Shown: in pieces, positions 1 through 64,000 of the stretch
Position numbering within the stretch: position 1 is the first letter of the stretch
How the letters are laid out: every line of letters starts with the position of its first letter
Assembly: GCF_029223525.1 (NCBI RefSeq)
Contig: NZ_JARHTQ010000006.1
Coordinates: forward strand, 186,001-250,000
Direction of reading: 5' to 3'
From: Streptantibioticus ferralitis
GTDB taxonomy: Bacteria; Actinomycetota; Actinomycetes; Streptomycetales; Streptomycetaceae
Length of the DNA stretch: 64,000 bases
Program-made: the position numbers and the translations under genes
The notes under the pieces: generated by a model
Database searches by the model: none
The model's input: only the letters and a program-made list of their open reading frames with translations
What the model was told of the DNA's origin: nothing

Positions 1-132
1 CCGGCGAGCAGCCCCGCCCACCCTCCCGCGGCAACAGTCCGGCCACGGCGGCAGGCAACCGCCGCAGGGCACACCGCTCGCTCGCCGCCGAGGGACGACT
101 CCCCGCGAGCCGCCGCGCAGCCGCCAGCGGGC

Positions 133-1188
133 TCAGGTGAAGACGATGCAGGAAGCGGCGGGGGCCGCGATCGCACCGGTGCGGTGTGGCCGGCCGGTGG
201 CCTGGTCCACGTCGAACCAAGTGACGTCCCCCGAGCGCTCGTTGGCCGCGTAGAGGCGCCGCCCGGTGGGGTCGAGGGCGAGGTGGCGCGGCCAGTGCCC
301 GCCGCACGCGTGCGTGCCGGTCAGTTCCAGGCGGTCGCCGTCCGCGTCGAGCGACAGTACGGCGATGCTGTCGTGGCCCCGGTTGGCGACCCAGACAAAC
401 CGTGCGTCCGGTGAGACGACCACCTCCGACGGGTAGTTGGGCTGGTCCGCAGCCGACGTGGGCAGCGTGGCCGTCGAACCGAGCTGCGTCAGTACGCCCG
501 TTGCCGCGTCCCAGGCGAGGACCGTCACCGACGACTCCAACTCGTTGACGACATAGGCCCGGTGGCCGCGCGGATGGAAGGCGAGATGGCGGGGTCCGGT
601 GCCAGGGCGCAGTACGGTCTCGCGGTGTGGGCGCAGTCGGCCGGTGTCCGGTTCAAGAAAGCAGACCCGCACCGAGTCGGTTCCGAGGTCGACGGAGAGC
701 AGCCAGCGTTCGCTGGGGTCGAGCAGCACCGCGTGAGCGTGCGGTCCCTGCTGACGCTCCGGGTTCGGCCCGCTGCCGGTGTGCTGGAGTACGTGGCATG
801 GCGCGCCGAGCGCGCCGTGCGCGTCGACGGGGAGCACGCTGACGTTGCCGGACGCGTAGTTGGCGGTGAGGAGATGGCCGTCCGCCAGGCACAGGTGTGT
901 CGGGGCGCCGCCGCGCACCGGCACGGTCGTGCCCAGCGGTGCGGGCGCCGCCGGATCCCGTAGTGAGAAGGCGGCGGCGCCGCCGTCCTCGGGGTGCTCG
1001 CTGACCGTGTAGAGGACCGTGGCGTCCGGCGACAGCGCGAGGAACGACGGATCCGGCACGGCGGCCGTGCGGCTGAGCTCGGTGAGCGCTCCGGTCTGCG
1101 GGTGCACGGCGGCGGAGATGATGCCGTGTCCGCCCGCCGAGGTGAACGACCCGATGTAGGCCCGCTGCCCGCTGCTTCCGGCTGTCAC
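133..1188 (-). CDS. Lactonase-family beta-propeller protein (6-phosphogluconolactonase-like)
   Basis: A 351-residue protein that fits the cycloisomerase/lactonase 7-bladed propeller family (Pgl/YkgB type). It opens with AYIGSFTSAGGHGI and repeats blades such as FLALSPDATVLYTVSE, HLAFHPRGHRAYVVNE and HLALDPTGRRLYAANE, each ending in a strand with Y(A/V)VN/AAN. The family hydrolyses 6-phosphogluconolactone or related sugar lactones; the substrate here cannot be told from sequence. No signal peptide is seen, so it is probably cytoplasmic. The GTG start is supported by AGGAG about 6 nt upstream. It stands alone, 148 bp downstream of the FUSC gene on the same strand. Confidence 0.85.
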   Translation of the reverse strand: MTAGSSGQRAYIGSFTSAGGHGIISAAVHPQTGALTELSRTAAVPDPSFLALSPDATVLYTVSEHPEDGGAAAFSLRDPAAPAPLGTTVPVRGGAPTHLCLADGHLLTANYASGNVSVLPVDAHGALGAPCHVLQHTGSGPNPERQQGPHAHAVLLDPSERWLLSVDLGTDSVRVCFLEPDTGRLRPHRETVLRPGTGPRHLAFHPRGHRAYVVNELESSVTVLAWDAATGVLTQLGSTATLPTSAADQPNYPSEVVVSPDARFVWVANRGHDSIAVLSLDADGDRLELTGTHACGGHWPRHLALDPTGRRLYAANERSGDVTWFDVDQATGRPHRTGAIAAPAASCIVFT

Positions 1189-1336
1189 TGCCGCTCCTGT
1201 CCGCCGCCTGCTGCCTGTCGCGGCGACGCTAGCGGGTCAGTGCCCGCGTGGCGGATCTTGGGTGGGGTTGCGCGGGGTTCGTACCGCCGGTCCGCGGCAC
1301 CCGGACCCGGTCAAGATCCGCCGGACAGGCGCCCCG

Positions 1337-2848
1337 CTATGCCGCCACCGGCTCGCGCGGCGCGCTGCGTAGCGGGGCATCGAGGTCGGCGAGTGCCCGC
1401 TCAAGGCCGTGCAGATGCGCCAGGGCGCGCTCCGCCGCCGACTCCTCGTTCAACGCGGCGGCCGGTACCTCAGGTTGCCCCGCGCCGGGCGAGGCCGGGC
1501 GGGCCACCAGCCGGTGTACCGCCGCCTCGACGCGTGCGCACGCGTCGAGCAGCCGCTGGTCGTGCGAGGCGTGCGGGTGGGCCACCACTTCGGCCAATCC
1601 GCGCACCTGCCGGGCGCAGTCGTCGAGCAGCGCCAGCACCTGCCGGGCGCGTGCCTTGCGGGCGCGCAGCGGGCTGAGCGGATGGACCAGCGGGGCCAGC
1701 GAGACGCGTACCCGCCCGAGCAGCACGTCGAGTTCCGCGATGTGCTGGTCAAGCGACTGCTCCACGCCGCCGATGTGCCGCGCGGCCGCGCCGGTGGCGT
1801 CCCGTACCGCCTGCAGGGCTCGCTGGATCCAGGCGTCGGTGGTCGCATGCGTGGTGACCGGCAGCACCAGGAGCACGGCCAGCAGCACACCGACCGCCCC
1901 GATCGCGGTCTCCTCAAGCCGGAGCACCAGCAGTCCGGGGTTCAGTACGCCCAGCAGCCCGTAGAGCAGTCCGGCCAGGACCGTGACGAAGAACATCATC
2001 CAGCTGTACGAGACCGGCGCCGAGTAGAAGATGCCGAAGACGCACGCGCCGACGAGCACTGCGGTGGGCGCTGGGGCGCCGTTGATCGGCAGGGCGATCG
2101 CGAGTCCGGCCACGATGCCGATGACGGTGCCCAGCACCCGTCGGAATCCGCGCACCAGCGTCTCGCCGCGCGACGCGGTGTTGACGAAGATCCACCAGGC
2201 GGCGCCGACCGCCCAGTACCAGCGGTCCGGCGACAGGAACTCGCCCGCGACGACCGCGAAGGCGGCCGCCGCCAGCGCCTGGAACGCCTGGCGGGTGGTG
2301 GGCCTGCGCAGGCCGCCGGGCTGCTCCGGCTGCGCGACGGTGGGCGGCACCGGCGCGCGGCGCTCGTAGCACCACAGCCCGAAGCGCACGAGTGCGGCGC
2401 AACCGAGCCCGATGGACAGCGCCGCGAACAGCTCGGGCAGCAGCTCCGGCCTGGCGCGCAGGAACTGGGCGGCGAAGTACATCATGAACGCGAAGACGCC
2501 CAGCGCATGCCCCCGCGCCCCCCACCGGCGCGCGTACACCCCGGCGAAGACCACGGCGAGGAAGGCCGCGTCCCGTGCGCCCTGGTACGGATGCAGCCAG
2601 GCGGCGAGGGCCAGTACGGGGTATCCGGCCACCGGTAGCAGGGCAGTGGTCACCACCTGCTGCGGTACGCGGAGGTCGGCGACGGTGAACAGGGCCAGCA
2701 TCGCGGCCAGTCCGCCCGCGACGACCGCGGGCAGCGGCAGTCCGGTGGACACGATGGCCGCAACGGCGAGCCCGACCCCCGCGACCGCGCGGGCGGCGAA
2801 GCGCAGCCGCATCAGGCCCGGGTCGGGTGCGACGAACATCCTCTTCAC
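1337..2848 (-). CDS. FUSC-family integral membrane protein (aromatic-acid exporter-like)
   Basis: A 503-residue protein with two blocks of hydrophobic segments (about residues 15-150 and 190-330) separated by a short arginine-rich linker, then a long hydrophilic, coiled C-terminal half. This is the architecture of FUSC/AaeB-type permeases, which are inferred efflux proteins for aromatic or other organic acids. The second block contains AVGAAWWIFVNTASRGETLVRGFRRVLGT-like residues typical of the family's conserved loop. The GTG start has a GGGGGA run about 8 nt upstream. It is divergent from the Lrp/AsnC regulator across a 623-bp gap carrying two operator-like copies, so Lrp-type control is plausible. 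Transport substrate unknown. Confidence 0.8.
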   Translation of the reverse strand: MKRMFVAPDPGLMRLRFAARAVAGVGLAVAAIVSTGLPLPAVVAGGLAAMLALFTVADLRVPQQVVTTALLPVAGYPVLALAAWLHPYQGARDAAFLAVVFAGVYARRWGARGHALGVFAFMMYFAAQFLRARPELLPELFAALSIGLGCAALVRFGLWCYERRAPVPPTVAQPEQPGGLRRPTTRQAFQALAAAAFAVVAGEFLSPDRWYWAVGAAWWIFVNTASRGETLVRGFRRVLGTVIGIVAGLAIALPINGAPAPTAVLVGACVFGIFYSAPVSYSWMMFFVTVLAGLLYGLLGVLNPGLLVLRLEETAIGAVGVLLAVLLVLPVTTHATTDAWIQRALQAVRDATGAAARHIGGVEQSLDQHIAELDVLLGRVRVSLAPLVHPLSPLRARKARARQVLALLDDCARQVRGLAEVVAHPHASHDQRLLDACARVEAAVHRLVARPASPGAGQPEVPAAALNEESAAERALAHLHGLERALADLDAPLRSAPREPVAA

Positions 2849-3065
2849 CGGTGGCTTCCCCCAAGGTCTCAGCGCCCAGCCGCAAACGCGCAGCGGTGTA
2901 CGCGCGCCGGTGCGCGCACATCACGGCATGGTCAAAAAAGGCATTCAGCTAAGCGGTGCGGGGGAAGACAGGGGCCTCGTCGCCCGGCTGCCGCTGCCCA
3001 GCGCAACGCCATCGATGCAGCCAGCAAAGCATCCCCGGGCCCGACGGCTCAAGTGATCCGTTTCG

Positions 3066-3152
3066 GACTGTGCCATTGGTACAGCCGAAGCGCTGCTTCG
3101 TGGGCCGCGAGCAGGCCGCTGGCCCATGCTGATGGACGCCGTGGACGCCCGG
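3066..3152 (+). pseudogene. Decayed copy of the lrp operator, RBS and first codons
   Basis: Aligned by eye without gaps, this stretch matches 3412-3498 at about 71 of 87 positions. The ATG at 3126 falls exactly where the functional GTG (3472) would be, and the following codons read MLMDAVDAR against VPVDALDAR. After about 3152 similarity fades and the coding frame is lost. The Shine-Dalgarno equivalent has decayed from TAAGGAGG to CGAGCAGG. The palindrome CGAAGCGCTGCTTCG (3086-3100) is perfectly symmetric, so the operator part may still bind the regulator, perhaps for the FUSC gene. Confidence 0.65.
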
Positions 3153-3411
3153 ATGCCTCGGAGCGCCTCTTGTGGGGCAGCAGAGCGGACCGCATGCCCA
3201 GACCGAGCCAGTAGAGGCTGGTTCGTGCGGTGTCCGCGGTGCTGGAGAGCGACAACCGCGCCGCCCACTCCGAGCGGCGCGCTCCAAGGGGCGGTGGCGA
3301 GCGCTACACCGGCTGGGTGACCCAACCGCTTCAGGCGTCAGCCAGCCCGACGCCCTCACACCACCGTCCGACCAACGGAACGCTCAGCCAGCCCACCAGG
3401 AAGGGTGCTTC

Positions 3412-3447
3412 GACTGTGCCGTTGGTACAGTCGAAGCGCTGTTTCGA
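3412..3447 (+). promoter_or_regulatory. Tandem palindromes upstream of lrp (probable autoregulatory operator)
   Basis: Two inverted repeats abut: GACTGTGCC-GTT-GGTACAGTC (3412-3432, one mismatch between arms) and TCGAA-N7-TTCGA (3431-3447). They end about 8 nt before the ribosome binding site AAGGAGG (3455-3461). Lrp/AsnC regulators commonly repress their own gene from such repeated sites. Binding is inferred. Confidence 0.55.
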
Positions 3448-3471
3448 CGACCGTAAGGAGGCCGCCGGTCC

Positions 3472-3957
3472 GTGCCCGTGGACGCGTTGGACGCCCGGAT
3501 CCTGCGGTTGCTGCTGGAGCAGCCGCGCACCAGCGTGCGGGAGTACGCCCGGATCCTCGGTATCGCCCGCGGGACGCTGCAGGCCCGGCTCGACCGGCTG
3601 GAGCGGGACGGAGTGATCACCGGATACGGTCCCCGGCTCTCTCTGGCGGCGCTCGGGCACCCGGTGCTGGCGTTCGTCCACATCGAGGTCACCCAGGGGC
3701 ACCTTGACGACGTCGGGACACGGCTGGCGGACATCCCCGAGATCATCGAGGTCTTCTCCATCACCGGTGGCGGCGATCTGCTGACCCGGGTCGCGGCCCG
3801 CGACAACGCACATCTGGAGGATGTGATCCAGCAGGTCATCCGGCTGCCTGGAGTGGTCCGCACCCGCACCGAGATGGTGCTGCGCGAGCGCGTGCCGCAG
3901 CGGATGCTGCCGTTGGTGGAGTCGGTGGGACGGAGCGCACCGGGCTCCCCCGTGTAG
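3472..3957 (+). CDS. Lrp/AsnC-family transcriptional regulator
   Basis: A 161-residue protein with an N-terminal winged helix-turn-helix (LDARILRLLLEQPRTSVREYARILGIARGTLQARLDRLERDGVITGY, about residues 4-50) and a C-terminal RAM/Lrp ligand domain (about 65-145, including EVTQGHLDDV and FSITGGGDLLTRVAARD). Length is normal for the family. The GTG start is preceded by AAGGAGG with a 10-nt spacer. It probably autoregulates and, being divergent from the FUSC gene, may control efflux in response to an amino acid or aromatic ligand; that part is inference. Confidence 0.9.
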   Translation: MPVDALDARILRLLLEQPRTSVREYARILGIARGTLQARLDRLERDGVITGYGPRLSLAALGHPVLAFVHIEVTQGHLDDVGTRLADIPEIIEVFSITGGGDLLTRVAARDNAHLEDVIQQVIRLPGVVRTRTEMVLRERVPQRMLPLVESVGRSAPGSPV

Positions 3958-4008
3958 CGGGCCCCTCGACGATCGAAGAGCCAGCAAGGCGTACGGCGGA
4001 CCGCCACG

Positions 4009-4179
4009 TCACCGTGTCACCACCGCCGTCACACCGTGCACGGTTCGCAGGTGCCGCCGGGCCAGGACCCGGTGGTCAGCCGCACGACTGTGGTCCAACT
4101 GCCTTCTGGCCGTGGCTTCGGCGGCACGCAGTCGCGCGCACTCCGCACACTCGGGCTGAAAGGGCAAGGTGGTGCTCAC
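4009..4179 (-). CDS. Small charged protein, translationally coupled to the gene at 4400
   Basis: A 56-residue protein starting at a GTG that overlaps the upstream stop as GTGA. It contains a CxxC pair (PECAECARLRAAEATARRQLDHSRAADHRVLARRHLRTVHG) followed by a helical, Arg/His-rich region, a pattern seen in small Streptomyces proteins encoded near DUF397/XRE cassettes. The CxxC plus C-terminal histidines could bind a metal, which is not proven. The GTG at 4185 in the same frame is an alternative start, but the 4-bp overlap favours 4179. Function unknown. Confidence 0.55.
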   Translation of the reverse strand: MSTTLPFQPECAECARLRAAEATARRQLDHSRAADHRVLARRHLRTVHGVTAVVTR

Positions 4180-4400
4180 CGGCACCACGTCCGTCGGGCG
4201 TTGATCTCCGCCACCTTCGCCCGTAGTTCGTCCAGCGGGCTGGCGGGACGCACCGCGTCCCGCCGCACGTTCCATGGTGTGCCGCCCCCTGCCGGGCGCA
4301 GGCTGACCGTCCCCCGGTTGGAGCCCAGCACCACACCCACGCGGTCCGCGTTCGTGTCCAGCACCACCGCGCCCGCCTGCGGCCAATCTTCGGTCGCCAT
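4176..4400 (-). CDS. Small conserved protein, SH3-like fold suspected
   Basis: A 74-residue protein, MATEDWPQAGAVVLDTNADRVGVVLGSNRG..., with a GGAAGG ribosome-binding site about 9 nt before the ATG. The pattern of short strands (AVVLDT, RVGVVLG, TVSLRP, GTPWNV) suggests a small beta-barrel domain. A longer frame extends upstream to 4523 but would overlap the divergent regulator's promoter, so the internal ATG is preferred. It is divergent from the XRE/DUF5753 gene and followed by a coupled CxxC protein; such small genes often accompany WhiJ-like XRE/DUF397 loci. Function unknown. Confidence 0.65.
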   Translation of the reverse strand: MATEDWPQAGAVVLDTNADRVGVVLGSNRGTVSLRPAGGGTPWNVRRDAVRPASPLDELRAKVAEINARRTWCR

Positions 4401-4509
4401 CCGTTCGTTGCCTTCCGTGACGTTACGTGTTCCTAGCGTTGCGGCGTGGCGGTACGGTGGGGAGGGGGAGCCGCCGGACAAGGTCCGTGTCCAGTGAGGG
4501 AGTTGCACA

Positions 4510-5334
4510 GTGACACAGCCCAAATCGTTGGACGGTTCAGCGAACCCGCGCGCGTTCTTCGGCGCGGAACTGCGCCGTCTGCGGACGGCTGCCGAGCTGA
4601 CCCAGGAGCGGCTGGGGGCGCTTGTCTATCTGTCCGGCGACACCATCGCCAAGGTGGAGAAGACGGTCCGGGCTCCTACAGAGGAGTTGGCCCAGCGCTT
4701 GGACGCTGCGCTTGGCACGGATGGGCATTTTCAGCGGTTGTTTGCTCTCGCGGAGGAGAGCAGTAGGCATCCGCAGTTCTTCGCGCTGTATGCGGAGTTG
4801 GAGCGGACAGCACGGAGGATCGAGGAGTTCGCCTCGTATCTCGTGCCTGGCCTGCTTCAAACCGAGGTGTACGCGCGCGAAGTCTTCCGCGCGTTTTGGC
4901 CGTACCTGCGGGACGAGGAGTTGGAGGAGAAGGTCAAGGCCCGCATCGATCGAGCGGGCCTACTCGACAGCGACATCGAGTACTGGGCTGTTCTCGACGA
5001 GATGATTCTCCGAGAACCGGGGCTACCGCCCGCTGTCATGCGTGAGCAGTTGGAGCGCATCGCCTCGCTGATGCGCGCCCGTCGCATCGTTGTTCAGGTG
5101 CTATCGCGAACAGCGGGCATTCACGCGTTGCGCGAAGGAGCGCTTACGGTTCTGACCCTTGATGACAGTACACAGGTCGCATACACGGAGGGCCCACACT
5201 CGGGTCAACTCCTCGACAGCCAGGAGACCGTGCGATCCTGCCGACTGTCCTACGATCTGGTTCGGGCCGCTGCACTGCCGCCGACGGCGTCCCTAGAACT
5301 GATCGAGTCGGCCTTGGAGGAGTACGGCACATGA
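4510..5334 (+). CDS. XRE-family helix-turn-helix regulator with DUF5753 domain
   Basis: A 274-residue protein. Residues about 12-65 form the HTH (FFGAELRRLRTAAELTQERLGALVYLSGDTIAKVE), followed by the DUF5753 domain (LVPGLLQTEVYAREVFRA ... VLDEMILREPGLPPAVMREQL ... LTVLTLDDSTQVAYTEGP). This is the DNA-binding partner of the WhiJ-like family found in many copies in Streptomyces, often involved in development or antibiotic control. GTG start with an upstream GGGAG. The last codon overlaps the next gene as ATGA, so the DUF397 partner is translationally coupled. Its target is probably its own divergent promoter region (4401-4509), by inference. Confidence 0.92.
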   Translation: MTQPKSLDGSANPRAFFGAELRRLRTAAELTQERLGALVYLSGDTIAKVEKTVRAPTEELAQRLDAALGTDGHFQRLFALAEESSRHPQFFALYAELERTARRIEEFASYLVPGLLQTEVYAREVFRAFWPYLRDEELEEKVKARIDRAGLLDSDIEYWAVLDEMILREPGLPPAVMREQLERIASLMRARRIVVQVLSRTAGIHALREGALTVLTLDDSTQVAYTEGPHSGQLLDSQETVRSCRLSYDLVRAAALPPTASLELIESALEEYGT

Positions 5335-5597
5335 GCAATGACCGCCCCACATGGCGCAAAAGCAGCTACAGCGGTGGCTCCGGCGGCAACTGCATCGAGG
5401 TCTGTGCGGTGTGGCGCAAGTCGTCATACAGCGGCGGCTCCGGCGGCGAGTGCATCGAAGTGGCCGACGGCGTCCGCAACCTCGTCCCCGTCCGCGACAG
5501 CAAGGACCCTCACGGCCCCGCGCTGATATTCCGCGCCGACGCATGGTCGGCGTTCGTGGCAGGGATCAAAGCCGGAGACTTCCCGGCCTTGGCCTAG
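5331..5597 (+). CDS. DUF397 protein with internally duplicated signature
   Basis: An 88-residue DUF397 protein, the small partner of the preceding XRE/DUF5753 regulator. The family signature W(R/K)KSSYSGG.GGNCIEV occurs twice: residues 8-24 (5352-5402) and 28-44 (5412-5462), exactly 20 codons apart. The usual single DUF397 tail follows (DGVRNLVPVRDSKDPHGPALIFRADAWSAFVAGIKAGDF). Typical members are 60-70 residues, so the extra copy explains the length. The repeats differ at synonymous sites (AAAAGCAGC vs AAGTCGTCA), so the duplication is not brand new. Start overlaps the upstream stop as ATGA. Confidence 0.9.
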   Translation: MSNDRPTWRKSSYSGGSGGNCIEVCAVWRKSSYSGGSGGECIEVADGVRNLVPVRDSKDPHGPALIFRADAWSAFVAGIKAGDFPALA

Positions 5598-5611
5598 CGC
5601 TGCCGTAGATC

Positions 5612-5630
5612 GCCACCACCCGGTAGTGGC
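5612..5630 (+). terminator. Weak hairpin after the DUF397 gene
   Basis: GCCACCAC-CCG-GTAGTGGC forms an 8-bp stem with one mismatch, 14 nt past the DUF397 stop. There is no T-run. It may be a terminator for the XRE-DUF397 pair. Confidence 0.35.
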
Positions 5631-5689
5631 TGTGGTCACCAGATTCGACAGCAGGTGTTCAGTGCATCGGGAGGCACCCGATCTGCGCC

Positions 5690-6076
5690 GTGGCGCGTGC
5701 TGCTTCCACGAGCCGCTTCCTCCGTTTGCGAGACCGGGACGGCGCAGCGCGCCGGAGTGTCGGCTGCGTCGTCGCGTTCGGACTCTTCCTCGGGACGTTC
5801 CTGCTCACCGGGGCCGCCGTCGTTCTTGCGCCGGAGCTGACCCCGACGGTGGCGGTGCCCGCTACCGTCGCCGAGTGCCACTACGGGCCAGGGCGCGCTA
5901 ACACGCTTGAGTGCAGCGGCGGTTGGACTGCCGACGGCACCGCCGTGTCCGGTCAGACGCTGCCCGTCACAGGCACGCCCGGCGCTACGGCGCGCGTCAT
6001 GGTCCGTCGGCAGATCAATGACGCGCTCGCGGGGATCGAGCACCAGGGATGCCTTCCCCCAAGCCCGGATCTTTGA
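5690..6076 (+). CDS. Small single-pass membrane or secreted hypothetical protein
   Basis: A 128-residue frame. An Arg-rich N-terminus is followed by one hydrophobic segment (CVVAFGLFLGTFLLTGAAVVLA, about residues 25-47) and then an extracytoplasmic-looking domain with three Cys (ECHYGPG, LECSGGW and HQGCLPP). The GTG start has GGGAGG upstream, though the spacing is long. No family recognised. It is followed by a 190-bp gap of lower GC containing an inverted repeat, so it is probably transcribed separately from the next small genes. Confidence 0.45.
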   Translation: MARAASTSRFLRLRDRDGAARRSVGCVVAFGLFLGTFLLTGAAVVLAPELTPTVAVPATVAECHYGPGRANTLECSGGWTADGTAVSGQTLPVTGTPGATARVMVRRQINDALAGIEHQGCLPPSPDL

Positions 6077-6129
6077 TCGCGCAGGCGTCCTGGACAGGGC
6101 CGCTGAGCACTGGCGGGAAATGAACAGTA

Positions 6130-6163
6130 GGCCGGATTGTCCCCCTACGCGCATAATCCGGCC
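6130..6163 (+). promoter_or_regulatory. Inverted repeat GGCCGGATT-N16-AATCCGGCC
   Basis: Perfect 9-bp arms with a 16-nt loop in the AT-richer gap between two small genes. It could be the terminator of the membrane-protein gene or an operator for the gene at 6267; the sequence does not decide. Confidence 0.4.
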
Positions 6164-6266
6164 CAGTGCGATCTACGTCGCATTTTTCGGTGAACCCTTC
6201 CTCCCTCCCATGGCGATTTGTTACACACGACAGATTGGTACGCACACGCGATTCGGGAATTTCACC

Positions 6267-6521
6267 ATGCGAGACGGCGACCCCACCGAAGATCTGCATC
6301 TGCTGGAAATAGACCTCACCCGCGACGAGGCACGTCGGCGGGCCGAGGTCATTGCCGCGCTGGGCGATGGGTGGGACCCGATCGCGGTGATGGAGGGCGA
6401 GGAGGAGGCCTACCGCCGCCTCTACTCCGGCCTGGACGAAGAGCAGACGGCGATCTACCGCCAGCTGGTGGCGGCCGGTGTGCTGCCTCCTCGGGAGGGG
6501 GACGACCATGCTGCCCATTGA
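6267..6521 (+). CDS. DUF6400-like small protein
   Basis: From the ATG at 6267 this is an 84-residue acidic protein: MRDGDPTEDLHLLEIDLTRDEARRR..., then VIAALGDGWDPIAVMEGEEEAY and RRLYSGLDEEQTAIYRQLVAAGVLP. The motif GxxWDPxAVxxGEEEAYxxLYSGLDxEQxxIY matches my recollection of DUF6400, a Streptomyces family of unknown role. The frame is open further upstream (another ATG at 6210), but that stretch has no family resemblance; the start is therefore uncertain. Its 3' end overlaps the next gene by 14 nt. Confidence 0.6.
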   Translation: MRDGDPTEDLHLLEIDLTRDEARRRAEVIAALGDGWDPIAVMEGEEEAYRRLYSGLDEEQTAIYRQLVAAGVLPPREGDDHAAH

Positions 6522-6741
6522 CCCCAGTGCCGACATAGGCCGCCGGGCCTGGGTGCCGTGCCCGCGCTGCGAGGACCACCGGGGCTGCGAGCCCTGCGCG
6601 GCCGGACGCAACTGCGCGGACCACTGGCGCTACCTGCTGTCGAACCAGGGGCGCCTGCTGCACCTGCAGTGCCCGAACTGCACGCACCTGTGGTCCTGGG
6701 ACTCCGGCTTCGGCGCCCAGCCCCCGACGCTCCAGCCCTGA
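6508..6741 (+). CDS. Small Cys-rich zinc-binding-type protein
   Basis: A 77-residue protein with four Cys pairs or clusters: CPRCEDHRGCEPC, NCADHW and, near the end, CPNCTHLW. The spacing of CPRC and CPNC suggests one treble-clef or zinc-ribbon site, with the intervening Cys as extra ligands. GGGAGGGGG lies about 7 nt before the ATG, supporting this start. It overlaps the DUF6400-like gene by 14 nt, so the two are probably cotranscribed. Convergent with the PP2C gene. Function unknown. Confidence 0.6.
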   Translation: MLPIDPSADIGRRAWVPCPRCEDHRGCEPCAAGRNCADHWRYLLSNQGRLLHLQCPNCTHLWSWDSGFGAQPPTLQP

Positions 6742-6760
6742 CCCGGTCGGGCCGGACAGC

Positions 6761-7882
6761 TCACGGCGGGCTCAGCGTCACCGCGAGCACCGCGATGTCG
6801 TCCTGGCGCTTCCCGTCGACATGCCTGGCCACGTCCCGTAGCAGGGTGTCCACCAGCTCGTCCGGGGACTCGAACCGCAGGCCCGTGAGGCGTGCGACGG
6901 GATCGTAGAAGACCCCGGCGCGGTCGCGGGCCTCGGTGACGCCGTCGGTGATGAACAACAGGGTGTTGCCGGGCTCCAACTTGACCGCCTCCGCCGGGGA
7001 ACGCTCGCCGGACAGACCGCCCATGCAGAGGGGCAGGTCGGGCTCGGCCGGTTCGAGTGCCCGCACGGTGCCGTCCTGGAGCAGCAGGGGTGCGGGATGA
7101 CCGCGGTTGGTGATCCGCACCAGCCCGTCGGCCGGGTGGATCTCCGCGACGACGGCCGTGATGAAGCTCTCCAGCGGCAGATCCCCGGCGCACCGCTGGG
7201 CCTGCCGTACCGCCGAGTCCTCCAGGTGCGCCACCAGTTCCTCCAGCACCGGCTCCGTGTCGGCCAGCTCGCGGAACGCCCCGACGGCCACCGCCACCGC
7301 GCTGACCGCGTCCATGCCCTTTCCGCGCACGTCGGCAATGGCCAGTCGGATCCCGTAGGGGGTCTCCTGTACCGCGTAGATGTCGCCACCGATCTGCGCC
7401 TTCGCGTTGGCCGCCTCGTAGCGCGCCGCCAGCCGTAGCGGCCCCAGCCGAGTGGGCGGGTGCGGCAGCACGGCGCGTTGCGCGGCCGCCGCCACGTCGC
7501 TCATCGTCACCAGCAGCCGCCCCTGGCTGCGCAGCACATAGTTGAGGTACACCGCGACGACCGCGATGATCGCCACATTGGCGACGTCGATCGGATGGTT
7601 GGCCAGCGGGTGGCCGACGGGCGTGACCCCCAGGATCAGGTCGACCGCGACCGCGACGCAGCCCACGAGCACCGTGCCGCCCTGGGACAGCACCGCGGCG
7701 GCGACCGCGGGGGCCGCCGCGAGCAGCGGCGACGATGAGTACTGGGGCGGCGTGGACACGTCGACGATCACGCCGACGACGATCAGCATGGCTGGGAGCC
7801 ACCGGATGTACCACGGCGGGCGGACACCACGAGGCGCCGCCGTGGCGTCCGCCGCACTCTTCTTCCCGCGGGTGGCCCACAT
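6761..7882 (-). CDS. Membrane PP2C-type serine/threonine phosphatase (SpoIIE domain)
   Basis: A 373-residue protein. Three to four membrane segments lie in residues about 25-130 (WLPAMLIVVGVIVDVS, LLAAAPAVAAAVLSQGGTVLVGCVAVAVDLILG, ANVAIIAVVAVYLNYVL), followed by a SpoIIE/PP2C domain. Conserved metal-binding motifs are visible: GGDIYAV, LAIADVRGKGMDAV and FITDGVTEARD. Such enzymes dephosphorylate anti-anti-sigma (STAS) proteins and so release stress or developmental sigma factors. No anti-sigma partner sits nearby. Length and domain order are usual for the Streptomyces RsbU-like membrane family. It is divergent from the P450 gene with an 86-bp gap. Confidence 0.92.
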   Translation of the reverse strand: MWATRGKKSAADATAAPRGVRPPWYIRWLPAMLIVVGVIVDVSTPPQYSSSPLLAAAPAVAAAVLSQGGTVLVGCVAVAVDLILGVTPVGHPLANHPIDVANVAIIAVVAVYLNYVLRSQGRLLVTMSDVAAAAQRAVLPHPPTRLGPLRLAARYEAANAKAQIGGDIYAVQETPYGIRLAIADVRGKGMDAVSAVAVAVGAFRELADTEPVLEELVAHLEDSAVRQAQRCAGDLPLESFITAVVAEIHPADGLVRITNRGHPAPLLLQDGTVRALEPAEPDLPLCMGGLSGERSPAEAVKLEPGNTLLFITDGVTEARDRAGVFYDPVARLTGLRFESPDELVDTLLRDVARHVDGKRQDDIAVLAVTLSPP

Positions 7883-7968
7883 CGCTTCCAGCGTGCCGGA
7901 CCATCACACAGAGCGCAGGCCGAGGCACCACATTCACCACTGAGAGTGAGGGGTGGCGACCTGATGCG

Positions 7969-9291
7969 ATGCCCAGCGGACGTCCTCTTGACGCGGACGC
8001 GTCCGGCTGGTGCGGTTCCCGGGTGGACACTTCAGCGACGCCCGCGCCCTTCGTACTCGATCCCGCGCGGCGCGATCTGCACGCCGAGAACGCCCGGTTA
8101 CGTGCCCTCGGGCCGCTCGTCCCCGTCGAGCTGGTCGGCGGGGTCAGGGCGTGGGCCGTCACCCGCTACGAGACGCTTCAGACGGTCCTCACCGATGCTC
8201 GGATCTCGAAGAACATCCGGCACTGGCGCGCCTGGACCGACGGCACCGTCCCTGCCGACTGGCCGCTGACCAGTATCGTCGCCGTGGACGCCATGACCAC
8301 CGCGGACGGCGCCGACCACCGGCGGCTGCGCGCTCTGGTCTCCCAGGCGTTCACCCCGCGCCGTGTCGAGGCGCTGCGGCCGAGGGTCATCGAGCTCACG
8401 GCGCAGTCGCTGGACCGGCTGGCCGAACTCCCGTCAGGGCCGGTCGACTTGCGGCAGGAATTCGCGTACCCGCTGCCGTTGAACGTGATCTGCGAGCTCA
8501 TCGGCCTGCCGCAGCAGCGGCGGGACGAGTTGCACATGCTCACCAACGTGCTGCTGCGCGTGGTGGACACCCCGAGCAAGGCGGCCGCCCGGATCGGGAC
8601 GCTGCACGAACTGCTCGGCGAGCTCATCGCGTTGCGCCGCCGCGAGCCCGGCGACGACCTGACCAGCGCCCTGATCGCGGTCCGGGACGAGGACGGCACG
8701 CGGCTGAGCGAGTCCGAACTCTTCGGCACGGTACTGCTGATGTTCATCGCCGGGCACGAGACCTCGCTGAACCTCATCACCAACGCGGTCCGCGCGCTGC
8801 TCGGCCACCCCGACCAACTCTCCCCGGTGCGGGGCGGATCACGCCCGTGGAGCGCCGTGGTGGAGGAGACGTTGCGCTGGGACTCGCCGGTGGCGCACTT
8901 TCCGATGCGGTACGCCACCGAGGACCTGGAGATCGACGGCGTACGGCTGCACAAGGGCGATGCGATCCTCGCCTCGTACACGGCGACTGGGCGCGATCCG
9001 GCGCACTACGGCGAGCGGGCGGACCGCTTCGACGTGGCGGCGCCGACGCCGCGCCATCTGGCGTTCGGACACGGCGCGCACTACTGCCTGGGCGCCCAAC
9101 TCGCCCGGCTGGAGGCGGAGGTGGCGCTGCCCGCCCTGTTCGACCGGTTCCCCGAACTGGGGCCCGCCGTACCGCTGGACGAACTGGAGCCGCTGACCAC
9201 GGTGGTCAGCAACAGTACGAGCACGCTGCCCGTTCTGCTCGGTGCTCAGCGGTCCAGCGGGCGGCGGGCGGTCTCCGGCAGCACCAGGTAG
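7969..9291 (+). CDS. Cytochrome P450 (bacterial class, CYP107-like)
   Basis: A 440-residue P450. The I-helix oxygen-binding motif is AGHETS, the K-helix ExxR is EETLR, and the heme-binding loop is FGHGAHYCLG with the axial Cys at about residue 373. It hydroxylates an unknown substrate using electrons from a ferredoxin encoded elsewhere; none is adjacent. Start is uncertain: ATG 7969 gives an extended N-terminus, while GTG 8023 gives a more typical start close to TPAPFVLDPARRDLHAENARLR. Neither has a strong Shine-Dalgarno. Its 3' end overlaps the convergent MHS transporter by 46 bp. Confidence 0.9.
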   Translation: MPSGRPLDADASGWCGSRVDTSATPAPFVLDPARRDLHAENARLRALGPLVPVELVGGVRAWAVTRYETLQTVLTDARISKNIRHWRAWTDGTVPADWPLTSIVAVDAMTTADGADHRRLRALVSQAFTPRRVEALRPRVIELTAQSLDRLAELPSGPVDLRQEFAYPLPLNVICELIGLPQQRRDELHMLTNVLLRVVDTPSKAAARIGTLHELLGELIALRRREPGDDLTSALIAVRDEDGTRLSESELFGTVLLMFIAGHETSLNLITNAVRALLGHPDQLSPVRGGSRPWSAVVEETLRWDSPVAHFPMRYATEDLEIDGVRLHKGDAILASYTATGRDPAHYGERADRFDVAAPTPRHLAFGHGAHYCLGAQLARLEAEVALPALFDRFPELGPAVPLDELEPLTTVVSNSTSTLPVLLGAQRSSGRRAVSGSTR

Positions 9292-10544
9292 ACGCACGCC
9301 GAGACCAGGCACAGCGCGGACACGTACCACGGGAACCACCCCGGGTGCCCGGCCTGCTTGAACCATGTGCCGACGTACGGCGCCGTGCCGCCGAACAGTG
9401 CGACGGTCAGCGAGTACGGGAAGCCGATCCCGGCCGCCCGGACCCTGGCGGGGAAGACCTCGGCGTTCACCGCCGCCGCGACCGCCGTGTAGCCGGTCAG
9501 CAGCACCATGCCCGCGCACTGCACCAGCAGCAGCGAGACGAACGCGGAGGTGATGCGGTGCAGAAGCGGTACGGCGAGCACCGCGAAGCCGACCGCGAAG
9601 CCGAGCAGCAGGGGCTTGCGGCCGATCCGGTCGGACAGCGCGCCAGCGAGCGGCTGGAGCACGGCGAAGAACGCCAGCGAGATCGTCCCGACGGTCAGCG
9701 CGTCGCCCTTGTCGAAACCCGCGTTCACCGTCGCGTAGGTCGGCAGGTACGTGGTCCAGGTGTAGTAGGCGATGGTGCCGCCCGCGGTGATGCCGCAGAT
9801 CAGCAGTGAGGCGCGGGGGTGGCGGCGCAGCGCCTCGAACAGCCCGGGGCGCGGGGCGGTTCGCTGCTCCTCGCTACGGGTCTCCACCGCACCGCGCCGG
9901 ATCCAGAAGCCCACCAGGCTGATCACGGCGCCGAACAGGAACGGCACCCGCCAGCCCCAGCCGGACATCTGGCCGTCGCTGAGCAGGTGGGCGAGGAGCG
10001 CGGAGATCCCGGAGGCGACCAACTGGCCGATGGTGGTGGACACGTACTGGAAGCTGGAGAACAGCCCGCGCCTGCCCGGCCCGGCCGACTCCACGAGGAA
10101 CGTGGTGGACGCCGCGAACTCCCCGCCCACCGACAGCCCTTGCACCAGCCGTGCGATCACCAGGACGACGGGTGCCAGCAGGCCGGTGGCCGCGTACGTC
10201 GGCGTCAGCGCGACCAGCAGGCTGCCGCCGCCCATCAGCAGGATGGTGACGGTGAGCGCGGCGCGTCGGCCGCGCCGGTCGGCGACGGCGCCCATCAGCA
10301 GCCCGCCGACCGGCCGCATGAAGAAGCCGACGGCGAAGACCGCGAAGGTGGACAGCAGCGGCACCAGGGAGTTGCCCGCGCCCTTGGGGAACACCTGGCC
10401 CGCGAAGTAGACGGCGAGGAAGGAGTAGGCATACCAGTCGTACCACTCGACCGCGTTGCCGATGGAGGCGGCGACGAGTTGCCGTACGGACGCGCGTGAC
10501 GGCAGCGGTGTGTGGGCAGCCGCTATCGGGCCGGTGTCGGTCAT
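9246..10544 (-). CDS. MFS transporter, metabolite:H+ symporter (MHS) family
   Basis: A 432-residue, 12-TM major-facilitator protein. SIGNAVEWYDWYAYSFLAVYF near the N-terminus and GGLLMGAVADRRGRRAAL in the loop 2-3 region are MHS hallmarks (ProP, KgtP, ShiA type), as is the GLSVGGEFAASTTFLVE stretch. Substrates in the family are organic acids, osmolytes or shikimate. Its position divergent to lutABC suggests lactate or a related carboxylate, but that is inference. A start 12 codons upstream (10580) is possible; MTDTGP at 10544 is the conventional choice. Confidence 0.88.
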   Translation of the reverse strand: MTDTGPIAAAHTPLPSRASVRQLVAASIGNAVEWYDWYAYSFLAVYFAGQVFPKGAGNSLVPLLSTFAVFAVGFFMRPVGGLLMGAVADRRGRRAALTVTILLMGGGSLLVALTPTYAATGLLAPVVLVIARLVQGLSVGGEFAASTTFLVESAGPGRRGLFSSFQYVSTTIGQLVASGISALLAHLLSDGQMSGWGWRVPFLFGAVISLVGFWIRRGAVETRSEEQRTAPRPGLFEALRRHPRASLLICGITAGGTIAYYTWTTYLPTYATVNAGFDKGDALTVGTISLAFFAVLQPLAGALSDRIGRKPLLLGFAVGFAVLAVPLLHRITSAFVSLLLVQCAGMVLLTGYTAVAAAVNAEVFPARVRAAGIGFPYSLTVALFGGTAPYVGTWFKQAGHPGWFPWYVSALCLVSACVYLVLPETARRPLDR

Positions 10545-10654
10545 GTCGTACGTGGTCCTTAGTGCGGGCTCGCCTGCCATGGCCTGGCAGAGTTGATCAA
10601 CCGACTCTCCCCCTCGGGTATGCCCGTTACACCCGGCGACACATGGAATTCATG

Positions 10655-10672
10655 ATCCGGCATTCATCGGAT
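10655..10672 (+). promoter_or_regulatory. Inverted repeat ATCCG-N8-CGGAT ahead of lutA
   Basis: Located 80 bp upstream of lutA in the divergent gap with the MHS transporter. It overlaps a direct repeat of ATTCAT (10648 and 10662). GntR/FadR-type regulators commonly control lactate genes from short palindromes, so this is a candidate operator; no regulator gene is adjacent. Confidence 0.35.
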
Positions 10673-10752
10673 GTCTGCTTCACTCCGGTTGATCGTTCGG
10701 GCAGTATGGGCCTGCACGATCCACCAGCAGGCGAGCGCAGCGGAGGCGGCAC

Positions 10753-11505
10753 GTGCGGGTAGCGCTGTTCATCACATGCGTTAACGACGCGTTGTACCCG
10801 GGAACGGGCCGAGCGGTGGTGACGCTGCTGGAGCGGCTGGGGGTCGAGGTCGGCTTCCCCGCCGCGCAGACGTGTTGCGGCCAGGTTCAGTACAACACCG
10901 GCTACCGCCATCAGACCGAGCCATTGGTCAGACGATTCGTCGACGCCTTCGCGGAGTACGACGCCGTGGTCACCCCGTCCGGCTCCTGCGCCGCCATGGT
11001 CCGGGACAACTATCCGCGGATCGGGCAGCGCGCGGCGTCCGAGGGCCGGGGCGGCGAACTGACCGAGCTGGCCGGGCGGATCGTCCCCAAGGTCCACGAG
11101 CTCTCCGAGTTCCTCCTCGACGTACTGCACGTCGAGGACGTGGGCGCGTACTTCCCGCACACGGTGGCCTACCACCCGACCTGCCACTCGCTGCGCATGC
11201 TGAAGGTCGGCGACCGGCCGACCCGGCTGCTGCGCGCCGTCAAGGGACTCGAACTCGTCAACCTACCGGGGGCCGACGAGTGCTGCGGCTTCGGCGGCAC
11301 GTTCTCCGTCAAGAACCCGGACGTGTCGGCGGCCATGGGCGCCGACAAGGTACGCAACGCCGTGGACAGCGGTGCGCAGGTGCTGTGCGCCGCCGACAAC
11401 TCCTGTCTGATGCACATCGGCGGCACGCTGTCGCGGCGCGGTGGCGGACCGCGGGTGCTGCACCTCGCGGAGATCCTGGCCAGCACCGAAGGGAACGTCT
11501 CATGA
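10753..11505 (+). CDS. lutA: LutA-type iron-sulfur subunit of L-lactate oxidation
   Basis: A 250-residue protein with two CCG domains: QTCCGQVQYNTGY near residue 40 and ADECCGFGGTFSVKNP near residue 175, each with upstream single Cys (FITCVND, HPTCHS). This is the YkgE/LutA architecture, in which paired CCG motifs bind Fe-S/hetero-disulfide-type centres and pass electrons from lactate oxidation. It heads a three-gene operon; its stop overlaps lutB as ATGA. GTG start. Together LutABC replace flavin L-lactate dehydrogenase and support growth on lactate, as known in Bacillus subtilis. Confidence 0.9.
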   Translation: MRVALFITCVNDALYPGTGRAVVTLLERLGVEVGFPAAQTCCGQVQYNTGYRHQTEPLVRRFVDAFAEYDAVVTPSGSCAAMVRDNYPRIGQRAASEGRGGELTELAGRIVPKVHELSEFLLDVLHVEDVGAYFPHTVAYHPTCHSLRMLKVGDRPTRLLRAVKGLELVNLPGADECCGFGGTFSVKNPDVSAAMGADKVRNAVDSGAQVLCAADNSCLMHIGGTLSRRGGGPRVLHLAEILASTEGNVS

Positions 11506-12965
11506 GCGGCGCCGAACCGTTTCCGGAAGCGGCCAGGGTCTCCGTGCGGAACGCACAGCTGCGGAGCAATCTGCGGCACGCCACCCACACCATCCGGGCC
11601 AAGCGCGCCAAGGCGGTCGCCGAACTCGCGGACTGGGGGCGGCTGCGCGCCGCGGGCGCCGCCATCAAGGACCGCACCCTGCGCCATCTCGACCACTACC
11701 TGGAGCAGTTGGAGTCCGCGGTCACCGCGGCGGGCGGCCAGGTGCACTGGGCGGTGGACGCCGACGAGGCCAACCGCATCGTCACCCGGTTGGTGAAGGC
11801 CACCGGCGAAACCGAGGTGGTCAAGGTCAAGTCCATGGCCACCCAGGAGATCGGCCTCAACGAGGCACTGGCGGCAGCCGGTATCCGCGCCTACGAGACC
11901 GACCTCGCGGAACTGATCGTGCAACTCGGCGATGACCGCCCGTCGCACATCCTCGTCCCGGCCATCCACCGCAACAGGACCGAGATCCGCGACATCTTCC
12001 GCCACGAGATGGGCCATTGGGGCCGCCCGGCACCCGAGGACCTGTCCGACTCCCCCGCCGAACTGGCCGAGGCGGCCCGGCTGCATCTACGGGAGAAGTT
12101 CCTGCGCGCCAAGGTGGCGGTCTCCGGCGCGAACTTCATGGTCGCCGAGACCGGCACGCTGGTCGTCGTCGAGTCCGAGGGCAACGGCCGTATGTGCCTG
12201 ACCCTGCCCGAAACGCTGATCTCGGTCGTCGGCATCGAGAAGACCGTGCCCACCTGGCGGGACCTGGAGGTCTTCTTGCAACTCCTGCCGCGCTCCTCGA
12301 CCGCCGAGCGGATGAATCCGTACACCTCCACCTGGACCGGCACCACGGACGGCGACGGTCCGCGCGAGTTCCATCTGGTGCTGCTGGACAACGGCCGCAC
12401 CGACACGCTGGCCGACCAGGTGGGCCGCCAGGCACTGCGCTGCATCCGCTGCTCCGCGTGCCTGAACGTCTGCCCGGTGTACGAACGGGCCGGCGGCCAT
12501 GCGTACGGCTCGGCCTACCCGGGGCCGATCGGCGCCATCCTCACCCCGCAACTGCGCGGCACGGCAAGCGCCCTGGACGCCTCGCTGCCGTACGCGTCCT
12601 CGCTGTGCGGGGCGTGCTACGAGGTGTGTCCGGTGGCCATCGACATCCCGGAGGTCCTGGTCCATCTACGGGAGCGCGTCGTCGAGGGCGGCTCCGCGAC
12701 CCGGGACGGCGCCCGGGTCACCATCAAACCTGCCAAGGGCCATGCCGCAGAGCGCGCCGCGATGCGCGCCGCCCGCTGGGCGTTCGAGCATCCCCGGGCG
12801 CTGCGCGCGGGCGAACGGCTGGCGTCGCGCACCCGCGGGCTGCACCCCACCCGGCTGCCGGGCCCCGGTGCGGCGTGGACCGCCAGCCGCGATCTACCGA
12901 GGGTGCCGCCCGAACCGTTCCGGGACTGGTGGCAGCGCACCCACGGCGGCAGGGAGGCCAAGTGA
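11502..12965 (+). CDS. lutB: LutB-type LUD-domain ferredoxin subunit
   Basis: A 487-residue protein. The N-terminal LUD domain (about residues 20-290) carries VKVKSMATQEIGLNEAL and FMVAETGTLVVVESEGN. Two 4Fe-4S ferredoxin clusters follow: CIRCSACLNVCPVY and CGACYEVCPVAIDIPE. The C-terminal tail is Arg-rich with PPEPFRDWW. The same order is found in B. subtilis LutB (YvfW). Start and stop each overlap their neighbours by 4 bp (ATGA, GTGA), so the three lut subunits are translationally coupled. Confidence 0.93.
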   Translation: MSGAEPFPEAARVSVRNAQLRSNLRHATHTIRAKRAKAVAELADWGRLRAAGAAIKDRTLRHLDHYLEQLESAVTAAGGQVHWAVDADEANRIVTRLVKATGETEVVKVKSMATQEIGLNEALAAAGIRAYETDLAELIVQLGDDRPSHILVPAIHRNRTEIRDIFRHEMGHWGRPAPEDLSDSPAELAEAARLHLREKFLRAKVAVSGANFMVAETGTLVVVESEGNGRMCLTLPETLISVVGIEKTVPTWRDLEVFLQLLPRSSTAERMNPYTSTWTGTTDGDGPREFHLVLLDNGRTDTLADQVGRQALRCIRCSACLNVCPVYERAGGHAYGSAYPGPIGAILTPQLRGTASALDASLPYASSLCGACYEVCPVAIDIPEVLVHLRERVVEGGSATRDGARVTIKPAKGHAAERAAMRAARWAFEHPRALRAGERLASRTRGLHPTRLPGPGAAWTASRDLPRVPPEPFRDWWQRTHGGREAK

Positions 12966-13603
12966 GCAGCCGGGAGATCATCCTGGGCCGGATCCGGCGC
13001 GCGCTGACCGACGTACCGCGTACCGAGGTTCCGCGGGACGTGCCGGTCTACCGCGCCTATCTCCGGGTGCACGGCGACCGGACGCCGGAGCAGACCACCG
13101 AACTGCTCGCCGAGAACCTGGCCGACTACCGCGCGGTGGTACACCGCTGCACCGAGACCGAACTCCCGTCCCGCATCGCCTCGTTGCTGGCCGAGCGCGG
13201 GTCTCGCACGGTGGTGACGCCCGCGGGCGTCCCGGCGGAGTGGCTGGCCCGGTGCACTGAGGTGGAGCGAGTGCCGGAGGAGTCGACGGGGCGCCAACTC
13301 GACGCGGTGGACAGCGTGCTGACCGGCTGCGCGGTGGCGATCGCCGAAACCGGCACCGTCGTCCTCGACGCCTCAGCGGACCAGGGGCGGCGGCGCATCA
13401 CCCTGGTCCCGGATCACCACATCTGCGTGGTCCGGGTGCCGGACCAGGTGGTCGACTCCGTACCGCAGGCGCTGGAACGCCTGGCCCCGGAGCGGCCGTT
13501 GACCTGGATCTCCGGCCCGTCGGCGACCAGCGACATCGAGCTCGACCGCGTCGAGGGGGTACACGGCCCGCGCAGCCTGGAGATCGTGCTGGTCAGCGAC
13601 TGA
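12962..13603 (+). CDS. lutC: LutC-type LUD-domain subunit of lactate utilisation
   Basis: A 213-residue LUD-domain protein starting at a GTG that overlaps the lutB stop as GTGA. It begins SSREIILGRIRRAL, and the conserved core CAVAIAETGTVVLDASADQGRR plus LVPDHHICVVRVPDQVV marks the LutC/YkgG family. It completes the lactate oxidation complex with LutA and LutB. Its last bases overlap the convergent gene ending at 13593 by 11 bp. Confidence 0.92.
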   Translation: MSSREIILGRIRRALTDVPRTEVPRDVPVYRAYLRVHGDRTPEQTTELLAENLADYRAVVHRCTETELPSRIASLLAERGSRTVVTPAGVPAEWLARCTEVERVPEESTGRQLDAVDSVLTGCAVAIAETGTVVLDASADQGRRRITLVPDHHICVVRVPDQVVDSVPQALERLAPERPLTWISGPSATSDIELDRVEGVHGPRSLEIVLVSD

Positions 13604-14138
13604 CGGGCGGGGTAGGGGGCGGTATGGGGGGCGACCCGGCAGATGGCGGCGGTCCGGCGAACGGCGGCAGCGCCGCGAACGCCGGATCGGTCCGTACGGT
13701 GGTGGCGAGCCGTCCGAGCAGCCGCCTGGCCCTGGACAGCGGATGCTGCGGGAAGCGGGCGTCGTAGCAGGGGTCGTCGGCGCGGTTGAAGGGCAGCGGG
13801 CCGCGCAGCTCCGGGGCGAAGGGGTGCGGCAGAAAGAGCTGTTCGGGGCCGAGTTCAAGCCCGACGGCCGCCTCGCGCATTCCGGTGGTGCCGAGTTCGA
13901 CGGACTGGACCTTCACCACCACACTGCAGGTCGCGCGCGGGACCGTGAAGCTGGCGAGGAAGATCAGCCCGCTCGGCTGGTCTGGGTAGGGAGATCCACC
14001 CCGTGTATCGGTCCCATGGACCCTGATCCTGCCGCACCGTCCCGGGCGGCGGGCATGCCGGGTGGTCGGGGTCGGCGGCGCGACGGCGCCGAACGTCGCC
14101 GTGCCTCCAGCCAAGGCCCGCCAGGCAGGCTCTAGCAC
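13593..14138 (-). CDS. Hypothetical protein coupled to the thiolase-fold gene
   Basis: A GTG at 14138 overlaps the TAG stop of the upstream gene (GTGCTAG) and opens a 181-residue frame. The middle and C-terminal part looks genuinely coding: SGLIFLASFTVPRATCSVVV, then ELGTTGMREAAVGL and LPHPFAPELRGPLPFNRADDP, with a Pro-rich tail. The first ~45 residues are Pro/Arg-rich and less convincing, so a shorter product or an N-terminal frameshift is possible. No function assigned. The coupling suggests a shared role with the upstream thiolase-like protein. Confidence 0.5.
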   Translation of the reverse strand: MLEPAWRALAGGTATFGAVAPPTPTTRHARRPGRCGRIRVHGTDTRGGSPYPDQPSGLIFLASFTVPRATCSVVVKVQSVELGTTGMREAAVGLELGPEQLFLPHPFAPELRGPLPFNRADDPCYDARFPQHPLSRARRLLGRLATTVRTDPAFAALPPFAGPPPSAGSPPIPPPTPPVSR

Positions 14139-14911
14139 TCCACGACGGCGGCGCTCGTCGCCGTCGTCTCCAGGGACACCGCCAACACCCGGGTGCCCTT
14201 GGGGTGTTGCTCCTCGATCACTCGCTGCAGGGTCATCAGGACGCCGGTCGGTCGCCCGCATCCGGTGATGGGGGTTCGGTGTGAGCCGAAGCGTTCCCGG
14301 AAGCGGCGGTCGAAGGCCGCTGTCTCGGTGTGCAGTGCGACGAGGTCGATCCGGGACCACGGTGTACCGGCCTCGCGCAGGGCGCGGCCGATGAGCCGGT
14401 CGAGTTGCCGGTCGTCGATGCGCTGGTTCGCGGTGCTCTGGCCCGCGGAGCTCTGGTCCACGGTGATCTGGTAGTCGGCGGGCCGGTTGCCGGTGCTCCG
14501 GGTTTCGGTACTCCCGCCGGTGACGATGGAACGGACGCGGTGGTGCGGCCAGTCCTGCTCGGCGAGCAGAACAGCGGCGCAGCCGTCGGCCATTGGCGCC
14601 ATCACCAGACCACGGCGGAGCGTGCCGTCGGCGATCAGATGACCGGCCACCCTGGCGAGCAGCGCCAGCGCGCCGGTGCCGCCGTCCGCGACCCGGTACG
14701 AACAGGCGCGGCCGACGCCCAGCGCGTCCAGGCCCTGCCGCGCGGCGAGCTGGGCCTGTGCGGTGCCGCCCGGCGCGGTACCGCAGACGAGGTAGTACGG
14801 CAGCACCAGATCCGCTGCCGCCAGTCTCGCCCGCGCCAGCGCGTCACCGGTCGCCGCACCGAGTTCGCTGGAAGTGCCCACCGAACGGATGCCTATCGCC
14901 GCCGCCTTCAT
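14132..14911 (-). CDS. Thiolase-fold protein (KAS III-like) apparently lacking the active-site Cys
   Basis: A 259-residue protein starting MKAAAIGIRSVG with a strong GGGAGGGACG ribosome-binding site. It has features of a 3-oxoacyl-ACP synthase III-like fold: VLPYYLVCGTAPGG, RACSYRVADGGTGALALLARV, LVMAPMADGCAAVLLAE, DLVALHTETAAFD, and GCGRPTGVLMTL near the C-terminus. In functional enzymes the nucleophilic Cys lies in the segment corresponding to RVADGGTGAL (about residues 73-82), which here shows Gly. A low-complexity insert rich in Q, S and N (ADYQITVDQSSAGQSTANQR) lies near the middle. It is probably not a condensing enzyme; an acyl-binding or partner role is possible. Confidence 0.6.
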   Translation of the reverse strand: MKAAAIGIRSVGTSSELGAATGDALARARLAAADLVLPYYLVCGTAPGGTAQAQLAARQGLDALGVGRACSYRVADGGTGALALLARVAGHLIADGTLRRGLVMAPMADGCAAVLLAEQDWPHHRVRSIVTGGSTETRSTGNRPADYQITVDQSSAGQSTANQRIDDRQLDRLIGRALREAGTPWSRIDLVALHTETAAFDRRFRERFGSHRTPITGCGRPTGVLMTLQRVIEEQHPKGTRVLAVSLETTATSAAVVEC

Positions 14912-15089
14912 GCCCTCGTCCCTCCCTGCCTTTCCGTGTGATGCGATCCGGTCCGGGTGTGGACCGCCGCGTACGGCAATGTATGCGGCATGGGCGGGCA
15001 TCTCGGGCATGTCGCACCCGTATTGACTTGCCTCTGGCGTCCGGGGAGTTCTTCTTTACGAGGCGTTGATACGCAGGTGACAGTGCGGC

Positions 15090-15487
15090 TCAGGCTTCCG
15101 GTACCGGCTCGGGTGACGGCCCAACGTAGCGGGCGTCCGGGCGAATGATCTTGCCGTCCACCGCCTGCTCCGGGATGTTGGCACTCCAGCCACCGACCAC
15201 ACGGGCGCAGGCGAACGTCGGGGTGAACATCTCACGGGGCAGACCGCACAGTTCCATCACCACGCCCGCGTGGAACTCGACGTTGATGTGGAGTTCACGG
15301 CCTGGCTTGAGCTCGGCGAGTACCTCCTCGACACGTCGCTCGACCTTGATGGCGAAATCCACCCGCGGCCCGCCGAACCGCCGTGCGATCTCCTTGAGCA
15401 TCCGCGAGCGCGGGTCTTCCGTGCGGTAGACGGCGTGCCCGAACCCCATGATGCGGTCGCCCGCCAGCACCCGTTCGCGGATCCATA
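15090..15487 (-). pseudogene. 3' fragment of a citrate synthase gene
   Basis: Reading on the minus strand from about 15485 to the stop at 15090 gives the C-terminal third of a citrate/2-methylcitrate synthase: WIRERVLAGDRIMGFGHAVYR, TEDPRSRMLKEIARRFGGP, FHAGVVMELCGLPREMFTPTF and a final DARYVGPSPEPVPEA. The active-site GFGH loop is present, but everything N-terminal to it is missing and no start codon in frame belongs to the family. Upstream of W the same frame runs into antisense sequence of a second citrate-synthase fragment on the plus strand. A single deletion is the simplest origin. Confidence 0.85.
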
Positions 15488-16062
15488 CGGCACTTGCGCT
15501 GCTCGCCGACGACGATCTGGCCGCCTCCACGGTCGTCGCCCGAGTCGCCGCCTCATCCCGCGCGAACCCGTACGCGGTGGTCTCGGCCGGGCTCGGCGCC
15601 CTCGACGGCCCGCTGCACGGCGCCGCCAGCGGGCTCGCGCACCGCATGCTGACCGAGGTGCTGCAGCGCGGCAGCGCGGCCGCCGTGGTCTCCGACCATC
15701 TGTGTACCGGGCGCGCCGTGCCCGGGCTGGGCCACCGGCTCTACCCGGGCGAGGATCCGCGGGCACGGGCGCTGTTCGAGCTGCTGGCGGACGTTCCGTC
15801 AGCCGAGCGGACGCTGGATGCCGCGCGGGCCGTGGTGCGGGCGGCGGCCCGCGATGTGCCGGTGCACGCCAACGTCGATCTGGCGCCGGCGGTGCTGTCG
15901 GTCTCCGCCGGGATGCCGAGCGAGGCGGGCGAGACGGTCTTCGCGGTGGCCAGGACGGCGGGCTGGATCGCGCACGCCCTGGAGGAGTACGCCGAACGTC
16001 CGCTGCGGATGCGCCCGCGCGGCCAGTACACCGGCCCTCGTCCGCCCCAGCCGCTGCCTTGA
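15488..16062 (+). pseudogene. 3' fragment of a second citrate synthase-like gene, divergent
   Basis: The plus strand from about 15488 encodes the C-terminal half of another citrate synthase family member: ALALLADDDLAASTVVARV, GLGALDGPLHGAASG, GLGHRLYPGEDPRARALFE and VHANVDLAPAVLSVSAGMP, ending RGQYTGPRPPQPLP. The catalytic regions around PLHG and GLGH survive, but the N-terminal half is absent. The frame stays open upstream to an ATG at 15448 only because it crosses the other fragment. Streptomyces often carry two neighbouring citrate-synthase-like genes; here both 5' halves and the promoter region between them appear lost. Confidence 0.85.
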
Positions 16063-16118
16063 CCGGGCGCGAGCCGGTGCCTTGACCGGGCGCGAGCCGG
16101 TGCCTTGACCGGGCGCGA
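16055..16118 (+). repeat. 23-bp tandem repeat, 2.8 copies
   Basis: TGCCTTGACCGGGCGCGAGCCGG is repeated at 16055-16077, 16078-16100 and partially at 16101-16118. The stop codon of the citrate-synthase fragment lies inside the first copy and the array abuts the end of the ABC transporter gene. Confidence 0.9.
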
Positions 16119-17978
16119 TCAGTTCGCGGCGTCGACCGCCGCGAACTCCGCGTCCCGTGCCAGCAGTTCGGCGTCCTCCGGTGCCAGCCGCGCGTCGCGG
16201 CGGACCAGTGCGGCATACCGGCCGTCCATCGCCAGCAGTTCTTCGTGGGTGCCGCGTTCCACTATCCGGCCGTGGTCCAGGACCACGATCTGGTCGGCGT
16301 CGCGGACGGTGGACAGCCGGTGCGCGATGGTGATGGTGGTCCGTCCGGCGGCCAGCGCGTCGATGGCGTCCTGCACGGCGTGTTCGGTACGGGTGTCGAG
16401 GGCGCTGGTCGCCTCGTCGAGGATGAGCACCGGCGGATCGCGCAGGATGGTGCGGGCTATGGCGAGGCGCTGCTTCTCACCGCCGGAGAAGCGGTAGCCG
16501 CGCTCGCCGACCACCGTGTCGTAGCCGTCCGGCAGTCCGGCGATGTGGTCGTGGATCTGCGCGGCCCGGGCGGCGGCGGCGAGTTCCTCGTCGGTCGCCT
16601 CGGGCTTGGCGAACCGCAGGTTCTCCGCGACCGAGGCATGGAAGAGGTAGGTCTCCTGGGAGACCACGCCGACCGCCCTGGAGAGGGTGTCGAAGGACAG
16701 GTCCCGCACATCGACGCCGTCGACGGTGACCCGGCCCGCGGTCACGTCGTACAGCCGCGGCACCAGGTAGCTCAGCGTGCTCTTGCCGGAGCCGGTGGCA
16801 CCGACGACCGCGAGGCTGCCGCCCGCGGGAACCGTCAAGTCGATGCCGGACAGGGTGGGTTCGGCCGCGTCGGCCTCGTAGGTGAAGTCGACGTGCTCAA
16901 AGCGCACATCGCCGCGAACCGTGTCCAGCCGTACCGGATCGGGGCGTTCGTTGATCTCCACCGGCAGATCCAGGTACTCGAAGATCCGCTGGAACAGGGC
17001 TATCGAGGTCTGCACCTGCACACCGGTCTGCAACAGGCTCACCGTGGGCCGGAACAGGCCCTGTTGCAGCGAGACGAACGCCACCAGCGTGCCGATGGAG
17101 ATGGTGGGCCCGCCGAAGTGCAGGGCGATTCCGGCCGCCCAGTAGATCAGGGCGGGCATGGCGGCCATGACGATGCTGATGGTCGACATCCGCCACCGCC
17201 CGGCCATGTCGGATCGCACCTCAAGGCTGACCAGTTGCTCCGACTCGTCCTCGAAGGATCGGGTGAGCGAGTCGGCGCGGCCCATGGTGCGGCCCAGCAG
17301 GATGCCGCTGACCGACAGCGACTCGGTCACGATGGCGGACATCGCGGCCATCTGCTTCTGCCGCTGCGTGGTGATCTTCTTGCGTTCGCGGCCCACCCGG
17401 CGGCTGATCGAGACGAAGACCGGCAGCAGCAGGACGGAGGCGACGGTCAGCCGCCAGTCGAGCGCCAGCATCGCCACGATGGAGGCGATGACGCTGGTGG
17501 TGTTGGAGACGATCGAGGTCGCCGTGTTGGTGACGGTGGCCTGCATTCCGCCGATGTCGTTGGCTATGCGGGACTGCACCTCGCCGGTGCGGGTGCGGGT
17601 AAAGAACGACAGCGACATGCGCTGCAACTGTGCGTAGACGGCGGCCCTCAGATCGTGCATGACGCGCTGGCCGACGGTGGTGGAGATCAGGGTCTGCAGC
17701 ACACCGAAGACGCTGGTGACGACGGCGGTGGCGATCATGCCGAGGGCGAGCAGGCTGAGCAGCCCGGTGCGGCCGTGCGGGATGGCGGTGTCGAGAATCG
17801 CCCGCAGCAGGAACGGCGAAGCGATGGAGACCAGCGAAGAGGCCGCGACCAGCAGCAGGACGACGGTCAGCCGCCCGCGGTAGGGGCGGAACAGCCGGAG
17901 GATCCGCCGTACGTCGGCGGGCTGCTCCGGATCCCTCAGCGGCGGGGTCCAGTCGATTTCACGGGAGTGGGGGTTCAT
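16119..17978 (-). CDS. ABC exporter, fused permease and ATPase
   Basis: A 619-residue half-transporter: TM domain in residues about 40-320 and nucleotide-binding domain in about 355-590. Walker A is GATGSGKST, the signature is FSGGEKQR, Walker B is LILDEATSALD and the switch His is in TIAHRLST. Proteins of this arrangement export drugs, lipids or peptides as homo- or heterodimers. It is divergent from a MarR-family regulator whose palindrome lies between them, so drug- or metabolite-responsive control is likely. Transport direction is known for the family; substrate is not. Confidence 0.92.
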   Translation of the reverse strand: MNPHSREIDWTPPLRDPEQPADVRRILRLFRPYRGRLTVVLLLVAASSLVSIASPFLLRAILDTAIPHGRTGLLSLLALGMIATAVVTSVFGVLQTLISTTVGQRVMHDLRAAVYAQLQRMSLSFFTRTRTGEVQSRIANDIGGMQATVTNTATSIVSNTTSVIASIVAMLALDWRLTVASVLLLPVFVSISRRVGRERKKITTQRQKQMAAMSAIVTESLSVSGILLGRTMGRADSLTRSFEDESEQLVSLEVRSDMAGRWRMSTISIVMAAMPALIYWAAGIALHFGGPTISIGTLVAFVSLQQGLFRPTVSLLQTGVQVQTSIALFQRIFEYLDLPVEINERPDPVRLDTVRGDVRFEHVDFTYEADAAEPTLSGIDLTVPAGGSLAVVGATGSGKSTLSYLVPRLYDVTAGRVTVDGVDVRDLSFDTLSRAVGVVSQETYLFHASVAENLRFAKPEATDEELAAAARAAQIHDHIAGLPDGYDTVVGERGYRFSGGEKQRLAIARTILRDPPVLILDEATSALDTRTEHAVQDAIDALAAGRTTITIAHRLSTVRDADQIVVLDHGRIVERGTHEELLAMDGRYAALVRRDARLAPEDAELLARDAEFAAVDAAN

Positions 17979-18067
17979 GTGCTCCTACGGAGGGCTCGGG
18001 GACATGTGGATGGTCCTGGGGCGCCGCCACATACTTCGCCGACGGCGTCGCCATATGCGAGCGTAGT

Positions 18068-18092
18068 TCATTGTTACCTATACTCACAATGA
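18068..18092 (+). promoter_or_regulatory. MarR-type operator TCATTGT-N11-ACAATGA
   Basis: Perfect 7-bp inverted arms in the 158-bp divergent gap between the ABC exporter (start 17978) and the MarR gene (start 18137). The local AT content is raised and the spacing suits a MarR dimer. It probably controls both genes. Confidence 0.6.
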
Positions 18093-18136
18093 GTTTGATC
18101 CTGATAACCTTTGCCCATGACCACGGAAGCGGCGCC

Positions 18137-18604
18137 ATGACCACCGAAACAGGGGAAGCCACCGGCAACCTCGCCGATCAGCTGCTCCGGCTGACCCGGC
18201 GGCTGCACCGCGTGCAGAAGCACCATCTGCAGCCGCTGGGCATCACGCCCGCCATGGCGCGGCTGCTGCGCACCGCCGCACACAGCACGGAGCCGCTGCG
18301 CATGGTGGACCTCGCCCAACGCCTCGACGTGGTGCCGCGCGCGGTGACCACACTGGTCGACGGGCTGGAGTCCTACGGAATGGTGCGCCGCGTCCCCGAT
18401 CCGGCGAACCGGCGGGTGGTGCGGGTCGAGCTCACCGACGACGGCCGCGCCGCACTGGAGCAGCTGCGCGCCGCGCGGCGCGCGGCCGCCGAGGAACTCC
18501 TCGCCCCGCTCGATCCGGACCAGCGCCGGCAACTGGGCGAGCTGCTCGCCACGCTGGTGTCCGACCCGGAAGGGCGCTGCCAGCGCGCCTCCGGCGAATC
18601 CTGA
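18137..18604 (+). CDS. MarR-family transcriptional regulator
   Basis: A 155-residue winged-helix protein: LGITPAMARLLRTAAHSTEPLRMVDLAQRLDVVPRAVTTLVDGLESYGMVRRVPDPANRRVVRVELTDDGR spans the HTH and beta-wing, the latter carrying the family D.R..RV pattern (DPANRRVVRVEL). GGAAG precedes the ATG. An upstream ATG at 18117 is out of frame and closes after seven codons. It is divergent from the ABC exporter and most likely represses it and itself. Confidence 0.92.
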   Translation: MTTETGEATGNLADQLLRLTRRLHRVQKHHLQPLGITPAMARLLRTAAHSTEPLRMVDLAQRLDVVPRAVTTLVDGLESYGMVRRVPDPANRRVVRVELTDDGRAALEQLRAARRAAAEELLAPLDPDQRRQLGELLATLVSDPEGRCQRASGES

Positions 18605-18800
18605 CTTCCGGCGCTGTCGTGGCTTTGTCGTGGCTGGCGACGGCCGGATGGCCGCCGGTCCACCTCATCGTGGTTGATCGCTGTCGCGGCGAATTTCCCC
18701 GTGGTTGATCGCCGTCTGGGCGGAATCTCACATCGCCGCGATGAGGTGGCGGACTTTCCCGTCGCCGCGATGGCTCGCGGCACGGACGGCGCGAAACCGG

Positions 18801-18836
18801 CAGCGCCGAGCAGTCGTGGCGAACTGCTCGGCGCTG
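18801..18836. terminator. Strong bidirectional hairpin
   Basis: CAGCGCCGAGCAGT and its exact complement form a 14-bp stem with an 8-nt loop between the convergent MarR and membrane hydrolase genes. The preceding 18605-18800 also holds a direct repeat, CGTGGTTGATCGC(T/C)GTC, at about 18670 and 18701. Confidence 0.65.
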
Positions 18837-18891
18837 ATGGGCAGTACGCGGCGCCGCCGCGCACCCGGCGCGGGTATGAGCCCGCGCCCTG

Positions 18892-19689
18892 TCATCCTCC
18901 GAGGAGGCCCAGCGCCACCCCGCCGCTCACTCCGCCTATGCCCATGAACAGCGGCATCAGCACCTTGATCTCCACCCAGCTACCGGCCTTGAAGCGCATG
19001 AAGTGCGGTGTGCCCATCGGGTACCAGCGCTTGCGGCCGATGGGTATGGGCCACAGGATCGGGCAGCCGGAGACGGTCATCGCATCACCGAGGCAGTGCA
19101 CCAGCGCGCCGAGGGCGACGGGCACTCCGATCCACAGGTAGTGCTGTTCGGGCTGGGTGAACAGCCATGTCTTGCCCATACCGGGGTCGTCGAGGACCCC
19201 GGCGAGCAGCCAGGCCCCTGTGGCACCGAGCAGCCAGACCAGGACGTGGTGGCCGCCCTTGACTTCCTTCCACAGCAACCCGTCGACGGCGAGCACCAGA
19301 TGGACGAAGAGCACCGCGAGCACGCCCCAGCGGCCGCCGTAGGTGGCGATCGCCGACGCCCCCGCGCCGCACCCCACCGCCCACACCAAGGTGTGGGTCA
19401 GGGTGCGGTGGCCTCCGTTGCGGTGCGGGTCGCCCTTCGCACGGGTGGCGTTGTAGACGCCGAGGGACAGCTTCTCGACGATCTCGCACAGGCCGCGGGA
19501 GAGCGGTCCGAAGGCGCGGGATATCGTCGCGGGCTTGTGGTCGAGGTCCGGCGCGAGCGCGGCGCCCGCACAGATCAGGGCGCCGACGACCAGGGTCGGC
19601 CAGGGCATCGGGTGGTGCATCCCGGCGGCGACCGCGCCCACCCCCAGCCATGCCGCCGCTCCGGACAGTGAGTGCGCCGGTCCCATCAT
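18892..19689 (-). CDS. YdjM-type membrane-bound metal-dependent hydrolase
   Basis: A 265-residue protein with five to six membrane segments. MMGPAHSLSGAAAWLGVG, APDLDHKPATISRAFGPLSR and the HRTLTHT motif are the conserved His/Asp signatures of the YdjM/LexA-regulated membrane hydrolase family. A further conserved element, VALGALVHCLGDAMTVSGCPILWP, precedes the C-terminal segment. Family members have putative metal-dependent phosphohydrolase activity; the substrate is unknown. GGGGGCGG lies upstream of the paired ATG codons (19689/19686). It is divergent from the helicase gene. The very long open frame continuing antisense through the helicase is an artefact of GC bias. Confidence 0.85.
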   Translation of the reverse strand: MMGPAHSLSGAAAWLGVGAVAAGMHHPMPWPTLVVGALICAGAALAPDLDHKPATISRAFGPLSRGLCEIVEKLSLGVYNATRAKGDPHRNGGHRTLTHTLVWAVGCGAGASAIATYGGRWGVLAVLFVHLVLAVDGLLWKEVKGGHHVLVWLLGATGAWLLAGVLDDPGMGKTWLFTQPEQHYLWIGVPVALGALVHCLGDAMTVSGCPILWPIPIGRKRWYPMGTPHFMRFKAGSWVEIKVLMPLFMGIGGVSGGVALGLLGG

Positions 19690-19824
19690 GGTTGCTGCCC
19701 CGCCCCCTTCAGCCCGCCCAGGGACGGGAGTTGATGCTTCTGCGACCGTACAGCCTATCGGTGAGTGATCTTCGTTCCGACGGCCGGTTCCCGGTTGGGC
19801 ACCGAAGGCAGGCAAGATGGGTGG

Positions 19825-22338
19825 GTGACCCTTATCGACCAGCTCCCAGCGTCCCCTGATCCCGATGCCCTCTTCGAGGCGTTCTCGTCGTGGGCGCAGG
19901 AGCGGGGCATCGCCCTGTATCCGGCCCAGGAAGAGGCGCTGATCGAGGTGGTCTCCGGGGCGAACGTGATCCTTTCGACCCCGACCGGCTCCGGGAAGAG
20001 CCTGGTCGCGGCGGGTGCGCACTTCGCGGCGCTGGCCAATGACCAGGTGACCTTCTACACCGCGCCGATCAAGGCACTCGTCTCGGAGAAGTTTTTCGAC
20101 CTGTGCAAGATCTTCGGGACCGAGAACGTCGGAATGCTCACCGGCGACGCGTCCGTGAACCCGGACGCGCCGGTCATCTGCTGCACCGCCGAGGTGCTGG
20201 CGTCCATCGCGTTGCGTGACGGCCGGGACGCCGATGTCGGCCAGGTGGTGATGGACGAGTTCCACTTCTACGCGGAGCCGGACCGCGGCTGGGCGTGGCA
20301 GATCCCGCTGCTTGAGCTCCCGCAGGCGCAGTTCCTGCTGATGTCGGCGACGCTCGGCGATGTGTCGCGCTTCGAGGAGGACCTGACCCGGCGCACCGGG
20401 CGGCCGACCGCCGTGGTCCGCTCGGCGACCCGGCCGGTGCCGCTGAGTTACGAGTACCGCACGACGCCTATGACCGAGACGCTCACCGAGCTGCTGGACA
20501 CCCACCAAGCCCCGGTCTACATCGTGCACTTCACGCAGGCGGCGGCGGTGGAGCGGGCGCAGGCGCTGATGAGCATCAACATGTGCACCCGGGCGGAGAA
20601 GGACGCGATCGCCGAACTCATCGGCAACTTCCGCTTCACCACCAAGTTCGGCCGGAATCTGTCCCGGTTCGTGCGGCACGGGATCGGCGTTCACCACGCG
20701 GGCATGCTGCCGAAGTACCGGCGGCTGGTGGAGCGTCTCGCGCAGGCCGGGCTGCTCAAGGTCATCTGCGGAACGGACACGCTGGGCGTGGGTGTCAACG
20801 TGCCGATCCGCACGGTGCTGTTCACCGCGCTCACCAAGTACGACGGGTCGCGGGTGCGGGTGCTGCGGGCCCGGGAGTTCCACCAGATCGCGGGCCGGGC
20901 CGGGCGGGCCGGGTTCGACACCGCTGGCCTGGTGGTGGCGCAGGCTCCCGAGCATGTCATCGAGAACGAGAAGGCGCTGGCCAAGGCCGGTGATGACCCG
21001 AAGAAGCGGCGCAAGGTCGTCCGCAAGAAGGCGCCCGAGGGCTTCGTCAACTGGTCCCAGCAGACCTACGAGAAGCTGATCGCCGCCGACCCCGAGCCGC
21101 TGACCTCTCGTTTCAGGGTCACCCACGCGATGCTGCTGTCGGTGATCGCCCGGCCGGGCAACGCCTTCGACGCGATGCGGCGGATGCTGGAGGACAACCA
21201 TGAGCCGCGCCCCGCCCAGTTGCGGCACATCCGCCGCACCATCGCGATCTACCGCTCGCTGCTGGACGGCGGAGTCGTGGAGCGCCTGGCGGAGCCGGAC
21301 GCGGAGGGCCGCATCGTCCGGCTGACCGTCGACCTGCAGTCGGACTTCGCGCTCAACCAGCCGCTGTCCACCTTCGCGTTGGCCGCCTTCGACCTGCTGG
21401 ACCCCGAATCCCCCTCGTACGCGCTCGACATGCTCTCGGTGGTCGAGTCCACGCTGGACGATCCGCGCCAGATCCTGGCTGCCCAGCAGAACAAGGCGCG
21501 GTCCGAGGCGGTCGCCCAGATGAAGGCCGACGGGGTGGAGTACGAGGAGCGCATGGAGTTGCTCCAGGATGTGACCCATCCCAAGCCGCTGGAGGAACTG
21601 CTCTTCCACGCCTACGGCGTCTACCGCAAGAGCCACCCCTGGGTCGGCGACCATCCACTGTCGCCCAAGTCCGTCGTCCGCGACATGTACGAGCGGGCGA
21701 TGACCTTCACCGAGTTCACCTCGCACTACGAACTCGCCCGGGCCGAGGGCATCGTGCTGCGCTATCTGGCCAGCGCGTACAAGACGCTTGACCACACCGT
21801 GCCGGAGGACCTCAAGTCCGAGGATCTGCAGGATCTGATCGCCTGGCTGGGCGAGATGGTGCGCCAGGTGGACTCCAGCCTGTTGGACGAGTGGGAGCAG
21901 TTGGCCAATCCGCAGGAGGAGACGGCGGACGAGGCGGCGGATCGCGCCGACCAGGTGAAGCCGGTGACCTCGAACGCCCGCGCCTTCCGGGTGCTGGTCC
22001 GCAACGCGATGTTCCGCCGGGTGGAGCTGGCCGCGTTGGAGAAGTACGAGGAACTGGGCGAGTTGGACGGCGAGTCCGGCTGGGATGCCGACGCCTGGGC
22101 GGATGCCATGGACGCCTACTGGGACGAGTACGAGGACCTGGGCACCGGTCCGGACGCGCGCGGTCCGAAACTGCTGCAGATCGAGGAGCAGCCGCAGCAC
22201 GGGCTGTGGAAGGTCCGTCAGGTCTTCGCCGATCCGCAGGGCGACCACGACTGGGGCATCAGCGCCGAGGTCGACCTGGCCGCCTCCGACGAGGAGGGCC
22301 GTGCCGTGGTACGGCTCACGGATGTGGGCCAGTTGTAA
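19825..22338 (+). CDS. Ski2-like DEAD/DEAH-box helicase
   Basis: An 837-residue superfamily 2 helicase. Motifs in order: Q-like YPAQEEALIEVV, Walker A STPTGSGKS, TAPIKALV, motif II DEFH, motif III SATLGD, motif IV region VYIVHFTQAAAVERAQ, GVGVNVPIRTV, and motif VI HQIAGRAGRAG. A long C-terminal region (DUF3516-like) follows, ending in AEVDLAASDEEGRAVVRLTDVGQL. It probably unwinds RNA in turnover or ribosome-related processes, as Ski2/Mtr4 relatives do. The GTG at 19825 (VTLIDQLPAS) matches the expected family N-terminus better than the upstream ATG at 19765. Confidence 0.9.
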   Translation: MTLIDQLPASPDPDALFEAFSSWAQERGIALYPAQEEALIEVVSGANVILSTPTGSGKSLVAAGAHFAALANDQVTFYTAPIKALVSEKFFDLCKIFGTENVGMLTGDASVNPDAPVICCTAEVLASIALRDGRDADVGQVVMDEFHFYAEPDRGWAWQIPLLELPQAQFLLMSATLGDVSRFEEDLTRRTGRPTAVVRSATRPVPLSYEYRTTPMTETLTELLDTHQAPVYIVHFTQAAAVERAQALMSINMCTRAEKDAIAELIGNFRFTTKFGRNLSRFVRHGIGVHHAGMLPKYRRLVERLAQAGLLKVICGTDTLGVGVNVPIRTVLFTALTKYDGSRVRVLRAREFHQIAGRAGRAGFDTAGLVVAQAPEHVIENEKALAKAGDDPKKRRKVVRKKAPEGFVNWSQQTYEKLIAADPEPLTSRFRVTHAMLLSVIARPGNAFDAMRRMLEDNHEPRPAQLRHIRRTIAIYRSLLDGGVVERLAEPDAEGRIVRLTVDLQSDFALNQPLSTFALAAFDLLDPESPSYALDMLSVVESTLDDPRQILAAQQNKARSEAVAQMKADGVEYEERMELLQDVTHPKPLEELLFHAYGVYRKSHPWVGDHPLSPKSVVRDMYERAMTFTEFTSHYELARAEGIVLRYLASAYKTLDHTVPEDLKSEDLQDLIAWLGEMVRQVDSSLLDEWEQLANPQEETADEAADRADQVKPVTSNARAFRVLVRNAMFRRVELAALEKYEELGELDGESGWDADAWADAMDAYWDEYEDLGTGPDARGPKLLQIEEQPQHGLWKVRQVFADPQGDHDWGISAEVDLAASDEEGRAVVRLTDVGQL

Positions 22339-22393
22339 ACAGGGGCCGCGAAGGTACGCTGCCCCCGCCCGAGTTCGACCCGAGGGAGATCCG

Positions 22394-23260
22394 ATGACGA
22401 GTCCCGCAGAGCGGCTGGTCGACCTGCTGGATCTGGAGAGGATCGAGGAGAACATCTTCCGTGGCCGCAGCCCGCAGGAGCGGCTGCAGCGGGTGTTCGG
22501 CGGGCAGGTCGCGGGACAGGCCCTGGTGGCGGCGGGGCGCACCACCGATGGACAGCGCCCCGTGCACTCGCTGCACGCGTACTTCCTGCGGCCGGGTCGA
22601 CCCGGCGTGCCGATCGTGTACCAGGTGGAACGGGTCCGGGACGGGCGGTCCTTCACCACCCGGCGGGTGGTCGCCGTCCAGGAGGGACGCACCATCTTCA
22701 ACTTGACCGCCTCCTTCCACCTTCCCGAGCCGGGTTTCGAACACCAGCTGCCGATGGCCGAGGTGCCGGGTCCCGACGAACTGCCGAAGCTTCCCGATGA
22801 GTTGCGGACCCATCTGGGCACCCTTCCGGAGCCGCTGGAGAGGATGGCCCGACGACAGCCCTTCGACATCCGCTACGTCGAGCGGCTGCGCTGGACGCCG
22901 GAGGAGATCGAGGGCGCCGAACCGCGTAGTGCGGTGTGGATGCGGGCCGTCGGCCCGCTCGGGGACGACCCGCTGGTGCACACCTGTGCCGTGACCTATG
23001 CGAGCGACATGATGCTGCTCGACGCCGTCCGGGTCCCGGTGGAGCCGCTGTGGGGCCCGCGCGGCTTCGACATGGCCTCGCTGGACCACGCGATGTGGTT
23101 CCACCGCCCCTTCCGCGCCGACGAGTGGTTCCTGTACCAGCAGGAGTCGCCGATCGCGACGGGCGCCAGGGGCCTGGCTCGGGGCCAGATCTACGACCGC
23201 GAGGGCAGGCTCCTGGTCTCGGTCATGCAGGAGGGCCTGTTCCGCAAGGTGGGCAACTGA
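22394..23260 (+). CDS. tesB: Acyl-CoA thioesterase II
   Basis: A 288-residue double-hotdog protein of the TesB family. The first hotdog contains LERIEENIFRGRSPQERLQRVFGGQVAGQALVAA; the second contains LDHAMWFHRPFRADEWFLYQQESP with the Asp/Gln/Thr-type active-site region, ending in a conserved RGQIYDREGRLLVSVMQEGLFR. It hydrolyses medium- and long-chain acyl-CoA to free acid and CoA in the cytoplasm. CGAGGGAGATCC supplies the ribosome-binding site. It lies 55 bp after the helicase gene and could share its transcript. Confidence 0.92.
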   Translation: MTSPAERLVDLLDLERIEENIFRGRSPQERLQRVFGGQVAGQALVAAGRTTDGQRPVHSLHAYFLRPGRPGVPIVYQVERVRDGRSFTTRRVVAVQEGRTIFNLTASFHLPEPGFEHQLPMAEVPGPDELPKLPDELRTHLGTLPEPLERMARRQPFDIRYVERLRWTPEEIEGAEPRSAVWMRAVGPLGDDPLVHTCAVTYASDMMLLDAVRVPVEPLWGPRGFDMASLDHAMWFHRPFRADEWFLYQQESPIATGARGLARGQIYDREGRLLVSVMQEGLFRKVGN

Positions 23261-23289
23261 ACCGCGGGCTCAGCGCCGGGTGGTCCGGC

Positions 23290-23700
23290 TCAGCGCACGT
23301 CGATGGTGAAGGTCCGCGAGACAAGGTGCACCTTGGGGTGCTTGTCCTTGGGGGACGAGCCCTCGATGAGCGCACCACGGAACTGAACGGCGCCCCTGTG
23401 CTGGGCCCGTATCGACATGTTGAGGCCGCCCCCGCCGTTGTAGGCGCCGTGTGAGCACCTCAGCGTCCGCCAGTCCGAGTGGCCGGAGCGCTGCTGTATA
23501 CAGAATCTGTTGTACGTCGAGTTGTCGTCGTCGCCGTCCCCGGTGAGGTGGATCAGTCCGCCCACGCGTGCGTTGTGCGGACTCGCCGAGAAGTAGATGT
23601 CGGACTTCGCCCAGGCAGAGGTGCTGGCCAGGCCGATCGCGGAGATTCCCACGGCGGCGATGACAGCGGCGCGCATCGAGCGGCGATGGTGGTTGAACAT
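23290..23700 (-). CDS. Secreted hypothetical protein
   Basis: A 136-residue protein with a Sec signal: MFNHHRRSMRAAVIAAVGISAIGLASTSAWA, cleavage predicted after AWA (residue 31). The mature part is short, polar and strand-rich (DIYFSASPHNARVGGLIHLTGDGDDDNSTYN, then FCIQQRSGHSDWRTLRCS, AVQFRGALIEG) with two Cys that could form a disulfide. It resembles small extracellular immunoglobulin-like domains. GAAGGGAAG precedes the ATG at 23700. Convergent with tesB. Function unknown. Confidence 0.7.
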   Translation of the reverse strand: MFNHHRRSMRAAVIAAVGISAIGLASTSAWAKSDIYFSASPHNARVGGLIHLTGDGDDDNSTYNRFCIQQRSGHSDWRTLRCSHGAYNGGGGLNMSIRAQHRGAVQFRGALIEGSSPKDKHPKVHLVSRTFTIDVR

Positions 23701-23845
23701 CGGCTTCCCTTCGCTGAGACAGGTGGTCAAACGGACTCGGTACGGCCCAGCCTCTTCCCCGTTGGCCAAGGCCTGTACTGCGAGTGGTCTAGTCCGTGTA
23801 GCTAAACAGACAGCGGAACCACAGCCTCCGTTGCGCTTCCGTCTG

Positions 23846-24874
23846 TCACCGTTCCGCAACAGGCCTCACCTGTCCCGTACTTCTCCGCATTCGCATGCGT
23901 CTCTCATTGGTTCCGTGGAGTAGTCGCCGCCAGGACCGACGGCGCCGCCCCCACCCCGGTGAAGCAGCGAGCCCCCATGGTGGCGGCTGGGTGTACGGCG
24001 GCACCAGCTCATCGGCCGCCGCCGGGAACGCGCTCACAACCTGCGACACCGAGACTTCCGCCAGCCCGTCCTTCACCCATGGAGCCGGGGGCGCGGCGCG
24101 GGCCCTGTCCAGCGCGTGCCCCAAACAGAGCCTGCCGAACATGACCTCCTCGGGGTCGTCGGCCACAAGCTGGGCCTCGATCACCGCGCGAGCGGCGTGC
24201 ATCCCCGGTCTCCCGTGCGGCAGGGCGGGCAGTAGCTCGCGAAGGTGATCCCGCTCACTCGGATCCGGCACCATCCGCACCACTTCCCGCGGACCGAGCA
24301 GAGCGGCCCATACCGCCGCCTCCTGCCAGGCGTCGTCGGCATCGGCGACCAACCGCTCCACCCGCCGGGCCCGCCAGCCGCGCGCCCGTAGATCACCGTC
24401 CGCCTCGACACGGGCCCGAAGTTCCGCGGGCAGCCTTCCGGCCAGCAGTTCCCCGTGCGCCGTGGCGAACTCCCGTACCTCACTGGCGAGGTAGAGCCAC
24501 ACCACGGCCTGATACCGGTTGACGTACCAGCGCGCAGGGCGGAAGCAGCCCGCTCTGGCCAACTTGCCGAACCGGGCGCGACTGGTGCCGAGCAGTTCCG
24601 CACCCGCCGCCGTGCCCACCAGCCTCAGCCGGTCACGCAGCGCATCCGGAAAGCCCTGCCCGGCCCGCAATCGTTCCAACTCGGCTCGTGTCACCACCCG
24701 GCACTCGCTCACCGCCTCGCGGCCCTCGCCCGGCACCGTGCGAACCTCGCCGAGCTGCACCGCCAATTCGAAATCCCCTTGGTTCAGGCCGAGTTCGGCC
24801 CGCGCCGCCGCCAGACCGAGCACATCCTCCGGCCACTCCCGCACGATTACCATCTGCTGCCCTGCGACACGCAT
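23846..24874 (-). CDS. DUF6397-like protein with helix-turn-helix-like N-terminus
   Basis: A 342-residue protein. RELG-type elements (ALGLNQGDFELAVQLGEVRTVP) suggest a helix-turn-helix-like segment near residues 20-50. A second one (LLGTSRARFGKLARAGCFRPARWYVNRYQAVVWLYLASEVREF) lies near 95-140. I recall this order in DUF6397, a Streptomyces family of unknown function that may bind DNA. The C-terminal ~70 residues are Pro/Arg-rich and poorly conserved-looking. GGAGGG lies 7 nt before the ATG at 24874, preferred over the ATG nine codons upstream. A 214-bp gap separates it from the divergent SNF2 gene. Confidence 0.65.
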   Translation of the reverse strand: MRVAGQQMVIVREWPEDVLGLAAARAELGLNQGDFELAVQLGEVRTVPGEGREAVSECRVVTRAELERLRAGQGFPDALRDRLRLVGTAAGAELLGTSRARFGKLARAGCFRPARWYVNRYQAVVWLYLASEVREFATAHGELLAGRLPAELRARVEADGDLRARGWRARRVERLVADADDAWQEAAVWAALLGPREVVRMVPDPSERDHLRELLPALPHGRPGMHAARAVIEAQLVADDPEEVMFGRLCLGHALDRARAAPPAPWVKDGLAEVSVSQVVSAFPAAADELVPPYTQPPPWGLAASPGWGRRRRSWRRLLHGTNERRMRMRRSTGQVRPVAER

Positions 24875-25088
24875 GATGAATCCCTCCGTCTTCCCGGTCA
24901 CTTTCCGAGCGACCTTCGATCACTGTCAGTAATCACGATAGCCCCGCGCCCGGTCATCGCGGGCCGCCTGTGGATAACTCGAAATCGGCGCTCGCTTCCG
25001 GCACCGGACGCGCGTAACGCCGCCGACGGCCCGGGCGATGAAGGGCGGGTACGGGGAGCATCGGACGAGTTGTGGAGAGTATGGCCGG

Positions 25089-27977
25089 ATGACACGCATC
25101 ACGGGTGGGACGGCGCAGGCGCTGGCACGGTGCGCGGCGGTGTTCGAGGCAGGTGATCCACCCCGCACCGGAACCATCGCCTTCTGGGACCCGGCGGGCG
25201 ACACACCGCGCACGCCGGTCGATGAGGAGGTCGGCACGCTCGGCGAGATATCCGTCGTCGTGCCGAAGGGGGACGACCGCGGCGGGTCGGTGAGCACGCG
25301 GACCGTTCCGGCGCTGCGCCTTCCCGCCGCCGACGCGCTGCCGGTGCTCACCGTCGCGCGGCGCGGCGCGGGCGGGCAGGCCCACCCGGCGGCCGCCTTC
25401 TGGGGCGCGGCCGCGGTCCTGGCGCTCCAACTGGTGGCCCGCGGCCGGATACTGCCCGGGGTTTCGCCACAGGACTTCGACGCCTGGCGGGTCGGCCCCC
25501 TGGACGCCGAGGACATGCGCCGCATCCGCGAACTCGCCGAGGCCATGCCCGCCGAGGCACGCGCCGTACCGCTGCCGGGAAGTGGAACGATGCCGGGCAG
25601 CGATCCGCTGCCCGGCGCCGCCCCGCCCCGACTCGCCGATGCCGACGCCCTGCTGCGCGGGTTCCTGGACGCGGTGGCCGACGCCCTGCCGCGTACCGCG
25701 GCCGCCGTGCGCGCCGCGGGTGCCCCGGCCTTCGCCGCCGCCAAGCAGCAGCACGTACCGCAGTTGCGCGGCTGGGCCGACGAGGTCGCCGCGGGACTGG
25801 ACGCGGGCGTACGGCTCTCGCTCCGGCTCGAAGTGCCGGGCGGCGTCGAGGCACTGGGCGCGTCGGCTGACGACGGCGCCTTCCGCGCCGTCGTCCAACT
25901 GCACAGCCTCGCGGATCCGACGTTGATGACGGACGCCGCCGCGCTCTGGGACAGCGCGGACCACGGCTTCGGGGAACGGGCCCGGATCGACGCCGCGCTC
26001 GCCGTGCGGCGTGCCGCGCGGGTGTGGCCGCCGTTGGGGCGCCTGCTGCACCGTACCGTCCCTGACGAACTGTCGCTCGCCGACGGGGAGATCTCCGAGC
26101 TGCTCGCCGGGGCCTCGGCGCGCCTGGCCGCCGCCGGGTTCGATGTGCACTGGCCCAAGGACCTCATCCATGACCTCACCGCCACTGCGGTCGTGGGGCA
26201 CACCGACGCTCCGCCCTCGGACGTCAGGGGGTTCTTCGGTACCGACGGACTGCTCGGCTTCGACTGGCAGTTGGCGCTGGGTGACAGCCCGCTGACCGCC
26301 GCCGAGATGGACCGGCTCGCCGAGGCGCACCGCCCGGTGGTGCGGCTGCGCGACCGCTGGACGCTGGTCGACCCGGATCTGGTGCGCAAGGCGCGCATGC
26401 GGGAGCTGAAGCCGCTCACCGCAATCGAGGCGCTGGGCGCTGCCCTCACCGGTACGGCGACCGTCGCGGACGAAACAGTTCCGGTCACTGCGACCGGTTG
26501 GCTGGCGGCGCTGAAGGAGCGGCTGGCCGATCCCGACGACGTCCGGGAGGCGGTCGTCGCCCCGCCCGGCCTCGCCGCCACATTGCGCGACTACCAACTG
26601 CGCGGCCTGCGGTGGCTGGACCGGATGACGTCCCTCGGGCTCGGCGGGTGTCTGGCCGACGACATGGGCCTGGGAAAAACGATCACCTTGATCGCCCTCC
26701 ATCTGCACCGCCAGGCGGCCCCTGCGACCGAGGGGCCGACACTGGTGGTGTGCCCGGCCTCGTTGCTGGGCAACTGGGAGCGGGAGATCGAACGGTTCGC
26801 GCCGGGCACGCCGGTGCGCAGGTTCCACGGCGGCGGCCGGTCCCTGGACGGCCCGCGGAGCGGATTCGTTCTGACCACCTACGGGACGATGCGGTTGGAC
26901 GCCGCACAACTCGCCGAGCGGACCTGGGGGCTGGTGGTCGCCGACGAGGCCCAGCACGTCAAGAACGCCCGCTCGCGGACCGCGAAGGCGCTGCGCCGTA
27001 TCCGCGGCGGTGGCAGGGTGGCGCTGACCGGCACCCCGGTGGAGAACAACCTCTCTGAGCTGTGGGCGATCCTCGACTGGACGACGCCCGGTCTGCTCGG
27101 TTCCCTCAGTGCCTTCCGGGGCCGCTGGGCCAAGGCAGTCGAGGGCGGCGACACCATGGCGGCGGAGGAACTGGCCCGTCTGGTGAAGCCGTTCCTGCTG
27201 CGCCGCCGCAAGTCCGATCCGGGGATCGCCCCCGAGTTGCCGCCGAAGACCGAGACCGACCGTCCCGTGCCGCTCACCCGGGAGCAGGCCGGGCTGTACG
27301 AGGCCGCGGTGCGCGAGGCGATGGAGGAGATCAGCGGCAGCAGCGGCATGGCCCGGCGCGGCCTCGTCGTCAAGCTGCTGACCGCCTGCAAGCAGATCTG
27401 CAACCATCCGGCGCAGTACCTCAAGGAGGACCGGCCGGTGCTCTCCGGTCGCTCGGGGAAACTGGAACTGCTGGACGAGTTGCTGGACACCATCCTCGCC
27501 GAGGGTGGCGCGGTGCTGGTCTTCACGCAGTACGTGGCCATGGCTCGGCTTCTGCGTCACCATCTGCGCGGCCGGGGTGTTGAAACCCAACTCCTTTACG
27601 GCGGAACGCCGGTGGCCCGCCGTGAGGAAATGGTGCGCTCCTTCCAGGACGGCGAGGTTCCGGTGTTCCTGCTGTCGTTGAAGGCGGCGGGAACGGGTTT
27701 GAACCTGACCCGCGCGGATCACGTCGTCCACTTCGACCGCTGGTGGAACCCGGCCGTGGAGGAGCAGGCGACCGACCGCGCTCATCGCATCGGCCAGTCG
27801 CGACCCGTGCAGGTCCACCGATTGATCGCCGAGGGCACCATCGAGGACCGCATCGCCGAGATGCTGCGGTCCAAACGCGAGCTGGCGGAGGCGGTGCTGT
27901 CATCCGGCGAGGCGGCGCTGACCGAACTGTCCGACGCGGAACTCACCGCCCTGGTCGAGTTGAGGAGCGCACGATGA
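25089..27977 (+). CDS. SNF2-family DEAD-like ATPase / helicase
   Basis: A 962-residue Swi2/Snf2 protein. The N-terminal half (about 1-490) is the bacterial SNF2 helicase-associated region. The ATPase core follows: motif I DDMGLGKTI, motif II DEAQ, motif III ALTGTPVENNL, then in the second RecA domain LVFTQYVAMARLL, LSLKAAGTGLNLTRADHVVHFDRWWNPAVE and the terminal DRAHRIGQ. Such enzymes are dsDNA translocases; bacterial RapA/HepA-like members act on transcription or DNA repair. Its stop overlaps the SWIM zinc-finger gene as ATGA, a common actinobacterial pairing, so the two probably work as one system. Confidence 0.93.
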   Translation: MTRITGGTAQALARCAAVFEAGDPPRTGTIAFWDPAGDTPRTPVDEEVGTLGEISVVVPKGDDRGGSVSTRTVPALRLPAADALPVLTVARRGAGGQAHPAAAFWGAAAVLALQLVARGRILPGVSPQDFDAWRVGPLDAEDMRRIRELAEAMPAEARAVPLPGSGTMPGSDPLPGAAPPRLADADALLRGFLDAVADALPRTAAAVRAAGAPAFAAAKQQHVPQLRGWADEVAAGLDAGVRLSLRLEVPGGVEALGASADDGAFRAVVQLHSLADPTLMTDAAALWDSADHGFGERARIDAALAVRRAARVWPPLGRLLHRTVPDELSLADGEISELLAGASARLAAAGFDVHWPKDLIHDLTATAVVGHTDAPPSDVRGFFGTDGLLGFDWQLALGDSPLTAAEMDRLAEAHRPVVRLRDRWTLVDPDLVRKARMRELKPLTAIEALGAALTGTATVADETVPVTATGWLAALKERLADPDDVREAVVAPPGLAATLRDYQLRGLRWLDRMTSLGLGGCLADDMGLGKTITLIALHLHRQAAPATEGPTLVVCPASLLGNWEREIERFAPGTPVRRFHGGGRSLDGPRSGFVLTTYGTMRLDAAQLAERTWGLVVADEAQHVKNARSRTAKALRRIRGGGRVALTGTPVENNLSELWAILDWTTPGLLGSLSAFRGRWAKAVEGGDTMAAEELARLVKPFLLRRRKSDPGIAPELPPKTETDRPVPLTREQAGLYEAAVREAMEEISGSSGMARRGLVVKLLTACKQICNHPAQYLKEDRPVLSGRSGKLELLDELLDTILAEGGAVLVFTQYVAMARLLRHHLRGRGVETQLLYGGTPVARREEMVRSFQDGEVPVFLLSLKAAGTGLNLTRADHVVHFDRWWNPAVEEQATDRAHRIGQSRPVQVHRLIAEGTIEDRIAEMLRSKRELAEAVLSSGEAALTELSDAELTALVELRSAR

Positions 27978-29212
27978 GCGACGGCGCGGCAAGCGGCACC
28001 GAGGACACGGTCCGCGGCTTTCCCGCGTTCCCGCCACGGCGTGGCGGGCGGGGCCGGTCATGGTGGGCGAAGGCCTGGGTGCGGGCGATGGAGGAGACCT
28101 CGCTCGACTCGGCCCAGTTGGTCCAGGGCCGCAGGTACGCGGCGACCGGCCGGGTCGGCACGATCACCGTCAGCGCCGGCCGGATCGCGGCGCCGGTGCT
28201 GGGAGCGGACGGCACCGCGTACAACACGGTGGTGTTCGTTGACCGGTTGACCAGCAGTGAGTGGGAACGGTTCCTGGAGCAGGTGGCGGCCAAGGCCGGG
28301 CGGATCGCCGCCCTGCTCGACCGCGACATGCCGCACGATCTGGTCGACGCGGCCGGGGAGGCGGGGGTGCGGCTGCTGCCCGGCATCGGCGATCTGGAAC
28401 CCGAATGCGACTGCCCGGGCTGGGAGTTGCCCTGCCGCCATGCCGCCGCGCTCGCCTATCAGGTGTCGTGGCTGCTGGATGAAGACCCCCTCCTGCTCAT
28501 GCTGCTACGCGGCCGAGGGGAGCGGGAGTTGCTGACGCGACTGCAGCGGTACGGGGACACCGCGGCCGAGCGCTCACAGCGCGGTCCGGACCACGGGATA
28601 CCAGCCGCCGAGGCGTTCGCCCGGGGCGTGCCCGTGCTGCCGGACCCGCCGCCGCTGCCCGCGGACCGCTCGCCGCTGCCCGCACCGCCCGACGCACCCG
28701 GCGTGGATCCGGCCGCGCTGGTGCTGCTCGCCGCGGATGCGGCCCTGCGCGCCCGTGAGTTGCTGGCCCGCACGGAGGACACACCACCACCGGTACTGAC
28801 CGTGTGGCAGGACACGGTACGGCTCGCCGCGACACATCCGGACGCGGAACTGATGGATCGGCTGGGGCGGGCGTGCGGGCGGCAGGGCGAACTGCCGCGA
28901 GCCGCGCAGGCCTGGGGTTACGGGGGCCTGGCGGGTCTGCGCGTCCTGGAGGAGATGTGGAGTCCGCCGCGGCCCGAACTGGCCCGGTCCCGGGACGCGT
29001 TGGGCGCCTCCTGGACGGACGAGGAGAGCGGCGTGCCGCCGGAGCTGAGCGTGCACCGCAACCACTGGACGCTGGTCGGACGTGGTCTGCAACTGCGCTA
29101 CGGGCGCGATGGCCGCTGGTACCCGTACCGCCAGGAGGACGACGGGTGGTGGCCCATCGGCCCGCCGGAGCGGAACCCCGTCACCGCCCTCGCCGAGCTG
29201 CTCGGCGGCTGA
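27974..29212 (+). CDS. SWIM zinc-finger protein
   Basis: A 412-residue protein translationally coupled to the SNF2 ATPase. The SWIM motif CxCx(n)CxH is seen as CDCPGWELPCRH at about residues 140-150, in the usual context ECDCPGWELPCRHAAALAYQVSWLLDEDP. It is preceded by WWAKAWVRAMEE and GRRYAATGRVGTITVSAG, typical of SNF2-partner SWIM proteins. The C-terminal half is helical and ends LQLRYGRDGRWYPYR. It may target the ATPase to DNA or RNA. Convergent with the conservon, leaving 24 bp between stops. Confidence 0.9.
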   Translation: MSDGAASGTEDTVRGFPAFPPRRGGRGRSWWAKAWVRAMEETSLDSAQLVQGRRYAATGRVGTITVSAGRIAAPVLGADGTAYNTVVFVDRLTSSEWERFLEQVAAKAGRIAALLDRDMPHDLVDAAGEAGVRLLPGIGDLEPECDCPGWELPCRHAAALAYQVSWLLDEDPLLLMLLRGRGERELLTRLQRYGDTAAERSQRGPDHGIPAAEAFARGVPVLPDPPPLPADRSPLPAPPDAPGVDPAALVLLAADAALRARELLARTEDTPPPVLTVWQDTVRLAATHPDAELMDRLGRACGRQGELPRAAQAWGYGGLAGLRVLEEMWSPPRPELARSRDALGASWTDEESGVPPELSVHRNHWTLVGRGLQLRYGRDGRWYPYRQEDDGWWPIGPPERNPVTALAELLGG

Positions 29213-29236
29213 GTTCGGGCAGCGCGCACGGGTGAC

Positions 29237-29653
29237 CTAAAGCCCCTCCGCTTCAAGGGACTTCAGACCACTGATGACATGCTTCAGCACACCCACATCC
29301 GGTCGCTCGCCCGAGGAGTCCGGCGCAACCATGTGGATGTGCCCCGCGTCCAGCAGGTCGCCGAGCAGCACCCGGACCACGCCCACCGGAAGGTCCGCCT
29401 CCGATGCCAGCTCGGCGACCGTGCGCGGATGCCCCTCGCACCGCCGTAGCAAGGCCAGATGGTCCTCACCGAGGTCATCGCCGCCCGCCGGAAGGTCAGC
29501 CTCGGGCTCGGCGGCGACGACCGCGATCAGGTCGATGTCGGAAGCCGCGGCATCGGGCCGGGTGCGCCCGCGGGTGACGGTGTACGGGCGGACCATCGGC
29601 CCCGCCTCGTCGTCGTACCAGAGCGCGCCCGATTCACCCGGCAGCCGGTCCAC
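29237..29653 (-). CDS. cvnC: Conservon protein CvnC (DUF742)
   Basis: A 138-residue DUF742 protein: VRPYTVTRGRT near the N-terminus and a winged-helix core HLALLRRCEGHPRTVAELASEADLPVGVVRVLLGDLLDAGHI. This is the third component of actinobacterial conservons, which form a membrane-associated, G-protein-coupled-receptor-like complex (CvnA sensor, CvnB roadblock, CvnC, CvnD GTPase). GTG start, 6 bp after cvnB. The gene normally following, cvnD, is absent: the next bases belong to the convergent SWIM gene. Confidence 0.92.
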   Translation of the reverse strand: MDRLPGESGALWYDDEAGPMVRPYTVTRGRTRPDAAASDIDLIAVVAAEPEADLPAGGDDLGEDHLALLRRCEGHPRTVAELASEADLPVGVVRVLLGDLLDAGHIHMVAPDSSGERPDVGVLKHVISGLKSLEAEGL

Positions 29654-29659
29654 CGCGGG

Positions 29660-30085
29660 TCACGTCCCGGCGGAGTCGTCGGTGGCCCGGGGAGCGACGC
29701 CGAGATGCTCGCCGACCCGGTGGACGAGCAGCGTCATCTCGTAGGCAATCTGCCCCACATCGGCCCCGGCGCCGGTGAGTACCGACAGGCAGCTTCCGTC
29801 GCCGGCGGCTGTGACGAAGAGGAATCCATCGTCGAACTCGACCATGGTCTGGCGTACCACCCCGGCTCCGAAGTGCAGCCCGGCGCCCTTGGCCAGACTG
29901 TGGAACCCGGACGAGACGGCCGCCAGATGCTCCGCGTCCGCTCCCTCCAGATCATGGCTGGCGCCCGTCACCAGCCCGTCGCTGGACAGGACCAGGGCGT
30001 GCTTGACGAACTCGACGCGATCGGTCAAGTCGTCCAGCAGCCAGCCGAGTCCGGCCCGGTCCCCCGAGGTGGTGGCACTGTTCAC
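29660..30085 (-). CDS. cvnB: Conservon protein CvnB (roadblock/LC7)
   Basis: A 141-residue roadblock/LC7 domain protein: GLGWLLDDLTDRVEFVKHALVLSSDGLVTGASHDL, FHSLAKGAGLHFGAGVVRQTMVEFDDGFLFVTAAGDGSCLSVL. In conservons CvnB is the regulatory partner of the CvnD GTPase. The GTG start overlaps the cvnA stop as GTGA. It sits between cvnA and cvnC in the conserved order, so the assignment is firm even though its GTPase partner must be encoded elsewhere. Confidence 0.93.
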   Translation of the reverse strand: MNSATTSGDRAGLGWLLDDLTDRVEFVKHALVLSSDGLVTGASHDLEGADAEHLAAVSSGFHSLAKGAGLHFGAGVVRQTMVEFDDGFLFVTAAGDGSCLSVLTGAGADVGQIAYEMTLLVHRVGEHLGVAPRATDDSAGT

Positions 30086-32556
30086 GGTGATCCCCCGTCT
30101 TCCTCTCTCGACTTCTGTGCGGCGGCCAGTCCCGAGCGCCCACGGGCGAGGCCTCGTGCGTAGGCCGCGTAAGTGGAACGAGCCGCCTCTGGTGATCGTT
30201 CCCTGTCCGTCCCTACTGTCCCGTCTTTCCCGTCCACCCCAACTGTCCTGTCTGTACCGTGCTCCCCGGATGCCTCGTGCGCCATCCGTGACTGGTCGTG
30301 CACGGTTCGCTCGTGGGTGGGCGGCTCGTCGTGCAATCGGCGTGTCGGGCCGCCCTTCGGCACCCGTCCTCTCGGTACCCGCAGCGGTAGCCCGGCCGCC
30401 GTCGTGGTCCGGGTGTCCGGCGCGCTCGCCCGCGGCGTGGTCGCCACCGACACTGCCACCGCCCTACGGACCCCATCCTTACGCGCGCCGTCCCTGGCGC
30501 GGCCCGTGCGTTCACCCTCCCCGCCGACGCGCTCGCCCTCCCCTTCGACAACTTCCCCCGCAGCGCGCTCTTTCACACGGCCGGCGCGCACACCGACCGT
30601 TTCCAGCCGTCCCGCCGAGTCGTCCGGCTCGTCCCGGTGCTCCTCGGCCGGAACCAGCAGTTCCGAGGGCAGCAGGACCTCGGCGGCAGTGCCCTTGTGT
30701 TCGGTGCGGTGCAGGGTGACCCGCACCCCGTGGCGCGCCGCCAACCGTCCTACGGTGAACAGGCCCAGGCGGTCGGTCTCCGGCAGGTCGGCGGTGTCGG
30801 CGGCCACCCGTAGTTCGTGGTTCGCCTCGGCGAGGCGGTCCTCGCTCATGCCCAGCCCCTGGTCCTCGATCCGGATGACGAACCCGCCCGGCACCTCCGC
30901 GCAGCCGACCTCGACGCTGGTGTCCGGCGGTGAGAACGCGGTGGCGTTCTCCATCAACTCGGCCAGAAGATGCAGGACATCGGCCACGGCGGCACCCGCC
31001 AACGCCATCCGGGGCAGTCGGTGCACCACGATCCGCCGGTAGTCCTCCACCTCGCCGACCGCCGCCTGTACCACCTCCACCAGGCGTACCGGCCGGCGCC
31101 ACGCCCGCCCCGGTGCGTCGCCGGAGAGGATGAGCAGGCCTTCGGAGTGCCGCCGCATACGCGTCGTCATATGGTCGAGGCGGAACAGGTCGGCGAGTTC
31201 GGCCGGGTCCTCGGTGCGCCGCTCCATCGCATCCAGCAGCGTCAACTGCCGGTGCAGCAGGACCTGGCTGCGCCGGGCGAGGGTGGTGAAGACCGCGGAC
31301 ACACCGCGCCGCAGCCGAGCCTGTTCCACCGCGGCGCCTACGGCGGCGCGCTGCGCCACTCCGAACGCCCTTCCCACCTGGCCGATTTCATCGTCGCCGA
31401 GCTCGTCGTCGGCGAACTGGTCGACGGCCTCCGGATCAGTCACGTCATCGACGGGGACGCCTTCTCGCAGTCGTCGCATCACGTCGGGCAGCCGCTGTCC
31501 CGACAGCTCCTCCGCGGCGTCACGCAACGCGGTGAGCCGCCCGGCGATCTGGCGGCTGATCCGCAGCGAGATCAGCAGCGAGCCGATGACCGCGGCGAGC
31601 CCCGCGAGACTGACGACCGCGGCTTTGACCAACACCGTCATGCCCTGGGTGTGCGCCTCCTCGCCGACGTGCCGGGCGGCGTCGTCGTCGATGGCTTCGA
31701 GCTGTGCCAGCGCACCGTCCGCGGTCTGCCGCCACTGCTGTGCGCTGAACCCGGCGGCGGCGGTCAGCGGGGTCGCGGTGCGGGCCGACTCCTCCAGTGT
31801 GTACAGCGACCAGCCCATGCTGCCGTTCTCGAACGCCCGTAGCTTCGCGCTGTCGGCCGCGGGCAGTTCGGGTGCGTAGATCTGGTGCAGCAGCTTGCGT
31901 CCGTCGATGGTGCCGATGAGGTCGCGGTACTGCCCGTCGGTCATGCCGGTCGCGGCTCGCCCGCCGCTGACCATGGCGTCCTCGCGGGAGAGCAGTTCGC
32001 GGGCCCGGGCGAGTTGGACGACCACCGATCCCATCCGGGCCACCTCGCCCGTCTGCAGTTCGGTCAGCGATCCACACAACCGGAAGCCGGGGTCGAGCAC
32101 CGCCGAGTAGCGGTCGAGGATCTGCGACCAGTTGGTGCGGCGGGCACTGACCTGTGCCCGTAACTGCGTGAGCCCGTCCAGGCCGGTGAGCAGTGCGTCG
32201 ATCCGCGCCTTCTGGTCGTCGGTGAGGGTGGGACTGTGACGGCGCCACCGCGTGTGGTCCAGGAGCACCGCCACACGCCGGTCGGTCGCCCGCTGCGTCA
32301 CGACCAGTTCACGCCGGTCACGGGTGCCGCCGGACGCGACGTACTCGACGGCGGTACGACGTTCCTGCTCGAGTCCCTCCACCAACTCGGTGGTCGGCGT
32401 GCCGTAGTAGCGGTACGCCGAGGAGACCCGGATGAGCGCCCAGGCGCCGCGTACGGTGGTGAAGGAGCTGTAAGTCCACAGCGCGGCCAGCGAGACCATG
32501 GGTACGAGGAGCAGTACCAGGAGCTGCGTGCGGATGGTGCGGGGGCGCAGGCGCAT
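30082..32556 (-). CDS. cvnA: Conservon sensor kinase-like protein CvnA (nitrate/nitrite-sensor type)
   Basis: An 824-residue membrane sensor. TM1 (LLVLLLVPMVSLAALWTYSSF) is followed by an extracellular NIT-like sensing region (LVEGLEQERRTAVEYVASGG) and TM2 (VLVKAAVVSLAGLAAVIGSLLISLRIS). HAMP and the kinase-like region come next: LFRLDHMTTRMRRHSEGLLILSGD in the dimerisation helix position, the N box ENATAFSPPDT, G1 DQGLGMSEDRLAEAN and LGLFTVGRLAARHGV. The last ~190 residues are a low-complexity charged tail (Arg/Glu/Asp/Thr-rich). Start ATG 32556 begins just before TM1. Overlaps cvnB by 4 bp. Confidence 0.92.
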   Translation of the reverse strand: MRLRPRTIRTQLLVLLLVPMVSLAALWTYSSFTTVRGAWALIRVSSAYRYYGTPTTELVEGLEQERRTAVEYVASGGTRDRRELVVTQRATDRRVAVLLDHTRWRRHSPTLTDDQKARIDALLTGLDGLTQLRAQVSARRTNWSQILDRYSAVLDPGFRLCGSLTELQTGEVARMGSVVVQLARARELLSREDAMVSGGRAATGMTDGQYRDLIGTIDGRKLLHQIYAPELPAADSAKLRAFENGSMGWSLYTLEESARTATPLTAAAGFSAQQWRQTADGALAQLEAIDDDAARHVGEEAHTQGMTVLVKAAVVSLAGLAAVIGSLLISLRISRQIAGRLTALRDAAEELSGQRLPDVMRRLREGVPVDDVTDPEAVDQFADDELGDDEIGQVGRAFGVAQRAAVGAAVEQARLRRGVSAVFTTLARRSQVLLHRQLTLLDAMERRTEDPAELADLFRLDHMTTRMRRHSEGLLILSGDAPGRAWRRPVRLVEVVQAAVGEVEDYRRIVVHRLPRMALAGAAVADVLHLLAELMENATAFSPPDTSVEVGCAEVPGGFVIRIEDQGLGMSEDRLAEANHELRVAADTADLPETDRLGLFTVGRLAARHGVRVTLHRTEHKGTAAEVLLPSELLVPAEEHRDEPDDSAGRLETVGVRAGRVKERAAGEVVEGEGERVGGEGERTGRARDGARKDGVRRAVAVSVATTPRASAPDTRTTTAAGLPLRVPRGRVPKGGPTRRLHDEPPTHERTVHDQSRMAHEASGEHGTDRTVGVDGKDGTVGTDRERSPEAARSTYAAYARGLARGRSGLAAAQKSREEDGGSP

Positions 32557-32729
32557 GGTCGGGAGGATCCTCGGTCGCTGGCGGCGCGCGGAACGAGCGG
32601 AGCCGCCGCCCCACGGGTTCTTCGCGGGTTCATCACAGACCCGGCACAGGTCGCGGTACAACGCGCGGTACCAGGCCGATGCGGGGACCCGCACAGTCTG
32701 GTACGGGTCGGACCGCGGGACCCGGTGAC

Positions 32730-32743
32730 TGTGACATGTCACA
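32730..32743 (+). promoter_or_regulatory. Palindrome TGTGACATGTCACA in cvnA/methyltransferase gap
   Basis: A perfect 14-bp palindrome containing GTG-N6-CAC, the half-site pattern of actinobacterial Crp. It lies 174 bp upstream of cvnA and 104 bp upstream of the methyltransferase start. Candidate Crp-type site; nothing else distinctive was seen in the 290-bp gap 32557-32846. Confidence 0.4.
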
Positions 32744-32846
32744 AGGCGGCGGTCCCGTCCACGGAGCTCGTCACACCCGGCGGTACGCACGTACGTCGTC
32801 GGATCGTGGCAGCATGACCGCAGCCGACCGCAGGGAGCCGACCGCC

Positions 32847-33461
32847 ATGCCGCACGCCATGAACAACGACCCGGCGAGCGTCCGGGAATTCTTCGGCGGC
32901 AAAGCCGACACCTGGGACAGCAAGTACCCGGACGACACCCCTGCCTACGAGGCGGGCGTCGGCGAACTGGAGCTGCGCCCCGGCCAGTCGGCACTGGACG
33001 CGGGCTGCGGCACCGGCAGGGCGCTCGCCGCACTGCGCACCGCCGTCGGCGCACCCGGCACCGTCATCGGCGTGGACCTCACACCCCAGATGCTGCGCGC
33101 GGCTGCGCGGGCCGGACGCGACCGTCTCGCCCTGCTGCTGGAGGCGGACGCGGCACGACTGCCGCTGCGCGGCAAATCACTCGACGCCGTCTTCGCGGCC
33201 GGGCTCGTCCACCACCTCCACGACCCCGGGGCGGGGCTACGGGAGTTCGCCCGGGTGTGCCGCCCCGGCGCCCGACTCGCCCTCTTCCATCCGATCGGCC
33301 GCGCCGCGCTGGCCGCCCGCAGGGGACACACCCTGACCGACGACGACGTACGCGCGGAACCGAACCTGCGCCCGCTGCTGGCCGCCGCGGGCTGGCGGCT
33401 GACCAGGTACGACGACGCGCCGGACCGGTACCTGGCGCTGGCCGTCAGGCTGGACGGCTGA
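32847..33461 (+). CDS. Class I SAM-dependent methyltransferase
   Basis: A 204-residue protein. Motif I is LDAGCGTGRALAAL, motif II VIGVDLTPQML, and motif III region LDAVFAAGLVHHLHDPGAGLREFARVCRPGARLALF; these define the UbiE/Methyltransf_11 type. Substrate unknown. AGGGAG lies about 9 nt before the ATG at 32847 (MPHAMNNDPASVREFFGGKADTW); an upstream in-frame ATG (32814) is possible. It overlaps the convergent hypothetical gene by 17 bp. Confidence 0.85.
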   Translation: MPHAMNNDPASVREFFGGKADTWDSKYPDDTPAYEAGVGELELRPGQSALDAGCGTGRALAALRTAVGAPGTVIGVDLTPQMLRAAARAGRDRLALLLEADAARLPLRGKSLDAVFAAGLVHHLHDPGAGLREFARVCRPGARLALFHPIGRAALAARRGHTLTDDDVRAEPNLRPLLAAAGWRLTRYDDAPDRYLALAVRLDG

Positions 33462-33798
33462 CGCCGCCCGGCTCCGGGCAGGCCAGCGCGCGGGCCACCG
33501 GGAAGCCGGTGGCGGCGTTGGCGAGCCGGATCCGCACTTCGCGCGGGGTGCGCGGACGGTACCCGGGGCCGCTTCCCATGCAGTCCGAGCTGTGGAAGCG
33601 CAGACCCGCGTAGAGCACGGCGGACAACGCCCGCCATGCCGCGGTGTCCGCACGGCGTGGCGCGGCGAACGCGGTGCCCACGTCGATCAGCTCGCCACCG
33701 CGGCGCGGACAGCCTCCGGCGCCCGCCTGCTGGCGCTCCGGCGCCTTCTTGACGGAGACCCGGCGGGGAAGGCAGACGAAGTGGCTGCGGCGCGGCAT
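33445..33798 (-). CDS. Conserved hypothetical protein
   Basis: A 117-residue basic protein: MPRRSHFVCLPRRVSVKKAPE, then CPRRGGELIDVGTAFAAPRRADTAAWRALSAVLYAGLRFHSSDCMGSGPGYRPRTPREVRIR. The CP-x-C-like pair is incomplete here (GGCPRRGGE). It resembles a small zinc-ribbon-like Streptomyces family with conserved LIDVG.AF.APRR.D..AW. No function known. The start is uncertain, since no clear ribosome-binding site precedes the ATG at 33798 and a GTG lies 16 codons upstream at 33846. Confidence 0.55.
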   Translation of the reverse strand: MPRRSHFVCLPRRVSVKKAPERQQAGAGGCPRRGGELIDVGTAFAAPRRADTAAWRALSAVLYAGLRFHSSDCMGSGPGYRPRTPREVRIRLANAATGFPVARALACPEPGGVSRPA

Positions 33799-33949
33799 GC
33801 CGAGCAGGGTAGCCGCGGTGGTGAGCGGATATCGAATGGTTTCCACCGAGGTGTGCGCCGGGGCACCCCGCGAACTCTCGACGGCACTGTTACCTGCTGG
33901 TTAAGGTGCGCCGACGACTCTGGCGGACAGACCATGACCGGAGGTTTCG

Positions 33950-34720
33950 GTGTCCGGAGACGACGACGCGCTCTATGTGCTGACTGCCGTGATGCTGACG
34001 CCGGCGCGGTTCCCCGGCGTGCTCGGCGACGACTACCCGGCGGCCTGCGCGGCACTGGACCTGCGGCCGGTCGCCAGAGGGTACGGCCTGATCCTCGGCC
34101 AGGACGGCAAAGGCGCGCGGTGGACCGTCGCCACCCGCGACACCGCGCTGGTCGCGCTGGCCATCGCCACCTGGGACTGCGGCCTGCCGTACGACCTGTC
34201 GCCCAGTGAACGGGACATCGTCGCCTCCCTGCCCGGCTGGCCGCTGGCGCTGGCCGTCTCGGCACCCGGTCTGGCCGAGCCGCACGACCCCTCGGAGGAG
34301 GAAGGCGGCCGACCGCCACTCGTACCGCCGGACACCGAGCGGTGGGGTCCCGCGCAACGCCGCCTCGGCGCCGACGAGATCGCGCTGCAGTGGCGGACCT
34401 GGCGGGCGCAGGTGGACGACGCCAAGGACTTCGCCGCGCCCGGCGCGGGCCGCCACCCCGCGGTACGCCGGGTACTCGCGGAGGCCAAGGCGTACACGGA
34501 CGATCCGCCGCCGCCCGGACGCATCCGGTCGTCCTTCGCGGAGGGCGGAGCGCGGGCGCTGCGCGCGGACGGACCGGGGTGGAGCATCGTCGCCAGGACC
34601 GACGACATCGCCTTCGTGCTGCTGGACGAGGAGCCGGGCGAGGTGCTGCCGGTGGGGCGCGGGCCCGAACTGCCGTCGCTGCTTGAGGCGTTGGACAAGC
34701 TGGCGGTGCGGCTCGACTGA
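33950..34720 (+). CDS. Hypothetical protein, unrecognised family
   Basis: A 256-residue acidic protein starting at a GTG with GGAGG-type sequence nearby (CCGGAGGTTTCG). No signal peptide, TM segment or known domain is apparent. Visible features: a conserved-looking N-terminus (ALYVLTAVMLTPARFPGVLGDDYPAACAALDL), DGKGARWTVATRDTALVALAIATWDC, a linker rich in Pro/Glu, and a C-terminal segment IVARTDDIAFVLLDEEPGEVLPVGRG. The codon pattern is strongly coding. It stands alone between two convergent genes; no role can be inferred. Confidence 0.7.
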   Translation: MSGDDDALYVLTAVMLTPARFPGVLGDDYPAACAALDLRPVARGYGLILGQDGKGARWTVATRDTALVALAIATWDCGLPYDLSPSERDIVASLPGWPLALAVSAPGLAEPHDPSEEEGGRPPLVPPDTERWGPAQRRLGADEIALQWRTWRAQVDDAKDFAAPGAGRHPAVRRVLAEAKAYTDDPPPPGRIRSSFAEGGARALRADGPGWSIVARTDDIAFVLLDEEPGEVLPVGRGPELPSLLEALDKLAVRLD

Positions 34721-34833
34721 GGGGTTGAGTGTTTCCGGGGACCAGCAGGTCGTTGCGGAATGCGCCGCTCGTGGCGCGGCGGTCGTGATCGCGGCCTTGC
34801 CACCAGCGCCGATGGATATCGGCAGTTCGTCAA

Positions 34834-34867
34834 TGGCCGGCCAGGGCCACGGAACCCCGGCCGGCCA
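34834..34867. terminator. Hairpin between convergent genes
   Basis: TGGCCGGCC and GGCCGGCCA form a 9-bp perfect stem with a 16-nt loop, placed between the hypothetical gene ending at 34720 and the VOC gene ending at 34873. Confidence 0.45.
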
Positions 34868-34872
34868 CTACC

Positions 34873-35276
34873 TCAGGACGCCGTCGGCTGCTGGTGGCTG
34901 CCATAGGGGCGGGTGATGATCTCCATGCCATGGCCTGCCGGATCCATGAAGTACAGGCCTCGGCCGCCGTGGTGGCGGTTGATCTCGCCCGGCTGCTTCA
35001 TGTGAGGGTCGGCGTAGTAGCTGATCCCGGCCTGCTGGATCCGGGCGAAGGCCGCATCGAACTCCTCGTCGGCGACGAGGAAGGCGTAGTGCTGCATGAC
35101 GATCGACCCCACCCCGGGATGGCAGCGAAGTCCAGGGTGACCCCGTTGCCGGTGGCGACGGGAATGAACGGGCCCCACTCGGCCCCGACCTCAAGGCCAA
35201 GGATGTGCGCCAGGAACTCGGCGGACTCCCGGTTGTCCCGGGCGTGGACGATGGTGTGATTCAACTCGACTGACAT
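34873..35276 (-). pseudogene. Frameshifted VOC/glyoxalase-family protein
   Basis: The start (MSVELNHTIVHARDNRESAE, then FLAHILGLEVGAEWGPFIPV) and end (IVMQHYAFLVADEEFDAAFARIQ, then HGGRGLYFMDPAGHGMEIITRPYG) of one VOC protein lie in two different frames. The break is near 35106-35118, in the C/G run CCCCACCCCGGG. Joined, they give about 134 residues, the normal size. Metal-ligand positions of the family (His at the start, Glu near the end) are present. Either a recent -1 (or +2) frameshift or a sequencing error in the homopolymer-like stretch. ATG at 35276. Confidence 0.75.
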
Positions 35277-35726
35277 GTGTGGAATGCCTCCGTAAGGCAA
35301 TCTCACGGGCACCTCCATGCCTCACCCAGCCGGTGACCGACACGCGATGCCGTACCACGAGCCTAACGGGCCGCTCCAGCGGCACGGGGTGGCCGGCGGG
35401 GGCAGCCGAGGCCACTCAGACGGCCAGCAGGGAGCGACGAGGGGCAGCCCCAACTTCCGTGCGCATGTTTATGGCTGACGAAGAATCACTCCAGGGGACG
35501 TGGATCAGCCGTGCCCGCAAGCCGCATTGATGTCCGAATCGACCCAGACTCATGGCGAGTTGATGTGGAGTCAGCGATTCGCCTTACCGTCAGGTTGCGC
35601 GCCTGACACCAGGTCAACACCGGTTCTGCACACGTTCGTCACGTTGCGAGCTTGTCAGGTAAACGTCAAGTGAATCCTGGCGCCAGACACTTTTACGCCA
35701 CCCATACGTCGCATCACACTGACCGC
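35277..35726. other. 450-bp gap without a recognisable gene
   Basis: This stretch lies between the divergent VOC pseudogene and the secreted RNase gene. A GTG-initiated frame at 35511-35606 reads 31 codons (ASRIDVRIDPDSWRVDVES), with a vaguely ribbon-helix-helix look, but it is too short to call. The promoter of the RNase gene must lie near its 3' end; no clear operator was found. Confidence 0.4.
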
Positions 35727-36161
35727 ATGCGAATGCCTCTACGCGCGTTGCTCTCCCGCGGTTCCGCGATGATCCTCGCCGGAACGATCATTCTCGGCCC
35801 CACCACCGTGCTGGCCGGACCCGCGCAGGCGGCAACCGCCGCGCCCGCCGTGTCGGCCGCGGCGGTTCAGCCCTTCGACGTCGGGACCGTGTGCCAGTCC
35901 GCCCTGCCCAGCCAGGCCGACGACACCCTCAACCTGATCGCCCAGGGTGGGCCGTACCCGTTCTCCAAGGACGGGGAGGTCTTCGACAACCGCGAGGGCG
36001 TCCTGCCCTCGGAGTCCTACGGCTACTACCACGCCTACACCGTCATCACCCCCGGTGCGAGCACCCGTGGCGCCCGCCGCATCGTCACCGGTGACGACGG
36101 CAGCGACTACTACACCGCCGACCACTACGCCTCGTTCAGCCAGATCGACTCCAGCTGCTGA
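35727..36161 (+). CDS. Secreted guanyl-specific ribonuclease, RNase Sa family, with substituted catalytic Glu
   Basis: A 144-residue preprotein. The signal peptide ends near AGPAQA (about residue 35). The mature domain DVGTVCQSALPSQADDTLNLI...FSQIDSSC follows RNase Sa of Streptomyces aureofaciens almost position for position. Guanine-binding Glu (RNase Sa E41) is E90, Arg65 and Arg69 are R114 and R118, catalytic His85 is H133, and the disulfide pair is C56-C144. The general-base Glu54 position is Ala103 (YYHAYTVITPG, codon GCC at 36033-36035; RNase Sa has YYHEYTV). Activity should be greatly lowered. No barstar-like inhibitor gene is adjacent. An upstream in-frame start (35652) lacks support. 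Confidence 0.9.
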   Translation: MRMPLRALLSRGSAMILAGTIILGPTTVLAGPAQAATAAPAVSAAAVQPFDVGTVCQSALPSQADDTLNLIAQGGPYPFSKDGEVFDNREGVLPSESYGYYHAYTVITPGASTRGARRIVTGDDGSDYYTADHYASFSQIDSSC

Positions 36162-36186
36162 TCGTCGCTCTCCCCCCACATCCGAC

Positions 36187-36225
36187 GAGTCCGTCGGCCT
36201 GAAGCGCTGTCAGGCCGACGGACTC
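36187..36225 (+). terminator. Strong hairpin after the RNase gene
   Basis: A perfect 16-bp stem (left arm starts GAGTCCGTCGGCC at 36187, right arm ends at 36225) with a 7-nt loop, followed by ATTCATTT. Located 25 nt after the RNase stop codon. Confidence 0.8.
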
Positions 36226-36233
36226 ATTCATTT

Positions 36234-36274
36234 CGCGGGGCGGGGGCGCTCCCCGGCGGCGCCCCCGCCCCGCG
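36234..36274. terminator. Second strong hairpin, probably for the convergent tautomerase gene
   Basis: A perfect 16-bp GC-only stem (left arm 36234-36249, right arm 36259-36274) with a 9-nt loop, placed 13 bp beyond the tautomerase stop. With the hairpin at 36187 it insulates the two convergent genes. Confidence 0.7.
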
Positions 36275-36287
36275 ACAGGCGCGGACC

Positions 36288-36470
36288 TCACTTGTCGGCG
36301 GTGAGCTTCCCGCCCGAGCCCCAGCTGTCGGCCGGGGTCTCCTGGATCCAGACGGACACGGTGTCGGCCGGGATCTGGTAGGCGTCGACGAACGCGTCGG
36401 TGATCCGGCGGACCAGGTCACGCTTGAGCTCGACGCTGCGGGGACCCTGCTGGACGATGACGTTGGGCAT
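36288..36470 (-). CDS. 4-oxalocrotonate tautomerase-family small protein
   Basis: A 60-residue protein beginning MPNVIVQQGPRSVELKRDLV. After Met removal Pro1 would be the catalytic base, as in 4-OT enzymes. RITDAFVDAYQIPADTVSVWIQETPADSWGSGGK matches the family's beta-alpha-beta pattern and oligomer interface. AAGGAG precedes the ATG by about 7 nt. It probably acts on an enol/keto substrate, but the exact reaction is unknown. It lies downstream of, and in the same direction as, the LysR gene. Confidence 0.88.
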   Translation of the reverse strand: MPNVIVQQGPRSVELKRDLVRRITDAFVDAYQIPADTVSVWIQETPADSWGSGGKLTADK

Positions 36471-36632
36471 GGCGCACTCCTTCAACTCCCCGGCGGCTCC
36501 CGGCGGTTCCGGGCCGCTCACCGGCATGCCCCCAGTCCATCGCGGCGCCGGACGCGCACCAAGACGCATCCGGAACTCGCTGCGATCAGCGCATGTGATG
36601 GCGCACTCCGGCGCCCCGCGCAACGCGGGAGG

Positions 36633-37553
36633 TCACGCCCCGGCGGGGAAAGGCCGCCCTTCGTGCCGGGTACGCGCCTGGGCGCACGCGTCAAGCAGCG
36701 CCTCCGCATGGCGCGTTGGCCGGACCCGGTGCAGTGCGAGCCCCATCGTGATGGTGAGCCCCGGCGCGCGGAACGGTACGAAGGCCACCCTCGGCGCCCG
36801 CAACTGGGCCGCGTGCGCGGCGTACACAACGGTCCACATCGGCGTACCGGAACCGATCGCGGCCAGGGTGTCCTGCAGTGCGGTGCTGGGCGGCCCCGGC
36901 ACCGGTTCGAAACCGGCGTCGCGGCAGGCGGACCGGACGAGGTCCACCAGCGGCGGGTTGTTCCAGCGCGGGGTGAGCCGCAACGGCAGCGCGGCCAGCT
37001 CGTCCATCGGCAGTTCCGCGCGGGCGGCGAGAGGGTGGGCCGCCGGAAGCACCGCGACGAGCGGCTCCTGCCAGACCGGGACGATCCGCAGCCGCTCGTC
37101 CTCCTCCTGCTCCCCGCGGACGAACGCGGCGTCCAGTCCGCCCTCCGCGACCTGCTCCAGGCGGTCCCTGGTGGGCGTGTAGCGCAGCTCGACACCGGCC
37201 TGCGGGACCAGTTGGGAGAAGGCGGTGAGCACGTCGTCCAGCCGCTCCCCCATGCCCGTGCTGGTGCCGATCCGCACACTGTGCTCCTGTACCGCCGCGT
37301 GCTCCGCCACGGCGGCGCGGGCCCGTGCCACCGCCGCCAGCACCGCCCGTGCCTCCGGCAGCAGCCGGGTGCCCGCCGGGGTGAGCCGTACGTGCCGGGG
37401 CGAGCGGTCGAAGAGTTCGACGCCGACTTCTCGCTCCAGGCGGCGGATCAGCTGGCTGACCGCGGGCTGGCCGATGTGCAGCCGTTCCGCCGCCCGGCCG
37501 AAGTGCATCTCCTCGGCGACGGCGGTGAAGTACTGGAGCTGGCGGATTTCCAC
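36633..37553 (-). CDS. LysR-family transcriptional regulator
   Basis: A 306-residue LTTR starting at a GTG (VEIRQLQYFTAVAEEMHFGRAAERL) with AAGGA upstream. The HTH HIGQPAVSQLIRRLEREVGVELFDRS is textbook; the effector domain (about 90-300) includes VRIGTSTGMGERL and a periplasmic-binding-type fold ending LTITMGLALHRVRPT. It resembles BenM/CatM-type regulators of aromatic degradation, though the effector cannot be read. The divergent neighbour is the Nudix gene, and the tautomerase gene lies downstream. Confidence 0.9.
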   Translation of the reverse strand: MEIRQLQYFTAVAEEMHFGRAAERLHIGQPAVSQLIRRLEREVGVELFDRSPRHVRLTPAGTRLLPEARAVLAAVARARAAVAEHAAVQEHSVRIGTSTGMGERLDDVLTAFSQLVPQAGVELRYTPTRDRLEQVAEGGLDAAFVRGEQEEDERLRIVPVWQEPLVAVLPAAHPLAARAELPMDELAALPLRLTPRWNNPPLVDLVRSACRDAGFEPVPGPPSTALQDTLAAIGSGTPMWTVVYAAHAAQLRAPRVAFVPFRAPGLTITMGLALHRVRPTRHAEALLDACAQARTRHEGRPFPAGA

Positions 37554-37673
37554 GGTCGGTTCCTTCGTTGGCGGCGGGTGACGCTCGCATGTCAGCGTGG
37601 GCATGGTGGCCGCCACCGACCGTATGCGCGTGGATGGGCCGCCCGCTCGGGGCCGTTCTGCTTGGATGGCGTT

Positions 37674-38222
37674 ATGGCTGTTGAGGGACGCTCGGCGGAC
37701 GAGCTGTTGGACATCGTGGACGAGAACGACCGCGTGACGGGCCAGGCGCCACGCGGTGAGGCGTACCGGAAGCGGCTGCGGCACCGTTGTGTCTTCGTCA
37801 TGGCCCGCGATCCCGAGGGGCGGATCTTCGTCCATCGCCGCACGCCGAACAAGCTTGTCTTTCCGTCCTGTTACGACATGTTCGTCGGCGGAGTGGTCGG
37901 CGCGGGCGAGAGCTACGACGAGGCGGCGCTGCGTGAGGCCGAGGAGGAACTCGGCGTCCACGGGCTGCCGCAGCCGTCGCCGGTGCTGCAGTTCCTCTAC
38001 GAGACCCCCGAGCACACCTGGTGGTCGAGGGTCTACGAGGTGGAGTGTGCCCTACCGGTGCACCCACAGGCCGAGGAGGTCGCCTGGCACACCTTCCTCA
38101 CCGAGGACGAGCTGAAGCGCAGGCTTCCGGAGTGGGAGTGGGTACCGGACGGCCTGGAGGCCTACCTTCAGCTCCAGGCCGTCCGCAGCGGAGAGGGCGC
38201 GGTGGGCGGCAGCGCCGACTGA
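37674..38222 (+). CDS. Nudix hydrolase (YfcD/Idi-like subgroup)
   Basis: A 182-residue protein with a full Nudix box, GGVVGAGESYDEAALREAEEELGV (about residues 75-98), matching GX5EX7REUXEEXGU. The N-terminus DELLDIVDENDRVTGQAPRGEAYRKRLRHRCVFVM and PNKLVFPSCYDMFVGG place it in the YfcD/IDI-like branch. Substrate unknown (nucleoside diphosphate derivative inferred). It converges on the Ni/Co permease gene with a 5-bp gap. Confidence 0.9.
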   Translation: MAVEGRSADELLDIVDENDRVTGQAPRGEAYRKRLRHRCVFVMARDPEGRIFVHRRTPNKLVFPSCYDMFVGGVVGAGESYDEAALREAEEELGVHGLPQPSPVLQFLYETPEHTWWSRVYEVECALPVHPQAEEVAWHTFLTEDELKRRLPEWEWVPDGLEAYLQLQAVRSGEGAVGGSAD

Positions 38223-38227
38223 CCGCG

Positions 38228-39352
38228 CTACCGAGCGGGTTCCTCGGCGGCGCGCATCCCGTGCTCCCACTTCTCCTCGACGCGGGCGAACTTCCACACC
38301 GCGAGCGCCACGGCCCAGGTGACGACGAACAACCCGACGATCCAGAAGCCCACGGTGTTGAGGTCGATCGAGCCCACCGAGTCCCAGAAGGGGCCGGTCA
38401 GTGAGAGCTTGTCACCGATCAGCCCCAGCAGTTCGATACCGCCGATGATCAGCGCCACCGCGATCGACAGTCCGGTGATGGTGAGGTTGTAGTAGACCTT
38501 GCGCACCGGTTTGGAGAACGCCCAGCCGTACGCGAAGTTCATGAACGAGCCGTCGATCGTGTCCAGCAGCGACATCCCGGCGGCGAACAGCACCGGCAGG
38601 CAGATGATCGCGTACCAGGGCAGCCCGGAGGCGACCGAGCCCGCGGCCATCACGAGCAGGCTGACTTCGGTGACGGTGTCGAAGCCGAGGCCGAACAGGA
38701 AGCCGATCGGGTACATGTGCCAGGGCTTGCGGACCGCCTGGGTGGTCCGGCCGAGGATGCGGTTCATGAAGCCGCGCTTGTTGAGTTGCTCCTCCAGCGC
38801 TGCCTCGTCGTACTCGCCGCGCCGCATGCTGCGGAACACCTTGACCAGGCCGACGAGTACCACCAGGTTGATCGCGGCGATCAGCACCAGGAAGAAGCCC
38901 GAGACCAGCGTGCCGATCAGGCCGCCGACGTTGTGCAGTTGGGAGTTGTCGTCGGCCAGGCCGGTACCGACCGCCCTGATACCCAGCGCGAGCAGGAAGG
39001 TCAGTCCGAGGACCACGGAGGAGTGGCCGAGCGAGAACCAGAATCCCACCGACAGCGGCCGCTGCCCGTCGGCCATCAGCTTGCGGGTGGTGTTGTCGAT
39101 GGCCGCGATGTGGTCGGCGTCGAAGGCGTGCCGCATGCCCAGGGTGTACGCGGTCAGCCCGGTGCCCAGGCCGAAGGCGCCGGTGCCGAGCTTGTAGTGC
39201 TCGGGGACCACGAGGGCGAGGATGCCGAAGCCGACGATGTGCAGCAGCAGGATGAACCCCGCCATGCCGCCGAGCCGCGCCCACTCGGCGCGCGTCAGGG
39301 ACTGACGTATTCGGCTCAGGGCCGGGGCAGGCTGAAGGCCGGTTGTCGCCAT
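38228..39352 (-). CDS. NiCoT-family nickel/cobalt permease (HoxN/NixA)
   Basis: A 374-residue membrane protein with about eight TM segments. The signature RHAFDADHIAAIDNTTR (H-x4-DH) in TM2 is diagnostic of NiCoT nickel/cobalt permeases; GFWFSLGHSSVV and LGFDTVTEVSLL are the second and third conserved segments. It imports Ni2+ and/or Co2+ for metalloenzymes such as urease or Ni-SOD. No B12 riboswitch was seen in the 152-bp upstream gap. Start ATG 39352 follows GGGGG-type sequence. Confidence 0.92.
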   Translation of the reverse strand: MATTGLQPAPALSRIRQSLTRAEWARLGGMAGFILLLHIVGFGILALVVPEHYKLGTGAFGLGTGLTAYTLGMRHAFDADHIAAIDNTTRKLMADGQRPLSVGFWFSLGHSSVVLGLTFLLALGIRAVGTGLADDNSQLHNVGGLIGTLVSGFFLVLIAAINLVVLVGLVKVFRSMRRGEYDEAALEEQLNKRGFMNRILGRTTQAVRKPWHMYPIGFLFGLGFDTVTEVSLLVMAAGSVASGLPWYAIICLPVLFAAGMSLLDTIDGSFMNFAYGWAFSKPVRKVYYNLTITGLSIAVALIIGGIELLGLIGDKLSLTGPFWDSVGSIDLNTVGFWIVGLFVVTWAVALAVWKFARVEEKWEHGMRAAEEPAR

Positions 39353-39504
39353 GGTCGGGTCCCCCTGGACGTCGGTGCGGACGGTGTGCGAGCGCGGTTC
39401 CTGCGCAGCTCAGCTGCCATCAGGACGCCGTGGACATTGAATCGCTGCTGCACATTACCCGCAATAACAAGTCACAGGCGGCACGGGGGCGCGCCGGAGC
39501 ACTG

Positions 39505-40221
39505 TCAGGGCGCGAGGATCTCCAGTTCACGCAGTGCGCCGACGCAGATCTCCCGCATCAACCGCTCCGCGCCCTCGGCGTCCCGGGCCCTTACCGCCTC
39601 GGCGACCCGGACGTGCAGCGTGACCGCCGCCGGATCAGGGGCGTTGAACATCACATGGTGCTCGGTACGGCCGGCGAGCACCTCGGCCACCACATCACCG
39701 AGGCGGGCGAACATCTCGTTGCCCGAAGCTTCCAGCACCACCCGGTGGAACGCCACGTCATGGACCAGATACTCCTGCAGGTCCCCGGCCCGGCCGGCGG
39801 CCGCCATCTCGGCGGCCAGGGCGGTGAGGCTTCCGCACTGGCCGGGGGTGGCGGCCGCTGCGGCCAGCCCGGCGGCGACCGGCTCGACGGCGGTACGGAG
39901 CATGGTCAGCGAGCGCAGTTGGCGGGGGCGGTCGGGGCCCGCCAGCCGCCAGCGGATGACGGCCGGGTCGAAGACGTTCCACTCCTCGGTGCGGCGCACG
40001 GTGATGCCGACCCGGCGCCGGGTCTCGACCAGGTGCATCGCCTCCAGGACCCGGACGGCCTCACGGATGACGGTCCGTGAGACGCCGTAGTGCTGCTCCA
40101 ACTCGTCGATGCGCAGCACGGTGCCGGGCGGGTGCTCACCCGAGGCGATGGCCGGGCCGAGTTCGGCCAGTACACGGGCGTGCAGACCGCCCTCGCCCTG
40201 GCGGGCTTCCTGCTGAGGCAT
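39505..40221 (-). CDS. gntR: GntR-family (FadR subfamily) regulator of gluconate genes
   Basis: A 238-residue protein. The N-terminal winged helix (VLRIDELEQHYGVSRTVIREAVRVLEAMHLVETRRRVGITV) is followed by an all-helical FCD domain (about 90-230) whose metal-binding His/Asp pattern is visible in DLQEYLVHDVAFHRVVLEASGN and LHVRVAEAVRARDA. Being divergent from gluconokinase and gluconate permease genes, it is the likely repressor responding to gluconate or gluconate-6-phosphate. ATG start. Confidence 0.9.
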   Translation of the reverse strand: MPQQEARQGEGGLHARVLAELGPAIASGEHPPGTVLRIDELEQHYGVSRTVIREAVRVLEAMHLVETRRRVGITVRRTEEWNVFDPAVIRWRLAGPDRPRQLRSLTMLRTAVEPVAAGLAAAAATPGQCGSLTALAAEMAAAGRAGDLQEYLVHDVAFHRVVLEASGNEMFARLGDVVAEVLAGRTEHHVMFNAPDPAAVTLHVRVAEAVRARDAEGAERLMREICVGALRELEILAP

Positions 40222-40253
40222 GAGGGACAGCCTATGCCGTCATCACTCTCGTA

Positions 40254-40267
40254 TGACTTTTATGTCA
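40254..40267 (+). promoter_or_regulatory. Operator candidate TGACTTTTATGTCA between gntR and gntK
   Basis: Inverted arms TGAC/GTCA separated by six bases in a locally AT-rich part of the 117-bp divergent gap. The position suits repression of both genes by the GntR-type regulator. Confidence 0.5.
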
Positions 40268-40338
40268 CAGGCTCTTGAATAAGTAGTACCTATGGCGTTT
40301 ATTGAACGGCGTCATTCAGAGGAAGAGGTCTCACGCGG

Positions 40339-40833
40339 ATGTCACACATGGTCGTCGTCATGGGCGTGTCCGGTTCGGGCAAGTCCACAGTGGGCGGACT
40401 GCTCGCCGAACGGCTCGGTGTCCCCTACGCCGAGGCGGATGACTTCCACCCGCCCGCCAACATCGCCAAGATGTCGGCCGGGCAACCGTTGGACGATGCC
40501 GACCGGGAGCCCTGGCTGGACGCCATCGCCGCCTGGATCGAGGAGCGGGCCGGACAGGGTGGCGTCGTCAGTTGCTCGGCGCTCAGGCGGCGCTACCGCG
40601 ACCGGCTCCGGGACGCCGCTCCCGACCTCTTCTTCCTCCATCTCGATGGCCCGCCCGAGTTGATCGCCTCGCGTCTCGCGGCGCGCATGGAGCACTTCAT
40701 GCCCGCCGGGCTGCTGCGCTCACAGCTCGATGCACTCGAACCGCTGGAGCCGGACGAGGCCGGTGCCGTGATCCCGATCGAAGGCGGCCCGGCCCAGATC
40801 ACCGACCGGGCGTTCGCAGCCCTGCCCGATTAG
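40339..40833 (+). CDS. gntK: Gluconokinase
   Basis: A 164-residue P-loop kinase. Walker A is GVSGSGKST; YAEADDFHPPANIAKMSAGQPLDD is the gluconate-kinase substrate segment; VVSCSALRRRYRDRLRD and the lid FLHLDGPPELIASRLAARMEHFMPAGLLRSQLDALE complete the fold. It phosphorylates D-gluconate to 6-phosphogluconate with ATP, feeding the pentose phosphate pathway. The neighbours (GntR divergent, permease 40 bp downstream) support the role. Confidence 0.95.
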   Translation: MSHMVVVMGVSGSGKSTVGGLLAERLGVPYAEADDFHPPANIAKMSAGQPLDDADREPWLDAIAAWIEERAGQGGVVSCSALRRRYRDRLRDAAPDLFFLHLDGPPELIASRLAARMEHFMPAGLLRSQLDALEPLEPDEAGAVIPIEGGPAQITDRAFAALPD

Positions 40834-40872
40834 CACCGCCCCTCCCCCGTCCCCCCGTTCTACGGAGTTCTC

Positions 40873-42273
40873 ATGCCCGCACTCAGCGTCGAGCTGCTGG
40901 CCGCGACCCCGGCCCCACCGCCGATCACCAGCGCCGGTGACACCCAGCTCGGTATCGCCGCGCTGGTCGGCATCGCGGCCATCGTGCTGCTGATCACCCG
41001 CTGGAAGATGCATGCCTTCCTCGCCCTGACCATTGGTTCAGGCGTGCTCGGCGCGGTCGCGGGAGCGCCGCTGGCGAAGGTGATCACCAGCTTCACCACC
41101 GGTCTCGGTGCGACGGTCGCGAGCACCGGTGTACTGATCGCGCTGGGCGCGATACTGGGCAAGCTGCTGGCCGACTCCGGCGGCGCCGACCAGATCGTCG
41201 ACACGATCCTGGCCAGGACCAGCGAGCGGCGCCTGCCATGGGCGATGACCCTGATCGCGGCGCTCATCGGACTGCCGTTGTTCTTCGAGGTCGGGATCGT
41301 GCTGCTGATCCCCGTGGTGCTGCTGGTCGCCCGACGGGGCAACCAGTCGCTGATGCGGGTGGGCATTCCGGCGCTGGCCGGTCTGTCGGTCATGCACGGT
41401 CTGGTGCCACCGCACCCCGGGCCGCTGGCCGCCGTCGCCGCGATCCACGCGAACCTCGGCACGACGCTGGCGCTCGGCGTTCTGGTGGCCGTGCCGACGG
41501 TGATCATCGCCGGTCCGCTCTTCGGGCGGGTCGCGGACCGCTGGGTGAAGGCCGTTCCGCCGGAGAACCTCACGCCCGCCCGGGCCTCCGACGACCTGGA
41601 GCGGCGGCCGGGCTTCGTGCCGACCGTGTGCACCATGCTGCTGCCGGTGGTGCTGATGCTCGCCAAGGCGCTCGTCGACGTCCTGGTGAAGAACCAGAGC
41701 AGCCTGGTCTACCGGGTCTTCGACGTGATCGGCACGCCCTTGGTCGCGCTGCTGGCCGCGGTGATGCTGGGGATGTTCACGCTGGCGCGCCCGGCCGGGT
41801 TCAGCAAGGAGCGGATCTCGGCGACGGTGGAGCGGTCGCTCGGCCCGATCGCGGGCATCATCCTGATCGTCGGCGCGGGCGGCGGTTTCAAGCAGGTGCT
41901 GGTCGATTCCGGCATCGGCCAGATGATCCTCAACTGGTCGCACGGGTGGCATATTTCACCGCTGCTGCTGGCCTGGCTGATCGCGGTCCTGATCCGGGTC
42001 GCCACGGGCTCGGCGACGGTCGCCACCATTTCGGCGGCCGGACTGGTCGCACCGCTGGCCGCGGGCATGTCCGGCACCCACACGGCGCTGCTGGTCCTTG
42101 CCGTGGGCGCCGGTTCGCTGTTCTTCTCACACGTCAACGACGCCGGGTTCTGGCTGGTCAAGGAGTACTTCGGGATGGACGTCCCGCAGACCCTGAAGTC
42201 CTGGTCCACGATGGAGACGGTTATCTCCGTGGTCGCCCTCGGCTTCGTGCTGGCGCTGTCCGTGGTGTTGTAG
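40873..42273 (+). CDS. gntP: Gluconate:H+ symporter, GntP family
   Basis: A 466-residue permease with about 12 TM segments. TKVITSF-like segments, LADSGGADQIVDTIL and GLVPPHPGPLAAVAAI in the first half, and GSATVATISAAGLVAPL and SHVNDAGFWLVKEYFGMDVPQTLKSWSTMETVISVV in the second, are GntP-family hallmarks. It imports gluconate for the upstream kinase. It is cotranscribed with gntK and ends before a clear hairpin at 42306. Confidence 0.94.
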   Translation: MPALSVELLAATPAPPPITSAGDTQLGIAALVGIAAIVLLITRWKMHAFLALTIGSGVLGAVAGAPLAKVITSFTTGLGATVASTGVLIALGAILGKLLADSGGADQIVDTILARTSERRLPWAMTLIAALIGLPLFFEVGIVLLIPVVLLVARRGNQSLMRVGIPALAGLSVMHGLVPPHPGPLAAVAAIHANLGTTLALGVLVAVPTVIIAGPLFGRVADRWVKAVPPENLTPARASDDLERRPGFVPTVCTMLLPVVLMLAKALVDVLVKNQSSLVYRVFDVIGTPLVALLAAVMLGMFTLARPAGFSKERISATVERSLGPIAGIILIVGAGGGFKQVLVDSGIGQMILNWSHGWHISPLLLAWLIAVLIRVATGSATVATISAAGLVAPLAAGMSGTHTALLVLAVGAGSLFFSHVNDAGFWLVKEYFGMDVPQTLKSWSTMETVISVVALGFVLALSVVL

Positions 42274-42305
42274 CGCGGCAGCGCCCCGCACGGGACCGGT
42301 ACGAC

Positions 42306-42335
42306 GGGCCGCCCCCTGAGCGCAGGGGGTGGCCC
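42306..42335. terminator. Hairpin between gntP and the convergent glucarate dehydratase gene
   Basis: GGGCCGCCCCCTG and CAGGGGGTGGCCC form a 13-bp stem with one imperfect pair and a 4-nt loop. Placed in the 78-bp convergent gap, it probably serves both directions. Confidence 0.7.
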
Positions 42336-42351
42336 CTCGCGTTGGCCGCGG

Positions 42352-43686
42352 CTACCAGCGGGGGACGGTCGGGGTGGCCCAGTTCGGGTCGGCCACGCGC
42401 ATCGCGGCGGTGTCGTCGCGGTCGCGCATGGCGCCGTCGTCGTCCAGCCACCGCTGGTGGAGCGACTGGAGGGCGGTGCGGTCGAGTTCCACGCCGAGGC
42501 CGGGCGCGTCGGAGACGGTGAGATGACCGTCCTGGAAAGCGTGCCGCGACGTGATGACGTCCTCCGTCTGCCATGGATAGTGCGAGTCGCACGCGTAGGC
42601 GAGATCGGGGACGGTGGCCGCCACCTGGGTCATCGCGGCGAGGCTGATGCCCAGATGCGTGTTGGAGTGCATGGACAGGCTGACCCCGAACGTACGGCAG
42701 ACGGCGGCCAGTTCGCGGGTTCTGCGCAGTCCGCCCCAGTAGTGGTGGTCGCAGAGCACCACCTGGACCGCGCCGGTGCGGAACGCCTCGGGGATCTCCG
42801 CGAAGGTCGTCACGCACATGTTGGTGGCCAACGGCATCCCGCCGTCCGCCGCCACCCGTGCCATACGAGCGGTACCGCTCGCCGGATCCTCCAGGTACTC
42901 CAGCACTCCCGTGAGTTGGGCGGCGACGGACCGCGAGGTCTCCACCGACCAGGCGCCGTTGGGATCGAGGCGCAGCGGCCGTCCGGGAAACGCCTCGGCC
43001 AGTGCGCGGACGGCGGCGATCTCCTCGTCGGGCGGGAACACTCCGCCCTTGAGCTTGAAGGAGGTGAAGCCGAAGTCCCGTGCGAAGCGCCGGGCCTGGG
43101 CCACGATCCCCTCCGGGTCGAGCGCCGCGCCCCAGTCGTCCTTGGGCGTCTCGCCCGCCGGATGTTCGGCCCACCGGTAGAACAGGTACGCGCTGTACTC
43201 GACGCGGTCCCGCACCTTCCCGCCGAGCAGTGTGTGGACGGGCACGCCCAGCGCCTTGCCGAGCGCGTCGAGGCAGGCGGCCTCGAAGCCGGACACGACG
43301 GACAGCCGCAACTTGTCGGCGGTCTGCACACCACGCAGTCCGCCGACGTCGACGGAGTCGGACACCCCGTCCGGCTCGCCGCACACCGTCTCGGCCAGCG
43401 CGAACAGCCCGTTCAGATCCATGACCGAGGTTCCGGGCAGTGCGGCGGCCAGCGGACGGGCCAGATCGAGGTACCGGGTGTCGCCGTACGTCTCGCCGAC
43501 TCCGCTGCCGCCGTCCGCCGTGACCACCTCGACGATCAGGCGTGGGGTGTACGGCTGGTGGACGCCCTGGGTGTTCAGCAGTGGCGGATCGGAGATCAGG
43601 ACCGGGGTCAGCCGTACCTCGGCGATGGTCAGCGCCGAGGCACCAGCAGCAGCCGCTGTTTTCGTATGTGAATGCCGTTCACCCAT
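42352..43686 (-). CDS. Glucarate dehydratase-like enolase-superfamily enzyme
   Basis: A 444-residue protein of the mandelate racemase/enolase superfamily, GlucD branch. Active-site elements: FTSFKLKGGVFPP (KxK acid/base lysines), LRLDPNGAWSVETS (metal Asp), LEYLEDPASG (Glu), LATNMC (Asn/metal) and SLHSNTH-type MHSNTHLG (His). It dehydrates D-glucarate (or galactarate isomers) to 5-keto-4-deoxyglucarate. The gluconate operon beside it suggests a sugar-acid utilisation cluster, though it is transcribed separately. ATG at 43686 chosen; upstream frame to 43881 lacks family sequence. Confidence 0.88.
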   Translation of the reverse strand: MGERHSHTKTAAAAGASALTIAEVRLTPVLISDPPLLNTQGVHQPYTPRLIVEVVTADGGSGVGETYGDTRYLDLARPLAAALPGTSVMDLNGLFALAETVCGEPDGVSDSVDVGGLRGVQTADKLRLSVVSGFEAACLDALGKALGVPVHTLLGGKVRDRVEYSAYLFYRWAEHPAGETPKDDWGAALDPEGIVAQARRFARDFGFTSFKLKGGVFPPDEEIAAVRALAEAFPGRPLRLDPNGAWSVETSRSVAAQLTGVLEYLEDPASGTARMARVAADGGMPLATNMCVTTFAEIPEAFRTGAVQVVLCDHHYWGGLRRTRELAAVCRTFGVSLSMHSNTHLGISLAAMTQVAATVPDLAYACDSHYPWQTEDVITSRHAFQDGHLTVSDAPGLGVELDRTALQSLHQRWLDDDGAMRDRDDTAAMRVADPNWATPTVPRW

Positions 43687-43765
43687 AGAACCAGAGGCTA
43701 GGCGCATGCCGCAGCAAGCGTCAACGCCCCCGCAGATACGGTCCCTCACATGCGGATACGGCCCC

Positions 43766-44530
43766 TTACATATGGGTTCCGCCGTCCACCCTGATCTCGG
43801 TGCCCGTGATGAACGCGCCGTCATCGGACGCCAGCATCGCGATGACCGAGGCCACCGTCTCCGGCGGCGCGAAGCCCTCACCGATGGCGGGGAGCAGCTT
43901 CGACAGCAGGCTCCAGTCGGTGTCCTCGGGCAGCCCGGGGTCGGTGGTCATCCCGGACTGGATGCTGCCGGGCGCGACACACACCGCACGCAGGCCCTGC
44001 TTGCTGTACTCCAGCGCGAGGGCATGGGTGAAGGACTGTATGCCGCCCTTGCTGGCCGCATAGGCGGCCATGTACGGGTGCGCGAACGAGGCCGAGGTGG
44101 AGCTGAAGTTGATCACCACACCCCGACCGGTCTCCAGCAGGGCGGGCAGTGCGGCGCGGGCCACCAGGAAGGTGCCGGTGAGGTTGACCCCGATGATCCG
44201 GTTCCAGAACTCCAGCGACATCTGGTGGGTGTGCGAACTGCACAGGATTCCGGCCGCGTTGACCAGCACGTCGAGGCCGCCGAGGCTGGACACAACGTCG
44301 CCGACCACCCGCTCGACGGCCGCCTCGTCGGCGATGTCCAAGGCGGTGGTGGTCAGCCGCGCCGCCAGGCCCCCGGCGTCAGCAAGGGAGGCCGTCCGCT
44401 CCAGGCCGTCCTCGCTGATGTCGGCGGCCACCAGCGCCGCGCCCTCGGCCAGCAGCCGCAGCGCGGCCGCCTGCCCGATGCCCGACCCGGCACCGGTGAC
44501 CAGCACTTTCCGCCCCTCGAAACGATTCAC
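43766..44530 (-). CDS. SDR-family oxidoreductase
   Basis: A 254-residue short-chain dehydrogenase. Cofactor motif TGAGSGIGQ, NNAG-equivalent NAAG, catalytic Ser in INFSSTSASF and YxxxK as YAASK. It most resembles 3-oxoacyl-ACP/gluconate 5-dehydrogenase-like SDRs; the substrate cannot be fixed. GGAGGG lies 7 nt before the GTG at 44530. It lies 79 bp upstream of the glucarate dehydratase gene on the same strand, so a sugar-acid role is possible. It is also divergent from the APH-like gene carrying the TetR operator. Confidence 0.88.
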   Translation of the reverse strand: MNRFEGRKVLVTGAGSGIGQAAALRLLAEGAALVAADISEDGLERTASLADAGGLAARLTTTALDIADEAAVERVVGDVVSSLGGLDVLVNAAGILCSSHTHQMSLEFWNRIIGVNLTGTFLVARAALPALLETGRGVVINFSSTSASFAHPYMAAYAASKGGIQSFTHALALEYSKQGLRAVCVAPGSIQSGMTTDPGLPEDTDWSLLSKLLPAIGEGFAPPETVASVIAMLASDDGAFITGTEIRVDGGTHM

Positions 44531-44666
44531 CGCGTTCCCTCCCCGTGGCCGGTATCCGGCGCACCCTGATTGGCTCGATCTTGATCGCGGCACGAAGGTA
44601 GCGGATACCACCGAGACTTAGAACACGTTCCCGTAATCGCTCCTGCGGCGATCCCCTCTGGACGCC

Positions 44667-44684
44667 ATACCGACTGGTCGGCAT
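44667..44684 (+). promoter_or_regulatory. TetR-type operator 1, ATACCGACTGGTCGGCAT
   Basis: CCGAC-TG-GTCGG arms are perfect, with near-symmetric flanks. It lies 9 bp before the ATG of the APH-like kinase gene, on top of the expected ribosome-binding region, so bound protein would block initiation. It shares TACCGACYGGT with the sites at 48832 and 51344. Confidence 0.7.
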
Positions 44685-44693
44685 GATGGCCGG

Positions 44694-45719
44694 ATGACCA
44701 CGACTGACAATCCCCCCGGCCTGGATCTGGAGCGGTTGCGCGCACACGTGGACCGCGAGCGGCCCGGACTCACCGCCGGGCCGCTGACCGGACGGCTGAT
44801 AGAAGGCGGCCGCTCGAACCTCACGTACGCCGTGACCGACGGCGCCTCCCGTTGGGTGGTGCGCAGGCCGCCGCTCGGGCACGTGCTGGCCACCGCGCAT
44901 GACATGGGTCGCGAGTTCACCGTGCTGGCCGGGCTGCACCCCACGCCGGTACCGGTACCGGAACCGCTGCTGCTCGGCCAGGACGACACGGTGATCGGTG
45001 CGCCGTTCTACCTGATGGAGCACGTGGACGGCACGCCGTACCGCACCGTGGAACAGCTTGCCGCGCTGGGCCCGGAGCGCACCCGCGGTGTGGTGCTCAG
45101 CCTGGTCGACACACTGGTGGACCTGCACGCGGTGGATCCGGCCGCGGCCGGGCTCGCCGACTTCGGGCGCCCGGAGGGTTTCCTGGAACGGCAGTTGCGC
45201 CGCTGGAACAAGCAACTCGCCGCCTCCCGCAACCGTGAACTGCCCGGTATCGACGAGCTGAGCACCCGGCTCGGCGCACGACTGCCCGCCTCCGGCGCGC
45301 CCACCGTAGTGCACGGCGACTACCGGCTCGACAACGTGCTGGTCGGTCCGGACGACCGCATCCGCGCGGTACTCGACTGGGAGATGTCCACACTGGGCGA
45401 CCCGCTCACCGACCTCGGCCTGCTGGTGATGTACAGCGAGCGGCTGCCGGTGGAGAACTCACCGGTCCCCACCAGCAGCGGGGCGCCCGGCCATCCCGAC
45501 CCCGCGGAGCTGATCTCCCGCTACGCGCAGCGCTCCGGGCGGGACACCTCCGCGGTCGCCTGGTACACGGCGTTCGCCTACTTCAAGCTCGCGGTGATCT
45601 TGGAGGGCATCCACTACCGCTTCACCCTGGGCCAGACCGTGGGCGCGGGATTCGACCGTATCGGCACGCTGGTCCCGGTCTTCATCGACCGCGGACTGAC
45701 CATCCTCAAGGAGGGCTGA
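44694..45719 (+). CDS. APH-family kinase of the ACAD10/11 or LvaA type
   Basis: A 341-residue aminoglycoside-phosphotransferase-fold protein. Catalytic loop HGDYRLDN (H207, D209, N214) and the metal-binding LDWE (D228) are intact; the N-lobe has RWVVRRPPLGHVL. Proteins of this group, unlike antibiotic kinases, accompany acyl-CoA dehydrogenases. In mammals the two domains are fused as ACAD10/11, and in Pseudomonas LvaA phosphorylates 4-hydroxyvaleryl-CoA. Here the ACAD gene follows 96 bp downstream. I therefore infer a 4-hydroxyacyl-CoA kinase. An operator overlaps its 5' region. Confidence 0.85.
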   Translation: MTTTDNPPGLDLERLRAHVDRERPGLTAGPLTGRLIEGGRSNLTYAVTDGASRWVVRRPPLGHVLATAHDMGREFTVLAGLHPTPVPVPEPLLLGQDDTVIGAPFYLMEHVDGTPYRTVEQLAALGPERTRGVVLSLVDTLVDLHAVDPAAAGLADFGRPEGFLERQLRRWNKQLAASRNRELPGIDELSTRLGARLPASGAPTVVHGDYRLDNVLVGPDDRIRAVLDWEMSTLGDPLTDLGLLVMYSERLPVENSPVPTSSGAPGHPDPAELISRYAQRSGRDTSAVAWYTAFAYFKLAVILEGIHYRFTLGQTVGAGFDRIGTLVPVFIDRGLTILKEG

Positions 45720-45815
45720 CGCCCGAGTGCGCGAAGTGGCCGACCGAGCGCAGCGAGGTTGTCCGCGGAGTAAGCGAGCAGGAAGACCGACCAGAAGAGA
45801 AGAGGACTGAACGGC

Positions 45816-47024
45816 ATGGACTTCGGATACGACGCACGCACCGAGGAGCTGCGCGAGCGGCTGCTCGCCTTCATGGACGAGTTCGTCCACCCGGCCGAAC
45901 CGGTCTTCGCCCAGCAGCGCGCGGAAGCCGACGATCCCTGGTCTCCGCCGCCGGTCGTGGCGGAGTTGAAGGCCGAGGCCCGCAAGCGCGGGCTGTGGAA
46001 CCTGTTCCTGCCGGGCGAGAACGGCGCCGGTCTGACCAATCTCCAGTACGCGCCGCTCGCCGAGATCACCGGCCGCAGTCCGAACTTGGCGCCCCCGGCC
46101 CTCAACTGCGCCGCTCCCGACACCGGGAACATGGAGGTGCTCAACGAGTTCGGCACCGAGGAGCAGCGCAAGGCTTGGCTGGAGCCGCTGCTCGCGGGCG
46201 AGATCCGTTCGGCCTTCGCGATGACCGAGCCGGATGTCGCCTCTTCTGATGCGACGAACATCGAAACCCGTATCGAGCGTGTTGGCGACGAGTACGTCAT
46301 CAACGGCCGCAAGTGGTACATCTCCGGGGCGATGAACCCCAACTGCCGGATCTTCATCGTCATGGGCAAGACGGACCCGTCAGCGGACCGTCACCACCAG
46401 CAGAGCATGGTCCTGGTGCCACGGGACACCCCCGGCCTCGAAGTGCGGCGCGGCATGCGGGTGTTCGGCTACGACGACGGAGACCACGGCGGCCATGCCG
46501 AGGTGCTCTTCCACGATGTGCGGGTCCCCGCGGCGAACCTCATCGGTGAGGAGGGCGGCGGCTTCGCCATCGCCCAGGCCCGGCTCGGTCCCGGCCGGAT
46601 CCACCACTGCATGCGGCTGATCGGCATGGCCGAGCGTGCGGTCGAGTTGATGTGCCGTCGCGCCGCTTCCCGGACCGCCTTCGGCAAGCCGATCGCCGCG
46701 CAGGGCGTGGTCCAGGAGTGGATCGCCGAAGCGCGGGTGGAGATCGAGCAGTTGCGGCTGCTGGTGCTGAAGACCGCGTGGCTGATGGACACCGTCGGCA
46801 ACCGCGGTGCGCACACCGAGATCCAGGCCATCAAGATCGCCACACCGGCGGCGGTGCAGGGGATCATCGACCGGGCGATCCAGGTGCACGGTGCGGGTGG
46901 GGTCAGCCAGGACTTCCCGCTCGCGGAGCTTTGGGCGGCGGCGCGGACGCTGCGGCTTGCTGATGGGCCGGATGAGGTGCACAAGAGGTCACTGGCGCGG
47001 CGGGAGTTGCGGCGGTACGTGTAG
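45816..47024 (+). CDS. Acyl-CoA dehydrogenase, ACAD10/11-type
   Basis: A 402-residue FAD acyl-CoA dehydrogenase. [18 protein letters not shown] (FAD/substrate loop), [10 protein letters not shown] and the C-terminal helical bundle with [22 protein letters not shown] are seen. The position of the MCAD catalytic Glu reads Asp (D383 in LADGPDEVH), as I recall for ACAD10/11, whose substrate is a phosphorylated 4-hydroxyacyl-CoA rather than a plain acyl-CoA. Paired with the preceding APH-like kinase, it would convert the 4-phospho ester to an enoyl/3-hydroxy intermediate (inference). Confidence 0.88.
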
Positions 47025-47051
47025 TTCCGTCCCGCCCGCCCATTTGTCGTC

Positions 47052-47164
47052 AATCGCCGGACGGGCTCAAAGGCAAATCGCCGGACGGGCTCAAAAGCAA
47101 ATCCCGGGCGGGCTCAAAAGCAGATCGCCGGGCGGGCTCAAAAGAAAAGGCCCGTCCGGCGATT
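47052..47164. terminator. Hairpin terminator with a tandemly repeated left arm
   Basis: The unit AATCGCCGGACGGGCTCAAA(G/A)GCA occurs four times with a 23-24 bp period (47052, 47076, 47100, 47123). It is followed by the inverted arm GCCCGTCCGGCGATT (47150-47164). Any copy of the left arm can pair with the right arm through up to 15 bp. It sits between the convergent ACAD (ends 47024) and quinone oxidoreductase (ends 47175) genes. Confidence 0.75.
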
Positions 47165-47174
47165 CAGGCTTCCG

Positions 47175-48161
47175 TCAGTCGGGGACGACCACCAGGCGGC
47201 CGGTGGTTGTGCCGTCGGCGACCCGTTGTACGGCGTCCGCCGCGGCGGCCAGCGGAAGCCGCTCGCTCACCAGGGGCTTCACCGTGCCCTCCGCCGCGAG
47301 GCGGGTCAGTTCGTCGTGGCAGTGGCGGATCGCCGCCGGGTCGTGGGCGTTGTACAGGCCCCAGTGCAGGCCCAGGATCGAGTAGTTCTTGACCAGGGCG
47401 TGGTTGAGGCCGGGGGTGGGAATGGTGCCGCTGGTGAAGCCGACCACCACGATCCGGCCCTCGAAGGCGACGCACTTGGTGGACCGGGTGTAGGCCTCGC
47501 CGCCCACCGGGTCATAGACCACATCGGCGCCGCGTCCGCCGGTCGCCTCCTTGACGACGGCGACGAAGTCCTCCGTACGCCGGTCCACCACGATGTCACA
47601 GCCCAACTTGGCCGCCGCGGCGGCCTTTTCCGCGCCGCCCACCACTGCGATCACCGTGGCACCCGCGGCCTTGCCCAGCTGTACGGCGGCACTCCCGACG
47701 CCGCCCGCCGCCGCGTGCACCAGCAGCGTCTCACCGCCGCGCAGCGCGGCCCTGCGGTGCAGCCCGAACCATCCGGTCTGGTAGCCGATGTGCAGCGCGG
47801 CGGCCTCGGCGTCGTCCAGGGCGTCGGGCGCGGGCAGCACGGTGGACGCCTTGACGACCGCCAGCTCGGCGAACGCACCGCCCGGCAGCGCGGCCGGGGC
47901 GATCACCCGGGCGCCCGGCTCAAGTCCGGTGACGCCTGCGCCCAACGCCCTTATCTCCCCGCACAGTTCGACGCCGGGGGTGAACGGTGGCTCGGGGCGG
48001 ATCTGGTACTGGCCGCGGCACAGCAGCGCGTCGGGGAAGTTCACGTTGGCGGCGCGCACCCGCACCAGCACTTCGCCAGGTCCCGGTACCGGATCGGGGA
48101 CCTCTTCGAGGCGCATCGCCTCCCGCGGCTCACCGGTCTCGTGTACGCGCCATGCCTTCAC
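47175..48161 (-). CDS. NADPH:quinone oxidoreductase-like medium-chain dehydrogenase
   Basis: A 328-residue MDR protein without catalytic zinc. It opens MKAWRVHETGEPREAMRLEEVPDPVPGPGEVLVRVRAANVNFPD, and the NADPH-binding Rossmann motif is AAAGGVGSAAVQLGKAAG. Close relatives reduce quinones or enoyl-type double bonds. It lies 16 bp after the TetR gene on the same strand and is probably cotranscribed from the operator at 48832. A 2-enoyl-CoA or enoyl-thioester reductase role would fit the cluster, but this is inference. Confidence 0.9.
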   Translation of the reverse strand: MKAWRVHETGEPREAMRLEEVPDPVPGPGEVLVRVRAANVNFPDALLCRGQYQIRPEPPFTPGVELCGEIRALGAGVTGLEPGARVIAPAALPGGAFAELAVVKASTVLPAPDALDDAEAAALHIGYQTGWFGLHRRAALRGGETLLVHAAAGGVGSAAVQLGKAAGATVIAVVGGAEKAAAAAKLGCDIVVDRRTEDFVAVVKEATGGRGADVVYDPVGGEAYTRSTKCVAFEGRIVVVGFTSGTIPTPGLNHALVKNYSILGLHWGLYNAHDPAAIRHCHDELTRLAAEGTVKPLVSERLPLAAAADAVQRVADGTTTGRLVVVPD

Positions 48162-48177
48162 AGGGGTCTCCGTAACC

Positions 48178-48774
48178 TCAGGGCTGCCGTACCGAGTACA
48201 GCAGCAGATCTGCGAACTCCTCGGCCACCTGGGCGGCGGACAGCGGCCCGCCCTCGCGGTACCAGGTGCCCAGGTGGTGAACCGAGCCGAAGAAGAAGTC
48301 CACGACGAGATCGGGGCGCAGCTCGGCGCGGAAGGTCCCCTGCCGCCGGCCCTCCTCGACCAGCGCGCGGAACCGCTCGTGGTAGCGGCGGCGTTCGGCT
48401 CGTACCGCCTTCTGCTTCTCCGGGCTGAGCTGGTGCATCGACCGGAAGAAAATCTTGGTGTCGTCGAGGTTCTCGATGCTGGTCACCACGACGTCGGCGG
48501 CGGCGCGGTGCAGCCGTTCCGCCACCGTCCCGGTTCCCGAGGCGATCTCCTCCAGCCGTTCGGTCTGCAGTCGCAGCACCCGGGCGTACACCTCGTGCAG
48601 CAGGTCGTCCTTGCTGCCGAAGTAGTGGTACAGCGCGCCCTTGGTCACCCCGGCGGCCTCGACGATCTCCTGGACGGAGGTGCGGTCGAAGCCCCGGTCG
48701 GCGAAGAGGCGGGTGGCCTCGGCCAGCAGCCGTTGCGGTACCGCGGCCGCCTTGGTGTTGCCCCCGTGTGCCAT
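48178..48774 (-). CDS. TetR-family regulator of the acyl-CoA cluster
   Basis: A 198-residue TetR protein. HTH: LLAEATRLFADRGFDRTSVQEIVEAAGVTKGALYHYFGSKDDLLHEVY (residues about 16-62). The C-terminal ligand domain includes LHRAAADVVVTSIENLDDTKIFFRSMHQLSPEKQKAVRAERRRYHERF, a pattern seen in fatty-acid/acyl-CoA-responsive members. AAGGGA precedes the ATG at 48774. A nearly perfect palindrome 58 bp upstream (48832) and two related sites at 44667 and 51344 suggest it represses the whole set, with an acyl-CoA as inducer. Confidence 0.92.
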   Translation of the reverse strand: MAHGGNTKAAAVPQRLLAEATRLFADRGFDRTSVQEIVEAAGVTKGALYHYFGSKDDLLHEVYARVLRLQTERLEEIASGTGTVAERLHRAAADVVVTSIENLDDTKIFFRSMHQLSPEKQKAVRAERRRYHERFRALVEEGRRQGTFRAELRPDLVVDFFFGSVHHLGTWYREGGPLSAAQVAEEFADLLLYSVRQP

Positions 48775-48831
48775 GGCCGTTCCCTTCCTCTACGTACAGC
48801 CGCGTACCCCGCGGTGCCGGATCGACTGCCA

Positions 48832-48849
48832 GCGTACCGACCGGTACGC
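48832..48849 (+). promoter_or_regulatory. TetR-type operator 2, GCGTACCGACCGGTACGC
   Basis: Perfect 8-bp arms (GCGTACCG/CGGTACGC) around a 2-nt centre. It lies between the ligase 3' end and the TetR start codon, so it probably mediates autoregulation of the TetR-quinone oxidoreductase operon. Confidence 0.75.
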
Positions 48850-48851
48850 AT

Positions 48852-50516
48852 CTAGCCCTGCCGTTGACCCGGTACCCCGCGCAGCTCACGGCGCAGGATC
48901 TTGCCGCTGGCGTTCTTCGGCAGTTCGGTGAGCAGTTCCACCTCGCGCGGGTACTTGTAGGCCGCCAGCCGGTCCTTGCAGTGCGCGACCAGTTCGTCGG
49001 GATCGGCGGAAGTACCCGGTTTGAGGCTCACGTACGCCTTGACGGTCTCGCCCCGGTACGGATCGGGAACGCCGACGACCGCCGCTTCGCGGACGGCCGG
49101 GTGGGTGTAGAGGACGTCCTCTACCTCGCGCGGCCAGACCTTGAAACCGGAGGCACTGATCATGTCCTTCTTGCGGTCGACCACGTACAGCCAACCCGTC
49201 TCGTCCATGAACCCGATGTCGCCGGTGCGCAGTTCACCGTCCGGCAGCGCGGCGGCCGACTCCTCGGGTCGCTGCCAGTAGCCGGGTACCACCATGGGGC
49301 CGCGCACCGCGATCTCGCCGTGCTCGCCGAACGGCACGTCGTGTCCCGTCTCGCCGATGATCCGGATCACCGTGTCGGGACCGGGGACGCCCACCGCCAG
49401 CGTGCCGGTGACCGGGTCCACCGGGGCCTTTTTGCCGGGCGGAACGTTGGCGCAGGCACCGGTGCACTCGGTGAGCCCGTAGCCGTTGCGCACGTAGTGG
49501 CCGTAGCGCTGCCGGAACTCCTCGACGATCGCCGGCGGCAGCGGGGCGCCGCCGGAGCTGACCGACCGGAAGGAGGCGAAGTCGTCGGCGGTGGTGTCGG
49601 GCCTGGACATCAGCGCGATGTAGGCGGTGGACGGGCCGACCATGTAGGCGGGCCGGTGCTCGCGGATGGCGTCCAGTACGACGCCCGTCTCGAACCGGTA
49701 GGCCAGTGCGAGCGTCGACGCGCCCGCGAGGGCGGCCGCGAGTTGGGAGACCATCCCGCTGATGTGGAACAGCGGCGCGAGCGCGAAGATCGTGGCGCCG
49801 TCGGGCAGTGCGAGGACGCGGCACTGGCGTTGGGCGTTGTACGCCATGTTGCCGTGGGTGTTCATGGCGCCCTTGGGGGTGCCGGTGGTGCCCGAGGTGT
49901 AGGTGAGCAGCGCGGCGTCGTCGGACGCGAGGGCGGGATCCGGCGGCGGTGCTCCCGCCGCGTCGCGGGCGGCGGCCAGCAGGTCGGGGGTGTCGTCGGG
50001 GCGGATCCGCTCGTCGGTGGGCAGCACCCGGTGGTCGTTGCGGCTCTGCAGATCCAACTCGCTGGTGGTCAGGGCGATCCCGACCGGCGAGTCGGCGGCG
50101 GTCTCACGGATGTACGACCGCCATGCGCGCTCATGGCAGACCAGCGCGGTCACCTGCGCGTCCCGCAGCACGTGGCCGAGCTCCCGGTTCTTGTACATCG
50201 GGCTGACCGGCACCGCGACGCCACCCGCCTTCCAGGCGCCGAGCAGCGCGAGAACGAACTGCGGGATGTTCTGCAGGACGATCGCGGCGCGGTCGCCGCG
50301 CCGGAACCCGTGGGACAGCAGGTGGTTGGCGATGCCGTCGGACAGTTCGTCGGCCTGGGCGTACGTCAGACGTCCGTCGAAGTAGGCGAGCGCGGTGCGG
50401 TCCGGCACCCGCCGCGCCGATGCACGGAACGCGTGCAGCATGCTGGGCGGCGGATCGGGCGGGGCGAGCTGCTCGGCGCTGAGGTGCTGGAGCCACGGCT
50501 TGTCCGCGTACTTCAT
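48852..50516 (-). CDS. Fatty acid / 4-coumarate-type acyl-CoA ligase
   Basis: A 554-residue ANL-superfamily ligase. The AMP-binding motif is LLTYTSGTTGTPKGAMNTHGN; GYGLTECTG, GELRTGDIGFMDETGWLYVVDRKKDMISASGFKVWPREVE and the catalytic C-terminal Lys in NASGKILRREL are present. It activates a carboxylic acid to acyl-CoA with ATP. Its start overlaps the upstream SDR stop as ATGA, so both are expressed together from the promoter near 51344. In the proposed pathway it would charge the hydroxy- or keto-acid substrate, as LvaE does for levulinate. Confidence 0.92.
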   Translation of the reverse strand: MKYADKPWLQHLSAEQLAPPDPPPSMLHAFRASARRVPDRTALAYFDGRLTYAQADELSDGIANHLLSHGFRRGDRAAIVLQNIPQFVLALLGAWKAGGVAVPVSPMYKNRELGHVLRDAQVTALVCHERAWRSYIRETAADSPVGIALTTSELDLQSRNDHRVLPTDERIRPDDTPDLLAAARDAAGAPPPDPALASDDAALLTYTSGTTGTPKGAMNTHGNMAYNAQRQCRVLALPDGATIFALAPLFHISGMVSQLAAALAGASTLALAYRFETGVVLDAIREHRPAYMVGPSTAYIALMSRPDTTADDFASFRSVSSGGAPLPPAIVEEFRQRYGHYVRNGYGLTECTGACANVPPGKKAPVDPVTGTLAVGVPGPDTVIRIIGETGHDVPFGEHGEIAVRGPMVVPGYWQRPEESAAALPDGELRTGDIGFMDETGWLYVVDRKKDMISASGFKVWPREVEDVLYTHPAVREAAVVGVPDPYRGETVKAYVSLKPGTSADPDELVAHCKDRLAAYKYPREVELLTELPKNASGKILRRELRGVPGQRQG

Positions 50517-51295
50517 GCCTGGCCGCCGTCAAGCCGGCGCTGCAGCTTGTTCATTCCCCCCAGCCAGCGGTCCGGGTTGGTGGCGCGGTTCGCGTAGTAC
50601 TCGGCGACCTCGGGGTGCGGCAGGATCAGGAAGCGCTCGTCGGCGATTCCGGCGAGCACCGCGTCGGCGACCTGCTCGGGCTCGATCGCCGTGGGAGTCA
50701 GCACCAACTCCCCTTCGGCGCCGGTGCTGTCCAGCATGTTCGTGCGGACTCCCTGCGGGCAGACCGCATGCACGCCGACGCCGCGGTGCCGGTAGGTCAG
50801 CGACAGCCACTCGGCGAAGGCGAGCGCACCGTGCTTGGTCACCGAGTACGGGGCCGCGCCGATCATGGTCAGCAACCCGGCGGCGGAGACCGTGGCGACG
50901 AACCGGCCCTTGCCCCGGTCCAGCCACTCGGGCAGCAGTGCCCGCGCGGCGCGCACATGGGACATCACATTGACGTCCCAGGCCTGTGCCCAGTCCTCCT
51001 CCGACGCCTCGGGGCCGCCGCCGGTCGGCACGCCCGCGTTGGCGCAGTAGATGTCGATCGGCCCGTCGAGCGCGGTGCGGGCCTGCCGGATCAGTTCGGC
51101 GACGCCGCGCTCGCCGGCGGCGTCACCGGGGACGGCGGCCCCGCCGATCTCCTCGGCGACGGACTTCGCGGCGTCGGCGTCCAGGTCGTTGACCACGACG
51201 CGGGCCCCTTCGGCAGCGAATCTACGGGCCAGGGCGGCACCGATGCCGCGTCCTGCCCCGGTGACGACAATCCGTGTGTCCTGGTGCGCGCCCAC
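50513..51295 (-). CDS. SDR-family dehydrogenase, first gene of the ligase operon
   Basis: A 260-residue SDR. Cofactor motif TGAGRGIGAALA, IYCANAG, FVATVSAAG (Ser) and YSVTK (Tyr/Lys) are intact; the C-terminus ends FLILPHPEVAEYYANRATNPDRWLGGMNKLQRRLDGG. Similar SDRs often sit beside FadD-type ligases. In a levulinate-like pathway it would reduce a 4-keto-acyl-CoA (LvaD role), which is inference. AAGGGA lies 9 nt before the GTG at 51295. The operator 51344-51363 is about 50 bp upstream. Confidence 0.9.
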   Translation of the reverse strand: MGAHQDTRIVVTGAGRGIGAALARRFAAEGARVVVNDLDADAAKSVAEEIGGAAVPGDAAGERGVAELIRQARTALDGPIDIYCANAGVPTGGGPEASEEDWAQAWDVNVMSHVRAARALLPEWLDRGKGRFVATVSAAGLLTMIGAAPYSVTKHGALAFAEWLSLTYRHRGVGVHAVCPQGVRTNMLDSTGAEGELVLTPTAIEPEQVADAVLAGIADERFLILPHPEVAEYYANRATNPDRWLGGMNKLQRRLDGGQA

Positions 51296-51343
51296 GCCGG
51301 AGTCCCTTCGGTTCGTCGGATCGCCCCCGTCTGCGACAGCACG

Positions 51344-51363
51344 CATACTAACCAGTCGGTATG
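51344..51363 (-). promoter_or_regulatory. TetR-type operator 3, CATACCGACTGGTTAGTATG
   Basis: Written on the gene's strand. Arms CATAC/GTATG are perfect and the core contains TACCGACTGGT, shared with operators 1 and 2. It precedes the SDR-ligase operon by about 50 bp. Confidence 0.72.
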
Positions 51364-51488
51364 GCATCGGGAAGGGTCAACTTCACAGGCAGCTGGCCGG
51401 AACAGCGTCTTCCGGTGGCGATGAGTGCAGCTCACACTGGTCAGGGGCCAGCTCGGCGCGGGTAGGAACGGCAGGGGGCGGCAGGCCA

Positions 51489-52703
51489 ATGGGGGCCATG
51501 GGTGTCGATCCGTACTGGACGGTGACCTTCGACACGGAGGGCAGCGCCGACGCCGAACAGCGCGACCGGCTGATACTGGGCGCGGCAGGGGCCGGGATCA
51601 CCGACCTGATCGTCTTCGCGCACGGCTGGAACAACGACCTGACCACCGCCGTCCGCGTCTACCGCCGCTTCTTCACCCCGTTCCCCGCCCTGCTGGAACG
51701 CCGCCGTCCGGCCGCCACGGTGGGATACGCGGGCGTGTTCTGGCCCTCGCTGCGGTTCCTCGAGGAGCCGCTGGTGGACTACCGGCCCTCGGTGCTCGCC
51801 GAACAGGCCGCGAACCTGGCGATCCAACGCGGAGTCGACAAGGACACTCTGGACGGTCTCGTCAAGCTCTTTCCCGCGCGGGCCCAGGAGGTACGGCGCA
51901 TGGCGGCGCTGCTGCGCGAGCGACCGGCGTCCCCGGACCGCCTGGCGGATTTCTTTGAGCTGGCGCGGCGGTTCGCGCCCGAAGCCCGGCTGGCGATGCT
52001 GACCGGTGACGCCGAGCGGATCTGCGAGGAGTTCGCCGCGGCGCTGGAGAGCACCGGCGCGGAAACGGTCCCGTTGGCGCGCGAGGGATCAGCGGACGCC
52101 CCCTCGTTCCGCCGGTGGAGCGGCGCCCGCGAAGTGCTGCGCCAGCTCGCCTACTACCGGATGTGCCAGCAGGCGGACGTCATGGGCGAGTCGGGGCTTG
52201 CCGCGCTGCTTGACCAACTCGCCGACGTGGCCTCGGACGTACGGATCCATCTGCTCGGCCACGGCTTGGGCGCACGGCTGGTGCTGGCCGGGCTGCGTGC
52301 CGCCACCTCGTCCGCCGCCTCGGTGACCCTGCTGCAGGGCACCTTTCCGCCGGGCACGCTGCGCGGCGCGCCGCGGCGGGTCAACGGGCCGCTGGTGGTG
52401 TGCCATTCGCGGTACGACGACGGCCTCGGCACGCTGTATCCGCTGGCCTGGCGAGCGTCCGGCAGCACCGGAGGCCCGGCCGCCGTGGGCTACGAAGGGA
52501 TCCCTTCGGCGGACGACGCGGTCCGCCTCACACTGGCCGACACCTCGCCGAGGGCCGGGCGGCGCTTTCCGGAGTCCGGCCTGGTGAGCGTGGACGCCTC
52601 CAGCGTGGTCCGGCGCGGCTATCCGCCGATGGGTGCGCATATGGACATCTGCCATGCGGACCTGGCGCGGGTGGTGCTGCTGGCGGGGCGGATTCCGCAT
52701 TAG
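51489..52703 (+). CDS. Alpha/beta-hydrolase-like protein with Gly at the nucleophile elbow
   Basis: A 404-residue protein. LIVFAHGWNND supplies the oxyanion HG motif and a lipase-like elbow appears as HLLGHGLGARLVLAGLRA. The canonical GHSxG Ser is replaced by Gly259 (codon GGC at 52263-52265). The C-terminus contains VVCHSRYDDGLGTLYPLAWR, typical for alpha/beta-hydrolase folds that follow strand 8. With the nucleophile lost it is probably non-catalytic, or uses another residue. No signal peptide. The start (ATG 51489) is the most upstream reasonable choice, with GGGGGCGG near. Confidence 0.65.
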   Translation: MGAMGVDPYWTVTFDTEGSADAEQRDRLILGAAGAGITDLIVFAHGWNNDLTTAVRVYRRFFTPFPALLERRRPAATVGYAGVFWPSLRFLEEPLVDYRPSVLAEQAANLAIQRGVDKDTLDGLVKLFPARAQEVRRMAALLRERPASPDRLADFFELARRFAPEARLAMLTGDAERICEEFAAALESTGAETVPLAREGSADAPSFRRWSGAREVLRQLAYYRMCQQADVMGESGLAALLDQLADVASDVRIHLLGHGLGARLVLAGLRAATSSAASVTLLQGTFPPGTLRGAPRRVNGPLVVCHSRYDDGLGTLYPLAWRASGSTGGPAAVGYEGIPSADDAVRLTLADTSPRAGRRFPESGLVSVDASSVVRRGYPPMGAHMDICHADLARVVLLAGRIPH

Positions 52704-52793
52704 CCGGTCCGCCGAGTTCCGTGAGGGTTCGCAGGTGTCGTCCGGCCGCCGGTCCGCATCTCGTGGTGGTTCCCTTCACGACGAATACCGCAC

Positions 52794-52821
52794 GTGCGCT
52801 CCCGGAAGGCCGGGAACGCAC
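52794..52821. terminator. Hairpin between convergent hydrolase-like and acylase genes
   Basis: GTGCGCTCCCGG and CCGGGAACGCAC form a 12-bp stem with one mismatch and an AAGG loop, 16 bp beyond the acylase stop. Confidence 0.6.
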
Positions 52822-52837
52822 GCGTGGTGGTGAACTC

Positions 52838-55657
52838 CTAGCGGTGTGCGGGGAATTCGACGACCTGCTGGTATGTCGGACGGTTCTGCCAGGAGATCCG
52901 GTCGTCGCCGACGCCGCCGAGCGGACGCTGGACGATGCTGTCCGCGCACCACTGGTCGCCCGCCGCGCAGCCGCCGCCGTCGCCCGGGTAGACCTGGTTC
53001 GCCGGGGTGGCCACGGCCTGCTTGAGGGTGGTCAGCAGCATCGACTGGCAGGCTGCGACATCGCCGTTGCCACAGTACTTCTGGGCGAAGCCGCCCTTGA
53101 CCGGCTTGCCGAGCAGCGCCCGCAGGTCCTTGTCCACGTAGGACCACCAGCCGAACTGGAACGAGCTTCCGGCGTGCGAGCCGGTCGGTCCGTGCCCGGC
53201 CGAGGGCGATTCGTCGACCCCCAGGTTGGCGGTCAGCGCGTTGTACAGATCGCTGCCCAGACCGGGCTCGAACTCGCCCTTGACGAGCAGCGGCCACCAG
53301 GCGTCCATGACGCGGACCGCGTCGGAGTCGGCGTAGGTGTGCGAGCCGGGCGAGGTCTCCTGGCGCTTGGCGTCGTCGCTGCTCCAGTTCGCCAGCTCCT
53401 GCACGGTGTTGGCGAGCTGCGGATCGGTGATGGGCTTGCTGCGCAGCACGGCGAGCAGCTCGGGAAGCACGTCCTCACCGCGCAGGTCGGTGACGGCGGC
53501 GTCGGCCATCGCCTGGGTGAGCGCTGCACGGGTGACGCCGCCCTGCTTGACGAGCCGCTTGACCCGGTCGTCGAGCAGGTTGGCGCGGTGCAGGGACCCG
53601 TCGCCGAACCCGGATGTGCTGTAGTCCCTGGCCTGCTTGTTGTTCCAGGAGACGTAGTAGTTCTGGTCGATGGACTGCGGATGCTGGGACGGCGGGGTGG
53701 CCGCGGAGGTGTTGTCGGCCGGGTTGAAGCCCCGCCACTCGTAGCGCTGCTCCGCGAGCACCGGCAGCGCCGGGTCGACGCCCGCGGCCCGTGCCGGGTT
53801 GGTGCCCGAGTTGTAGTAGGCGATGTCCCGGGAGTCCGCGTAGAACCAGTTGAAGGTGTAGTTGATGTGCTGCGCCGCCTTCTGGAAGCTCCGGGCGTCA
53901 TGCACGCAGCCGGGGTCGTTGAGCATCTGGAAGCCGATGATCGAGTCGGCCTCGTGCTGGTACGAGCTGCGCAGCGAGGTGTACGCGACGGGGTTGCCGC
54001 CGACCGTGGCACGGGCGGTCACCAGACCGTACCTGGTGCGGTAGACCTGCATCCGGTACGAGCCCGCGGCCGTGGAGTCGGCGAGCGTCGGCGACCAGGC
54101 GTCGGTGCGCTCCAGCTTCTCGAACGGCACGCAGCTTCCGTGCCACAGGTAGGAGTTGGACTGGGTGGTGGGCTTGTTACCGCTCGGGTCGCACAGTTCG
54201 ACGGCGTAGGTGTCGGTGATGTCCTGGCCCGCGGAGGTGGCGCTCCACGCGTAGTCCTGGCCGCGGCCGAGTTCGACGTACATGCTCAGTCCGGCGAAGG
54301 CCGCACCTCGGGCGCTGATGCCCGGGCCCTGCAGTTCCTCACGTATCAGCAGTTGGGGTGCGAAGTAGCCGGTCTGCGGGCCGAACACGGCGACGGGGTG
54401 GCCGCTCGCGGTGTACCTGCCGGAGACCAGCAGCGCGTTGGACATGCCCTTCTTGGGCGAGGAGAACAGGTTGCCGGGAAGTACGCCGTTGTCGAACATG
54501 CCCTGCAGCGGCCGCAGTTTCGCCGGGGCGCGTACCGGGGTCCGGGCGGGCGCCCCGTTCCTGGCGGCGGCGGAGCCGGTGCGGTCGTAGACGAGGGGCT
54601 CCGGGGTGACCGAGCCCGGGTCGGGCAGGGCCTCGCCCTGGGCGTGGGCGGGCTGGTCCGCGTAGGGGAAGCTCTGCCCGTCGTGCAAGGTCAGGACCGC
54701 TTCGGGGTCGTTGCGCTCGCGGAAGGACTCCCAGACCTTGGTGCCCTCGGCGAGCCCGTACTTGTGCTGTGCGGCCTGCAGGGCGAGTGCGGACTGCACC
54801 TGGCCACCGCCGCCCGAGCCGAAGAGCGCGCCGACCACCGAGCCCAGCGCGATCAGGTCGGTCAGCTTGAACGGTTCGATCTCTCCGACGTTGGTGATGG
54901 GGTCGATATGGCCGGTGAGGTCGTACTCGCCGGGGAAGTACCGGCCGGGTTTGGCCTGGCTGATGTAGGTGTTGATACCGGCCACATAGGACTGCGCGTC
55001 GGCGAGCGCCTGTCTCCCGCGTGCCCCGTTGGACTTGACAAGCCGGTCCGCCTGGGCCTGCAGGTCGGCCTCGGTGTAGGGGGCGGCGCTGTAGAACTGC
55101 TGCTCAAGGCCCTGGTTGGCGGCGGCGCCGCCCGCGAAGGAGGTCAACTCACCGCGGCCGACATGCCGGAAGAGATCCATCAGCCAGAGCCGGTCCTGCG
55201 CCGCGGCGTATCCGGCGCCGAACTCGGTGCCGGTGCGGGTGGTGCCCTTGATGTGCGGGATGCCGGTGGCCTTGTCGCGGGTGATGGTGACGTCGGAGCG
55301 CGGGCTCTGCACGGATTCCACCTGGTCCGGCGGGACGCCGAACGAGGAGCTGTTGTAGAAGTCGCCGATGGTGGCGTCGGTCAGTGAGCCGTAGCCGCCG
55401 GGTAGGGCGCCGTAGGTGCCGAGTTGGTCGGTGCTGTGCGCCGGGTGGGTGCCGAACAACTTGTTGCCGAGGATGTCGGCGAGGGTGGCGTTTCCGTTCT
55501 CGCCGGGCGGCAGGACGTCGTCGCACTGGCCCTGGCAGTAGTCCTTGCCGGGGTCGGCGGCGACGGCCGCGTGGGGTACCGGCGCGATCAGGGTGACGCC
55601 GAGCGCGAGCAGCGTGGTTGCCGCCGCAGATCTGAGAGTGGGGGTGCGTCGTCGCAT
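52838..55657 (-). CDS. Secreted penicillin acylase-family (Ntn) amidohydrolase
   Basis: A 939-residue precursor. Sec signal MRRRTPTLRSAAATTLLALGVTLIAPVPHAAVAA. The alpha region includes VTITRDKATGIPHIKGTTRTGTEFGAGYAAAQDRLWLMDLFRHVGRGELTSFAGG. The beta chain would begin at Ser406 in KKGMSNALLVSG (codon 54442-54440), the N-terminal nucleophile after autocatalytic cleavage. Members cleave amide-linked acyl groups, such as penicillins or acyl-homoserine lactones. Twelve or more Cys/Gly-rich stretches near both ends suggest extracellular disulfides. Start ATG 55657. Confidence 0.9.
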   Translation of the reverse strand: MRRRTPTLRSAAATTLLALGVTLIAPVPHAAVAADPGKDYCQGQCDDVLPPGENGNATLADILGNKLFGTHPAHSTDQLGTYGALPGGYGSLTDATIGDFYNSSSFGVPPDQVESVQSPRSDVTITRDKATGIPHIKGTTRTGTEFGAGYAAAQDRLWLMDLFRHVGRGELTSFAGGAAANQGLEQQFYSAAPYTEADLQAQADRLVKSNGARGRQALADAQSYVAGINTYISQAKPGRYFPGEYDLTGHIDPITNVGEIEPFKLTDLIALGSVVGALFGSGGGGQVQSALALQAAQHKYGLAEGTKVWESFRERNDPEAVLTLHDGQSFPYADQPAHAQGEALPDPGSVTPEPLVYDRTGSAAARNGAPARTPVRAPAKLRPLQGMFDNGVLPGNLFSSPKKGMSNALLVSGRYTASGHPVAVFGPQTGYFAPQLLIREELQGPGISARGAAFAGLSMYVELGRGQDYAWSATSAGQDITDTYAVELCDPSGNKPTTQSNSYLWHGSCVPFEKLERTDAWSPTLADSTAAGSYRMQVYRTRYGLVTARATVGGNPVAYTSLRSSYQHEADSIIGFQMLNDPGCVHDARSFQKAAQHINYTFNWFYADSRDIAYYNSGTNPARAAGVDPALPVLAEQRYEWRGFNPADNTSAATPPSQHPQSIDQNYYVSWNNKQARDYSTSGFGDGSLHRANLLDDRVKRLVKQGGVTRAALTQAMADAAVTDLRGEDVLPELLAVLRSKPITDPQLANTVQELANWSSDDAKRQETSPGSHTYADSDAVRVMDAWWPLLVKGEFEPGLGSDLYNALTANLGVDESPSAGHGPTGSHAGSSFQFGWWSYVDKDLRALLGKPVKGGFAQKYCGNGDVAACQSMLLTTLKQAVATPANQVYPGDGGGCAAGDQWCADSIVQRPLGGVGDDRISWQNRPTYQQVVEFPAHR

Positions 55658-55874
55658 TCCTGCTCCTCCCTGAGGGGAATGCGACGGACGTTACCGGCGG
55701 TAGGGCCATGCGGGAAGGTGAACACACGTCACGTTTCCGATCTCGGCTGGATGTACAGCACTCCTCTCCACAACTCCTTCACGAGGGGAGCCAATTGCGG
55801 GCCCGGTACGTCCATTCCATAGCGCCACGAGTGATGTAGTCCACTGTGCTCCACTGTGACGGAGGTGGGACGAG

Positions 55875-56486
55875 ATGGCCGGGTTCCGGAGTCTCGCGAG
55901 ACGGGTACGCGATCCGCGGCTGATAGACGCCGAGCAACGCACCTCACTACGCCGATGCCTTGAGCGCTTCGCCCCGTACGGCCACCGGGCGACCTGGCAC
56001 CACCTTTGCGTACGCGCCGGATTCGCGCCCGATGACCGACATCCACGCCAGGTGCAACTGATGGCGGCACTGGAGGAGTTGGAGGAGGCGAGAGCGGTAT
56101 GGCTCGGCTACGAGGCGGAGTTCGCCGCCCGCCGCAAGCGTGAGAAGCATGACGGCATCCGCCGTCCGACCGGCCTCGACGACTGGCACCGGCGCACCTG
56201 GGGAGGGTACGGCGTCGCCTGGTGCGACGACCCTGCCGTGCATCCGACGGGACGGCTCGCCGACGTACTGCGCCGGCTGATCACCGCCCTGGACTCGGAG
56301 CCCGGCGACTCCTGCCCGGTGTGCGGCGCGACCCGCATCGCATGGCGGGAGGGCCTGCGCCATGATCCGGCGTCGGGGCCGGTCTGCACGGAGTGCGGCA
56401 TCGTGGTTCCGGTGCCGGTGCTGTCCCCCGAAGCCCTGGAAGCGGCCCGGACGGCCGCGTGGGAGAGCCGGTACGCGGTGCGGTAG
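55875..56486 (+). CDS. Conserved hypothetical protein with C-terminal zinc ribbon
   Basis: A 203-residue protein. The N-terminal half is Arg/Glu-rich and helical (ERFAPYGHRATWHHLCVRAGFAPDDRHPRQVQLMAALEELEEARAVWLGYEAEFAARRK). A zinc-ribbon pair follows at about residues 142-173, CPVCGATRIAWREGL ... CTECGIVVPVPVL. Function is unknown; nucleic-acid or protein binding is plausible from the ribbon. It stands alone after a 217-bp gap, with GGAGGTGGGACGAG upstream of the ATG supporting the start. Confidence 0.7.
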   Translation: MAGFRSLARRVRDPRLIDAEQRTSLRRCLERFAPYGHRATWHHLCVRAGFAPDDRHPRQVQLMAALEELEEARAVWLGYEAEFAARRKREKHDGIRRPTGLDDWHRRTWGGYGVAWCDDPAVHPTGRLADVLRRLITALDSEPGDSCPVCGATRIAWREGLRHDPASGPVCTECGIVVPVPVLSPEALEAARTAAWESRYAVR

Positions 56487-56636
56487 GGCCTCTCGGCCCG
56501 TCCCGCGGACCTTCCGGGGGCGGCGGCCGGTTCGGCACCGACGGCCGCCGCCGTAGAGGTACTCGCCGTTGCGGCGGTCGAACCCCGCCGCGACGGCGAA
56601 CGACGACGTTGACACGCGGTCCCCGGCGAACCATGC

Positions 56637-56651
56637 TGAGCAAGCGCTTAG
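56637..56651 (+). promoter_or_regulatory. TetR-type operator TGAGCAAGCGCTTAG before maoC
   Basis: The identical 15-mer occurs at 57900-57914 next to the TetR gene start. AAGCGCTT is a perfect 8-bp palindromic core. It lies about 48 bp upstream of the MaoC start. Confidence 0.7.
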
Positions 56652-56698
56652 ACAGTACGCGATCGCTCGCTCGACGTTACGCATGTGGGAGGCATCAG

Positions 56699-57160
56699 AT
56701 GTCGCAGGCCAGGGTCTTCGCTTCGGTGGACGAGCTACGCGCTGCCGTCGGGGAGGAGTTGGGCCCCACGCCGTGGGTGGAGATCGACCAGAAGCGGATC
56801 GACCTGTTCGCCGAGGCGACCGGCGACCACCAGTGGATCCACGTCGACCCGGAGAAGGCCGCGCAGGGCCCGTTCGGCACCACCATCGCGCACGGGTATC
56901 TGACGCTCTCCCTCATCCCCTCGCTGATGCCGGAGCTGATGCGGGTCGAGGGCGTGCGGATGGGCGTCAACTACGGGGTGAACAAGGTGCGCTTCCCGGC
57001 CCCGGTGCCGGTCGGCTCACAGCTGCGGGCGTCCGCGCAGATCGCCGAGGTGAGCGAGATGCCGGAGGGCGTGCAGCTGGTCACCCGGATCACCATCGAG
57101 CGGGCGGGCGGGGACAAGCCGGTGTGCGTGGCGGAGACGGTCGCCCGCTTCTACCTGTGA
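56699..57160 (+). CDS. MaoC-family (R)-specific enoyl-CoA hydratase
   Basis: A 153-residue hotdog protein. The catalytic Asp/His pair sits in FAEATGDHQWIHVDPEKAAQGPFGTTIAHGYLTLSLI (D and H within the hydratase-2 motif). The rest (MGVNYGVNKVRFPAPVPVGSQLRASAQI) is standard for MaoC proteins. It hydrates 2-trans-enoyl-CoA to the (R)-3-hydroxy form, linking beta-oxidation intermediates. GGGAGG is about 8 nt upstream of the ATG. The next gene is a TetR regulator with the same upstream operator. Confidence 0.92.
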   Translation: MSQARVFASVDELRAAVGEELGPTPWVEIDQKRIDLFAEATGDHQWIHVDPEKAAQGPFGTTIAHGYLTLSLIPSLMPELMRVEGVRMGVNYGVNKVRFPAPVPVGSQLRASAQIAEVSEMPEGVQLVTRITIERAGGDKPVCVAETVARFYL

Positions 57161-57259
57161 GCCGGGTGGCTCCGGGCGCTGTGCCTCCTTGAACTCCGCT
57201 GCCGGGAACGGGCGGTGCGCTGCCGGGAACTGGCGGTGCGTTACTGGGAACGGACCGCG

Positions 57260-57886
57260 CTAGACCGGCCGCACCATCCGCAGCACCAGGTCGGCGTAGA
57301 GCTCGCCGATCTCGTCGGGGGTACGGCGGCCGGCCGGGTTGAACCAGCGCGCCACGTCGATGCACAGGGAGAGTACGGCCAGCGTCGTGCCGGAGACATC
57401 GAGGACGTCGAAGTCACCGGAGCGCACGCCGTCCTCGATGATCGACCGCATCACCGCCTCGCTGCGCCGCCGCAGCTCGACGATCTCCGTGTGGTGCTCG
57501 GGGCCGAGCGCGCCCAACTCGTACTGGACCACCCGGCCGGTGGTGTGGTACTCGGCGTGCCAGCGGACGAAGGAGCGGACCGCGGTGCCCAGCCGGTCGG
57601 CCGGGGTGCCGCCGCTCTCGGCGGCCTGCCGCAGCAGGGCGAGGGAGCGCTGGTGGCCCACGCTGCTGATCTGGTAGAGCAGTTGTTCCTTGGTTTTGTA
57701 GTGGATGTAGAGCGCGGCCGGGCTCATACCTGCGCGCCCCGCGATGTCGCGGGTTGTCGTCGCGTGATAGCCACGCTCGGCGAAGGCCTCGACGGCAGCG
57801 ATCACCAACCGCCTGGCCGCGTCCGGAGTGATGTCGCTCCACGCCTCGGTGTTCGGTTCCGTCGCCTCCACATCCATGGCGGACAC
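57260..57886 (-). CDS. TetR-family regulator of maoC
   Basis: A 208-residue TetR protein. HTH: RLVIAAVEAFAERGYHATTTRDIAGRAGMSPAALYIHYKTKEQLLYQIS (residues about 25-73). The C-terminal domain contains HHTEIVELRRRSEAVMRSIIEDGVRSGDFDVLDVSGTTLAVLSLCIDVARWFNPAGRRTPDEIGELYADLVLRMV, similar to KstR/KstR2-like lipid regulators. It converges on maoC with 99 bp between. An identical operator 15-mer in front of both genes indicates autoregulation plus control of maoC. GTG 57886 or ATG 57877 could be the start. Confidence 0.92.
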   Translation of the reverse strand: MSAMDVEATEPNTEAWSDITPDAARRLVIAAVEAFAERGYHATTTRDIAGRAGMSPAALYIHYKTKEQLLYQISSVGHQRSLALLRQAAESGGTPADRLGTAVRSFVRWHAEYHTTGRVVQYELGALGPEHHTEIVELRRRSEAVMRSIIEDGVRSGDFDVLDVSGTTLAVLSLCIDVARWFNPAGRRTPDEIGELYADLVLRMVRPV

Positions 57887-57899
57887 CTTACAACGGGGG

Positions 57900-57914
57900 T
57901 GAGCAAGCGCTTAG
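57900..57914 (+). promoter_or_regulatory. TetR-type operator TGAGCAAGCGCTTAG before its regulator gene
   Basis: Identical to the site at 56637-56651. It is 14 bp upstream of the TetR start, in a position to block transcription or initiation. Confidence 0.72.
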
Positions 57915-57929
57915 CCGCCTTCCGCGGGG

Positions 57930-58380
57930 GATGGATGGCATTCCGGAGGGTACCCCCGGGCCCCCGTCGCGGGGTGGGCCGTTCTGCCGGGGGATTCCCC
58001 CGGCCCCCTCCGTCGGGACGGGCCGCTCCTGCGAAGGACCGCCCAGCCCCTCTGTCGGCGACGGGCTGCCGTGGACTTGCCCCAGCCCCCTTCGTTAGGG
58101 GGACGCGCTGCTGCTGCGCAGGACTCGCCCCGGACACCCTTCGCGGGGGACGGACTGCCCTGCCGGGAGTTGCCCCAGCCCCCTTCGTGGGGGACGGGTC
58201 GCTCTGCCGCAGGATTCGGCCCGGACCCCTCCGCCGGGGACGGGCTGCTCCTCCGCAGGATTTCCGCGCGTTCCCGCAGCGGACGGGGACTGCTCTGCCG
58301 TCGGTTCCCCCGGGGCCTGCCGCGGGCGCGGCTGTTTGTCCGCGGGATTCCCCCGGCCCCCCGTGTGCCGGAGGCATCGC
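57930..58380. repeat. Degenerate tandem array of a roughly 45-bp GC-rich unit
   Basis: About ten imperfect copies share the pattern GGGGACGGGCTGCTCTGCCGCAGGATTCCCCCGG followed by CCCCTTCGTCG, with 41-47 bp spacing. Recognisable copies start near 57972, 58016, 58058, 58100, 58148, 58193, 58240, 58283 and 58332. Together with flanks this fills the 57887-58392 gap; no gene is seen. Frames open through it on both strands are compositional artefacts. I see no conserved hairpin or coding function. Confidence 0.7.
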
Positions 58381-58392
58381 CGGGGTCCGCGT

Positions 58393-59544
58393 TCAGAAGG
58401 CGGAGGTTCCGGTCAAGGCGCGGCCTATCAGGAGTTTGTGGATCTGGGTGGTGCCCTCGTAGAGGGTCATCACCCGGGCGTCGCGGAGCAGCTTGCCTAC
58501 CGGGTACTCGTCGATGTAGCCGTAACCGCCGAAGACCTGGAGGGCGTTGTTCGCGCAGCGTACCGCCGCCTCGCTGGCGTACAGCTTGGCCGTGGAGGAC
58601 TCGGTGGCGAACGGCAGGCCGCGGTCGATGTGGTCCGCCACCTGCCAGGTCAGCAGGCGGGCCGCGGCCACGTCCACGGCGATGTCGGCGATCAGCTCCT
58701 GTACGAGTTGATGCTGCGCGATCGGCGTACCGAACTGCTCACGCTCCCCCGCGTAGTCCACCGCCGCGTCCAGGCATGCCTGCGCGATCCCCACGCACCC
58801 CGCCGCCACCGACATCCGGCCCTTGGCGAGCGCGGACATGGCGACCGAGAAGCCCTTGCCTTCGGGGGCGATCATCGCGGTGGCGGGCACCCGGGCCCCG
58901 TCGAGCACGATCTCGGCGGTTGCCTGGCCGCGCAGCCCCAGCTTTCCGTGGATCTCGCGGCGCTCCAGACCCGGGGTGTCGGTGGGGACCAGGAACGCGC
59001 TGATGCCCTTGTGACCGGGCTCGGCGCCGGTACGGGCGAAGAGCAGGACGACATCCGCCCAGGTCCCGTTGGTGATGAACATCTTGGAGCCGGTGATGAC
59101 GTAGTCATCACCGTCCCGCACCGCCCGGGTGGTGAGGTTGGCCGCATCGGATCCGGTGCCCGGTTCCGTGAGGCCGAAGCAGCCGACTGCCTCGCCGGAG
59201 CAGAGCCGGGGCAGCCACTCCCGCTTCTGCGCCTCGCTGCCCCACGCCGCGATGGACTTGGCCACCAGGCCCAGCGAAACCGAGACGATCCCGCGCACCG
59301 ACGAGTCCCCGCGCCCCAACTCCTCGGTGACCAGGCAGTACGCGAGGTGGTCGCCGCCACAGCCGCCGTACTCCTCGGGGATCGTCAAGCCCAGGAAACC
59401 CAGATCTCCCAGTTTCTTCACGATGCCGCGATCGACGCTCTCCGCACGGTCCCAAGCCGCCGCGTGTGGGGTGACCTCGCGGTCCACGAAGTCCCTGGCG
59501 AGTTGCCGGACGGCGGCCTGTTCCTCGGTCAGCTCCAGGTCCAC
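58393..59544 (-). CDS. Acyl-CoA dehydrogenase (canonical)
   Basis: A 383-residue ACAD starting at a GTG (VDLELTEEQAAVRQLARDFVDREVTPHAAAWD). FAD/substrate elements CFGLTEPGTGSDAANLTTRAV and FITNGTWADVVL, then FGTPIAQHQLVQ and QVFGGYGYIDEYPVGKLLRDARVMTLYEGTTQIHKLLI; the catalytic Glu in YEGTTQI is intact. It performs the first oxidation step of short/medium or branched acyl-CoA degradation. The 17-bp palindrome 59560-59576 lies 16 bp upstream, between it and the divergent TetR gene. Confidence 0.93.
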   Translation of the reverse strand: MDLELTEEQAAVRQLARDFVDREVTPHAAAWDRAESVDRGIVKKLGDLGFLGLTIPEEYGGCGGDHLAYCLVTEELGRGDSSVRGIVSVSLGLVAKSIAAWGSEAQKREWLPRLCSGEAVGCFGLTEPGTGSDAANLTTRAVRDGDDYVITGSKMFITNGTWADVVLLFARTGAEPGHKGISAFLVPTDTPGLERREIHGKLGLRGQATAEIVLDGARVPATAMIAPEGKGFSVAMSALAKGRMSVAAGCVGIAQACLDAAVDYAGEREQFGTPIAQHQLVQELIADIAVDVAAARLLTWQVADHIDRGLPFATESSTAKLYASEAAVRCANNALQVFGGYGYIDEYPVGKLLRDARVMTLYEGTTQIHKLLIGRALTGTSAF

Positions 59545-59559
59545 GGCGCATCCCCTGTA

Positions 59560-59576
59560 AATTAGCAGTGCTAGTT
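59560..59576. promoter_or_regulatory. TetR-type operator AATTAGCAGTGCTAGTT (ACAD/TetR)
   Basis: TAGCA-G-TGCTA core with extended flanks. It matches 14 of 17 bases of the perfect palindrome at 63127-63143. It lies between the divergent ACAD and TetR genes and should control both. Confidence 0.72.
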
Positions 59577-59605
59577 TTCGATGGGCAGCCCCTACTATGT
59601 GCCGC

Positions 59606-60238
59606 ATGGCACGCCCCCGCAAGCCCCTGCTCAGCCGGGACCGCATCGTCGCGGCAGCCCTGGCGGTGGTGGACGCGGAGGGCCTGCAGGCGGTCTCGAC
59701 CCGCCGCCTCGCCGCCGAACTGGGCGTCAGCGGGCCGTCGTTGTACAACCACTTCCGTACGAAGGACGAGATCCTGGACGCGGTCGCGGACACCGTCGTC
59801 GCCCAGGTCGACCTGTCGATGTTCGAGGACGGCACGCACTGGCCGGAGGCGCTCGTGGGCTGGGCCCGTTCCTATCGCGCCGCGCTGGCCGCCCATCCGA
59901 ACATCGTGCCCTTCCTGGCCCAGGGGCCAGGCCGCCGTCCGGCGGGGCTGCGGCTCGCGGACGCCGTCTTCGGCGGCATGGTGGACGCGGGCTGGCCGCC
60001 CGCGTACGCCACCCGGATCGGCGCGATGATGCGGTACTTCGTCGCCGGGTCGGCGCTCGGCTCCTTCGCCCGAGGCTTCGTGGGCGACCCGAGCGCCTAC
60101 GACCCGGCCGACTATCCGCATCTCGGCCAGGCCCATTTGCTCGCCGAGCACCAGCAGCGGGTGGACGAGGGCGCGTTCGAGACGGGGCTGCGCGCGCTTG
60201 TCGACGGCCTGGCCGTCCAGTTCGAGCAGTTGCGCTAG
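59606..60238 (+). CDS. TetR-family regulator of the ACAD/aldehyde dehydrogenase genes
   Basis: A 210-residue TetR protein. HTH: DRIVAAALAVVDAEGLQAVSTRRLAAELGVSGPSLYNHFRTKDEILDAV (residues about 11-60). The C-terminal region includes AHPNIVPFLAQGPGRRPAGLRLADAVFGGMVDAGWPP, typical of the TetR_C_1-like group, with a proposed fatty-acid/acyl-CoA ligand. ATG 59606 (MARPRKPLLSRD) is preferred over the ATG at 59597. It is divergent from the ACAD gene across the palindrome. Confidence 0.92.
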   Translation: MARPRKPLLSRDRIVAAALAVVDAEGLQAVSTRRLAAELGVSGPSLYNHFRTKDEILDAVADTVVAQVDLSMFEDGTHWPEALVGWARSYRAALAAHPNIVPFLAQGPGRRPAGLRLADAVFGGMVDAGWPPAYATRIGAMMRYFVAGSALGSFARGFVGDPSAYDPADYPHLGQAHLLAEHQQRVDEGAFETGLRALVDGLAVQFEQLR

Positions 60239-60387
60239 CGCTGGCCAGCTCGGGCCGGTCTTCGTTGGGTCGCGGTCGGCTCGACACCGCCGGTCCCAGC
60301 CGTGGGGGTTGCTCACCGTCACACGACGAGCTGGACCGGCGGTCAGGAAACCAGGCTCAACCCCCGACACCCCTGCGGCGCAAGGGT

Positions 60388-61470
60388 CTAGAAGACCACC
60401 AGCGCGCGGCCGCCGCGTCCCGCGAGCATCGCGTCGAACGCGGCCGGGATCCCGTCGAGTCCGATCCGCTCGGTCACCATCGCGCCGAGGTCCAGCCGTC
60501 CGGCGCGCACATGCCCGGCGAGCACCGGCAGGTCCTTCGCCGGGTCGCTGTTGCCGTACACACAGCCGGTCAGGGTGCGGGCGAAGTGGAAGAGCTCCAA
60601 CGCGCTGAAGGTGACCTGCTGCTCCTTGCCGCCGATGCCCACGACCGTGGTACGGCCGCCGCGCCGGGTCGAGGACCAGGCAGTGCGGATGGTGTCGGCG
60701 CGGCCGACGCACTCGATCGCGGCATCCGCCCCATGGCCGCCGGTGAGCTTGCGGATCCGCTTGGCGGTCTCATCGGAGGCCAGCACGAAGTCGGTGGCTC
60801 CGGCGGCGCGCGCCAACTCCTCCTTCTCCGGGGAGACATCGACGGCGATGACGGCTGCCGCTCCCGCGATCCGAGCCGACTGGATCACCGAGAGTCCGAC
60901 ACCGCCGACACCGAAGACGGCGACCGACTCATCCTGGCGCAACCGGGTGGCGTGGTGCACCGCGCCGTACCCGGTGAGCACCGCGCACCCCAGCAGCGCG
61001 GCCTCGGTCAGCGGCACCCCGTCCGGCAACGGCAGCACCGCGCCCGCGGCCACCACGGTCTCCTCGGCGAACACGGCGGTGCCCAGCCCCGGGTACAGCT
61101 CGGCGCCGTCCGACGGACGCTTGGCGTACGGGTCCGCCGCCCCCGCCGCGGCGTTGGCGCACAGCCATGGCTCGCCCAGTCCGCAGAAGTGGCAACCACG
61201 GCAGGACGGTGCCCAGTTGAGGACCACCCGGTCCCCGGGCGCGACGGCGGTGACGTCCTCGCCCACCGCGACGACCGTGCCCGCGCCCTCATGCCCGAGC
61301 ACCGCGGGGACGGGTTGCCGCAGCGTGCCGTTGGCCAGCGACAGATCGGAGTGGCACACCCCGGCCGCGGCGAGCCGGACCCGCACCTGGCCCGGACCTG
61401 GGTCCGGCAGATTGATCTCGGCGAGCTCCAACGGGGCACCCACAGCGGGCAGTACGGCGGCGCGGACCAT
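60388..61470 (-). CDS. Zinc-dependent alcohol dehydrogenase (MDR family)
   Basis: A 360-residue MDR with the catalytic-zinc signature CHSD ... GHEGAGTVVAVGEDV and a structural-zinc cluster CRGCHFCGLGEPWLC. Rossmann motif: GVGGVGLSVIQSARIAGAAAVIAVD. Close to class III/Rxyl_3153-type dehydrogenases of actinobacteria. It follows the aldehyde dehydrogenase gene by 36 bp on the same strand, so alcohol to aldehyde to acid oxidation is a reasonable operon function. Confidence 0.93.
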   Translation of the reverse strand: MVRAAVLPAVGAPLELAEINLPDPGPGQVRVRLAAAGVCHSDLSLANGTLRQPVPAVLGHEGAGTVVAVGEDVTAVAPGDRVVLNWAPSCRGCHFCGLGEPWLCANAAAGAADPYAKRPSDGAELYPGLGTAVFAEETVVAAGAVLPLPDGVPLTEAALLGCAVLTGYGAVHHATRLRQDESVAVFGVGGVGLSVIQSARIAGAAAVIAVDVSPEKEELARAAGATDFVLASDETAKRIRKLTGGHGADAAIECVGRADTIRTAWSSTRRGGRTTVVGIGGKEQQVTFSALELFHFARTLTGCVYGNSDPAKDLPVLAGHVRAGRLDLGAMVTERIGLDGIPAAFDAMLAGRGGRALVVF

Positions 61471-61506
61471 GGTCTCTCCTCGACGAAGGGGGCAAACGAC
61501 GGGTGA

Positions 61507-62925
61507 TCAGAACTGCAGGGACTTGGTCTGCAGGAACTCGGCCAGGCCGTGCGAGCCGAGCTCGCGCCCGATGCCGGACTGCTTGTATCCGCCGAAGGGG
61601 GCAAGCGGGTTGAACCGGCCGCCGTTGATGTCCACCTGACCGGTCTCCATGCGGCGGGCGAACTCGACCGCCTCCGCCTCGTCGGCGGCCCAGACGGCCC
61701 CGGCCAGTCCGTAGACCGTGCCGTTGGCGATCTCCAGGGCCTGCTCCTCGTTCTCGTACCGCATGATCGACACCACCGGCCCGAAGATCTCCTCCTGGGC
61801 GATGGTCATGTGCGGTGTCACATCGGCGAAGACCGTCGGGCGGACGAAGTATCCGCGCTCGCGGCCCTCCGGCGCCTCGGGACCGCCCGCGACCAACCGG
61901 GCGCCCTGCTGGACGCCCGTGGCGATGTAGCCGCGCACCCGGTCCCGCTGCTTGGCGTTGACCAGTGGGCCGAGGCGGGTGTCCGGGTCGGTGGGGTCGC
62001 CGGGGACGTACTTGGCCGCCGTGGCCCTGGCGAGCTCGACCGCCTCCTCGTAGCGATCGGCGTCCACCAGCATCCGGGTCCAGGCGCTGCAGGTCTGGCC
62101 GGAGTTGGCCATGACGTTCGCGATGCCGATGTTGACCGCACGGCCCAGATCGGCGCTCGGCAGGATGACGTTGGCGGACTTGCCGCCGAGTTCCAGCGCC
62201 ACCCTCTTCACCGAGCGCGCGGCGGTGGCCGCGATCAGCTTGCCGACGGCCGTCGATCCGGTGAACGAGACCAGGTCCACGCCGTCGTGCTCGGCGAGAG
62301 CCTGCCCGGCCACCGGTCCAAGGCCGGTGACCAGGTTGAACACGCCCGCGGGGAAGCCCGCATCGTGCACCGCCTCGGCGAAGATCCGCGCGACCATCGG
62401 GGTGTCCTCGGCGGGCTTGAGGACGACCGTGCACCCCGCGGCCAGCGCGGGCACCACCTTGGCGACGATCTGGTGCAGCGGGTAGTTCCAGGGTGTGATC
62501 GCCCCGACGACGCCCATGGGTTCGTGGTGGACGACGGAGTTCCCGACCTTCTCGGTGAACTCGTACGTCTCCAGCAGCTTGGCGTAGGAGGCGGCGACCG
62601 CGGTGGGCATGTCGGTGTGGACCTTGCCGCTGAAGGCGAGCGGAGCGCCGAGTTCGGCGGTCACGGTCCGCGCGATCTCCTCGCGACGGCCGCTGAGCTG
62701 TTCACTGAGCGCGGCGATCCGGGCGGCGCGCTCGGCGGGCGGCGTCTCGGCCCAGTCGCGGAAGGCGGCACGCGCGGCGCGTACCGCGCGGTCCACGTCC
62801 TCGGCCGTTCCGGCCGGTACCGAGGCGATCACCCGCTCGTCCACCGGGTTCACCACCTCGACCCGGTCCGGGCCCGCGGCCTGCCGCCACTCGCCGTCGA
62901 TGTACATCCCGTAGTGAGTCTGCAC
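61507..62925 (-). CDS. NAD(P)-dependent aldehyde dehydrogenase
   Basis: A 472-residue ALDH. Motifs: PWNYPLHQIV, VALELGGKSANVIL with the general-base Glu, ANSGQTCSAWTRMLVD with the nucleophilic Cys, and EEIFGPVVSIMRYENEEQALEIANGTVYGLAGAVW; the C-terminus is GGYKQSGIGRELGSHGLAEFLQTKSLQF. It oxidises an unspecified aldehyde to the acid. First gene of the ALDH-ADH operon; its upstream region carries three ~53-bp tandem repeats and then the TetR palindrome at 63127. Confidence 0.94.
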   Translation of the reverse strand: MQTHYGMYIDGEWRQAAGPDRVEVVNPVDERVIASVPAGTAEDVDRAVRAARAAFRDWAETPPAERAARIAALSEQLSGRREEIARTVTAELGAPLAFSGKVHTDMPTAVAASYAKLLETYEFTEKVGNSVVHHEPMGVVGAITPWNYPLHQIVAKVVPALAAGCTVVLKPAEDTPMVARIFAEAVHDAGFPAGVFNLVTGLGPVAGQALAEHDGVDLVSFTGSTAVGKLIAATAARSVKRVALELGGKSANVILPSADLGRAVNIGIANVMANSGQTCSAWTRMLVDADRYEEAVELARATAAKYVPGDPTDPDTRLGPLVNAKQRDRVRGYIATGVQQGARLVAGGPEAPEGRERGYFVRPTVFADVTPHMTIAQEEIFGPVVSIMRYENEEQALEIANGTVYGLAGAVWAADEAEAVEFARRMETGQVDINGGRFNPLAPFGGYKQSGIGRELGSHGLAEFLQTKSLQF

Positions 62926-62942
62926 GTCGTTGTCCTCCCGGA

Positions 62943-63103
62943 TTCAACGCCGTCGGCCGACAGGCCGTCCTGGGGGGCGGTGGCCGGGCGACGGGTTCAA
63001 CGCCGCCGGCCGACGGGCCGTCCTTGAGGGGCGGTGGTCGGGCGACGGATTGAACGCCGTCGGCCGACAGGCCGTCCTTGGGGGGCGGTGGTCGGGCGAC
63101 GGG
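62943..63103. repeat. Three tandem copies of a ~53-bp unit upstream of the ALDH gene
   Basis: Units start at 62943, 62996 and 63050, each beginning TT(C/G)AACGCCG(T/C)CGGCCGAC followed by (A/G)GGCCGTCC and a GGGGCGGTGG tail. They form the presumed leader between the ALDH start codon (62925) and the operator (63127). No gene is evident. Confidence 0.85.
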
Positions 63104-63126
63104 TGGGCGGATGCCCCGACCACTCA

Positions 63127-63143
63127 AACTAGCGGCGCTAGTT
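63127..63143. promoter_or_regulatory. TetR-type operator AACTAGCGGCGCTAGTT
   Basis: A perfect 8-bp palindrome around one central base, closely related to the site at 59560-59576. It lies upstream of the ALDH-ADH operon (about 200 bp from its start) and 96 bp upstream of hmgA, so either gene could be controlled; the link to the TetR at 59606 is inferred from motif similarity. Confidence 0.7.
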
Positions 63144-63187
63144 GCCGGGGCACCAGCAGGCCCGGGGTGATTGACGGCACGCCGTTG

Positions 63188-63213
63188 GAATCCTACGGTC
63201 ATCTATAGGATTC
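63188..63213 (+). promoter_or_regulatory. Inverted repeat GAATCCTA-N10-TAGGATTC upstream of hmgA
   Basis: Perfect 8-bp arms, 25 bp before the hmgA start. Likely operator or promoter element for homogentisate degradation; the cognate regulator (an IclR-type HpdR/HmgR would be typical) is not in the window. Confidence 0.55.
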
Positions 63214-63238
63214 AGGACTCGCAGCGCGGGAGCACGCC

Positions 63239-64000
63239 ATGGGCAGCACACAGGACGGGGTAGGCAACGGCGTCGAGGCGGCCCGCAAGGCCGCCGAGGC
63301 GCTCACATACTCCTCCGGCTTCGGAAACGAGCACGTCAGCGAGGCCGTGCCGGGCGCGCTGCCGGTCGGCCGCAACTCGCCGCAACGCGCACCGCTCGGG
63401 CTGTACGCGGAGCAGCTGTCCGGCACCGCGTTCACCGAGCCGCGCCACCACAACCGGCGCAGCTGGCTCTACCGGATCCGGCCGTCGGCGGCGCATCCGC
63501 CGTTCTACCGGATCGACAACAAGCACCTGCGCAGCGCACCCTTCACCGAGGCCGTGCCGGACCCCAACCGGTTGCGCTGGAACCCGCTGCCCGTACCGCA
63601 GGAACCGACCGACTTCCTGGACGGCCTGGTGACCGTCGGCGGCAACGGGGATGTGCTGCAGCGCACCGGCGTCGGCATCCACTGGTACGCGGCCAACCGC
63701 TCCATGACCGACCGGGTCTTCTCCGACGCCGACGGCGAGCTGCTGATCGTCCCGGAGCGCGGCGGGCTGCTGCTGCGCACCGAGTTGGGGCTGCTGCGCG
63801 CCGAACCTGGGCACATCGCGCTGATCCCGCGCGGGGTGCGGTTCCGTGTCGAGTTGCTGGACGCCGAGGCGCGCGGCTATGTGTGCGAGAACTACGGCCA
63901 GCCGTTCCGCCTTCCCGACCTCGGCCCGATCGGCGCCAACGGCCTGGCGAACGCACGGGACTTCCTGGCGCCGGTGGCCGCGTACGAGGACCGCCAGGAG
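63239..64000 (+). CDS. hmgA: Homogentisate 1,2-dioxygenase, 5' part (cut by window end)
   Basis: The first 254 codons of hmg[47 protein letters not shown] is the diagnostic N-terminus ([21 protein letters not shown]). [16 protein letters not shown] and [65 protein letters not shown] follow. The Fe-binding His/Glu residues lie beyond the window. It opens the aromatic ring of homogentisate in tyrosine/phenylalanine degradation. Start ATG with GGGAG about 8 nt upstream. Confidence 0.96.

Follow-up and report, generated by a model that had tools for sequence, protein, structure and literature searches.

A single deletion of approximately 1.64 to 1.67 kb very probably broke a divergent pair of citrate synthase-like genes in the lineage of this genome, the one genome of its species considered here. 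The window, that is, the whole stretch of 64,000 nucleotides that was analysed, corresponds to positions 186001-250000 of contig C77 in an 8.8 Mb draft assembly of 110 contigs. It can be regarded as a naturally occurring double knockout that affects an accessory citrate synthase-like pair and its control region, so that its carrier is comparable with two sister species in which the pair is intact. The deletion itself is ordinary gene loss; more interesting is what went with it, a candidate self-controlling regulator of citrate synthase fold and its putative operator.

Remnants and junction

The features of the locus are as follows.

15090..15485, minus strand: last ~131 residues of a citrate synthase-like gene, a 3' remnant with its stop at 15090
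15488..16062, plus strand: last ~190 residues of a helix-turn-helix/citrate-synthase fusion gene, a 3' remnant that has lost the helix-turn-helix
15486..15487, no strand: deletion junction, with left homology to 15485/15486 and right homology from 15488
15479..15484, no strand: GGATCC, ancestral minus-gene coding sequence, found in G001 and G002 too
15090..15647, minus strand: 185-aa chimeric open frame, made of plus-gene antisense followed by the minus remnant
15448..16062, plus strand: 204-aa chimeric open frame, made of 14 residues of minus-gene antisense followed by the plus remnant
15189..15194, minus strand: Gly-Gly codons, an in-frame insertion in the minus remnant that adds one residue relative to G001 and G002 in the alignment

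An earlier sequence-only reading had citrate synthase sequence starting abruptly at about 15485 on the minus strand and about 15487 on the plus strand. Homology to intact relatives begins at 15485 or 15486 (WIRERV...) and at 15488 (ALALLADDD..., first whole codon at 15490), respectively, in agreement with that description. The Pfam family Citrate_synt matches the minus remnant over profile positions 234-356 of 357 (E = 8.3e-35) and the plus remnant over positions 169-357 of 357 (E = 2.3e-46), which confirms that only the 3' portions are kept, oriented away from each other. The minus remnant shares 89-90% identity with the C-terminal portion of the full genes in G001 and G002, the two other genomes of the same genus, and the plus remnant is 90-92% identical over 190 residues to their full 431-aa genes. 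In the alignment the plus remnant retains the catalytic motifs GPLHG, GLGH and NVD. Each of the two frames that cross the junction has its start codon inside the antisense of the opposite gene. A Pfam search of the neighbouring interval, 14135-15010, found no family.

Relative to G001 and G002, a single block is missing from the window, 1,674 bp and 1,635 bp long, respectively, and the flanks are collinear on both sides. The block comprises both 5' parts and the shared intergenic region, as expected from the earlier suggestion that one deletion took both divergent 5' parts and their shared promoter region. Alignment to relatives, which the same reading had recommended for defining breakpoints and microhomology, shows that left-arm homology extends through GGATCCA (G001) or GGATCCAT (G002), and that right-arm homology begins with CGGCACTT. 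Base 15487 (A) has no match to either arm in G001 or G002, but a more distant relative, L081, has an A at the corresponding right-arm position; the join therefore contains at most one added, unmatched base, with 1-2 bp of microhomology.

Within 40 nt of the two ends, shared words reach at most 8 nt in G001 and 6 nt in G002, and these words are out of register. Because the ends have no repeat in register, recombination between repeats is ruled out. The GGATCC palindrome had been placed correctly at 15479-15484 and linked to the event; since it is common to both same-genus relatives, it was not created by the join, and its position in ancestral coding sequence rules out a part in the event. The genome has two Ku genes. 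Given ends that lack in-register homology, at most one added base and the presence of Ku, the junction is compatible with a route by non-homologous end joining, though it does not prove one.

The pair in related genomes

The two other genomes of the genus, G001 and G002, both have whole, divergent copies of the two genes at the syntenic position. For a wider comparison we used the best 80 loci of a scan of species genomes together with G001 and G002; one locus, L060, lies on the same contig as G002 and was dropped from all counts as a duplicate, leaving 81. An intact divergent pair was found at 76 of these. The remaining five comprise a double truncation (L082), an apparent frameshift of the minus gene (L086), a gap of Ns (L067) and two contig ends (L063 and L070). 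The short arrangement seen in the window might have been the ancestral state, a possibility raised with the original reading, and the full pairs in the relatives rule it out. In the frameshifted case, Streptomyces sp. SID486, the minus gene yields two overlapping matches in different frames at ~3442-3484; this apparent frameshift is either real or a sequencing error.

Across 297 genomes of the family, surveyed at thresholds of 1e-80 for the plus gene and 1e-140 for the minus gene, 164 had a plus match, 155 a minus match and 151 both. At these thresholds 13 genomes had the plus gene only (the remnant in the window included), four had the minus gene only and 129 had neither. Among the matches to the plus remnant that were listed, only those in G129 and G137 had frames shorter than the 210 aa of the window: in G129 the short frame starts at contig base 2, and in G137 the gene is split across two contigs.

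The double truncation, in Streptomyces eurocidicus ATCC 27428 (L082:3483-5579), resembles the window in that both genes are 3' remnants pointing apart. A TnpB element (OrfB_IS605/Cas12f1-like) of ~1.3 kb lies between them, an element that the window lacks, and the breakpoints differ. There residues 223-431 of the plus gene survive, inside a 300-aa open frame, and for the minus gene the alignment is limited to residues 349-385. This double truncation is an event independent of the one in the window. Thus, both genes of the pair have suffered damage on at least two occasions, with an element present in one case and absent in the other.

Origin of the junction and fate of the remnants

The sequence of events that we favor would start from an ancestral pair, a minus-strand gene for a citrate synthase-like enzyme and a plus-strand helix-turn-helix/citrate-synthase fusion gene, with a shared control region. 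One deletion would have taken the 5' parts of both genes and that region, the broken ends would have been rejoined, probably by non-homologous end joining, and both genes would have been silenced at once. The earlier reading spoke of two paralogues lost together; both genes are indeed truncated, but the plus gene was a fusion and not a plain paralogue. That reading also expected another full citrate synthase, and the genome has two full genes elsewhere, on C44 and C56. We infer that both genes of the pair have lost their function and that the loss is tolerated through redundancy, because these two other citrate synthase genes remain.

Neither remnant contains a frameshift or a stop. The branch dN/dS is 0.20 for the plus remnant (bootstrap 0.08-0.41) and 0.14 for the minus remnant (bootstrap 0.07-0.30), and three neighboring genes, counted without a thiolase-like row that was visibly misaligned, have values of 0.11, 0.16 and 0.22. 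Because the remnants resemble their neighbors, relaxed constraint is unsupported, and dN/dS lends no support to decay. Conserved alignment columns were counted over 76 relatives (L060, L063, L067, L070, L082 and L086 left out). At the conserved plus columns the window departs at 7 of 102, the next highest rows departing at 4; at the conserved minus columns it departs at 3 of 85, a top count tied with one relative. The intact genes of G001 depart at 4 plus and 2 minus columns. Substitutions at conserved positions include H8D, A16V, H26N, R72C and L133P in the plus remnant and Y72H and L105P in the minus remnant. The simplest reading is that the deletion is fairly recent and that decay has only just begun.

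In a draft of 110 contigs, two ends might have been wrongly joined by the assembler, in which case the strain would have both genes whole. We consider such an artefact very unlikely. The ends contain no repeat that could mislead an assembler, and the missing 5' halves are not found elsewhere in the assembly, which has four citrate synthase matches in total, two of them the remnants themselves. Nor does the assembly contain a copy, at 0-1 mismatch, of the core of the intergenic array described below. Moreover, the remnants carry substitutions at positions kept by 75-76 of the 76 relatives, together with one in-frame insertion. The S. eurocidicus locus suggests another history, in which a mobile element formerly inserted between the genes removed both 5' halves through adjacent deletions before being lost itself, the junction being its scar. 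There the TnpB element lies between remnants of the same pair, and the plus-gene breakpoint (residue 223) is ~20 residues from that of the window. However, the junction in the window shows no element sequence, duplication or repeat, the minus-gene breakpoints are far apart (residue 349 against ~264), and the two lineages are not close, so that we give this history only a small chance.

The open frames, the low dN/dS and the catalytic-type motifs kept in the plus remnant could also indicate that both remnants continue to be expressed and to function as short proteins of citrate synthase fold, and the plus remnant of S. eurocidicus likewise lies in an open frame. Against this, the promoter region, the native starts and approximately half of each citrate synthase domain are lost, the start codons of the present frames fall in the antisense of the other gene, and the substitutions listed above affect conserved positions in both remnants. 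Continued function is therefore improbable, and a single deletion followed by loss of function of both genes is the explanation that we retain.

The fusion gene, its control region and known systems

In G001 and G002, the N-terminal domain of the intact plus gene passes the Pfam cut-offs for MerR, HTH_17 and MerR_1 as well as the NCBIfam cut-off for an excisionase domain. It scores 16 against a cut-off of 77 bits for BldC, far below. The domain is thus like those of the MerR, HTH_17 and excisionase types, but is fused to a citrate synthase domain; DNA binding is predicted. Of 81 frames for each gene (best 80 loci plus G001 and G002, without L060), a helix-turn-helix motif was found in 78 for the plus gene and in none for the minus gene. 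The two genes also differ in an N-V-Asp/Glu motif, with Asp in 72 of 81 plus genes and Glu in 72 of 81 minus genes, the other nine frames of each set being unmatched by the pattern used; its acidic residue is at the position of the catalytic Asp. Of the two full genes elsewhere in this genome, that on C56 has NVE and that on C44 has NVD. Among solved citrate synthase structures, the nearest to the intact plus gene of G001 is 2p2w (E = 3.3e-32, residues 104-429), a match that spans the citrate synthase part only and leaves the helix-turn-helix outside. A literature search, thin on subscription journals, found no paper that treats the fusion protein as a regulator.

Between the divergent genes lies a palindromic array of ~60 bp, roughly GACTGTCCATGcTTGACT-n7-TGTCAATaTTGATTgAATCAAT (for example, at L029:4999-5161). 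It was present in all 77 of the relatives' intergenic regions examined, a set that omits L060, L063, L067, L070 and L082 and keeps L086. At least 16 positions of its 22-nt core were matched in each of the 77 regions, whereas 385 shuffles reached 15 at most; the left element is separated from the core by 7 nt in 74 regions and by 6 nt in three. The hexamer TAC(G/A)GT stands 6-8 nt before the plus-side ATG in 68 of 77 regions, a placement that would suit a leaderless plus-side transcript. The sequence TTGATTGAATCAA has one copy each in G001 and G002, at the intergenic place, and was not found in the genome of the window; among 28 other genomes it has one site each in G003 and G011, away from the plus gene.

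We scanned 121 family genomes with a degenerate 22-mer, allowing up to 3 mismatches, and found a match to the array core in 45. The 25 perfect matches are without exception immediately 5' of the fusion gene. In total, 49 of 59 core rows were used, 10 weaker ones that overlapped a used row on the other strand being left out; 34 of these 49 sites are 5' of the plus gene, and for 15 the site is elsewhere or the place of the plus gene is unlisted. Conversely, 17 of the 52 plus genes with listed coordinates had no core match at 3 or fewer mismatches. None of the exact cores tested against the window was present. Elsewhere in its genome, C44 has four weak matches, with 2-3 mismatches each, at two positions; the intervals G000:C44:267928-267956 and 277750-277778, ~9.8 kb apart, are identical palindromes weakly like the core.

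The pair is arranged differently in G088 (contig C53; L143 and L144). There the plus gene and an array are accompanied by only residues 17-49 of the partner (~33 residues), while a whole minus gene lies 20 kb away with its own array, the plus gene being absent from the 6 kb read at that place. In this split arrangement each gene thus keeps an array alone.

Two traits expected of an autoregulator occur together in the relatives: a predicted DNA-binding domain on the protein and, beside its own gene, a conserved palindromic element that is rare elsewhere. We propose that the fusion protein would control its own divergent promoter. More tentatively, its product may be a metabolite sensor of citrate synthase fold with a MerR-type head that would act through a single palindromic operator and control only itself and its divergent partner, in which case the deletion would have removed sensor, operator and target together; this fuller model, drawn from sequence, is a possibility to which we commit less than even confidence. 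The array could instead serve MtrA or another regulator. The survey points to a testable candidate regulator in the central carbon metabolism of Streptomyces, the product of a fusion gene that adjoins a conserved palindromic array, almost unique within the genome and overlapping an MtrA-bound site published for S. coelicolor.

The published report describes binding of MtrA to a probe carrying a site between sco5831 (citA3) and sco5832 (citA4) of Streptomyces coelicolor, and higher expression of both genes in an mtrA mutant at late times (PMC12323332). The S. coelicolor site, as printed there, falls within the left part of the array. Its distance to the array core is constant, at 16 nt, in 71 of the 77 regions, and 12-14 of its 16 positions are matched in 63 of 77, compared with 2 of 77 at 12 positions, and none higher, after shuffling. 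SCO5830 adjoins SCO5831 in S. coelicolor (PMC9739823), and in L082, the one locus checked for this, a sucrase/ferredoxin-like gene beside the plus gene corresponds to it. Because of the arrangement, the MtrA site and this SCO5830-like neighbor, the fusion gene is probably orthologous to sco5831/citA3, and the minus gene probably to sco5832/citA4. In Saccharopolyspora erythraea, GlnR represses citA and a gene likewise named citA4 (PMC10704036). As in the case of sco5831 and sco5832, the relatives have a divergent citrate synthase-like pair with a regulatory site between the genes, whereas the window retains only the two 3' remnants and its intergenic region is gone.
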